From contig JAICXO010000012.1 of NCBI GenBank assembly GCA_025980335.1, forward strand, positions 1-34,846: 34,846 nt of DNA, in the 5' to 3' direction. Made by a program: the position numbers and the translations under genes. This DNA is from Sphingomonas sp. GTDB lineage: Bacteria; Pseudomonadota; Alphaproteobacteria; Sphingomonadales; Sphingomonadaceae. This document shows, one piece after another, positions 1 through 34,846 of this stretch (its first letter is position 1; each line of letters begins with the position of its first letter). The notes beneath the pieces are model-generated. The model did not search any database. It had not been told where the DNA came from and saw nothing but the letters and a program-made list of their open reading frames with translations.

Positions 1-539
1 ACGAGGATGCGCGCCATAGCCACCTTGTCCCGAACTGCGCGGCGGTTCTCAGGCAGGTCGGCTGTCGACAGCAAGGCTTGCAGCTGACGCGCATTTTGAC
101 GCTCCTCCATCAGCAGGTCCCGCCAATTGTCCAAGGCCGAATAGAGGCTTGCGTAGGTCAACCGATCGTTGAGCGGCACTCGCTCCGTCACGGAACTCGT
201 CTTGGCGAGATCCCAGGCGCTTGAATGCATGTTCCAGAGTTGAGGATTAAAGGCGTTGGACAATCGCGCGTCGGGTGGCGCCGTGGCAATCCAACGCTCG
301 ATCAGGTCGAGCCGATGAAGTGTGCACGGGTCCTCTGCCTGCATTTCCTCCCATCGGGCGCGGTCATCAGCCAGCTCGCCATCCAGGGCGCTGCGAAGCT
401 GGGCAAGCTGGTGCCGCGCGTGAATCGTCTCGGCGGCCTGTTCGGCACCAAGCGCGATGAGCACGCCGAGCACGATAATGCCGACCTCGCCAGCGAATTC
501 GCGCCACCCGTGCAGTGGCTTGGGAACGTGGAAATGCAT
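1..539 (-). CDS. MHFHLPKPLHGW-family single-pass membrane protein, partial (C-terminus beyond window edge)
   Basis: The gene reads leftward from an ATG at 539 and is still open at base 1, so about 179 codons are visible and the C-terminus is missing. It begins MHFHVPKPLHGWREFAGEV and continues with a hydrophobic helix (about residues 18-35, GIIVLGVLIALGAEQ), so it belongs to the same family as the five-gene array at 5751-9255. The soluble part, predicted outside the cytoplasmic membrane, has the family's first conserved Cys (EDPC, near residue 70). It also has the W and LTYASLY motifs near residues 115-135. It is separated from the array by about 5 kb of unrelated genes, so it is a dispersed member. 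Function is unknown. Family membership is certain from the shared N-terminus; topology is inferred. Confidence 0.85.
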   Translation of the reverse strand, partial: MHFHVPKPLHGWREFAGEVGIIVLGVLIALGAEQAAETIHARHQLAQLRSALDGELADDRARWEEMQAEDPCTLHRLDLIERWIATAPPDARLSNAFNPQLWNMHSSAWDLAKTSSVTERVPLNDRLTYASLYSALDNWRDLLMEERQNARQLQALLSTADLPENRRAVRDKVAMARIL

Positions 540-580
540 CTCAGCCGGACCCCGAGCGGTTACGTCACCGTAACAGAAGG

Positions 581-651
581 ACCTAATGGCAGGAATGGGT
601 CGAAAGCTGCCGCTCGCGCGGTAGCGGCAGGAATGGGTGGAAAGCGGACGC
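581..651. repeat. Nested-hairpin intergenic repeat, copy A
   Basis: The copy contains AATGGGTCGAAAG, an inner stem CTGCCGCT/AGCGGCAG, a second AATGGGTGGAAAG and the terminal GCGGAC. The left terminus is degenerate. Its right edge runs into the stop codon (TAG, minus strand) of the DUF4431-like gene. It fills the spacer upstream of the partial gene at 1-539. Confidence 0.85.
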
Positions 652-1079
652 TAGGGCAGCCGAACAGACTTGGCATTGAGGACCAGCGGCGCTCGATGAT
701 TGGCATTGTCCATCGGGTATCCGTCACCGCTGATGATCACTCGTCGGCCGACCATGCGGTGGAGCTTGCCTCGCACGCCCTTATCCAAGCTCCAGACGTG
801 AACAGTTCTGAATCTCTGGGACTGACCGAAGTCCCGGGCGTCGATGCAAACGGGCTGAGGGAGGGTGAGGATGAAGACAAGATCGTCTTTGTCGCCCTCG
901 CGGATGCTTGTGTAGTTTGGCGGACCGGGAAAGTGGCGCAGCGACAGTCGGCCTTCCGCAGCAAGCCCCACTCCGGTCCTGACGCAGCCATCCCTAGTTA
1001 CCTGCCCGCGAAGTTGCGCAACTGCTGGAACCGGGGTCGCCACAAGACATGTCGTCAGGAATAGAAGCGAAAGCCGCAT
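651..1079 (-). CDS. Secreted DUF4431-like protein
   Basis: This is a 142-residue protein with a clear Sec signal peptide (MRLSLLFLTTCLVATPVPAVAQ region, cleavage after the AVA box near residue 21), so the mature domain is periplasmic or secreted. The central segment FPGPPNYTSIREGD followed by LTLPQPVCID matches the pattern I know for DUF4431 (FPGPPNYES-x-GD, then L-x-L-x-P-x-C). Two Cys (GCVR and PVCID) could form a disulfide. I chose the ATG at 1079 because the upstream alternative is a TTG (1097) that would spoil the signal peptide. The stop codon lies at the edge of repeat copy A. Biochemical function is unknown. Confidence 0.75.
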   Translation of the reverse strand: MRLSLLFLTTCLVATPVPAVAQLRGQVTRDGCVRTGVGLAAEGRLSLRHFPGPPNYTSIREGDKDDLVFILTLPQPVCIDARDFGQSQRFRTVHVWSLDKGVRGKLHRMVGRRVIISGDGYPMDNANHRAPLVLNAKSVRLP

Positions 1080-1104
1080 CAGCGCAGCATCTCGCAAGCG
1101 AACA

Positions 1105-1170
1105 ATGTCTGCAATGGGTCGGAAGCCGCCACTCGCGCGGTAGCGGCAGGAATGGGTGGAAAGCGGACGC
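1105..1170. repeat. Nested-hairpin intergenic repeat, copy B
   Basis: This is a full copy: GTCTGC, AATGGGTCGGAAG, a G/C-rich inner hairpin, AATGGGTGGAAAG, then GCGGAC. It lies in the spacer between the DUF4431-like gene and the membrane protein gene at 1236, both of which read away from it. Confidence 0.85.
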
Positions 1171-1235
1171 TAGATTCGCCACTTGTGGGTTCATAGGGCT
1201 ATTGCCAAGTTGCGGGATTGGGGGAGCCTTCTTGA

Positions 1236-1724
1236 ATGACAATTTGGTTTGTCGGCCTAGTAACTCGCTCCAGTGCGGAGCGAGCTTCTAAATGGGGTGG
1301 CATCGCCTGTTTATTCCAAGGCGCCCGCGAGACGCTTGGTAGCCTTCTAACAGTCAACTTGGCAGGCAAGCCCGTCGACAATGCGATTGCATACCTCATT
1401 GGCACCAACCTTTTGCCGATCCTCCTACTTGTGGCGGGCATTCGCCTGTGGCGGCACGCTGGTTGGATTTGGGGAGGCGTGGCAGGCCTTATCGTAGCTT
1501 CTGAACTTGCGGCCGCTCTAATTGCCCCAGCGGCAGTGACCAATGCTTACACGCCGATTGTCGCCAAGGTTGCACCATCACCATCGATCGCAGCGGACGC
1601 TGCGTTGGTCGCGGCGTTCGTAGTCAAGATCGCGATACTGGCCCTGATAGCCAACGGGATACGAGGGGCGCTCGCACTGCGAAGGGCTGATAAATCAAAC
1701 GACGTGCAGGATTCTTTCTCCTAA
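1236..1724 (+). CDS. Small multi-pass membrane protein of unknown function
   Basis: This 162-residue protein has hydrophobic stretches around residues 45-67, 74-97 and 120-145, so probably three or four membrane helices. The rest is short loops and a charged tail ending in RRADKSNDVQDSFS. A GGGGGAG motif upstream of the ATG supports the start. I recognise no family. Its spacers carry repeat copies B (upstream) and C (downstream). Coding potential is supported by the coherent hydrophobic pattern and by the absence of a better overlapping frame. Confidence 0.6.
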   Translation: MTIWFVGLVTRSSAERASKWGGIACLFQGARETLGSLLTVNLAGKPVDNAIAYLIGTNLLPILLLVAGIRLWRHAGWIWGGVAGLIVASELAAALIAPAAVTNAYTPIVAKVAPSPSIAADAALVAAFVVKIAILALIANGIRGALALRRADKSNDVQDSFS

Positions 1725-1736
1725 TCCCCGCTAGTG

Positions 1737-1798
1737 TGAGCTTTGGGTCGAAAGCTGCCGCTCGCGGTAGCGGCAGGAATGGGTGGAAAGCTGACATT
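1737..1798. repeat. Nested-hairpin intergenic repeat, copy C
   Basis: The copy has a TTGGGTCGAAAG half, an inner stem CTGCCGCT/AGCGGTAGCGGCAG with a shortened loop, then AATGGGTGGAAAG and GCTGACATT. The right edge overlaps the stop codon (TGA, minus strand at 1798-1800) of the next gene. It sits between convergent genes. Confidence 0.8.
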
Positions 1799-2280
1799 CA
1801 ACCGGCGCTACGGCGGCGAATGATTATCCCGAGGTTGAACGCCGCGCCGAACCCGAGGTCCATCAATATGCGGACGATGACGACGTAGACGAACGCCTCC
1901 AGGGCATGGCTCACCCCTCGTCCCGCTACCGCCGTGGCAACGATTGCGACCAATAACGCCAGCGTGGCCCCAAGAAGCCCGAACCGCGCCAAGAGCCAAA
2001 AACGTATCCACGGCTGGAGGGCGAGAGGGATGAAATCATCATCTTTCGGCTGGCTCGGAAGATAGCCAACCAATCGGAGGCGCAAAATGCCAGCGACAAG
2101 CGACGCGACCAAAGCGGCCAGAATGGGCCACACGATGTATCCGACGAGAGCGCCCATTGAGGGGCCGAGGAAGGCAATCCCGAGAGCGAGAGCTACTGAC
2201 CCGAGCGCCACGCCAGCCGCTACGCGATAGATTGTTGCCTTCGGAACCGCTCGTGCGGTGGTTCTCAAAACGCCGTTCAT
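1798..2280 (-). CDS. Small membrane protein of unknown function
   Basis: The ORF encodes 160 residues from an ATG at 2280. Hydrophobic segments occur near residues 17-38 and 42-66, and again near 92-115 and 122-150. The polar segment LPSQPKDDDFIPLA lies between the two halves, suggesting four helices with a central loop. It ends in RRRSAG. No family is recognised. The 3' end coincides with repeat copy C, and the start is separated from copy D by about 25 bases. Another minus-strand membrane protein gene lies upstream (2368-2868), so the two may be co-transcribed through the repeat. Confidence 0.65.
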   Translation of the reverse strand: MNGVLRTTARAVPKATIYRVAAGVALGSVALALGIAFLGPSMGALVGYIVWPILAALVASLVAGILRLRLVGYLPSQPKDDDFIPLALQPWIRFWLLARFGLLGATLALLVAIVATAVAGRGVSHALEAFVYVVIVRILMDLGFGAAFNLGIIIRRRSAG

Positions 2281-2303
2281 GGCCGTAGCTTATCCGGATG
2301 GCG

Positions 2304-2368
2304 AATGTCCGCAATGGGTCGAAAGCTGCCATTCGCGCCAACGGCAGGAATGGGTGGAAAGCGGACAC
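2304..2368. repeat. Nested-hairpin intergenic repeat, copy D (best-conserved ends)
   Basis: The copy reads AATGTCCGC at the left and GCGGACACT at the right, with two AATGGGT-GAAA direct repeats and a partly decayed inner stem (CTGCC/GGCAG) between. Its right end supplies the TAG stop of the minus-strand gene at 2368. Confidence 0.88.
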
Positions 2369-2868
2369 TACGGCCCCGCAGGATCGCACGCCGCGGCAGT
2401 CATTTCAGTGGCTTTTTTGCAGGACGGGTTCGTCGCTGATGCCGCGCTGGCATTCAGCGGCGGAACGCTAATAAAGAACCAGATCAGCATTCCACCGAAC
2501 AATGCCGCGCTTACGGCTCGTACAGCCAATCTTGTTGTCGTCGAGGCATGCCTAAACTGCTTTTTGAACCGTTCGCCACGCGGCCCGTCTAGCCAAATCC
2601 AATGAACCAGCTGCACCGCAAGATAAAGGCCAACGGCATCCGTCTTGGTCGTCAACATTGTTCGCGGCAGGATGGCCAACAATGTTAAGAAGTCCAATAG
2701 GGAGAGTATCAGGACCCCGTTGAAGCGGTTGAACCCATTACGGTCCACACCGGACCACGAAGGGGCGTTAAATGACCAGACGAGGAGGAATGGCCAAAGA
2801 TAGATGAGGGCTAACAGGAGTCCGGGCGTAATCTCCGTCTCCCTCTTGCGGTGAACTACAGGCCCCAC
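2368..2868 (-). CDS. Membrane protein of unknown function
   Basis: The ORF encodes 166 residues. Hydrophobic stretches lie near residues 16-33, 52-68, 80-93 (VGLYLAVQLVHWIWL) and 115-133, so it is probably a four-helix membrane protein. The C-terminal tail has two Cys (NPSCKK, AACDPAGP). The track start is a GTG (2868); no convincing ribosome site is visible, and the true start could be one of the next two GTG codons. The final codons and stop come from repeat copy D, so the C-terminus may have been reshaped by repeat insertion. No family is recognised. Confidence 0.6.
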   Translation of the reverse strand: MGPVVHRKRETEITPGLLLALIYLWPFLLVWSFNAPSWSGVDRNGFNRFNGVLILSLLDFLTLLAILPRTMLTTKTDAVGLYLAVQLVHWIWLDGPRGERFKKQFRHASTTTRLAVRAVSAALFGGMLIWFFISVPPLNASAASATNPSCKKATEMTAAACDPAGP

Positions 2869-2894
2869 GGCCTCATGGTCGCATGCAGCACTAG

Positions 2895-2924
2895 TGTCTG
2901 CAATGGGTCGAAAGCTGCCGCTCA
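2895..2924. repeat. Nested-hairpin intergenic repeat, copy E (left half only)
   Basis: GTGTCTGCAATGGGTCGAAAGCTGCCGCT elements match the left arm of the family. The right arm with AATGGGTGGAAAGCGGAC is missing before the S41 peptidase stop at 2949. Confidence 0.75.
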
Positions 2925-2948
2925 GGCCGAGCTTTCGCCAATCCTGCT

Positions 2949-4301
2949 CTACTGCCCCGCGGGCGCCGGTCGCATCATTGCTCCCTGGACCTTGCCCTCG
3001 GCATCGAGCGAGATGTCGACGATGATCGCGCCATTCGCAAATGCGGCCCGGTACTCGTCGCCCCCCATCGCGCCGACGTCCTCGAATTTGATCGAACGAA
3101 ACGCGCCGAGCGGCAGCAGGAACGTCTGTCGCAAGGTGGGCAGGTGCTCGCGGTTGAAGCTCGCGAATTCAGGGGTCATCGACGCGTAATCGGGGTTTCC
3201 GCTGACGAGCCCGGCGATGAATTGCCGAGCAATTGCCTCGGACCCGGGGAGAGGAGTCGATCGGGGCGCAAATACCTGCTTGAGTGAGGCGCTGGCGATT
3301 TCGGCCGCCGGCTTTTGGCCCAACTTTCGCAGTGCGACCGTCAGCGCATCTTGCGCTGAGACAGGCACATCGGGCTGAACGCCGCGTCCTTCCCAGTTCG
3401 TCTGAGTAATCGGGCTTTCCGGCCGGCCCCACGGGATGCTTGCCTCCAAGCCGTGGCCGAGATCGACCGGTCCTGTGGGATTTGCGCCCCCACCGGTTAC
3501 TTCTCCGACGATCTTCCCCAGCTTGTGCGTCTGCACGTCGTACGCAAGTTCCTCGCCACCGGAGAAGGTGTTCTTGCTTGTCAGGACGTAAACCGGAATT
3601 TTGGCAAAGCTTACCGGCGTCGGCTGGCTCGAAAACCTCTGACGCTTGAAAGTGTTTGTCTTCGGCTCTCGCGCGACAATGTCGTTGATCTCGATCGGTC
3701 GGTTCGGCGGAACCAGAAAGCTTACGAGATAATCGACCCCGTCAGGCGATCCTCCGCCGTTCCGGCGATCGTCAATGATGAGTGCGCGGCTGCCCTTGAG
3801 CGCCAACATGGCCTTGTCGATCGTGGGTTTGAACGCCGGCAAAGGCGGAAAGCCGATCACTTCGATATAGCCGACGCCGCCAGCAAGCTTGTCGGCGCGA
3901 ACGACACCCGCTTCTGACCGCGGCAATTCGGCGGCCGAACCAGCTGCTTGAGGCGGCGGCGCGTCCACCGCGGTGATCCTCAGGTGCTTGTCGTGCGCAA
4001 CCGCGGCAACGTCGGCGGAGAGCCGCGCTGCAAAGGAACTGGGATCGGAAAGACTGTCGTAGTCACCGGCGGAAAGCGCGGCGCCGATCTTTTCCGCTGC
4101 CTTTGCGCCGACGTCCGGGAAGACGTAATTTTCCCGGAGCGCATCGCTCAGCTTTGCGACGATATCGTGCCGCATGCTGCTGTCGATGGTGTCGGCAGGA
4201 GGCGCGGCAACGTGCGGCGTTGCTCCTGCCTGCGTCTGTGCTGCGGTTGCCGATAATGGAGAAGCAGCCAGGCTCAGGACTATCAAGACTGGAACGCGCA
4301 T
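2949..4301 (-). CDS. Secreted S41-family (IRBP/tail-specific-like) serine peptidase
   Basis: This 450-residue protein has a Sec signal peptide (MRVPVLIVLSLAASPLSATAA). A helical S41 N-terminal domain spans about residues 40-110 (KLSDALRENYVFPD), followed by the S41 catalytic core (about 130-310). The core includes IIDDRRNGGG near 175-184 and TSKNTFSGGEE near 241-251, where the Ser of TFSGG is the expected nucleophile. The motif GRGVQPDVPV marks the end of the core. A C-terminal domain of about 100 residues (GSEAIARQFIAGL onward) resembles DUF3887/SnoaL-like add-on domains. There is no obvious PDZ domain, as in the IRBP-like branch. The start is supported by GGGGG six bases upstream of the ATG. 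It probably cleaves peptides in the periplasm; the substrate is unknown. Confidence 0.88.
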   Translation of the reverse strand: MRVPVLIVLSLAASPLSATAAQTQAGATPHVAAPPADTIDSSMRHDIVAKLSDALRENYVFPDVGAKAAEKIGAALSAGDYDSLSDPSSFAARLSADVAAVAHDKHLRITAVDAPPPQAAGSAAELPRSEAGVVRADKLAGGVGYIEVIGFPPLPAFKPTIDKAMLALKGSRALIIDDRRNGGGSPDGVDYLVSFLVPPNRPIEINDIVAREPKTNTFKRQRFSSQPTPVSFAKIPVYVLTSKNTFSGGEELAYDVQTHKLGKIVGEVTGGGANPTGPVDLGHGLEASIPWGRPESPITQTNWEGRGVQPDVPVSAQDALTVALRKLGQKPAAEIASASLKQVFAPRSTPLPGSEAIARQFIAGLVSGNPDYASMTPEFASFNREHLPTLRQTFLLPLGAFRSIKFEDVGAMGGDEYRAAFANGAIIVDISLDAEGKVQGAMMRPAPAGQ

Positions 4302-4353
4302 CGTCTACCCCCGCTGCTGATCAACTCAGGTGCCCATTCTGCGACGCAGGGCG

Positions 4354-4385
4354 AATGTCCGCAATGGGTCGAAGCTGTCACTGAG
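4354..4385. repeat. Nested-hairpin intergenic repeat, copy F (left half only)
   Basis: AATGTCCGCAATGGGTCGAAGCTGTC matches the left arm of the family. No right arm is present. It lies between the S41 peptidase start and the stop of the membrane protein gene at 4414. Confidence 0.75.
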
Positions 4386-4413
4386 CAAAGCGCTGTTGGT
4401 CGCCGTGACGATC

Positions 4414-5022
4414 TCATCCGTAGCCGTATTGGCGGGCGAGGGCGTTCTGGATTGACCCCTGGTCCCAATAAGGGATCATGATCAGCAGCAGCAGCACGAT
4501 AAGAAGCACGATATTCGCACGGCGCGAGCGCAAAAACATGATCGCAACCATCGAGGCTTCGATCGCCAAATTGTAGGGGACCGTCCACAGCCAAAAGAGC
4601 TCCGGCTGGTGCGCGATCCGCTGTTCGAAGACGTGAAGGTACGTGACGTGGATCAGCATCTCGCCGGCGAGCAAGAGACCGACGACGAAGCGCTTCCGCT
4701 CCGCGTAATAATCGGCGAGCCGTTCGTGGTCGGCATCGTCGTGCGGGAAGACGGTGGCGGCGGCGAGATAAAAGCAGATGGCGAGCAGGACCGGCGCCCA
4801 GAGGCCGGCGAAATCCACCGAAACGTGCTTGAGGGTAAGCCAGCTGTCGACCCAGGTGGAGCAGATGTCGACGAGGATGAAGAGCGCGAGCAGCGCCGTC
4901 TGCGGCTCGAGCTTCTTCAGCGCCTTCGCGCGGACCATGTGCGCGAACCCGCCGAGCAGCTCCGTCAGCCCCAATCCCAGGATCAGGCTGTAGAAGGCAA
5001 CGAAATAGGTAAAGCTGTCCAC
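4414..5022 (-). CDS. Multi-pass membrane protein, paralogue of the divergent neighbour at 5136
   Basis: Starting from the GTG at 5022 gives 202 residues beginning VDSFTYFVAFYSLILGLGL. The GTG is preceded by a G-rich ribosome site (GGGGGGCGACCGA). The longer reading to 5115 adds an Arg/Ser-rich stretch that looks non-coding. Hydrophobic segments near 1-25, 43-62, 70-95, 115-135, 150-165 and 170-190 suggest five or six helices. The first about 65 residues align by eye with the divergent gene at 5136 (FYSLILGLGLTELLGG against LYSLLLGLALAHLLSG; both then TALLAL). So the two are paralogues sharing one short promoter region. Function is unknown. Confidence 0.75.
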   Translation of the reverse strand: MDSFTYFVAFYSLILGLGLTELLGGFAHMVRAKALKKLEPQTALLALFILVDICSTWVDSWLTLKHVSVDFAGLWAPVLLAICFYLAAATVFPHDDADHERLADYYAERKRFVVGLLLAGEMLIHVTYLHVFEQRIAHQPELFWLWTVPYNLAIEASMVAIMFLRSRRANIVLLIVLLLLIMIPYWDQGSIQNALARQYGYG

Positions 5023-5135
5023 TCGGTCGCCCCCCAGCGGTAAGGACACGTAACAGAAGAGTCGGCGTCTGCAACGGCTGGAGGGGCGTTTGCTGCTGTC
5101 GGCGAATGGCTGCATGAACAGCCTTGGGGGGCATG

Positions 5136-5705
5136 ATGAGCGTCTTCGAATATGTGTTCTCGCTCTACTCCTTGCTGCTCGGGCTAGCTCTGGCGCATCT
5201 GCTGAGCGGGCTTGCCAAGGTCGTGGAAGCCAATGGCAAGGTCCGGCTGGGCTGGCCGACCGCGCTTCTGGCGTTACTCATGATGTCCAGTCTGACGATC
5301 TTCTGGGAGATCGCCTGGCGGGCACGCGACGCTGTGCCGGACAATTCGGCCGCACTCTTTGCATCGCTGGTCATTTGCAGCCTGCTGTACTTCGCAGCCG
5401 TCCTGGTCTTGCCCAGCGATCCAGCTCGACGCGGCGATTTGGATGACCATTTCTTCGCCGAGAAAGGGAAGGTGCTCGGGTGCCTGCTCGTCGCGAACAT
5501 CCTGGCCTACGGATCGCGGTACGCGCTGATGGGCTGGAAAAGCTTCTCTTACTTCAGCTGGGCGGATTGGGCTGAGCTTTCGCTGTTCCTGGCTGGTTGC
5601 GCCGCCGGCATCTTCGTGAATGCGCGGAGGCCGATCATCGCGATCCTGGCGGTTCTTCTGTTTCTGAACTTGCTCGACCCGGTTTCAACTTTGTTGGAGC
5701 GCTAG
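5136..5705 (+). CDS. Multi-pass membrane protein, paralogue of 4414-5022
   Basis: The protein has 189 residues, MSVFEYVFSLYSLLLGLAL onward, with about six hydrophobic segments and short charged loops. The upstream GGGGGG favours the ATG at 5136, although the ATG at 5133 is also possible; the TTG at 5124 is unlikely. It shares with its neighbour the pattern of a short N-terminus, YSL-LLGL-L--LL-G, TALLAL, a mid-helix W, and an acidic DD/DH-containing loop (DPARRGDLDDHFF against HDDADHERLADYY). The 3' end faces the MHFHLPKPLHGW array, 45 bases away and convergent. Function is unknown. Confidence 0.75.
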   Translation: MSVFEYVFSLYSLLLGLALAHLLSGLAKVVEANGKVRLGWPTALLALLMMSSLTIFWEIAWRARDAVPDNSAALFASLVICSLLYFAAVLVLPSDPARRGDLDDHFFAEKGKVLGCLLVANILAYGSRYALMGWKSFSYFSWADWAELSLFLAGCAAGIFVNARRPIIAILAVLLFLNLLDPVSTLLER

Positions 5706-5750
5706 GCTGAGGACGGCAGTTGGCAGCTGGCAAGGTGAAGGTGCCTGTTG

Positions 5751-6416
5751 CTAGCCTTGCAGTGGCCGGCACAGCCGATGCACGTCGACGCGAACCGGCA
5801 CTCCCGCCGGGTCGGCCTCGACGCCAAGCTGGTCGAGCCGGACCAGCAACGAGCGGCCGTTCGTCTCGCGACCCGCGAGATGCAGCCTCGCGCTCGCAAC
5901 CTCGCGCTCGATCCCGGCGCGGACCTCCGGCCGGTCGGCGCTTGCCAGCGTCGCGGCGAGATCGGTCCAGCTCCGCTGCTCGTCGAACAAATAGCGCTGC
6001 TCGTTGGCGATGGCGTCGTACGTCTCAGCGTATTTCAGCTGCTCGTTCAGCGAAAAGTGCCCCGCTGTCGGGCTGGTCTTCGTTATATCCCATGTGCTCG
6101 TGTGGTAATTCCACAGGAGAGGCTGATCGGCATTGGCGATCCGCGCGCCGGCGGGTGCCGTCGCGGCCCAGCGCAGGATCGCGTCGAGGCGCACGTTCAT
6201 GCAGCTGTCCTGCGCAAGATTGACCTCCAGCCGCTTCCGATCGATGCCGAGCTCGGAGCGCATCGCCTGCCGCGTCTGTGAGACGCTTTCCCGCCAGTGA
6301 ATGGACTCGACCACCTGCTCGGCGCCGAGCGCGATCAGCACGCCGAGCACGATGATCCCGACCTCGCCGGCGAACGCGCGCCAGCCGTGCAGCGGTTTGG
6401 GAAGGTGGAAGTGCAT
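5751..6416 (-). CDS. MHFHLPKPLHGW-family membrane protein, array member 5 (last)
   Basis: The protein has 221 residues. The N-terminus MHFHLPKPLHGWRAFAGEV is followed by one hydrophobic helix (about 18-36, GIIVLGVLIALGAEQVVE), then a helical, mostly polar domain predicted to be periplasmic. Family marks in order are HWR (near 40), DSC (near 71), STW (near 108), LNEQLKYAETYDAIAN (near 123-140) and a C-terminal LCRPL, four residues before the end. The start codon follows the upstream gene's TAG with no gap, so translation is probably coupled. The helix region resembles by eye the GEIxLVVIGILIALQxNNW segment of Bacteroidota DUF6090 proteins. Function is unknown. Confidence 0.85.
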   Translation of the reverse strand: MHFHLPKPLHGWRAFAGEVGIIVLGVLIALGAEQVVESIHWRESVSQTRQAMRSELGIDRKRLEVNLAQDSCMNVRLDAILRWAATAPAGARIANADQPLLWNYHTSTWDITKTSPTAGHFSLNEQLKYAETYDAIANEQRYLFDEQRSWTDLAATLASADRPEVRAGIEREVASARLHLAGRETNGRSLLVRLDQLGVEADPAGVPVRVDVHRLCRPLQG

Positions 6417-7112
6417 CTAAGCCGTTCCCGCCGGGGGGAGCAGCGGCTCGCAGAACTCGCGAGGCGGTGTCGAGATATCGCCCGCAAATCTGCCGAAGCT
6501 CGGTCGAAGCCCGAGGGTCGCCGTATCCGTCCGAAAGTCATGTTGATCCCCAACGATCAAACGATCGAGCGTCCTCGCTCGGAAGATCAGCTCGTCAAGC
6601 CGGACGAGATCCCCGGAACTGAGCTTCGTCGCGTGGTCGAAGCCGTTGAGATTAAGCCAGGTATCCCGTTCGCCTTCGATCAGCTCCCATTGGTTCGCGA
6701 TGAGGTCGTAGAGATCGGAATAGGCCAGCCTGGCCTGGATCGGGACGTGCGCGGGAAGGTCGGCGCCGCGTGAATTCCAGACAGACGTATCGGTGTTGAT
6801 CCTGCGCGGAAAACCAATCGCTCGCAGCAGCGGCATCGAGTGGCCGGAACGCTGGGCCGCGCTCCAGCGGTCGAGCTCCGCGAGCCGGCGCTCGACGCAG
6901 GGGCTTTCCCGAACCCGATATTCACCGGCTGCAAGATTGAACTCGAGCTCGACGTCGACCGCCGTGCGGAAATCGCGCACGTCGATCCGCCAGTGCAGGT
7001 CCTGAACGACCGACTCCGCGCCGAGCGCGATCAGGACGCCGAGCACGATGATTCCCACTTCGCCGGCGAACTCGCGCCAGCCGTGCAGCGGCTGGGGGAG
7101 GTGGAAGTGCAT
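6417..7112 (-). CDS. MHFHLPKPLHGW-family membrane protein, array member 4
   Basis: The protein has 231 residues and starts MHFHLPQPLHGWREFAGEV, with a helix at about 18-34. The predicted outer domain carries HWR, SPC (near 72), SVW, VPIQARLAYSDLYDLIAN and a C-terminal EFCEPLLPP. The ATG directly abuts the preceding gene's TAA, and a strong GGGGGAG ribosome site lies in the last codons of that upstream gene. The outer domain differs from its neighbours far more than the first 40 residues do. It is the middle of a likely single transcript starting upstream of 9255. Function is unknown. Confidence 0.85.
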   Translation of the reverse strand: MHFHLPQPLHGWREFAGEVGIIVLGVLIALGAESVVQDLHWRIDVRDFRTAVDVELEFNLAAGEYRVRESPCVERRLAELDRWSAAQRSGHSMPLLRAIGFPRRINTDTSVWNSRGADLPAHVPIQARLAYSDLYDLIANQWELIEGERDTWLNLNGFDHATKLSSGDLVRLDELIFRARTLDRLIVGDQHDFRTDTATLGLRPSFGRFAGDISTPPREFCEPLLPPAGTA

Positions 7113-7823
7113 TTAGCGCTCCCCCGCTCGATCGCTGTTCGGGAGAAGGGGTTTGCAAAACTCGTCGCCGTAACCCGCCACCCCAAAGACTTCTTTCAGT
7201 GTGAATTGGTCCGGCTTTTGACCGACGTTCGTGGTCCGCAAAATGTACGGCGCGATGGACGCAAGCCTGCCATCAATTGCAATCGCCTGCGCCAGCGCCT
7301 GCCGAAGCCCCGCCAGATCGGTCGTCGACAATCGCGATTTCTGGTCGAGAACGTCGAGTCGAGTCCAAGCGTCAAACTCCTGCCGCCGGATTGCATCCCA
7401 ATTGTCGGAGTTGGCGAACGCGCCACTGAAATCGAGCTGTTCCTGGATCGGCATGTGCGAGAGCGCGTCACCCGTCAGCGCGATGTTCCATGCTCCTTTG
7501 GCGCCTCCGTTCGGCAACGGAAACCCGACACTGGTTGCAAGTTTCGGCTGTATGCCACGGTCGGCCTCGTCAAGAATTCGCGAGAGCTCTCGCAGGCGGA
7601 CGCGAACGCACGGCTCAAGCAGCATTCGCACCTTCACTGAGTCGAGATTTCCGACCACCTCGCTCTGTAGCGCTCCGCGCTCAAGCCGAACCTGCTCACG
7701 CCAGTGCGCCGCCTGCACAAGCTGATCGCCCCCGAGCGCGATCAGGATTCCAAGCACGACGATCCCCACCTCGCCGGCGAACTCGCGCCAGCCATGCAGC
7801 GGCTTGGGGAGATGGAAGTGCAT
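7113..7823 (-). CDS. MHFHLPKPLHGW-family membrane protein, array member 3
   Basis: The protein has 236 residues: N-terminus MHFHLPKPLHGWREFAGEV, a helix GIVVLGILIALGGDQ, then HWREQVRLER. Next come EPC (near 70), GAWNIA, MPIQEQLDFSGAF and a C-terminal EFCKPLLP. The spacing of the two Cys matches the other members, consistent with an intramolecular disulfide in an oxidising compartment (inference). The start lies three bases after the previous gene's TGA. The LYD-IAN motif of its siblings is changed here to FANSDNW, so this member has diverged in the central domain. Confidence 0.85.
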   Translation of the reverse strand: MHFHLPKPLHGWREFAGEVGIVVLGILIALGGDQLVQAAHWREQVRLERGALQSEVVGNLDSVKVRMLLEPCVRVRLRELSRILDEADRGIQPKLATSVGFPLPNGGAKGAWNIALTGDALSHMPIQEQLDFSGAFANSDNWDAIRRQEFDAWTRLDVLDQKSRLSTTDLAGLRQALAQAIAIDGRLASIAPYILRTTNVGQKPDQFTLKEVFGVAGYGDEFCKPLLPNSDRAGER

Positions 7824-7826
7824 GGC

Positions 7827-8564
7827 TCAGCCCAGGTCCAGTGGAAGGTCGGTGCGGACGCATGTCCCGCGATAGGAGCGCTGTTGGTCTATCGATTCCC
7901 GAACGCCCCTTGGATCGGCAGTGAGCCCCGCAAGTCGCGCGTCTTTCAGCAAGACCTGGGCCTGGAACAACATGCGGGCATCGAGTGCATCGAGCTTGGC
8001 GACGACCTTGAGATTAGCCCGCCGCTCCGCGGGCGTGATCGGCCCGGCAAACGCGAGGTCTCCGAGCGTAGCCGCGGTGTCCACCTCTTCTCCCTGCGTT
8101 CGTTCAAGAGCTGTAACCTCGTCGAACAGCAAGGCGAATTGCTGAACCCGCGCCGGGTCGAAATGGTTGAGCACATCACTGTTCAACGCGGTCAGCCATG
8201 ATGCCTCGACGAAGGGACGATCAGGGGTACGGTACACGCTCGGAAAACCTGACTTATAAGGGTCATTCGCGAAGTGGGACCGGCTACCGGGCCAGTTGAG
8301 GCCGCCGTTCAGCAACTCGTCGCGAAGTTCCGCGAGGCGAGGCCGCAGGCACGGATCGATCGCGGAACGCTCATAAGCGAAGGCCAAGTCATAGCGCAGA
8401 TCTTGGCGCATCCGTCGATCGGTGTCGCGAACCGCGTGGCGCCAATGCTCGATCTCGACCAGCTGTTCGGCCCCGAGCGCTATCAGCACGCCAAGCACGA
8501 TGATCGCCACCTCACCAACGAACTCGCGCCAGCCGTGAAGCGGCTTGGGAAGATGGAAATGCAT
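7827..8564 (-). CDS. MHFHLPKPLHGW-family membrane protein, array member 2 (most divergent outer domain)
   Basis: This is the longest of the complete members, at 245 residues. The N-terminal 40 residues keep the family pattern (MHFHLPKPLHGWREFVGEV, a helix with AIIVLGVLIALGAEQ, HWR). The first Cys is kept in DPC (near 71). The central motif is weak (ASWLTALNSDVLNHF, then ALLFDEVTALE). The last Cys is in GTCVRTDLPLDLG instead of the usual FCKPL. A helical stretch near 155-215 is rich in Ala, Leu and charged residues. Its start follows the upstream gene's TGA by a single base, so it is tightly coupled. Function is unknown. Confidence 0.85.
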   Translation of the reverse strand: MHFHLPKPLHGWREFVGEVAIIVLGVLIALGAEQLVEIEHWRHAVRDTDRRMRQDLRYDLAFAYERSAIDPCLRPRLAELRDELLNGGLNWPGSRSHFANDPYKSGFPSVYRTPDRPFVEASWLTALNSDVLNHFDPARVQQFALLFDEVTALERTQGEEVDTAATLGDLAFAGPITPAERRANLKVVAKLDALDARMLFQAQVLLKDARLAGLTADPRGVRESIDQQRSYRGTCVRTDLPLDLG

Positions 8565-8565
8565 G

Positions 8566-9255
8566 TCAGCCCCTCGTCCCCGTTTTGGTGGAGAGGATCG
8601 GTTTGCAGATGCTCGGATCGTAGGGCAGGAAGTCGTCCCAGATCGGCTTTACGCCGATCGCGGCGGCGCGCTTCAAATAGTCCATCGCGTTGTTGGTGAT
8701 GTGGGCCTGGCGATAGCGTGCCCGGTTGATCAGCCCTTGAAGCCGCATCAAGTCGGCGTGGTCGAGGTCGCTGGCGCCGTTGAACTGGCCGAGCTCGAGC
8801 CACGCCTCCCGCTCGTCGAGCCGGTGCACTTCGTTGTTGGCGAACTCGTCGTACATCCTTCCGATCGTCAGCCGTTCCTGCATCGGCATGTGCGTGACGA
8901 TGTTCGCATCCCTGCTTTGCCAAGCGCTGGTTTCAAGGCTCAGCGACGAGGGTGCGCCGATGGGTCCGGTAAGCGTCAGCGGGTGACCGGCCCGCCAGCT
9001 TGCGAGCAAGCGATCGAGTTCGTGGAGGCGAGCGTCGACGCACGGATTCTCCCTCATCCGATAGGTATAGGTGCCGAGATCGCTCGCGATCTCGTGGTCG
9101 ACCGAGTTTCGGAAAAGGCCGACTTCATGCCGCCAGTGTAGCGTCTCGACGACCTGCTCTGCGGCCAGCGCGATCAGCACGCCGACCACGATGATTCCAA
9201 CTTCACCGGCGAACTCGCGCCAGCCGTGCAGCGGTTTGGGAAGATGGAAATGCAT
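8566..9255 (-). CDS. MHFHLPKPLHGW-family membrane protein, array member 1 (promoter-proximal)
   Basis: The first gene of the five-gene array encodes 229 residues, beginning MHFHLPKPLHGWREFAGEV with a helix GIIVVGVLIALAAEQVVE. The outer domain has HWRHEV, NPC (near 71), SAW, MPMQERLTIGRMYDEFANN and a C-terminal SICKPILS. A GGGGGGC stretch about 10 bases upstream of the ATG is a plausible ribosome site. The promoter must lie in the roughly 200-base spacer to the right, which also contains a diverged copy of the nested-hairpin repeat. Topology (N-terminus inside, domain outside) is inferred from the Lys/Arg before the helix. Confidence 0.85.
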   Translation of the reverse strand: MHFHLPKPLHGWREFAGEVGIIVVGVLIALAAEQVVETLHWRHEVGLFRNSVDHEIASDLGTYTYRMRENPCVDARLHELDRLLASWRAGHPLTLTGPIGAPSSLSLETSAWQSRDANIVTHMPMQERLTIGRMYDEFANNEVHRLDEREAWLELGQFNGASDLDHADLMRLQGLINRARYRQAHITNNAMDYLKRAAAIGVKPIWDDFLPYDPSICKPILSTKTGTRG

Positions 9256-9300
9256 GCGATGTGCCCCCCGGCAAGCGCAGGCTAACAGATGTCAGGAGCA

Positions 9301-9386
9301 GGGCAATGGGTCGAGGCTGATGGCCGGGGACGGGTCGAAGGCGGACCTAGGCGGCGGCGGCAGCTTTGGGCGGAAAGCGGACACTG
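9301..9386. repeat. Nested-hairpin intergenic repeat, copy G (diverged)
   Basis: CAATGGGTCGAGGCTG, then GACGGGTCGAAGGCGGAC, then CTTTGGGCGGAAAGCGGACAC show three family-like units in a scrambled order. It occupies the spacer between the array promoter region and the inverted-repeat unit at 9465. Confidence 0.6.
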
Positions 9387-9464
9387 CGCCGCTCTTCAAA
9401 TAGGGCGCTCCTTCGAAATTCGGCACTGGCTAAATGCGTGAAATGGTGCGGACCGGACGTTCCA

Positions 9465-9535
9465 GAACCTCCCTGTTGCGAAGCAATGGGGAGGGGAACC
9501 ACTCAGCCGCGAGGCTGAGTGGTGGAGGGGCCAGC
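9465..9535. repeat. Left terminal inverted repeat of the DUF559 unit
   Basis: This 71-base segment begins GAACCTCCCTG and ends GGTGGAGGGGCCAGC. Its reverse complement matches 9881-9950 over nearly the full length. It contains a perfect internal hairpin, ACCACTCAGC/GCTGAGTGGT. The last codons and stop of the DUF559 gene lie inside it. Confidence 0.85.
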
Positions 9536-9877
9536 GGCGCTCCCGCAAAGGCGATAGATTCCGTCCGCGACTGCTTCGGGATCCGCAAGAACCTCCGCTG
9601 CAGGAACCCGAACCACCCTGAGCCCGAGCGAGGCCATGTAAGCGTCGCGCCTTCCGTCGGCGTCCTGGCGCTCATTGTGATTCGCGCCGTCGATCTCGAT
9701 GACCGTCCTGGCGGACGGGCAGTAGAAATCGGCGACGAACGGGCCAATCGCACGTTGCCTGCTGAAGCGGAGCTCGCGTCGGCTAAGACGCAGCAATCGC
9801 CAGAGCAGCATTTCGGGCAAGCTGAGCTGTCGTCGGAGCCGTCTGGCCGATGTCATCGACCGTGCTGTTGCTCGCAT
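9503..9877 (-). CDS. DUF559-family endonuclease-domain protein
   Basis: This 124-residue protein has the DUF559 (Vsr-like, PD-(D/E)XK fold) layout. LSLPEMLLWRLLR lies near 18-30 and FSRQRAIGPFVADFY near 38-52. The catalytic-type segment VIEIDGANH lies near 59-68, followed by RRDAYMASLGLRVVRVPAAEVL near 76-97. The Asp of VADF, the Glu of VIEIDG and the nearby His are the likely metal-site residues. The ribosome site (GGAGG) comes from the right inverted repeat. The last nine residues (GPSTTQPRG) and the stop come from the left inverted repeat, so the reading frame is fitted to the repeat pair. Members of this family are common in sphingomonads; their function is unproven, possibly DNA cleavage or repair. 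Confidence 0.85.
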   Translation of the reverse strand: MRATARSMTSARRLRRQLSLPEMLLWRLLRLSRRELRFSRQRAIGPFVADFYCPSARTVIEIDGANHNERQDADGRRDAYMASLGLRVVRVPAAEVLADPEAVADGIYRLCGSAAGPSTTQPRG

Positions 9878-9880
9878 CTG

Positions 9881-9950
9881 GCTGGCCCCTCCACCACTCA
9901 GCTGCGCTGAGCGGTCCCCCTCCCCACCAGCTTCGCTGGCAGGGAGGTTC
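9881..9950. repeat. Right terminal inverted repeat of the DUF559 unit
   Basis: The 70-base segment starts GCTGGCCCCTCCACC and ends CAGGGAGGTTC. It is the inverted partner of 9465-9535, with an inner hairpin around CTCAGCTGCGCTGAG and another around CCAGCTTCGCTGG. It ends exactly one base before the purC stop codon and probably also acts as the purC terminator. Confidence 0.82.
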
Positions 9951-10730
9951 TTACTTGCCCCGCTTCTTGCGGTGCTCGTCGAGGTCGAGCACTGCGAAAT
10001 CCTCGTCGGGCTGGAGGAGGCCGAGGCGGCGGGCGACTTCCTGGTAGGCTTCCTCGACTCCGCCGAGGTCCTGGCGGAAGCGGTCCTTGTCGAGCTTGTT
10101 GTTGGTCTTGGCGTCCCACAGGCGGCAGCCGTCGGGGCTGATCTCGTCGGCGAGGATCACGCGGGCATAGTCGCCGTCGTACACCCGGCCGAACTCGAGC
10201 TTGAAATCGACCAGCCGGATGCCGATCGCCGCGAACATGCCCGACAGGAAGTCGTTCACCCGGATCGCCATGTCGGCGATATCGTTCATCTCTTCCTGCG
10301 TCGCCCAGCCGAAGCAGGCGATATGCTCGTCGGCGATCATCGGGTCGCCGAGCGCATCGTCCTTGTAATAATATTCGATGATCGTCCGCGGCAGCTGGGT
10401 GCCTTCCTCGATCCCGAGGCGCTTGGATAGCGAGCCCGCGGCGACGTTGCGCACCACGACCTCGATCGGGATGATCTCGACCTGGCGGATCAGCTGCTCG
10501 CGCATGTTGACGCGGCGGATGAAATGGGTCGGGACGCCGATCGTCTGGAGCGCGGTGAAGATGTGCTCCGAGATGCGGTTGTTGATCACACCCTTGCCGT
10601 TGATCGTGCCGCGCTTCTGCGCGTTGAACGCGGTCGCGTCGTCCTTGAAATACTGGATGAGCGTGCCCGGCTCGGGACCCTCGTAGAGGATCTTGGCCTT
10701 GCCCTCGTAAATCTGGCGGCGGCGAGCCAC
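9951..10730 (-). CDS. purC: Phosphoribosylaminoimidazole-succinocarboxamide (SAICAR) synthase
   Basis: The enzyme joins aspartate to CAIR using ATP in de novo purine synthesis, in the cytoplasm. The sequence shows [19 protein letters not shown] at the start and [14 protein letters not shown] for the ATP/substrate loop. [20 protein letters not shown] and LVDFKLEFG follow, then [15 protein letters not shown], all diagnostic of PurC. I start it at the GTG at 10730 (259 residues), which matches the usual family N-terminus and has a GGAG site upstream. A GTG four codons earlier (10742) overlaps that GGAG and is less likely. The gene appears monocistronic and ends at the inverted repeat of the DUF559 unit. 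Confidence 0.96.
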
Positions 10731-10808
10731 GGTTCGCGTCACTCCATCGGCATGCGGAAAGGAGCGGCGGCTATAGGCGAGCCGCCGCCCCTCCGCAATT
10801 GATTGCCC

Positions 10809-13679
10809 TTACTTCGACGCGGTGGTCGCGAGCTTCGCCGGGACGATGCGGACGTGCTGGACCCGGTCCGGCTGAAGATACTTCTGCGCGAGCTTCTGCA
10901 GGTCTGCCGCAGTGATCGACTGAAGAAGCTTCTTCTTCTCGCGAATGCGGTCCAAACGGGCGGGCTCGCTCTGCGCCTTCGACAGCGCCGCCAGCCAGTA
11001 GCCGTTGTCCCTCAGGTCCCGGTCGGCCTTGTCGAGCTCCGGGTTGCGGGCGCGGGCGAGGAGGTCGGCGCTGATCGGCTTGTCGCGTAGCTGGGCCGCG
11101 GCGTCGGCCATTGCCTTCTGGACCTCGTCGGTCTTGTCCGGGGCGACCACGGCCGCGGCGGAGAGATAGCCGAAGCCGGGGAAGGTGTCCGACATCGCGC
11201 TGTGGAGGCTGACTCCGTAGCTGTCGCCGAGCGTCTCGCGGATGCTGTCGGTGAGCATCAGGTCGAGCACGTCCTTCAGCAGCTCGACCCCGACCACGTC
11301 GCGGTAGTTGGAATCGTCGGTCGTCGGCCACACCGCTTCAACCATCGCCTTGTCGGCGGGGCCGTCGTGAGTGAGGACGATCGGGCTGCGGTCGGTGCGG
11401 AACGAGGCGGTCTTCACCTCGGCCGAAACCGGATCGTTGAGCTTCCGGGCGGGCAGCGCACCGAAGCTCGCGGCGACGGCGTCGATCACGGCCTTCTCGT
11501 CGACGTCGCCGACGACCGTCACTTCGATCGGCGCCGACGCGATGACCGGCGCGAGCGCGGCCTTCGCTTCGTCGAACGTGCGCTTGGAGAGCACCGCCGC
11601 GTCGGGCATTCCGAAGCGCTTGTCTCCGTTGGCCAGAAGGATCGGGAGCCGGACCCCGGCAAGCGCTTCGGGCTGCGCCTCGACCTGCTTTTCGATCACC
11701 GGCAGCGCGTTCGCCCAGCGGCTCGCGGCTTCGGGGCGGAAGCCCGGATCGAGGAGGTAGGCCGCGCTGACCTTCATCTGCAGCGCGAGGTCCTGCGGGG
11801 TGGTCGCGCCGGTGGCGACGAACGCATCGTCCTCGACGCTGGTGCCGACGCTGATGACCTTGCCGGCGAGAAGGTCCTTGAGCTCCTCGAACGAATGCTT
11901 CTTGAGGCCGCCTGCAGCCGAGGTCATCGTCATCATGGGCGCGAGGCCGGGCTCGTCCTTGGGCAGGTCGAGCACGCCGTCGCCGAGCCGCACCATGAAG
12001 CGCACCTTGCCGGCCTCGAAGCTGGTCTTCTTGATGTTGAGCCGGACGTTGTTGGCGAAGCGGACCTCGCGGAAACCGAGGTCGCCGACATTCTTGTCCG
12101 AAACGACGGTCCCGGGGGTGCCGAAGCTCTGGTAGGCGAATGCCTGCTCGGTGCCTTCCTTGGGCGCGGCGACAGCGACCGCGCGGCTGGCGGTCCATGC
12201 CTGCGCGAGCTGCTCGGTCGGAATGTCCTGCTTGGCGCTGACATGGACCAGCGGCGCGCTGCCGCTCCACAGCTCACGGAACGCGGCATCGACCTCGGCC
12301 GGGGTGACCGTCTTCGCGACCGCGTCGAACTCGGATGCCTTGAACTTCGGCGTGGTGACGAACTTGTCGCGTCCGACGACCGCGAGGATTCCGTTCGCGA
12401 GCGAGTTGTTGGGCCGGGTGTTCTCCTCCTCGGCCGCGGCGTGGAGCGTGCCCGCCATGTCGGCGATCTGCATCTTCAGCTCGGACGCGGTGAAGCCGTG
12501 CTCGACGGCGCGGCGGACCTCCTGCTCGGCGGTGTCGAGCGCATCCTTCCAGGAGCCGTCCTTGGCGGCGAGCGCGACCGTGGTCATGCGCGCGGCATCG
12601 CGCTCCTCTTCGGTCGCCATCCCGCCGCCGAGCAGGTCCGAGCCGGGTGCGTTGACGAGCTTCTGCAATCGGCGGTTGAACATCGCCGTGGCGAGCGCTT
12701 CGACGATCTTGTGATTGCGCTCGGCGAGCGTGTCGGCGGGGTCCTTCCACGGCCGGGCGACGGTGTAGTCGACCGTTGTCGCGACCGCGGGGTCGATGAA
12801 CGTGTCGAACGACGCCGGACGCGACAGGTCGACCTTGCCGCGCGGGAGCGGCGCGCCCGCCGCACCGCTGTCGTGCCAATCGCCGAAGACCTTCCGGATC
12901 TTGGCTTCGACCGTCGCCGGGTCGGCGTCGCCGACGAACACCAGAGTCGCATTCTCCGGGCGATAATAGCGGTGATAGAGGTTGCGGATGGTGTCCGCGG
13001 TCGCCGTCTTGAGGACCGCGTCGACGCCGATCGGGAGGCGCGTGGGATAAGGGGTTCCGGGGACCTGGAAGCCGAGCATGTCGACGACCTGGTGGTATTG
13101 GAAGTTGTCGCGCGCACGCTCCTCGCCCAAAATCACGCCGCGCTCGCGGTCGACGGCGGCGGGGTCGAACTTCACTTCGCTTGCGACCTCGCGAAACAGG
13201 AACAGCGCGGTGTCGATGTGCTCGGGATCGGCCTTGGGCAGATCGAGCATGTAAGTGGTGGTGTCGAAGCCGGTCACCGCGTTGGTGTCGGGGCCGAACT
13301 TGAGGCCCTGCCGCTCGAGGATCTTGACCATGTCGCCCTCGGGGACATGGGTGCTGCCGTTGAACGCCATATGCTCGATGAAATGGGCGAGGCCGCGCTC
13401 ATTGTCGTTCTCGCCGATCGACCCGAAGGCGACCTGAAGCCGCACCGACGCGGTGCCCTTGGGGGTCGCATTGCGCATGATGGCATATTTCATGCCGTTG
13501 GGGAGGACGCCGTACTTGATCGACGGGTCGGGCGTGACGTCGGTGAGCCGAACTCCCCAGCCGTTGACCGAAGGCTTTGCGGCTGGCGCACTCGCGGCGA
13601 GCGCCGGAGCGCTGCTGGCGACGATTGCAATGGCGATGGCCGCGCTGCTGACGCGCGAAAAAAGCGATTTCAAGACCAC
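10809..13679 (-). CDS. Periplasmic M16-family zinc metalloprotease (insulinase/PqqL-like)
   Basis: From the GTG at 13679 the protein has 956 residues and opens with a clean signal peptide (LKSLFSRVSSAAIAIAIVASS, cleavage after ALA). The GTG is preceded by GGGGGAA. The inverted zinc motif HFIEH is at about residues 99-103, and the third zinc ligand is the Glu of ERGVILGEE, about 76 residues later. The first M16 core spans about 50-270 and is followed by a C-terminal inactive M16 pair. The RYYRPENATLVFVGD motif and a late glycine-rich segment are typical. The size fits two fused M16 halves, each made of two subdomains. It probably degrades peptides in the periplasm. A longer start at 13817 has no signal peptide logic and is rejected. 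Confidence 0.93.
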   Translation of the reverse strand: MVLKSLFSRVSSAAIAIAIVASSAPALAASAPAAKPSVNGWGVRLTDVTPDPSIKYGVLPNGMKYAIMRNATPKGTASVRLQVAFGSIGENDNERGLAHFIEHMAFNGSTHVPEGDMVKILERQGLKFGPDTNAVTGFDTTTYMLDLPKADPEHIDTALFLFREVASEVKFDPAAVDRERGVILGEERARDNFQYHQVVDMLGFQVPGTPYPTRLPIGVDAVLKTATADTIRNLYHRYYRPENATLVFVGDADPATVEAKIRKVFGDWHDSGAAGAPLPRGKVDLSRPASFDTFIDPAVATTVDYTVARPWKDPADTLAERNHKIVEALATAMFNRRLQKLVNAPGSDLLGGGMATEEERDAARMTTVALAAKDGSWKDALDTAEQEVRRAVEHGFTASELKMQIADMAGTLHAAAEEENTRPNNSLANGILAVVGRDKFVTTPKFKASEFDAVAKTVTPAEVDAAFRELWSGSAPLVHVSAKQDIPTEQLAQAWTASRAVAVAAPKEGTEQAFAYQSFGTPGTVVSDKNVGDLGFREVRFANNVRLNIKKTSFEAGKVRFMVRLGDGVLDLPKDEPGLAPMMTMTSAAGGLKKHSFEELKDLLAGKVISVGTSVEDDAFVATGATTPQDLALQMKVSAAYLLDPGFRPEAASRWANALPVIEKQVEAQPEALAGVRLPILLANGDKRFGMPDAAVLSKRTFDEAKAALAPVIASAPIEVTVVGDVDEKAVIDAVAASFGALPARKLNDPVSAEVKTASFRTDRSPIVLTHDGPADKAMVEAVWPTTDDSNYRDVVGVELLKDVLDLMLTDSIRETLGDSYGVSLHSAMSDTFPGFGYLSAAAVVAPDKTDEVQKAMADAAAQLRDKPISADLLARARNPELDKADRDLRDNGYWLAALSKAQSEPARLDRIREKKKLLQSITAADLQKLAQKYLQPDRVQHVRIVPAKLATTASK

Positions 13680-13802
13680 GAAATATTCCCCCGACCCGAT
13701 TGATTGAGTGCGGAGATACCTAGCGGCTGGGCCTGCGAACGCAACCCGGCCATTCGACAAACGACTGATTTCGTTAGGTAAACTGGCGAAGTTCGAAGGG
13801 GA

Positions 13803-13818
13803 ATTGACGAACGTCAAT
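13803..13818. promoter_or_regulatory. Perfect 16-bp palindrome (candidate operator) upstream of the M16 protease
   Basis: ATTGACGAACGTCAAT is its own reverse complement. It lies about 125 bases upstream of the M16 start, in the spacer to the small-gene operon, and includes a TTGACG that could serve as a -35 box. The regulator is unknown. Confidence 0.35.
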
Positions 13819-13859
13819 GGGGAGCGCGGCGCGTGCCGTTCCGTTCCCCAAAGGTTCGT

Positions 13860-14042
13860 TCAGCGGGTGTGGAGCTTCGTGCGCGCGCTCCACGGCGCAT
13901 CATATTCGATCCTGTGGAGGACCCGGAACGCGTTGCCGACGGCGCTGCCCAGGCGCGCGAAGCCCGCGAGGATCGCTGCGTTCAGCTGCGTGCGTGCGCG
14001 CGCGTAGGAGCGGTCGTAGATCTGGTCGATCATGGTGATCAT
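13860..14042 (-). CDS. Small conserved-looking protein, second gene of a two-gene operon
   Basis: This 60-residue protein starts MITMIDQIYDRSYARARTQL and contains an amphipathic, Ala/Leu-rich stretch (LNAAILAGFARLGSAVGNAF), then a basic tail. An ideal AGGAG five bases upstream fixes the ATG at 14042, well inside a longer open frame whose Ser/Arg/Pro-rich N-terminal part is not coding-like. It lies 22 bases after the 62-residue gene on the same strand. The Gly/Ala helix could associate with membranes or form a small oligomer (inference). No family is recognised. Confidence 0.6.
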   Translation of the reverse strand: MITMIDQIYDRSYARARTQLNAAILAGFARLGSAVGNAFRVLHRIEYDAPWSARTKLHTR

Positions 14043-14064
14043 CCTTTCTCCTGTTCCGCTCGCG

Positions 14065-14253
14065 TCAGAGCGCCGGCGGGAAGTCGTCGATGCAATCGTT
14101 GGCGGGCGAGAGAGCCCGTTCGATGAGCTCGAGCCGGCGCGCTTCGTCGAGCGCGCGCCAGGCGCGGGCCGTGGAGCGCGCGGCCTCGACTTTCGCGAGC
14201 TGCTCGACAGGGCCATCTTCGACGAACGCAAGAATGCTGTGGCCATAAATCAT
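14065..14253 (-). CDS. Small protein, first gene of a two-gene operon
   Basis: This 62-residue protein begins MIYGHSILAFVEDGPVEQLA and continues as a charged helix (KVEAARSTARAWRALDEARRLELIERAL), ending NDCIDDFPPAL. AGGAG seven bases before the ATG strongly supports translation. It is followed after 22 bases by the 60-residue gene with an equally good ribosome site. The layout of two tiny genes with strong ribosome sites suggests a co-expressed pair. There is no toxin or antitoxin motif that I can identify. Confidence 0.6.
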   Translation of the reverse strand: MIYGHSILAFVEDGPVEQLAKVEAARSTARAWRALDEARRLELIERALSPANDCIDDFPPAL

Positions 14254-14277
14254 GGCGCGTCTCCTGACCTGTTGTGG

Positions 14278-14329
14278 GCCGCCGGCGAAGGTGGCTGGGG
14301 AGGGGAGGGCTTTCTCCCTCGCCGGCGGC
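14278..14329. terminator. Long GC-rich palindrome between hydrolase 3' end and small-gene operon
   Basis: An 11-bp perfect stem GCCGCCGGCGA/TCGCCGGCGGC encloses a 30-base loop that can itself pair (GGGAG/CTCCC). It lies downstream of the hydrolase gene and just upstream of the two small genes, so it may end hydrolase transcription. No T-run follows on the minus strand, so it would not be a standard intrinsic terminator. Confidence 0.4.
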
Positions 14330-14404
14330 TGGGATTTTATTTAGGGCTGCAGCGCTCGTTTCGCCAATCAAACGCTCAAGTGAAGCGATAAGCGGGCCTT
14401 ATGG

Positions 14405-15280
14405 TCAGCCGTGCAGCGCCTCGCGGATTCGCTTCACTGCCACGTCCCAGGCGCTGCTTCCGGGCGCGATGAGCTCGAAGTGGCCCGTGTCGCGCACCCA
14501 ATCGACGTGGACGCGGTCGCCCGCGGCCTCCATGCGCTTTTGGTAATCGGTCGCGAACACCGCGGGGATGATCGGATCGTCGAGCCCGTTGACGAGGTCT
14601 TGCGGAACTCCGAGCGGCGCGAGAAGCGGGACGGAAGTCTCGGCGAAGTGGCCGCCGGCGAGCTTGGTCGTGACTTCGGTCCCGCAGCCATTGTCGACCT
14701 TCGACGCAAGGTCGAGGTCGGGAATCCCGCCGAGGCTGACCACGGCAGCGATCGGCAGCGGATTGGCGGAATGGAGCGGGCTGGACGCGGGCAGCCGCGG
14801 TCGCCCTGCAAGCCACAGCGCGAGATGGCCGCCGGCGGAATGACCGACCGCGACGACGCGGCGGGTGTCGAGATTCAGCTCGCCCGCGTGATCGCGCAGC
14901 GCATCGGCGGCTGCGGCAACGTCGAGGAAGGTGCCGGGATAGCCGCCGCCCGGTCTGTCGACTCCCCGGTAGTCGATGTTCCAGACGGCGATTCCCCGCT
15001 TGCGCAGGTCATCGGCTGCCCAGTCCATGATGTGGCGATCGGCGACACGCGTCTCCCAGCAACCACCGTGGACCATCACCACTGTCGGGAACGGTCCATG
15101 ACCGGCGGGCAGCCACACGTCGATGACCTGCAGCGGATCGCTGCCGTAGTGGACCGTTGTCGTCGGCACTGGGCGCGGACGGCTGGTGAGCTCGGGCAAG
15201 GTGAGCAGCTTGTGAGGGACGGCGCCGGTCACCATTGCTGCAAGGCTGAGGAGCGTGAGTGCACCGACGATCCTGTTCAT
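14405..15280 (-). CDS. Secreted alpha/beta-hydrolase (esterase/lipase-like)
   Basis: The protein has 291 residues with a signal peptide (MNRIVGALTLLSLAAMVTGAVP). The oxyanion-hole motif VMVHGGCW lies near 67-74. The nucleophile elbow GHSAGG lies near 143-148. A likely acid residue is in NGLDDPIIP, and the His is in RDTGHFELI near the C-terminus. This HGG/GxSAGG combination is typical of the BD-FAE/hormone-sensitive-lipase-like esterases. GGAG five bases before the ATG at 15280 fixes the start; the open frame continues upstream antisense to parC but that part is not real. It is divergently paired with a LysR regulator, which may control it. Substrate is unknown. Confidence 0.88.
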   Translation of the reverse strand: MNRIVGALTLLSLAAMVTGAVPHKLLTLPELTSRPRPVPTTTVHYGSDPLQVIDVWLPAGHGPFPTVVMVHGGCWETRVADRHIMDWAADDLRKRGIAVWNIDYRGVDRPGGGYPGTFLDVAAAADALRDHAGELNLDTRRVVAVGHSAGGHLALWLAGRPRLPASSPLHSANPLPIAAVVSLGGIPDLDLASKVDNGCGTEVTTKLAGGHFAETSVPLLAPLGVPQDLVNGLDDPIIPAVFATDYQKRMEAAGDRVHVDWVRDTGHFELIAPGSSAWDVAVKRIREALHG

Positions 15281-15370
15281 GATGTCTCCGGCAAGAGAGC
15301 CGGTGGTTAGAGCCGTTCGCCGACAAACGGAAGTTGCCGGGCACTCGCGCCAAGGCTTATTGGAGCGATC
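15281..15370. promoter_or_regulatory. Divergent promoter region, hydrolase/LysR
   Basis: This 90-base spacer serves two divergent genes. It contains the dyad CCGTT-N8-AACGG at 15313-15330, a plausible LysR-type operator in the usual position. That assignment is inference from context. Confidence 0.4.
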
Positions 15371-16324
15371 ATGCGGCGGCTCCCTCCATTGGCGGCAATC
15401 AGAGCGTTCGAAGCGGCGGCTCGCACGGAGAATTTCACCGCCGCGGCAGCAGAGCTCGGGATGACGCAAGCTGCCGTTTCGTACCAGGTGAAGAGCCTCG
15501 AGGAGCGGATGGGCGCGCCGCTGTTCGTGCGCGAACGCGGACGCGTGCGGCTGACGCCGCTCGGCGCGCGGCTGCTTCCGTCGCTGTCGAGCGCGTTCGA
15601 TACGATCGAGACAGCCTTCGCCAGCCATCGCGAGGAGGACGAAGCGCTCCTGACCATCACGACCACGCACACCTTCGCGAACACCTGGCTCGCGTGGCGG
15701 CTCGGTGCGTTCCAGATTGAGCATCCGGAGTTGGCCGTCCGGATGAGCGCCAGCAACGAGATCGTCGATTTGAGGTCCGGCGATGCCGATGTCGCGATCC
15801 GCGCCGGCCGCGGCGACTGGGAAGGTCTCGATCATCACGAGCTGTTCAAGTCGAGCTTTACGCCGATGGCGAGCCCGGATTGCGTTGCCGCCGTCGAGCG
15901 CAAGCTCGGGCGCAAACTCGAGCCGCACGACCTGCCGCAGCAGAACCGGATCAATCCGAGTGACGACTGGTGGCTTCAGTGGTTCGCCGACAATGCCGTC
16001 CCTGCCGACGACGGGGTGTTTCGGCGCCCGGGCGTCCGGCTCGACAGCCAGGCGGACGAGGGGCACGCGGCCATGGCCGGGCAGGGCTTCGCGCTGCTGA
16101 CGCCGCTGCTGTGGAAAGGAGACGTTGCGGCGGGGCGGCTCACCGTTCCCTTTCGGGACCGAGTGTCCACGCGCGGGTGGGCCTATTGGTTGATCTATCC
16201 GAGCGAGCGGCGGATGGTCCCCAAGGTGAAGCGGTTCCGCGACTGGCTGCTCGCCGAGATGCAGCGCGCGCTCGAGGATTCCGCGGGCGGCTGGCCCCAG
16301 CCGATCCCTGTCGCGGCGCAATAA
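15371..16324 (+). CDS. LysR-type transcriptional regulator (GcvA-like)
   Basis: This 317-residue protein begins MRRLPPLAAIRAFEAAARTE. The winged helix-turn-helix spans residues 5-65 (NFTAAAAELGMTQAAVSYQVKSLE). A LysR substrate-binding domain from about 90 follows with TTTHTFANTWLAWRLG, DLRSGDADVAIRAGRGDW and a GQGFALLTPLL segment. The RSGDADVAIR and WLA-RL pattern is that of the GcvA subgroup. It is transcribed away from the alpha/beta-hydrolase gene, which by LysR convention is the likely target. The effector is unknown. A 133-base palindromic repeat follows the stop. Confidence 0.92.
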   Translation: MRRLPPLAAIRAFEAAARTENFTAAAAELGMTQAAVSYQVKSLEERMGAPLFVRERGRVRLTPLGARLLPSLSSAFDTIETAFASHREEDEALLTITTTHTFANTWLAWRLGAFQIEHPELAVRMSASNEIVDLRSGDADVAIRAGRGDWEGLDHHELFKSSFTPMASPDCVAAVERKLGRKLEPHDLPQQNRINPSDDWWLQWFADNAVPADDGVFRRPGVRLDSQADEGHAAMAGQGFALLTPLLWKGDVAAGRLTVPFRDRVSTRGWAYWLIYPSERRMVPKVKRFRDWLLAEMQRALEDSAGGWPQPIPVAAQ

Positions 16325-16325
16325 G

Positions 16326-16458
16326 AAAGCCCTCCCCCTTGTGGGGAGGGTTGGGTGGGGGCGCGTCAGCTTCGGCAGCAGGTGACGCAAACAAAGAGTC
16401 TTTCGGCCGCAGACGCGGCCGGCCCCCCACCAAACCTCCCCCACGAGGGGGGAGGCTT
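16326..16458. repeat. 133-bp compound palindromic repeat, copy 1 (upstream of parC)
   Basis: The outer arms are inverted (AAGCCCTCCCCC and GGGGGGAGGCTT), and each arm also folds alone (CCCTCCCC-TTGT-GGGGAGGG; CCTCCCCC-ACGA-GGGGGAGG). The core GCAAACAAAGAGTCTTTCGG and a GCCGCAGACGCGGCCGG segment recur in copy 2 at 18737. It probably terminates lysR transcription. Confidence 0.85.
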
Positions 16459-16501
16459 TTCCGCCTCGACGGGTTCGGGAGATGCTTGCTAGGCAGCCGC
16501 A

Positions 16502-18727
16502 ATGGCCGAGCCCGACACTTCTTCCGTTATCGAGACCCCGTTCGCGTCCGCCTTGTCGGAGCGCTATCTGGTTTACGCGCTGTCGACGATCACCGCGCGA
16601 TCGCTGCCCGACGTCCGCGACGGGCTGAAGCCGGTTCACCGGCGGCTTCTGTGGGCGATGCGCCTTCTCCGGCTCGACCCGACGGGCGCGTACAAGAAAT
16701 CGGCGCGCGTGGTCGGCGACGTGATCGGCAAATATCACCCCCACGGCGACCAGTCGGTCTATGACGCGATGGTCCGTCTGGCGCAGGATTTCGCGCTTCG
16801 CTACCCGCTCGTGGACGGTCAGGGCAATTTCGGCAACATCGACGGCGATAACGCCGCCGCGTACCGCTACACCGAAGCGCGGCTGACGCCGATCGCCACG
16901 CAGCTGATGGCCGGGCTCGACGAAGGCACGGTCGACTTCCGTCCGACCTACAACGGCGAAGAAGAGGAGCCGGAGGTGTTCCCGGGCCTGTTCCCGAACC
17001 TGCTCGCCAATGGCGCGAGCGGGATCGCGGTCGGGATGGCCACGTCGATCCCGCCGCACAACGTCGGCGAGCTGGTCGATGCCGCGATCCGGCTGATCGA
17101 AGAGCCGAAGGTCGACGACCGCGCGTTGCTCGAGCTCGTGAAGGGCCCCGACTTTCCCACCGGCGGCGTGCTGGTGGACGACGAGGACACCATTGCCCGG
17201 GCCTATGTCAGCGGCCGGGGCGCGTTCCGGCTCCGCGCGAGGGTCGAGGTCGAGCGCGAGAAGGGCGGGGGCTGGCACCTGCTGGTCAGCGAAATCCCCT
17301 ACGGCGTGCCCAAGGCCAAGCTGATCGAGCAGGTCGCGCAGCTGATCGCCGACAAGAAGCTTCCGATCCTCGCCGACGTGAAGGACGAAAGCGACGAACA
17401 GGTGCGGCTGATCCTCGAGCCGCGCGCGCGAACGGTCGATCCCGACCTGCTGCTCGAGAGCCTCTTCCGGCTGACCGACCTCGAAGTACGCTTCCCGCTC
17501 AATCTCAACGTGCTCGACGCGACCCGCACGCCCGGGGTGATGAGCCTCAAGGAAGCGCTCGCCGCGTGGCTCGCGTTCCAGTTCGAGGTGCTCGTCCGCC
17601 GAAGCCAGGTGCGGATCGGCAAGATCGACGACCGGCTGGAGCTGCTCGACGGGTTCCTGGTCGCCTATCTGAACCTCGATCGGGTGATCGAGATCATCCG
17701 CACCGAGGACGAGCCCAAGCCCGTGCTGATGGGCGAGTTCTCGCTCTCCGACCGGCAGGCGGAGGCGATCCTCAACATGCGGCTCCGCTCCTTGCGGCGG
17801 CTCGAAGAAATGGAGATCGGGCGCGAGCGGAGCGCGCTCGCCAAGGAGCGCGAAGAGCTTTCAAAGCTGGTCGAGGACAAGGGCCGCCAGCGCCGCCGGA
17901 TGAAGAAGGACCTCGAAGCGCTCAAGGCGAAGTTCGGGGACGAGCGGCGGACCCGGATCGAAGCCGCGGCAGTGGCTCGGGAGATCGACTGGTCGGCGAT
18001 GATCGAGAAGGAGCCGATTACGGTGATCCTCTCGCAGCGCGGCTGGATCCGCGCGATGAAGGGGCACCTCGCACTCGACCAGGTCGCCGATCTCAAGTGG
18101 CGCGAGGGGGACGAGCCGTTCATCCATTTCCATGCGCAGACCACCGACAAGCTCGCGCTGTTCGCCTCGAACGGCCGGGTTTACACGCTGGCGGGCGACA
18201 AGCTTCCGAGCGCGCGCGGCTTCGGAGAGCCGGTCCGGTTGTTCATCGATTTGGAAGCGGACGTCGACATCGTCCAGCTCCTCGTCGCCCGTCCGGAGAC
18301 GAAGCTGCTCGTCGCGTCGTCGGACGGCCGCGGCTTCGTCGCCACCGGCGAGGCGACGCTCGCGGAGACGCGCAAAGGCAAGCAGCTGGTGAACCTGCGC
18401 CCGCGCGCGCGGGTCGCGCTAGTGCGCCGCGTCCCGGAGAGCGCCGACGCGGTTGCGGTAGTGGGCGAGAACCGCAAGATGGTGGTGTTCCCGCTGTCCG
18501 AGCTGCCCGAGCTCGCGCGCGGTCAGGGGGTCATGCTCCAGCGCTACCGCGACGGCGGGCTCAGCGACGCAATCGCCTTCCGCTTCGACGACGGACTCAG
18601 CTGGCCGCTCGGCGGGGAGAGCGGGCGGATCCGCACGGAGAGCGACCTTTCGGCCTGGCGCGCCGCCCGGGGAGCCGCGGGGCGCATGCCGCCGATCGGC
18701 TTCCCGAGGAGCAACCGCTTCGATTAG
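16502..18727 (+). CDS. parC: DNA topoisomerase IV subunit A
   Basis: The 741-residue protein decatenates replicated chromosomes together with ParE. Residues 20-55 ([28 protein letters not shown]) are the classic GyrA/ParC N-terminus. The DNA-cleaving Tyr is Y123 in [13 protein letters not shown] coiled-coil arm lies near 430-490, and the C-terminal beta-pinwheel has degenerate repeats ([35 protein letters not shown]). The shorter C-terminal domain lacking a GyrA box, and the sequence style, favour ParC over GyrA. In the quinolone-binding segment ([13 protein letters not shown]) the E. coli Ser80 and Glu84 positions are Gln and Asp. The gene is bracketed by two copies of the same long palindromic repeat. 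Confidence 0.94.
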
Positions 18728-18736
18728 CCCACAAGC

Positions 18737-18877
18737 AAGCCCTCCCCCACCTCGTGGGGAGGGTTGGGGAGGGGGCGCGAAGCATGCTGCGCAGCAGCGT
18801 GCTTCGCAAACGAAGAGTCTCTCGGCCGCCAGACGCCGGCCGGCCCCACCGAACCTCCCCCACAAGGGGGGAGGCTT
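18737..18877. repeat. 141-bp compound palindromic repeat, copy 2 (downstream of parC)
   Basis: It has the same design and orientation as 16326-16458: AAGCCCTCCCCC left arm, GCAAACGAAGAGTCTCTCGG core, CAGACGCCGGCCGG, and GGGGGGAGGCTT right arm. An extra hairpin (GAAGCATGCTGCGC/GCAGCAGCGTGCTTC) occupies the middle. It is a probable bidirectional terminator. Confidence 0.85.
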
Positions 18878-18980
18878 TCCTGGCGAGACGGCGACTTGCC
18901 ATTAACCGACCCGGATTAACAAACCGGAGTAGAAGCAAAAAGATACTCCGAATTAACCCCTCTGCCGCATAGAGGCGGTC

Positions 18981-20723
18981 ATGCCGGCTGCAGCTCCCCG
19001 GCCGACCGCCGCGCGGCGAGCTCGGGCGGACATCATGACCGTGACACCGCACCTTGCTGCTGCGGACGATACCGGTTTGCTCGATGCGCTTCCGATCGCT
19101 GCTGCGATCATCGAACGCGGGAAAGACGGCGCGTTCGCCGTTGCAGCCCACAACAGCCGCTTCGTCGAGCTGGTCGAGCGGTCGAATTGCACGGCGCTCG
19201 ACTGGAACGACGCGCATTGCCTGAAGAGCGGCCCCATCGCCGATCTGCTGCAGGATTTCTTCGCCGGCGCGAACGTCGCGGGAGAGCTCGACTTCACCGA
19301 CGGCGACGGTGTGTCGGCGCAATTCTACCGGATCAAGCTGGCGCCGCTGCCGAAGAGGAACGGCTCGGCCGTGCGGTGCCTGCTGAGCGTCGTCGATCGC
19401 ACCGTGGAGCTGCAGGCCGAGCGAACGCTGCGCGCCGAAATGCTCCGCGACAGCCTGACCGGGCTTCCCAACCGTCTCGCTTTCACCGAGGCGATCGAGA
19501 ATGCGGGCGAGAAGGTCGCACGCGATCTCGAGCATGCGGTGCTGGTCGTCGACATGCTCCGTTTCAGCCGGATCAACGAATCGATGGGCAGCCTTGCCGG
19601 GGACGAGCTGCTGATCACCTTCGCGCGCCGGCTGATCCTCGCGCTACGGGCAGGCGACGTGCTCGCCCGCACCGGCGGGAACGAGTTCGGCGTGCTCGTG
19701 TCGCTCCGCCGCGGAGTCGAGGACGCGCTGAAGGCCGCGGAGCGAATCCGGAATGTGATGGCGGCGCCGTTCAAGCTCTCCGAGCTCGAGATTCGCGTCG
19801 AATGCGCGATCGGGGTGGCGCTGATGAACGCCGGCCAGGACCCCGAAGAGCTGTTCCGCAATGCGCAATTCGCGGTCAAGCAGGCGAAGCTCGCCGGCAA
19901 GCCGCAGGTGTACGAGCCGAAGCGGGCGACCGAGGCGCGGCGGCGCTTCTCGATCGAAACGGAGCTTCGCCGCGCGCTCGACAAGGACCAGCTCGAGCTC
20001 TTCTATCAGCCGCTGATCAATCTCAAGAGCGGTGAGGTCGCAGGGTTCGAGGCGCTCGCCCGCTGGACCCACGAGGACCGCGGCGAGATCAGCCCGACCG
20101 AGTTCATCCCGGTTGCCGAGGAATCCGGCCTCATCCTGACGCTCGGCCGCTGGGCGATGGACAAGGCCGCCCAGACCCTCGCCGCTTGGGACCGCACCGT
20201 CGGCGAAGCGCTGCCGCTCTATGTCGGAGTGAATCTTTCCGCGATCCAGGTCGCGCGCGACGACATTGCAGCCGTCGTCGCAAGCGCCCTCAAATCGAGC
20301 GGATTGACGGGCGATCGGCTTACTCTCGAGCTGACCGAGAGCTCGATCGTCCAGGACCCGGTGAGGGCGACACGCGTGTTCGACGCGCTGAAGGCGCTCG
20401 ATGCGACGGTCGCGATGGACGATTTCGGCACCGGCTATTCGAGCCTCGCCTATCTCCAGCGATTGCCGATCGACGTGCTCAAGATCGACAAGAGCTTCGT
20501 TTCGGGAATGATGGTCGATCCCGACGCGGTCGCAATCGTCCGCGCGGTGCTCAGCCTCGCCGAGGCGCTCGGCATGTCGACGACGGCGGAAGGGATCGAG
20601 ACGGTCGAGCTCGCGACCACGCTCGCGACGCTCGGCTGCGCGTCGGGCCAGGGTTATTATTTCGCCAAGCCGCTCGAGGCGGATGCAGCGCTCGAATATT
20701 GGAAGTCGCGCCGCCGCGGCTAG
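18981..20723 (+). CDS. Cyclic-di-GMP signalling protein: PAS-like, degenerate GGDEF, intact EAL
   Basis: This 580-residue protein has a PAS-like sensor (about 30-140), a GGDEF domain (about 150-315) and an EAL phosphodiesterase domain (about 325-575). The diguanylate-cyclase signature is GGNEF (232-236), with the metal-binding Asp changed to Asn, so synthesis is probably lost. The EAL domain keeps the key residues: FEALARW, N in VNLS, ELTES, DDFGTGYSS, LKIDKSF and AEGIE. I therefore predict c-di-GMP hydrolysis. No membrane helix is visible, so it is probably cytoplasmic. GAGG upstream of the ATG at 18981 supports this start; an ATG 18 codons later is also possible. The 3' end overlaps the convergent DUF2334 gene by four bases. 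TTAAC half-sites lie in its upstream region. Confidence 0.92.
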   Translation: MPAAAPRPTAARRARADIMTVTPHLAAADDTGLLDALPIAAAIIERGKDGAFAVAAHNSRFVELVERSNCTALDWNDAHCLKSGPIADLLQDFFAGANVAGELDFTDGDGVSAQFYRIKLAPLPKRNGSAVRCLLSVVDRTVELQAERTLRAEMLRDSLTGLPNRLAFTEAIENAGEKVARDLEHAVLVVDMLRFSRINESMGSLAGDELLITFARRLILALRAGDVLARTGGNEFGVLVSLRRGVEDALKAAERIRNVMAAPFKLSELEIRVECAIGVALMNAGQDPEELFRNAQFAVKQAKLAGKPQVYEPKRATEARRRFSIETELRRALDKDQLELFYQPLINLKSGEVAGFEALARWTHEDRGEISPTEFIPVAEESGLILTLGRWAMDKAAQTLAAWDRTVGEALPLYVGVNLSAIQVARDDIAAVVASALKSSGLTGDRLTLELTESSIVQDPVRATRVFDALKALDATVAMDDFGTGYSSLAYLQRLPIDVLKIDKSFVSGMMVDPDAVAIVRAVLSLAEALGMSTTAEGIETVELATTLATLGCASGQGYYFAKPLEADAALEYWKSRRRG

Positions 20724-21463
20724 GCGGCGAGCAGATCGGAATAACGCCCGACGCGGCGCTTCATTGATGCCTTGGCAAACGTCTTCTCGATGCTCGCGAC
20801 GAGCGCCGAATGGCGGCAGTCCGGCGGGTGGACTCCGATGCGCAGGACCTCGAGCGGCACCTGCCGGAGCGCCGCGGCGGCGAGCAGCGACGAGGCGAGG
20901 CGCAGGCGGGTGCGGCTCGCCCAGGTGATGACCGGCCCGCGTGCAAGCTGGCGCCCCGTCGCCGGCGACCATACGCGGAAATGGTCCTCTGCAAGCGGCA
21001 TCGCGCTGTCGGCCAGCGCCGCTCGCGCGCCGCTTCCATAGAGCCACGCGGGGGCGACGAAGCCGTCCACCGCCCTGCCAATCACGTCTTCCAGGAGCAT
21101 CCGCCCTTCGGCGATGCGGACCGCTGCATCTTCGCGTGAAAGGCCCAGGAACTCGCCTTCGCCGGCGGTCATCAAACGTGCCCGGAGGCGGTCCGCGGTG
21201 TCGCGATGGCTCGCCTGGTCGCGATGGAAATAGCCATGCAGGAAGATTTCGATTCCCCGCTCCGCCCAGCCGCGGAGCCGCGTCGCGAACGGCGACCCGG
21301 GCACGATCGGCGCATCGCCCCAATGGTTCGGGACGACGAGCATCGCGAGACGATCGCCGACGTGCGGGGCGAGCAGTTCGATCAGCCGGTCGACCTCGCT
21401 TTCGAAGCGCGGCGAGACGTCGTGAATCGATGCAAGAAGGAGGCGATCGGAAGCTGTCGACAT
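20720..21463 (-). CDS. DUF2334-type polysaccharide deacetylase-like protein
   Basis: The protein has 247 residues. SIHDVSP near 12-18 gives the NodB-like metal Asp, and EIFLHGYFHRD near 72-82 provides the HGYxH metal site. FVAPAWLYG (about 135-143) and the late GVHPPDCRH complete the deacetylase pattern. There is no signal peptide, so it probably acts in the cytoplasm. It is divergent from the GT4 glycosyltransferase gene 59 bases away. Such pairing suggests that both act on one glycan or glycolipid. The substrate is unknown. Confidence 0.88.
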   Translation of the reverse strand: MSTASDRLLLASIHDVSPRFESEVDRLIELLAPHVGDRLAMLVVPNHWGDAPIVPGSPFATRLRGWAERGIEIFLHGYFHRDQASHRDTADRLRARLMTAGEGEFLGLSREDAAVRIAEGRMLLEDVIGRAVDGFVAPAWLYGSGARAALADSAMPLAEDHFRVWSPATGRQLARGPVITWASRTRLRLASSLLAAAALRQVPLEVLRIGVHPPDCRHSALVASIEKTFAKASMKRRVGRYSDLLAA

Positions 21464-21522
21464 TGGCGCGCTTGTGCGTCAGACCTGTCGCCCACACCAG
21501 TCCATTAACAAAGCTTCACTTG

Positions 21523-22809
21523 ATGTTTACGGCCCCGGACCGCTTCCTCAAATCGATGCGTATCGCAGACGTTTCTGCCTTCTATACACCGCTCGGCGGC
21601 GGGGTTCGCACCTATGTCGAAGCGAAGCTTCGGGCAGCGGTGCGCTTCGGCCACGAGATGATCGTGATCGTCCCGGGAGCCGAGCACCAGGTGATCAGGC
21701 GGGGACCTGGCGCGGTGCTGGTGACGGTGCCGTCGCCGACGCTGCCGGTGGACCGCCGCTACCGCTATTTCAACGACGAGGAATTGCTTCATGCGACGCT
21801 CGACGCGTGGCAGCCCGACCATGTCGAAGCGTCGTCGCCATGGTCGAGTGCGACCATGGTCGGTCGGTGGCAGGGGACCGCGACCCGATCGCTGGTGATG
21901 CACGCCGATCCGCTCGCGGCTTACGCTTACAGGTGGCTTGGAGGCATTGTCCCGCGACAGGCGATCGACCGCTGCTTCGACCGCTTCTGGCGCCACCTGC
22001 GCGGGCTCGGGCGCATGTTCGACACGATCGTGTGCGCCAACGGTCACCTTGCCGACCGGCTCACCGAAGGCGGCGTCGGCAATACCGAGACGATCCGCAT
22101 GGGCGTCGAGCCGGGACTGTTCTCGCCGACGCTCCGCTCGGCCGAGCTGCGCCGTGCAGCGCTTGCTGCGCTCGGACTCGATTCCGACGCCCTGCTGCTG
22201 CTGGGCATCGGCCGGTTTTCGGCCGAGAAGCGGTGGGAAATGGTGCTTCGCGCAGCCGGCGAATGCGGGCGCCGGTTGCCGGTCGGGCTGTTGCTTGTCG
22301 GCGACGGCAACAAGCGGCAGAAGCTGGAGTTGATCGCGGAGCAGTACCGCAATGTGGAGGTCCTTCCGGCAATCACCGACCGGGCCGAGCTCGCGTCGCT
22401 GCTCGCCAGCACGGACGCGCTCGTCCACGGGTGTGAGTCCGAGACCTTCTGCCTGGTCGCCGCCGAGGCGCGGGCGAGCGGCGTTCCGCTGATCGTGCCG
22501 CACGGCGGCGCAGCTGCGGACCAGCTGATCGAAGGCGCCGGGACAACCTACGTCGCGGGGCGCGAGAAATCGCTCGAGGAGGCGATCGCCCGGTTCGTCA
22601 ATCGCGGTCCGGAGCTGCAGCGCGCCGCCGCGGTCCGCGCGAGCCGTCCGCGGACGATGGACGAACATTTTTGCGATCTCTTCGCGCGCTATGCGAGGCT
22701 CGGCTCTCAAGAGGAGCATCGGCCTGCTGCAGCGGCGGCGCAGGCGCCGACGCAAATGGAGCCGGTTCCGGCAGTCGCGCTGGCGAGGAGTGGCCTCCGG
22801 CTGCCCTGA
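21523..22809 (+). CDS. GT4-family glycosyltransferase
   Basis: The protein has 428 residues. The N-terminal Rossmann half begins MRIADVSAFYTPLGGGVRTYVEAKL, with the donor/acceptor loop GGGVRTY. The C-terminal half has GIGRFSAEKRWEMVL (about 225-240), LLVGDGNKRQKLE and the nucleotide-sugar E-x7-E motif within CESETFCLVAAEARASG. The GT-B architecture and motifs place it in GT4, often linked to glycolipid or envelope glycan synthesis. The ATG at 21556 (MRIADV) is an alternative start; neither has a strong ribosome site. The longer open frame to 20941 is antisense to the deacetylase gene and is not used. The last about 30 residues are Ala/Pro-rich. Confidence 0.9.
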   Translation: MFTAPDRFLKSMRIADVSAFYTPLGGGVRTYVEAKLRAAVRFGHEMIVIVPGAEHQVIRRGPGAVLVTVPSPTLPVDRRYRYFNDEELLHATLDAWQPDHVEASSPWSSATMVGRWQGTATRSLVMHADPLAAYAYRWLGGIVPRQAIDRCFDRFWRHLRGLGRMFDTIVCANGHLADRLTEGGVGNTETIRMGVEPGLFSPTLRSAELRRAALAALGLDSDALLLLGIGRFSAEKRWEMVLRAAGECGRRLPVGLLLVGDGNKRQKLELIAEQYRNVEVLPAITDRAELASLLASTDALVHGCESETFCLVAAEARASGVPLIVPHGGAAADQLIEGAGTTYVAGREKSLEEAIARFVNRGPELQRAAAVRASRPRTMDEHFCDLFARYARLGSQEEHRPAAAAAQAPTQMEPVPAVALARSGLRLP

Positions 22810-22839
22810 ACGGCGATTTCGCGGCTTCGGCTGCTTTGC

Positions 22840-23736
22840 TCAACAGTCCGGAAAATAGTCCGGGAAATAAGCGGCGCTTCCGAACGTCGAGCCGAGACCG
22901 GTCGTGAGGTCGTATTTAAACGTCTTCTCGCCGGATCGGGATGTGGTGATGTAGATCAGCACGTGGTCGTCGCAGCGGAGCGCCGGCCGGCCGCCAGTCA
23001 CGAGCACGCTCGATGAACTGCTGCCCGCCGGGAAAAAGCTGATCGGTCCCCCGGATCCCCAGGCGGCGGCAACGATTGAATCGGATGTGTGCCCGACCCG
23101 GAAGTTTCCATATTGACCCTGGATCGGGAGGTCGACGGGGTCGCCGCCGCTCACCGGAACCGACCGGAACTGCATGAGCGACGTGCTGGGCGGAATCGAT
23201 TGGGTGTACACGAGCTGCGATCCGTCGTGATTGAAATCGAGGTCGCCGATGAACGCGCTGCCAACGTCCACGATCTGCGTGATGCTCTTGCTTGCGAGAT
23301 CCTCGAGGTAGATGCCGTTGTCGGCGCTATTCATCCACGCAACCTGGCCTCCGGTCGGCGAGAAAGCGACGGTGCCCGTGGAATCGCCCCCGATCGGAAC
23401 ATCGCTGAGCGTCTTGGGTCCCGTCGACGCGATCTCGTAGGTGAGGAGATGCACGTTCTTTCCGGACGTGTAGACGAGCTGGTGCTGACTGCGCGGAGCG
23501 AGGCGGACGACGACGTCGTTCGCGGTGCTCGTCGCCATTAGCGCGGAGCCAGTGCCGTCTTCATTCGCGAGGCGGATCTCGCGTGTACCGCTTCCACCGA
23601 TGTGAACATAGGCGACCTGAGGGTCTGTGGTCGAAGGAGAGCCGGAGCCTCCGCCTCCCCCGGATGGCGGTTTCGCGGCGAACGCCGGACTGGAGAGTAC
23701 GAGCAGTGCGGCCGCAAGGGCTGGAGCGTAACGCAT
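22840..23736 (-). CDS. Secreted TolB/PD40-like beta-propeller protein
   Basis: The 298-residue protein has a signal peptide (MRYAPALAAALLVLSSPAFA), a glycine-rich linker (PPSGGGGGSGSPS), then repeats of the WD40-like/PD40 type. The repeats include VAYVHIGGSGTREIRLANEDG, GTVAFSPTGGQVAWMNS and GDLDFNHDGSQLVYTQS. Roughly four or five blades are visible, fewer than a full six- or seven-blade propeller. It ends PDYFPDC with a terminal Cys. Its neighbours do not indicate a pathway. It is probably a periplasmic or surface binding scaffold. Confidence 0.72.
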   Translation of the reverse strand: MRYAPALAAALLVLSSPAFAAKPPSGGGGGSGSPSTTDPQVAYVHIGGSGTREIRLANEDGTGSALMATSTANDVVVRLAPRSQHQLVYTSGKNVHLLTYEIASTGPKTLSDVPIGGDSTGTVAFSPTGGQVAWMNSADNGIYLEDLASKSITQIVDVGSAFIGDLDFNHDGSQLVYTQSIPPSTSLMQFRSVPVSGGDPVDLPIQGQYGNFRVGHTSDSIVAAAWGSGGPISFFPAGSSSSSVLVTGGRPALRCDDHVLIYITTSRSGEKTFKYDLTTGLGSTFGSAAYFPDYFPDC

Positions 23737-23805
23737 TCGAACCTCCCGCTTTTGGGCGAATTTAGCCGCACGCTCGGGGGCCTGAAATAATCCGAACGGA
23801 TTAGC

Positions 23806-24900
23806 TCATTCGCGGGAGATATCGGCGAGCAGATGGACCAGATCGACCTGGCGATTCATGCCCGTCTTGTGGAACAGCGACTGGACGTGGACCCGCGCGG
23901 TGTTGCGGCTGATCCCGAGAAGGCTCGCGAGCGTTTCGAGCGAGTGCCCGTGAAGCAGAGCTTCCGCAATCTGCAACTCGCGCGGCGTTAGATCGAACAG
24001 CGCACCATGATGCGGCGTGAGCCGGCGATCCGACTGAGGTTCGATGATCCGGACCAGTGCAGCGGCGGTCGGCAGCGGCAGGTGATCGAGGAATCGGGCG
24101 CATGGACTGACGAGCAGCAGCCAGTCGGGCTTTCCCGACGAGCGCCGGATGCGGAGCCCGCCGCCGGCGCCGCCGCTCGACGACCTCAGAACCGCCGAAC
24201 GGATCAGCGACTGCAATTGCCTCGTGACGCCTTCCGATGGGCACTCGAGATGGCGGCGCCGGATCGAAAGACCGTCGCACTCGGCGATCAGGGCCTCGGC
24301 ACACGGGCTCATGCTCATCACCCGGCTCGCCGTGTCGAGCACGATTACCGCCTCGCTCTGCTTCGAGAAGCGTGGGGGCCGGGCGGCGAGCCGGAACGCC
24401 CGTTCCATATGCTCGAAGATCAGGCGATGCAGCGCGCGGCTCTCGCGCGAGGGCGGCCCCACCTCGGCGGGCGGGTGGAACGAGAGGGCGAAGGTCATGT
24501 CGTCAACCGGCGGCGTGTACATGACGCGCCAGTGAGTCGTCTTCAGACGGCTACGCTGCCAGACGATGTACGGATGGTTCAGATAATCGTCCTTCGGCAA
24601 GATCGCTTCGGTCTCGACCATCCCCGCGTCGGGGTGGCGGGAGGCCCATTCCAGCGACGGGTCGGAGTCGTGGAACTCTTCGAGATATTCCTGCGCGCCC
24701 TTCGCGAAGTCGCTGTCTTCGCGGCCGTAGAACATCGCTCGACTATATTCGCGCTGCCGGACGTCCACGGCCGAGATGAACAGAAGGCGCGACCCGGTGC
24801 GGTCCATGAGCTCGCCGACGATCTTCCGCCAGTCGGCCGGATCATGCACCGCCTCGTACATTTGGCCGATGAAGCGCGAGAGCCCCTCGTCGAGCGTCAT
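23806..24900 (-). CDS. LuxR-family transcriptional regulator
   Basis: The protein has 364 residues. A C-terminal LuxR-type helix-turn-helix (about 302-360) reads LTPRELQIAEALLHGHS, then ASLLGISRNTARVHVQSLFHKTG. The N-terminal 280 residues form a sensory region without an autoinducer domain that I can recognise. The middle (about 180-200) resembles a PAS-like unit (SEAVIVLDTASRVMSMSPCAEAL). The ATG at 24900 is chosen because GGGGGAG sits eight bases upstream; a GTG at 24909 would lack spacing. A full CtrA-type box lies 27 bases upstream of the start, so the gene may be cell-cycle or motility linked. Targets are unknown. Confidence 0.88.
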   Translation of the reverse strand: MTLDEGLSRFIGQMYEAVHDPADWRKIVGELMDRTGSRLLFISAVDVRQREYSRAMFYGREDSDFAKGAQEYLEEFHDSDPSLEWASRHPDAGMVETEAILPKDDYLNHPYIVWQRSRLKTTHWRVMYTPPVDDMTFALSFHPPAEVGPPSRESRALHRLIFEHMERAFRLAARPPRFSKQSEAVIVLDTASRVMSMSPCAEALIAECDGLSIRRRHLECPSEGVTRQLQSLIRSAVLRSSSGGAGGGLRIRRSSGKPDWLLLVSPCARFLDHLPLPTAAALVRIIEPQSDRRLTPHHGALFDLTPRELQIAEALLHGHSLETLASLLGISRNTARVHVQSLFHKTGMNRQVDLVHLLADISRE

Positions 24901-24927
24901 CCGGAACACTCCCCCGTGACAACCTCG

Positions 24928-24943
24928 TTAATAACGCGTTAAC
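24928..24943. promoter_or_regulatory. CtrA-type binding site TTAA-N7-TTAAC
   Basis: TTAATAACGCGTTAAC is an exact match to the alphaproteobacterial CtrA consensus, and with the preceding G it reads GTTAA-N7-TTAAC on both strands. It lies 27 bases upstream of the luxR-type gene start and about 100 bases upstream of the ClC gene start, so either gene could be controlled. Confidence 0.6.
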
Positions 24944-25044
24944 CGAGCAGAGACAATCGCTTAGGTTGCTCGCGAAAGCCGACCCGGCAGCGGTGGCAAC
25001 CACGGCGGTTGCAATCCGCGCGCCAACGCTTCAAGCGCCCGCGC

Positions 25045-26838
25045 ATGCCTTCCACATCGCTGAATCACCCGCGGCGCCTCGCCGACTATAGTGCCGATTA
25101 CCGAATGCTCATCCTTGCGGCGATGGCGGTCGTCGCCGGAACTGGCGGCGCGTTCAGCGCCTGGGCGCTGCTGAAGCTGATCGCGTTCGCGACCAACGTC
25201 CTGTGGTATGCGCACTTCACCTTCGCCCCCGCGGTTATCGCCAACCGCGGACCGCTTCTCCTGCTCGCAATTCCGATCATCGGCGGCCTCGTCGTCGGGC
25301 TGATGGCGCGGTTCGGCTCGGACAAGATCCGCGGCCACGGCATCCCCGAAGCGATCGAAACGATCCTGTTCGGTGAGAGCCGGCTGTCGCTCAAGGTCGC
25401 GATCCTGAAGCCGCTTTCGTCCGCGGTATCGATCGGCAGCGGTGGGCCGTTCGGCGCCGAGGGACCGATCATCATGACCGGCGGCGCGATCGGATCACTG
25501 TTCGCGCAGATGTTCCGGCTGAGCGCAGCCGAGCGCAAGACGCTGCTGGTCGCAGGCGCATGCGCGGGCATGACGGGCATCTTCGGAACGCCGTTCGCCT
25601 CGATCATGCTGGCCGTCGAGCTGCTGCTGTTCGAGTGGAAGCCGCGGAGCTTCGTGCCGGTGGTGGTCGCGGTCCTTATTTCCCTCGCCTGGCGGTCACT
25701 GTTGATCGGGAGCAGTCCGCTCTTCGCCTTCGCCGCACCGACGCCCGCGGGCATCGAGCCGGTCGCGATCTCGGCGGTGCTCGGCCTGATCACCGGGCTG
25801 GAGGCCGCACTGCTCTCGGTCGCTCTGTACCGGATCGAAGACGGTTTCCACGCACTACCGGTGCATTGGATGTGGTGGCCGGCGATCGGTGCAGTCGTGG
25901 TCGGCATCGGCGGTCTGTTCGACATTCGCGTGCTGGGCGCCGGCTATGGCAGCATCCAGGCGCTGCTCGACGGCAATCTCGTCGTCCACGCCGTCCTCGC
26001 GCTGCTCGTCGTCAAAGCCGTGGTGTGGTTGGTCGCGCTCGGCTCCGGCACTTCGGGCGGAATCCTGGCGCCGCTGCTGATCCTCGGCGGCTGCGCCGGG
26101 TTCCTGATCGGCCAGTACCTCCCCGGCGACGCCGGATTCTGGGCGATGATCGGAATGGCGGGCATCCTTAGCGGAGTCATGCGCGCGCCGCTGACCGGCG
26201 CCTTGTTCGCGGCGGAGCTTACCAATCACCTTGCGGCGCTGCCGGAGACGATCTCGGCCGCCGCCGCTGCCTATGCCGTCAGCGTGCTGATCATGCGCCG
26301 CTCGATCCTGACCGAGAAGATTGCGCGCCGTGGGCGGCACATCAGCCGTGAATATTCGGTCGACGCGCTGGAATTCCAGCTCGCGGGCCAGCTGATGACC
26401 CGGGACCCGAAGACTCTTCCCGGTTCGATGTCGATCAACGACGTGCTTCACTTCTTCGCCGACGAGGCCCAGCACCGTTCCTATCCGGTGGTCGACCAGG
26501 AGGGCCGCCTGCTCGGCCTCGTCTCGCGAACGGACGCGTTGCGCTGGCAGGTAGCGAAGAAGGTCGAGGGGCAGCTCGGCGATCATCTGTCGGACGCCTC
26601 GACCCAGTTCGCTTACCCGGACACTCCGTCGGGCTCGATCGCGGACATGATGGTCGAATCGGGCGTTGGCCGGGTGCCGATCATCGATCCAGAAACGCGG
26701 CGGGTGGTCGGCATCATCTCGCGCCAGGACCTGCTCAAGGTGCGTGCCACCCAGAAGCGCGGTGAAAAGCTTCGTCCGGGATCGCCCGCGCTTGCTCGCG
26801 CAATCCGGAGAGTCAGCGAGCCAAGGCCTTCGAGATGA
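25045..26838 (+). CDS. ClC-family chloride channel/transporter with C-terminal CBS domains
   Basis: This 597-residue inner-membrane protein has about ten or more hydrophobic helices (residues 20-420), followed by two CBS domains (about 440-570). ClC signatures are GHGIP (about 97-101), SGGPFGAEGP (about 132-141, whose Glu is the gating residue) and GTSGGILAPLL. The helix MLAVELLLFEWKPRSF aligns with the E. coli segment carrying the proton Glu (E203). By eye that position is Leu here, so proton coupling may differ. The ATG at 25045 is used; an in-frame TTG at 25009 is unlikely. The CBS pair suggests nucleotide-sensitive gating. The 3' end overlaps the convergent CCA transferase gene by 26 bases. 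Confidence 0.92.
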   Translation: MPSTSLNHPRRLADYSADYRMLILAAMAVVAGTGGAFSAWALLKLIAFATNVLWYAHFTFAPAVIANRGPLLLLAIPIIGGLVVGLMARFGSDKIRGHGIPEAIETILFGESRLSLKVAILKPLSSAVSIGSGGPFGAEGPIIMTGGAIGSLFAQMFRLSAAERKTLLVAGACAGMTGIFGTPFASIMLAVELLLFEWKPRSFVPVVVAVLISLAWRSLLIGSSPLFAFAAPTPAGIEPVAISAVLGLITGLEAALLSVALYRIEDGFHALPVHWMWWPAIGAVVVGIGGLFDIRVLGAGYGSIQALLDGNLVVHAVLALLVVKAVVWLVALGSGTSGGILAPLLILGGCAGFLIGQYLPGDAGFWAMIGMAGILSGVMRAPLTGALFAAELTNHLAALPETISAAAAAYAVSVLIMRRSILTEKIARRGRHISREYSVDALEFQLAGQLMTRDPKTLPGSMSINDVLHFFADEAQHRSYPVVDQEGRLLGLVSRTDALRWQVAKKVEGQLGDHLSDASTQFAYPDTPSGSIADMMVESGVGRVPIIDPETRRVVGIISRQDLLKVRATQKRGEKLRPGSPALARAIRRVSEPRPSR

Positions 26839-27997
26839 TCTCCTCCAGCCTGTCTCCTTCCGGGAACCCGCTGGCCACCCACTGACGTTCGATCTCCTGC
26901 AGCGTCGCCGCGACCGCCGGGCCCGGATCGAGGCCGCGCGCGATCAGGTTTCCGCCGGAGATCGGCAGGCGCGGCGCTGTCCAGCCGGCGATCCCGGCAG
27001 CTTCCGCGGCTTTGCCTGCCAGCAACAGACGATCGGCCGCGCATTCCCTGCCTTGCCAATAAGCGAGCGACTGCGGAGACGAGGAGAGGTCGGCGACCGC
27101 AGCGCATGCGAGCCGCTTGCGATCCTTGTTGGACAGCTTCAACCGCGCGGCGACCGCGTCGGCAACCGCTGCGTCGCGAGGCAGCAGTGAGGCGAGACGG
27201 CGCAGGCCGTCGGGTGGAATCGCCGCTTGCCGTTCGGTCGAGATCAGGGCTTCGAGATCGCTCAGGCGCTCGGGTTCGATCTCCGGAAGCACGGGCTTCA
27301 GGATGCCGCGGTCGAGCATGATGCCGACGGTGACCGACGGGTCCGCGAGTGAGAGAAGCTTCAGCAACTCGTCGGCGATGCGCTCGCGCGACAATGCCAT
27401 CAGGTCGTTCGCACGTGCCGTGCAGGCGTCGAGCGCAGGCTTGTCCGGTTCGCCAGCGCCGAACCGCGCGTGGAAGCGGAAGTAGCGTAGGATCCGGAGG
27501 TGGTCCTCGGCGATGCGCTTCAGGGGATCGCCGATGAATCGCACATGACCCCCGGCGAGGTCGTCGAGGCCGCCGAAATAGTCGAACACCTCGCCGGTCA
27601 GCGGATCGGCCGAGAGCGCGTTGATGGTGAAGTCCCGCCGCGCCGCGTCCTCTTCCCAGTCGGTGGTGAACGCCACCGTCGCCCGGCGCCCGTCGGTCGA
27701 AACGTCGCGGCGGAGCGTGGTGACTTCGTAAGGATGGCCGTCGCTGACGGCGGTCACGGTGCCATGGTCGATGCCGGTCGGGACGGCCTTGATGCGAGCC
27801 GCTTCGAGCCGTTTGACCACCTCGGCGGGTTGCAGCCGGGTCGCGAGGTCGACGTCGCTGACGGGCAAATCGAGCAGGTCGTCCCTGACCGCCCCGCCGA
27901 CGTAGCGGGTCAAGCCGTCGGCCGCGCCGAGCGCTTCGAGCAGCCGTTTCATTCCCCGGCGACGGCGCCATTTGGCTGGATCGATCTTCAGCGCCAT
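26813..27997 (-). CDS. CCA tRNA nucleotidyltransferase / poly(A) polymerase family
   Basis: The 394-residue protein adds or repairs the 3'-CCA of tRNA (family role). The class II nucleotidyltransferase head has YVGGAVRDDLLDLPVSDVDLAT near 30-50, with the two catalytic Asp in DVD. TVAFTTDWEEDAARRDFTINALS and EDHLRILRYFRFHARFG are typical family motifs. The ATG at 27997 overlaps the upstream Nudix gene by 10 bases, so translation is probably coupled. This DUF1285-Nudix-CCA order is a familiar alphaproteobacterial operon. The choice between CCA-adding and poly(A) activity cannot be settled from the sequence alone. Confidence 0.93.
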   Translation of the reverse strand: MALKIDPAKWRRRRGMKRLLEALGAADGLTRYVGGAVRDDLLDLPVSDVDLATRLQPAEVVKRLEAARIKAVPTGIDHGTVTAVSDGHPYEVTTLRRDVSTDGRRATVAFTTDWEEDAARRDFTINALSADPLTGEVFDYFGGLDDLAGGHVRFIGDPLKRIAEDHLRILRYFRFHARFGAGEPDKPALDACTARANDLMALSRERIADELLKLLSLADPSVTVGIMLDRGILKPVLPEIEPERLSDLEALISTERQAAIPPDGLRRLASLLPRDAAVADAVAARLKLSNKDRKRLACAAVADLSSSPQSLAYWQGRECAADRLLLAGKAAEAAGIAGWTAPRLPISGGNLIARGLDPGPAVAATLQEIERQWVASGFPEGDRLEEIISKALAR

Positions 27998-28572
27998 TGA
28001 AGCCGCCGCGATAGATTGACGATCATCGCCGCGGTTGCCCCCCAAATCCTGCGCCCGTTCCACAATATCTCGTAATAGTGTCGCTCCCGTCCCTGCAACA
28101 GCATGCTCGCGCGGTGCTGGTTTGCAGGATTGAGAACGAACGCGAGCGGCACTTCGAACAGCTCGGCGACCTCCTGCTCATGCGGCCGGAGCGGCAGGTC
28201 GGGCGGAACGACGCCGAGCACCGGAGTCACGATGTAGCCGGTGACGGTGCGATAGGGTTCGATCGCGCCGACGATCTCGACGGCGGCGGGATCGAGAAGG
28301 ATTTCCTCTTGCGCTTCCCGGAGCGCAGCGACCGGCGCGTCTTCGCCGTCCTCGACGCGGCCGCCGGGAAAGGCGATCTGACCGGCGTGCATGCGCAGAT
28401 GCTCGCGCCTGACGGTCAGGATTACGCCCGGATCGGCCCGGGCGGTCACCGCGATCAGGACAGCCGCCTGCTTCGACGCCTTGGCGCGAAGCTCGGGGAA
28501 GTCGCCTTGGAGTGGCGGCTCGGCCGGCGGGGAAGCAAGCGCGGCGCGCAACCGCTGCGCAAGCGCGCTCAT
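27988..28572 (-). CDS. Nudix hydrolase, CoA pyrophosphatase type
   Basis: The protein has 194 residues. It carries the CoA-specific UPF0035 motif LRMHAGQIAFPGG, and the Nudix box runs from GGRVEDGEDAPVAALREAQEE, with the REAQEE metal-binding Glu residues. The usual Gly near the end of the box is Leu (REAQEEILL). The family hydrolyses CoA and derivatives to phosphopantetheine plus 3',5'-ADP. It overlaps the DUF1285 gene by four bases (ATGA) and the CCA gene by ten, so all three are likely one operon. Confidence 0.9.
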   Translation of the reverse strand: MSALAQRLRAALASPPAEPPLQGDFPELRAKASKQAAVLIAVTARADPGVILTVRREHLRMHAGQIAFPGGRVEDGEDAPVAALREAQEEILLDPAAVEIVGAIEPYRTVTGYIVTPVLGVVPPDLPLRPHEQEVAELFEVPLAFVLNPANQHRASMLLQGRERHYYEILWNGRRIWGATAAMIVNLSRRLQWR

Positions 28573-29138
28573 TCCGCCGGCTCGAGCGCGAAGAAGCTGC
28601 CGCAGCTCCAGATGCCGGCGGGATCGGAACCATCGGCAAGCGCGAGCTCCGCAAGCTCGTAATAAACCGGGCGCGCAAGCTCGGCTTCGAGACCGTGGCG
28701 GACGAGCAGGCGCGGCGAGGGGCCGTCGTTCGTCATTGCGATGTGCAAGGGATGCCTGGCGTCGAGCATTACTGCATCGCCGCTATCGAGCTGGAACGCG
28801 ATGCGTCGCGCCCGCCCTTCACCCTCGCTGTGCATGGCGATTGCGCGGAAGGGCGTGCGCTCGACGTCGATGTCGAGCATCTCGACCGGCGTGACGAGCA
28901 CGTGGCGGCCGTCCGGCTCGCGTCTCAGCACGGTCGAGAACAGCCGCACCATTTCGGGGCGCCGGATCGGCGCGCCTTCGTGAAACCAGGTGCCGTCCGC
29001 CGCAATGCGCATGCCGGAATGCCCGCAGAATTGCGGGTTCCATTTGTCGACCGGCGGTAGCCGCCGCTCGTCGATCAGCTTCTGAAGGTCGGCAAGGCTG
29101 ATGCCGTTGAGGTCGATTGGCGGGCGGCGCTCGGGCAT
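28569..29138 (-). CDS. DUF1285 protein
   Basis: The protein has 189 residues and matches DUF1285 by WNPQFCGHSGMRIAADGTWFHEG (about 33-55), PIRRPEMVRLFSTVLRREPDG and LVTPVEMLDIDVERTPFRA. It is the first gene of the DUF1285-Nudix-CCA operon. It has no signal peptide or membrane helix, so it is probably cytoplasmic. Molecular role is unknown; the context suggests a link with nucleotide or cofactor housekeeping. Confidence 0.9.
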   Translation of the reverse strand: MPERRPPIDLNGISLADLQKLIDERRLPPVDKWNPQFCGHSGMRIAADGTWFHEGAPIRRPEMVRLFSTVLRREPDGRHVLVTPVEMLDIDVERTPFRAIAMHSEGEGRARRIAFQLDSGDAVMLDARHPLHIAMTNDGPSPRLLVRHGLEAELARPVYYELAELALADGSDPAGIWSCGSFFALEPAE

Positions 29139-29150
29139 GGCCCCAACTAG

Positions 29151-29221
29151 TCATTGCGAGCACAGCGAAGCAATCCGGGAGCGAAACCGGATTGCTTCGC
29201 CGCTCCGCTCCCCGCAATGAC
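29151..29221. repeat. TCATTGCGAG...CGCAATGA intergenic palindromic repeat
   Basis: The left arm TCATTGCGAGCACAGCGAAG pairs with a right arm ending CTCCCCGCAATGA, and CAATCCGG pairs with CCGGATTG near the centre. This is the widespread bacterial palindrome whose translation (STAKQS...LLRRSAPRND) is a familiar annotation artefact. It fills the divergent spacer between the DUF1285 and SDR genes. Confidence 0.88.
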
Positions 29222-29227
29222 ACGCGT

Positions 29228-29962
29228 GTGGACAAGAACCGATCTGCAATCGTCACCGGTGCCGGCAAGCGCGTCGGCTGGGAGATCGCGCGCGCGCTGG
29301 TCGAAGACGGGTGGCAGGTGATCGCACAGGTTCGGCACCAGTCGGACGCGGTGCCCGAAGGGGCGCTGAAGGTTGCCGCCGATCTTGACGACCCGGCAAT
29401 CGCCGACCTGATTTTCGCAGCGGCAGAAGGTCAGCCTCCCGTGCGGCTGCTGGTCAACAATGCGGCGCGGTTCGCGTTCGACGGCTTCGGCAGTTTCGAC
29501 GCGGGCGAATTCGCAGCGCACATGGCGGTGAATGTTCGCGCGCCGGCGCTTCTGATCGAACGCTTCGCCGCTGCTCAGAGCGCCGGGGACGATTCGCTCG
29601 TCGTGAACTTGCTGGACTCGAAGCTCGCCGCGCCAAACCCCGATTATCTCAGCTACACCCTGTCGAAGCAGGCGCTCGCCGGGTTGACCGAGCTTGCCGC
29701 CCGTGCGTTTGCGCCGCGCGGCGTCCGGGTCAACGGCATCGCGCCGGGGTTGATGCTGCGCTCGAATGGGCAGAGCGAGGAGAATTTCGAAGCGATGCAC
29801 GCAAGCAACCCGCTCGGCCGCGGGGTCGAGCCTGCCGATGTCATCGGCGCAATCCGCTATCTGGTGGATGCGCGCTGCGTCACGGGCGAGGTGCTGGTGA
29901 TCGATTCCGGGCAGCGTTTCCTCGGCCTTGGCCGCGACGTGCAGTTCCTGGGCGAGCGATGA
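29228..29962 (+). CDS. SDR-family NAD(P) oxidoreductase, FolM/pteridine-reductase-like
   Basis: From the GTG at 29228 the protein has 244 residues. The cofactor motif TGAGKRVGWEIA is the TGxxxRxG variant typical of FolM/PTR1-type pterin reductases. NNAARF, a Ser in LLDSK, and the YTLSK (Y-x3-K) catalytic pair follow, then the APGLML segment. It overlaps the dihydroneopterin aldolase gene by four bases, which supports a role in pterin reduction. The longer reading from 29117 would be translated from the palindromic repeat and is rejected. No strong ribosome site is visible before the GTG, so the start is uncertain by a few codons. Confidence 0.88.
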   Translation: MDKNRSAIVTGAGKRVGWEIARALVEDGWQVIAQVRHQSDAVPEGALKVAADLDDPAIADLIFAAAEGQPPVRLLVNNAARFAFDGFGSFDAGEFAAHMAVNVRAPALLIERFAAAQSAGDDSLVVNLLDSKLAAPNPDYLSYTLSKQALAGLTELAARAFAPRGVRVNGIAPGLMLRSNGQSEENFEAMHASNPLGRGVEPADVIGAIRYLVDARCVTGEVLVIDSGQRFLGLGRDVQFLGER

Positions 29963-30378
29963 GCGAACCGAAACTCGAAGGATTGGTCCCCGATGCGCTC
30001 CAGGTCCGCTCGGCGCGCATCTTGCTCGAATCGCTCGAGGTCGAGCTCGACATCGGGTTCCACGAGTTCGAGGTCGGTGCGCCCCAGCGGCTGATCGTTA
30101 GCGTCGAGATCTGGCTCGACCGGGCTGCTGTGCCCGCCGATGACGATCCGCAGCTCGCGTGGAACTACGATTTCCTTCGAACCGAGGTCCGCGAGATCGC
30201 CCGATCGCGGCGGTTCAACCTCCAGGAGACCTTCGCTCACGCGGTGTTCGAGCGGCTTGCGGCATTCCGCGGCGTGCGCGCGCTGCGCATCCGCACGTCG
30301 AAGCCCGACGTCTATCCCGACGCGCACGGTGTCGGCATCGAAATCGCGTCGTTCGACGGGCTTTGGCCCGGCAGCTGA
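29959..30378 (+). CDS. folB: Dihydroneopterin aldolase family protein
   Basis: The 139-residue protein resembles FolB: VRSARILLESLEVELDIGFHEFE near 16-38 (the V-x-x-G-x-x-x-E region), QRLIVSVEIWLDR, then a conserved NYDFLRTEVREI helix. A late segment RIRTSKPDVYP replaces the K-P-x-A/P end motif. FolB converts dihydroneopterin to hydroxymethyl-dihydropterin in folate synthesis. It is translationally coupled with the FolM-like SDR (ATGA overlap). It may act on another pterin, as in tetrahydromonapterin synthesis. Confidence 0.85.
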   Translation: MSEPKLEGLVPDALQVRSARILLESLEVELDIGFHEFEVGAPQRLIVSVEIWLDRAAVPADDDPQLAWNYDFLRTEVREIARSRRFNLQETFAHAVFERLAAFRGVRALRIRTSKPDVYPDAHGVGIEIASFDGLWPGS

Positions 30379-30544
30379 GCAAGCCATTGCAGAACGACGG
30401 GTTTCACGCCTTCCGCCGGTGGAACAAAATCCGTTGCGCGGCCTTTGAGCGGGCGATAAGGAAGCGCGCTTGTCGCCGATGACATGTTGTCACTCCGGCG
30501 GTTCCATGAAGTGGCAGGGCGCGCGTGTGAGCGTCCGGTCTTGA

Positions 30545-30560
30545 CCGCGGGGAACCGCGG
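30545..30560. promoter_or_regulatory. Short hairpin in the leader of tonB
   Basis: CCGCGG-GGAA-CCGCGG forms a perfect 6-bp stem 25 bases before the tonB start, which also has AGGAG upstream. The rest of the 207-base spacer (30379-30585) shows no gene. Role is unknown; it could affect tonB translation or mark a transcript end. Confidence 0.35.
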
Positions 30561-30585
30561 TGTGTCGAGGAGAAGTGCCGGTTAA

Positions 30586-31257
30586 ATGTCCTACGCGCAA
30601 CGCAAACAGCTGAGCAGTAACCGGGGCCTGTCGATCTTTTTCACGGTCGCCGTGGTGGGCTCACTCATGTATGCGATCGTCACCGGTCTTGCGTACAACG
30701 TCATCAAGCAAACGGCCGAAAAGCTGAAAGTGGTCGACGTCGAGCAGCAGCCGCCGCCGCCCCAACAGCCGCCCCCACCACCCAAGGACATGCCCAAGGT
30801 ACCGCCGCCGCCGGTCACTCCGCCGCCGCTGGTCCAGACCAACATCCCGCCGCCGCCGACCATCCAGACGGTCACCGCTCCGCCGGTGCCGCCGGTGATC
30901 CCGCCGGTGATCGCAGCGCCGCCGCCGCCGCCTGCTCCGCCTCCGCCGCCGCACAAGACCGTGTCGGCGCAGAGTGCGAAGGGGGACTTGCGGACGCTGT
31001 TCACGGGTGACGATTATCCACCGTCGGCTTCTGCCGCCGGTGCCGAGGGAACCGCCCAGGCGGAACTGACGATCGGTCCCGACGGACGGGTCACCGGTTG
31101 CAACCTCATCCGCTCGACCGGCAACAACGCGCTCGATTCCGCGACCTGCAACATTCTTCGCCGCCGCGCGAAGTTCACGCCTGCGCGCGACAGCAACGGC
31201 AATCCGACGAGTGACACCATAACGACTCCGCCGATCCGGTGGCAGCTCCAAGGCTGA
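30586..31257 (+). CDS. tonB: TonB energy transducer
   Basis: The 223-residue protein has a short cytoplasmic N-terminus, one signal-anchor helix (about 15-40, LSIFFTVAVVGSLMYAIVTG) and a long proline-rich periplasmic linker (about 55-135, PPPP repeats). The C-terminal TonB domain begins with SAAGAEGTAQAELTIGPDGRVTGC and continues with ALDSATCNILRRRAKFTPA. It passes energy from the ExbB/ExbD proton motor to outer-membrane TonB-dependent receptors, of which sphingomonads have many. It heads the operon with exbB and two exbD genes. Confidence 0.93.
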   Translation: MSYAQRKQLSSNRGLSIFFTVAVVGSLMYAIVTGLAYNVIKQTAEKLKVVDVEQQPPPPQQPPPPPKDMPKVPPPPVTPPPLVQTNIPPPPTIQTVTAPPVPPVIPPVIAAPPPPPAPPPPPHKTVSAQSAKGDLRTLFTGDDYPPSASAAGAEGTAQAELTIGPDGRVTGCNLIRSTGNNALDSATCNILRRRAKFTPARDSNGNPTSDTITTPPIRWQLQG

Positions 31258-31300
31258 TCAAGACCCCATTTGACGACAGATTTCAGAAGGAAAACCAAGC

Positions 31301-32095
31301 ATGCAAGCAGCACCCGCCGCAACCAATTACGGCATCGGCTCGGCTCTCCATCAGGGGGGCGTCATCACCTGGTCCGTGTTCATCATCCTCGTGATCATGT
31401 CGATTTTCTCGTTCTACATCCTGTTTACCAAGCTGATGCAGCAACAGAAGATCATCAATCAGGGCCGCAAGGTCCGCGCCAGCTTCTGGAACTCGCCCAA
31501 CCTTCGCGAGGCCGCCACCAAGCTCGACACCAAGAGCGCGTACCGCTCGATCGTCGATGATGCCCTTCAGGCGCAGGAGCAGCACGGCAAGCTGACTGAC
31601 CCGATCGACCAGCACGACTGGATGGCAAACAGCCTCGCACGCAGCCAGGGCGCCATTGCGGCGCGGCTGGGCGAGGGCCTCGCCTTCCTCGCGACCGTGG
31701 GTTCGACCGCTCCGTTCATCGGTCTGTTCGGCACCGTCGTCGGCATCTACCGCGCGCTGATCAAGATCGGTTCGTCGGGCGAAGCGTCGATCAACACGGT
31801 CGCCGGTCCGGTGGGTGAAGCGCTGATCATGACCGCGCTCGGCCTGGTCGTCGCGGTTCCGGCGGTGCTCGCCTACAACTGGCTGATCCGCCGCAACAAG
31901 TCGATCATGGAAGACCTTGGCGCGTTCACCAACGACCTCCACGGCTATTTGATGTCAGGCGGCTCGGTGAAGCCGCGCCTCGTCGGGACCAGCGGTCCGG
32001 CGAAGGGCACTGCCACGACCCGGCCTGCCGGCACTCCGGCGCAGCCCGGCAGCGAGCCGCTTCGCACCGGCCGCGAGCCCACGAGCGCCAAGTAA
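31301..32095 (+). CDS. exbB: ExbB/TolQ/MotA-family proton channel subunit
   Basis: The protein has 264 residues. Hydrophobic helices occur near 22-46 (VITWSVFIILVIMSIFSFYILF), 120-150 (LAFLATVGSTAPFIGLFGTVVGIYRAL) and 170-190 (EALIMTALGLVVAVPAVLAYNW). ATVGSTAPFIGLFGTV is the ExbB/TolQ signature. The C-terminal about 45 residues are Pro/Gly/Thr-rich and polar. It forms the pentamer that surrounds ExbD and powers TonB. It follows tonB after 43 bases and precedes the two exbD genes. Confidence 0.94.
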   Translation: MQAAPAATNYGIGSALHQGGVITWSVFIILVIMSIFSFYILFTKLMQQQKIINQGRKVRASFWNSPNLREAATKLDTKSAYRSIVDDALQAQEQHGKLTDPIDQHDWMANSLARSQGAIAARLGEGLAFLATVGSTAPFIGLFGTVVGIYRALIKIGSSGEASINTVAGPVGEALIMTALGLVVAVPAVLAYNWLIRRNKSIMEDLGAFTNDLHGYLMSGGSVKPRLVGTSGPAKGTATTRPAGTPAQPGSEPLRTGREPTSAK

Positions 32096-32164
32096 TCCGG
32101 ATCGGGAGCCCGGTCATCAGGCCGGGCTCCCGCCTCCGTTGCAGTAAGGAAAGAACCCAGCCGT

Positions 32165-32650
32165 ATGGCAGGACAAGTACTTCAAGAAGGTGATGAAGAC
32201 ACCGCGATCTCGGACATCAACGTGGTTCCGTTGACCGACGTCATGCTGGTGCTCCTGATCGTCTTCCTGATCACCATTCCGGTGGTGGTCCATCAGGTTC
32301 CGGTAACCTTGCCCAAGGTCCGCTACGAGCCGACGATCACCAAGCCGGAGAACGTGTCGCTTAGCGTCCGGGGTGGGCCTGGCGGCAGCTGCGAAGTCTA
32401 TTGGCAGCTACAGAAGGTCAATCAGAAGGAATTGCTCGACATGGCCGTCAAGAAGCTGGAGGACCAGATCAAGGCGGTCGGCGGGGTCCAGAACATCACC
32501 GAGGACAACATGCCCGAGGCGCATATCCGCGGCGACATCAACACGCCGTACAAGTGCATCGGCGCGGTGATCATCACGATGCAGGAGGCCGGTTTCCAGC
32601 GCGTCGGCTTCATCTCACAACCGGGCCCCGGCCCTGTTGCGCGCCTGTAG
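32165..32650 (+). CDS. exbD: ExbD/TolR-family protein, first copy
   Basis: The 161-residue protein begins with a short acidic N-terminus (LQEGDEDTAISDINVVPLTD), then one helix (VMLVLLIVFLITIPVVV) whose preceding Asp is the proton-carrying residue of the family. The periplasmic domain follows. It ends with GFQRVGFISQPGPGP. It is longer than the second copy because of an insert including SCEVYWQLQKVNQKELLDMA and NMPEAHIRGDINTPYKC, which has two Cys. It acts with ExbB and TonB. Confidence 0.93.
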   Translation: MAGQVLQEGDEDTAISDINVVPLTDVMLVLLIVFLITIPVVVHQVPVTLPKVRYEPTITKPENVSLSVRGGPGGSCEVYWQLQKVNQKELLDMAVKKLEDQIKAVGGVQNITEDNMPEAHIRGDINTPYKCIGAVIITMQEAGFQRVGFISQPGPGPVARL

Positions 32651-32662
32651 GAGTATCTCGCC

Positions 32663-33097
32663 ATGTCGATGCAGACCACCAGCGACAACTCCTCGGGCGA
32701 GCCGATGCTGGACATCAACGTGACGCCGTTGATCGACGTCATGCTGGTTCTCCTGATCATGCTCATCATCACGATCCCGCCGCAGACCCATGCGGTGAAG
32801 CTCGACCTGCCGGTGAACAACAACCAGCCGACGCCGCCGATTCAGCCGGTGAAGAACACCGTCGGGATCACGGCCCAGGGCCAGATCACGTGGAACGGCT
32901 CGCCGATCACCCAGGACCAGCTGCGCTCCTACCTCGAGGTCACGCAGCAGATGAACCCGATCCCGGAGCTTCACCTGCAGCCCGACGCGACCGCGCGCTA
33001 CGAGCTGGTCGACGAAGTGCTGGCGATCACCAAGAAGGCGCACGTCCAGAAGATGGGCTTCGTCGGCAACGAATATTACGCGCAGGGCATCTTCTAG
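32663..33097 (+). CDS. exbD: ExbD/TolR-family protein, second copy
   Basis: The 144-residue protein carries LDINVTPLIDVMLVLLIMLI, with the conserved Asp before the single membrane helix, then a periplasmic domain ending VQKMGFVGNEYYAQGIF. It has 12 bases between it and the first exbD. Two different ExbD subunits in one operon suggest a mixed ExbD dimer in the ExbB ring, or two alternative motors (inference). A strong terminator follows. Confidence 0.93.
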   Translation: MSMQTTSDNSSGEPMLDINVTPLIDVMLVLLIMLIITIPPQTHAVKLDLPVNNNQPTPPIQPVKNTVGITAQGQITWNGSPITQDQLRSYLEVTQQMNPIPELHLQPDATARYELVDEVLAITKKAHVQKMGFVGNEYYAQGIF

Positions 33098-33119
33098 AAG
33101 CTGACCTGAGCATGCTTTC

Positions 33120-33155
33120 AAAGGGCGGTTCCCGCAGCGGGAGCCGCCCTTTTTC
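33120..33155 (+). terminator. Intrinsic terminator of the tonB-exbB-exbD-exbD operon
   Basis: The stem AAGGGCGGTTCCCGC/GCGGGAGCCGCCCTT is followed by TTTTTC. It lies 22 bases after the second exbD stop, so the operon ends here and glmU is independently transcribed. Confidence 0.85.
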
Positions 33156-33207
33156 TTGAGCCAATGGCTCTGGCGCTCGCCGGACCGCCATGCCATTGCT
33201 CCGGCCA

Positions 33208-34563
33208 ATGAACGACCAGCGCCGCTTCGCCGTTGTCATCCTTGCCGCGGGGCAGGGCACGCGCATGCGGTCGGACACGCACAAAGTGCTTCATCCGATC
33301 GCCGGGCGGCCGCTTCTGCTCCACCTCCTCGACAGGGTCGATTCACTCGGCGCGGACAAGCGCGTAGTGGTCGTCGGCAAGGGCCGCGAGCAGGTCGAGG
33401 CGGCGATCGCAGGGCGCGACGTGAGCGTGGTCTTCCAGGCCGAGCAGAAGGGGACCGGCCACGCCGTGCAGCAGGCGGCGGAAGCGCTCGCCGGCTATGA
33501 TGGCCCCGTCCTGATCCTCTACGGCGACACGCCCTTCGTCGAGGCGGAGACTCTGCGGCGGATGCTCGACCGGCTCGACGGCGACGGCGGCCCAGGCGTG
33601 GTCGTGCTCGCTTCGTGCCCGCCCGACCCGCTCAAATACGGCCGCATCATCCTCGGCGAAGGCGATCGCATCGCGAAGATGGTCGAATACAAGGACGCGA
33701 CCGAGGAGGAGCGGGCGGTCCGCTTGTGCAACTCGGGCATGATGGCTGTGCGCGCGCGCGACCTGTTCCGCTGGCTCTCGAAGGTCGGTAACGATAATGC
33801 CGCGGGCGAATATTACCTCCCTGACGTGGTCAACATCGCCGCTGCCGAGGGCCGCGAAGCCGTGGTGATCGAGGCCGACCCCTATGAGACCGCAGGCGTC
33901 AACAGCCGCGCGGAGCTCGCGCATCTCGAGCTCGAATGGCAGCGGAGGCGGCGCGAGCAGGTGCTTCATGAAGGCGCGACCCTGATCGATCCGGAAAGCG
34001 TCTGGTTCGCTTACGATACCAGGCTGGGCCGCGACGTGACGGTCGAGCCGCACGTCGTGTTCGGTCCTGGCGTGCAGGTCGCAGATGGCGCGACCATCCA
34101 CGCCTTCAGCCACATCGAGGGGGCGATCGTCGCCACGAAGGCGAGCATCGGTCCGTTCGCGCGAATTCGTCCCGGGACGCGGCTCGGCCAAGGCGCGCGC
34201 GTCGGCAATTTCGTCGAGCTGAAGAAGGCCGAGGTCGGACAAGGGGCGAAGGTCAATCACCTGTCCTATGTCGGCGACGCTTCGGTCGGCGCGGGCGCGA
34301 ATATCGGCGCGGGCACGATCACCTGCAATTACGACGGCTTCGGCAAGTACCGTACCCAAATCGGCGCGGGCGCGTTCATCGGCTCCAACACCGCGCTCGT
34401 GGCTCCCGTGAGCATCGGCGACGGCGCGATCGTCGGCGCCGGATCGGTGATCACGCGCGATGTCGAGCACGACAGCCTCGCGGTCGAACGCAGTGAGCAG
34501 AAGGGCATCGCCGGATGGGCGAAGCGCTTCCGTGAGCGGATGACTCGCAAAGCGGCCGAATAG
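33208..34563 (+). CDS. glmU: Bifunctional UDP-GlcNAc pyrophosphorylase / glucosamine-1-phosphate acetyltransferase
   Basis: From the ATG at 33208 the protein has 451 residues. The N-terminal uridylyltransferase starts VVILAAGQGTRMRSD, with KVLHPIAGRP, QKGTGHAVQ and YGDTPF. The C-terminal left-handed beta-helix has hexapeptide repeats and the acetyltransferase region FVELKKAEVGQGAKVNHLSYVG, then NIGAGTITCNYDG. It makes UDP-GlcNAc for peptidoglycan and LPS, in the cytoplasm. An upstream ATG at 33190 would add six residues; I prefer 33208 by family N-terminus. The stop abuts the glmS start with no gap. Confidence 0.95.
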   Translation: MNDQRRFAVVILAAGQGTRMRSDTHKVLHPIAGRPLLLHLLDRVDSLGADKRVVVVGKGREQVEAAIAGRDVSVVFQAEQKGTGHAVQQAAEALAGYDGPVLILYGDTPFVEAETLRRMLDRLDGDGGPGVVVLASCPPDPLKYGRIILGEGDRIAKMVEYKDATEEERAVRLCNSGMMAVRARDLFRWLSKVGNDNAAGEYYLPDVVNIAAAEGREAVVIEADPYETAGVNSRAELAHLELEWQRRRREQVLHEGATLIDPESVWFAYDTRLGRDVTVEPHVVFGPGVQVADGATIHAFSHIEGAIVATKASIGPFARIRPGTRLGQGARVGNFVELKKAEVGQGAKVNHLSYVGDASVGAGANIGAGTITCNYDGFGKYRTQIGAGAFIGSNTALVAPVSIGDGAIVGAGSVITRDVEHDSLAVERSEQKGIAGWAKRFRERMTRKAAE

Positions 34564-34846
34564 ATGTGCGGAATCGTTGGAATCGTCGGAAAGAGCGATG
34601 TCGCGCAGCGGCTGTTCGACGGGCTCAAGCGGCTCGAATATCGCGGCTATGATTCCGCCGGCATCTGCACAATCGACGACGGGCAGCTCGATCGGCGGCG
34701 CGCCGAGGGGAAGCTCGACAATCTCGAGCGCGAGCTGAACGCGCATCCGCTCGGCGGGACGACGGGAATCGCGCACACGCGCTGGGCGACGCACGGAGCG
34801 CCGACGATCGGCAACGCCCACCCGCACATCGTCGGCTCGGTCGCGC
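34564..34846 (+). CDS. glmS: Glutamine-fructose-6-phosphate aminotransferase, partial (3' end beyond window)
   Basis: The first 94 codons are visible. [20 protein letters not shown] starts with the catalytic Cys after Met removal, followed by [15 protein letters not shown] and [14 protein letters not shown], the glutaminase domain signatures of GlmS. The enzyme makes glucosamine-6-phosphate, the precursor of the GlmU substrate. It starts on the base after the glmU stop (TAG-ATG), so the two are coupled. Confidence 0.95.

What the first reader, a model, noticed from the sequence alone, without database searches (positions are those of the whole stretch)
5751..9255. Five-gene tandem array of an unnamed single-pass membrane protein family with near-invariant N-terminus
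Seen: five consecutive genes (plus a sixth at 1-539) all begin MHFHLPKPLHGWREF-like, followed by a GEVGIIVLGVLIALGAEQ helix and HWR, while the rest of each protein is highly diverged. Gene spacing is 0, 0, 3 and 1 bases. The conserved N-terminus includes a cytoplasmic tail and the membrane helix, not just a signal. That pattern suggests a shared partner inside the membrane or cytoplasm and variable outer domains that see different ligands. The helix motif resembles by eye Bacteroidota DUF6090 (inference). I know of no named function.
Basis: partly seen in the sequence, partly recalled or inferred. Interest (0 to 1): 0.78.

Follow-up and report, generated by a model that had tools for sequence, protein, structure and literature searches.

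The report
Expanded unnamed membrane protein family
A bacterium related to Sphingomonas carries about two dozen copies of an unnamed small membrane protein that share one membrane anchor but differ widely in the part outside the membrane; many of them also share one switch-on signal, which looks like a repertoire of binding proteins with unknown targets.

Summary
Five minus-strand ORFs (9255..5751) plus one cut by the contig end (539..3) share a near-invariant N-terminus. They belong to a genome-wide set: 25 N-terminal matches, 23 aligned. No consistent Pfam, NCBIfam, PADLOC, PHROG or PDB relative was found. AlphaFold (pLDDT 92) gives one 77-residue helix from the membrane into a helical outer domain. 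Of 89 longer members 87 have exactly two outer cysteines; E18, G25 and A29 are invariant in 93 of 93. Own paralogs intermix with those of other genomes; copying within this genome is not supported. New here: a promoter-like module precedes many, not all, copies in several genomes, and some genes of a second Pfam-dark, roughly six-TM family flanking the array. The array sits where 22 of 28 relatives' purC loci have one other gene. Best reading: a repertoire of periplasmic receptor or protection proteins on a common anchor. Targets and partner are unknown; the DUF6090 membership test is not met.

The parts
8566..9255 (-). MHFH-family gene g6, first of the array; model: helix 12-88 (anchor plus outer helix 1), helices 125-158 and 166-199; Cys72 and Cys217
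7827..8564 (-). MHFH-family gene g5
7113..7823 (-). MHFH-family gene g4
6417..7112 (-). MHFH-family gene g3
5751..6416 (-). MHFH-family gene g2, last of the array
3..539 (-). MHFH-family gene g1, cut by the contig end; outer part 44% identical to g2
9264..9316 (-). promoter-like module directly upstream of g6; no model hit upstream of g5, g4, g3 or g2, so one transcription unit is inferred
548..604 (-). promoter-like module upstream of g1 (strong with R1, which was trained on it; only E 0.06 with R2)
4414..5022 (-). second dark family, about 6 TM helices by eye, GTG start
5032..5082 (-). the same promoter-like module upstream of the six-TM gene at 4414-5022 (in neither training set)
9503..9877 (-). 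DUF559 protein between purC and the array
9951..10742 (-). purC (name recalled from its sequence), edge of the conserved chromosome

Best explanation
The array is one transcription unit of a large, old, accessory protein family. Each member is inserted N-in by a common anchor (basic tail, then a helix with invariant E18, G25, A29) and exposes to the periplasm a helical outer domain, inferred to be stapled by one disulfide. Shown: gene layout, family size, conserved residues, predicted fold of one member, a conserved upstream module, a variable junction beside purC. Inferred: the module is a promoter; the anchor docks to itself or to a shared membrane partner, with the six-TM family that uses the same module as leading candidate; the divergent outer domains bind different periplasmic targets, so the genome carries a repertoire. 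The most likely use is protection of, or sensing at, the cell envelope against varying molecules.
For: E18, G25 and A29 in 93 of 93 members and exactly two outer cysteines in 87 of 89 members of at least 205 aa. Model of g6 with mean pLDDT 92.3, one continuous helix 12-88. No excess of synonymous identity within this genome over that between genomes beyond 0.02-0.04. Old paralogs: 21 own and 32 other rows need 18 label changes against a shuffled mean of 16.7. The module was found directly upstream of 5 of 35 family loci outside its training set (L208, L200, L228, L219, L222) and in 0 of 27 purC control loci, 93 kb. A model trained only on other genomes (R2) recovers 9 of the 12 own sites at E < 0.01 and the window's six-TM site at E 6e-6, in 196 kb that was fetched mostly around family genes. 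Three of 30 six-TM loci have the module at the gene start. On C14 a six-TM and an MHFH gene follow each other behind the module and a 22-codon MHFH-like leader. Copy numbers of the two families correlate in 60 relatives (Spearman 0.44, not corrected for kinship).
Against: No ligand, partner, toxin or phenotype is known. Only 31 of 62 examined upstream stretches were good enough to enter the module model; R2 missed the C127 and C69 sites and gave g1 E 0.06; 30 of 35 unseen family loci gave no hit. The two families are rarely adjacent: in 11 long-contig genomes 1 of 25 MHFH genes has a six-TM gene within 2 kb (expected 0.155) and 2 of 25 within 5 kb (expected 0.385); 7 of 24 MHFH-bearing genus genomes gave no six-TM match; co-occurrence is borderline (one-sided Fisher p 0.049). 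The start is closer to own paralogs than to the nearest outer-domain relative elsewhere in only 10 of 21 genomes, so a lineage-specific partner is not shown. In other genomes same-genome pairs have 0.69 synonymous identity in codons 1-18 (14 pairs). No fold match at E <= 0.001. Disulfide and topology are inferred.
Confidence: 0.4

Rival explanations
1. Orphan immunity repertoire: each outer domain neutralises one periplasm-acting toxin from competitors; arrays of old divergent members gather in variable places.
For: Patchy distribution (24 of 61 genus genomes including the own; 1-5 copies in the other 23); array members come from different old branches; variable junction at purC.
Against: No toxin family named among the neighbours scanned; no consistent PADLOC match (two single-member hits of 30, best E 0.01) and no PHROG match at E <= 0.01; one common anchor for all members is unusual for immunity sets (recalled).
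Confidence: 0.2
2. Periplasmic sensors that signal through the six-TM family.
For: Continuous helix from the membrane into a helical bundle; shared module and one shared gene cluster; the weak Foldseek list includes NarQ and Tar/Tsr sensor bundles.
Against: Those hits have E 0.46 or worse, and the best hit (E 0.24) is a microtubule protein; 7 of 24 MHFH genomes gave no six-TM match; no output domain found on either protein.
Confidence: 0.17
3. Cassette-like recombining genes: the module plus the conserved 5-prime end is homology that spreads copies and swaps outer domains.
For: Most single copies whose neighbours were scanned sit beside unrelated housekeeping genes; module or palindrome-like copies also lie just 3-prime of the gene in four loci (L065, L068, L069, L070); palindrome-like repeats cluster in the accessory part of the window.
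Against: No clear within-genome homogenisation at synonymous sites in the own genome; no recombinase among the proteins scanned; no empty site was aligned base by base.
Confidence: 0.13
4. The N-terminus is only a targeting/insertion signal and the outer domains are unrelated in role.
For: It covers tail plus helix, as a signal anchor does.
Against: E18, G25, A29 in 93 of 93 members of several lineages is more than a signal anchor needs (the need is judged from recall); the outer domain keeps its cysteines.
Confidence: 0.1

Closest known systems
DUF6090 (PF19578), family of unknown function (Bacteroidota-rich by recall)
   Same: Short N-terminal helix of similar pattern followed by a W-containing motif; aligns in register over columns 11-63.
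   Different: 0 of 30 members match the Pfam model at E <= 10; the own genome has a separate gene over the DUF6090 cut-off without the MHFHLPKPLHGW tail.
NarQ / Tar-type periplasmic helical sensor domains
   Same: Long helix continuous with the membrane helix.
   Different: One membrane helix, no output domain found, no significant fold match.
Orphan immunity gene arrays (recalled, no call)
   Same: Tandem, divergent, patchy.
   Different: Common conserved anchor and a module of its own; no cognate toxin seen among the neighbours scanned.

Membership tests
DUF6090 (PF19578) | score over the Pfam gathering cut-off (23.5 bits) | tested here: not met
   no PF19578 hit for 30 members at E <= 10 or the 6 window proteins at E <= 1
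DUF6090 (PF19578) | related anchor motif | tested here: inconclusive
   hhalign probability 11.5%, 53 columns in register against one member
polymorphic-toxin immunity set | cognate toxin gene beside it | tested here: inconclusive
   no toxin family named in the neighbours scanned, but not every neighbour of every copy was scanned and several have no Pfam hit
polymorphic-toxin immunity set | protects against a toxin | not testable with these tools
   needs bench work
four-helix periplasmic sensors | significant fold match | tested here: not met
   0 PDB matches at E <= 0.001 for the g6 model
integron gene cassettes | attC site and integrase | not tested
   GTTAGGC in some modules fits the recalled GTTRRRY core; no attC structure or integrase test was run

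The most novel reading that the evidence does not exclude
Two undescribed membrane families, a single-pass periplasmic repertoire with a constant anchor and a six-TM partner, form one envelope system under a promoter of its own. Its members are gained, lost and assembled into arrays like cassettes, giving each strain its own set of outer domains.
Probability: 0.22. Interest if true: 0.8.

Novelty: new variant of a known kind. Interest (0 to 1): 0.55.

Why it matters
A family with no consistent match in the libraries searched fills about two dozen genes of a 2.4 Mb draft genome and recurs, expanded, in at least one other alphaproteobacterial family (G657: 7 matches, the number scored). Constant-anchor, variable-outside families often mark an arms race or ligand diversity (general knowledge). 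The shared module and the six-TM family turn an unnamed ORF set into a testable two-part hypothesis.

Tried and rejected
Gene conversion within the own genome as cause of the constant start: 4-fold-site identity within it is only 0.02-0.04 above that between genomes, so not supported there; the 14 same-genome pairs of other genomes (0.69 in codons 1-18, several of them tandem) leave it open elsewhere. Recent tandem duplication: not supported by the tree or by 15-44% outer identity. EcfG-type promoter: a search for GGAAC-N-GTT upstream of 21 own starts printed none. Start tracks the genome (lineage-specific partner): 10 of 21 genomes for, 11 against; not claimed. Conserved neighbour: no family recurs among the 20 proteins scanned, apart from one M48 peptidase and one M56 with a weak M48 match. 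Weak library hits set aside: single-member Pfam hits (best E 0.004), PADLOC (best E 0.01), DinQ far below its cut-off (NCBIfam was searched with the six window proteins only), one PDB sequence at E 0.93. Literature: 0 papers with 'DUF6090' or 'HLPKPLHGW'; two further listings gave nothing on point (listings only, no paper read). Rfam, window only: 0. The second structure job (six-TM protein) was still unfinished at the last poll, so no model of it is used. The pdb_via library was not available and the viral fold library was not searched.

Full report
Observation. The shared start and helix are confirmed. Pfam and NCBIfam gave no match near a cut-off for the six proteins.

Family. In the own draft genome (2.37 Mb, 83% complete, 4.99% contamination) the N-terminus has 25 matches on 16 contigs. 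I aligned 23, leaving out a 27-codon stub at the end of C97, whose upstream flank nearly equals that of the C41 copy, and a 22-codon leader on C14. In the genus sample 24 of 61 genomes including the own have a match, the other 23 with 1-5 each. By profile 19 of 249 family genomes match, with at most 11 candidates scored per genome. At class level 1 of 289 (the own) by single sequence and 3 of 385 by profile with at most 7 scored: the own, G657 with 7 matches (one with two stops), and G563 with one weak match holding a stop. Copy numbers are lower bounds. The draft genome is in many pieces, so its copy number is approximate.

Anatomy. Over 93 distinct members from 30 genomes, E18, G25 and A29 never vary. 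Of 89 members of at least 205 aa, 87 have exactly two cysteines after residue 40; C72 is aligned in 88 of 93, and a cysteine near C217 in 84 of 89. The g6 model (30 sequences, mean pLDDT 92.3, pTM 0.81) has a helix 12-88 and two further long helices; only this member was modelled. Foldseek gave 0 matches at E <= 0.001, the best (E 0.24) a microtubule protein, with sensor bundles among many coiled coils below. N-in topology and a disulfide are inferences.

Why the start is constant. Fourfold-site identity is 0.60 (codons 1-18) and 0.49 (19-45) within the own genome, 0.56 and 0.47 between own and other genomes, 0.52 and 0.44 among others, and 0.33-0.36 in the rest, near the 0.33-0.38 expected from codon usage. 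So the excess is not special to the own genome and points to constraint on the 5-prime end. Against this, 14 same-genome pairs of other genomes reach 0.69 in codons 1-18 (0.45 in 19-45), so local copying there is possible. In the tree of outer parts own and other rows are as mixed as shuffled labels. Six of the G657 members share a start of MDIHKPK type of their own, but across 21 genomes the start follows the genome in 10 and the outer part in 11.

Promoter-like module. Upstream stretches show TTGCGG, 10 bases, TTCTGTTAGGCT, then often a G-run, 19-27 bases before the start. I read it by eye as TTGCGG-N16-TAGGCT with an extended -10; no transcript data exist here. Of 62 upstream stretches listed (12 own, 19 other) entered model R1; the scan motif was made after seeing the sequences, and shuffled stretches reach 13.9 at the 99% level against 17.8 or more for the own sites used. 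R1 scored 17 own-genome places at E < 0.02 (150 of 515 candidates scored): the 12 training sites, two six-TM genes, one M48-peptidase gene that precedes a family member, and two places just 3-prime of family genes. The non-circular model R2 (19 sites of other genomes), over 196 kb fetched mostly around family genes, gave 12 places at E < 0.001: 8 upstream of family genes or their cluster, one upstream of the window's six-TM gene, three just downstream of family genes. Two own sites (C127, C69) were missed and g1 had E 0.06. On 37 family loci, two of them training sites, R1 found 5 of the 35 unseen ones, and none of the six G657 loci. On 30 six-TM loci it gave five hits, three at gene starts, one of these the own C63 copy. 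On 27 purC loci, 93 kb, it gave none. Some lone copies lack it (for example L025).

Second family. Window 4414-5022 and 5133-5705 belong to a family of about 190 residues without a Pfam match, with 11 matches in the own genome and matches in 34 of 61 genus genomes. On C14 a module, a 22-codon MHFH-like leader overlapping the six-TM start by 4 bases, the six-TM gene and an MHFH gene follow one another; the divergent gene is a winged-helix/TPR regulator with a similar site. Association elsewhere is weak.

Setting. Of 28 purC loci from 27 relatives, 22 have one same gene as first or second called gene downstream (priA by recall of its sequence), including the closest relative at 201 bases; of the other six, four share a different gene. 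The own locus has DUF559 and the array there. So this junction varies in the genus, and the array is an accessory insertion or the result of a rearrangement; flanks were 1.5 kb. Other copies whose neighbours were scanned lie beside unrelated genes, mostly housekeeping, one near a phage terminase.

Verdict. The family is undescribed as far as the libraries and the searches go. Function remains inferred.

Noticed in passing
window 606-4375 (minus), also L068, L069, L070: Palindrome-like intergenic repeat with loop CTTTCSACCCATT and varying arms (GCGGACATT or CTGCCATTA). 10 of 12 window hits lie in 1-4400, the others at 9377 and 34593; 66 hits over all loci scanned against 15 in the reversed control. 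Its right half resembles the -35 half of the module.
   Followed up: partly
L067:1461-3407 (own contig C14): Trans_reg_C plus TPR regulator divergent from the six-TM/MHFH cluster, with a similar promoter-like site.
   Followed up: partly
L046:6001-6960: Family start and helix run directly into a frame of about 280 residues that the family profile does not match; fusion or assembly chimera.
   Followed up: no
L065, L068, L069, L070: Module or palindrome half also lies within about 60 bases 3-prime of the MHFH gene in the same orientation; no MHFH-like remnant was found in the 700 bases (or less) behind it.
   Followed up: partly
L074:824-1582 and 3663-4211 (own contig C135): A gene over the DUF6090 cut-off lies about 2 kb from a six-TM family gene, with a DNA polymerase III gamma/tau gene between.
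   Followed up: no
L066:3633-4922 (own contig C63): A phage-type terminase large subunit gene lies about 1.3 kb from the MHFH gene L016.
   Followed up: no
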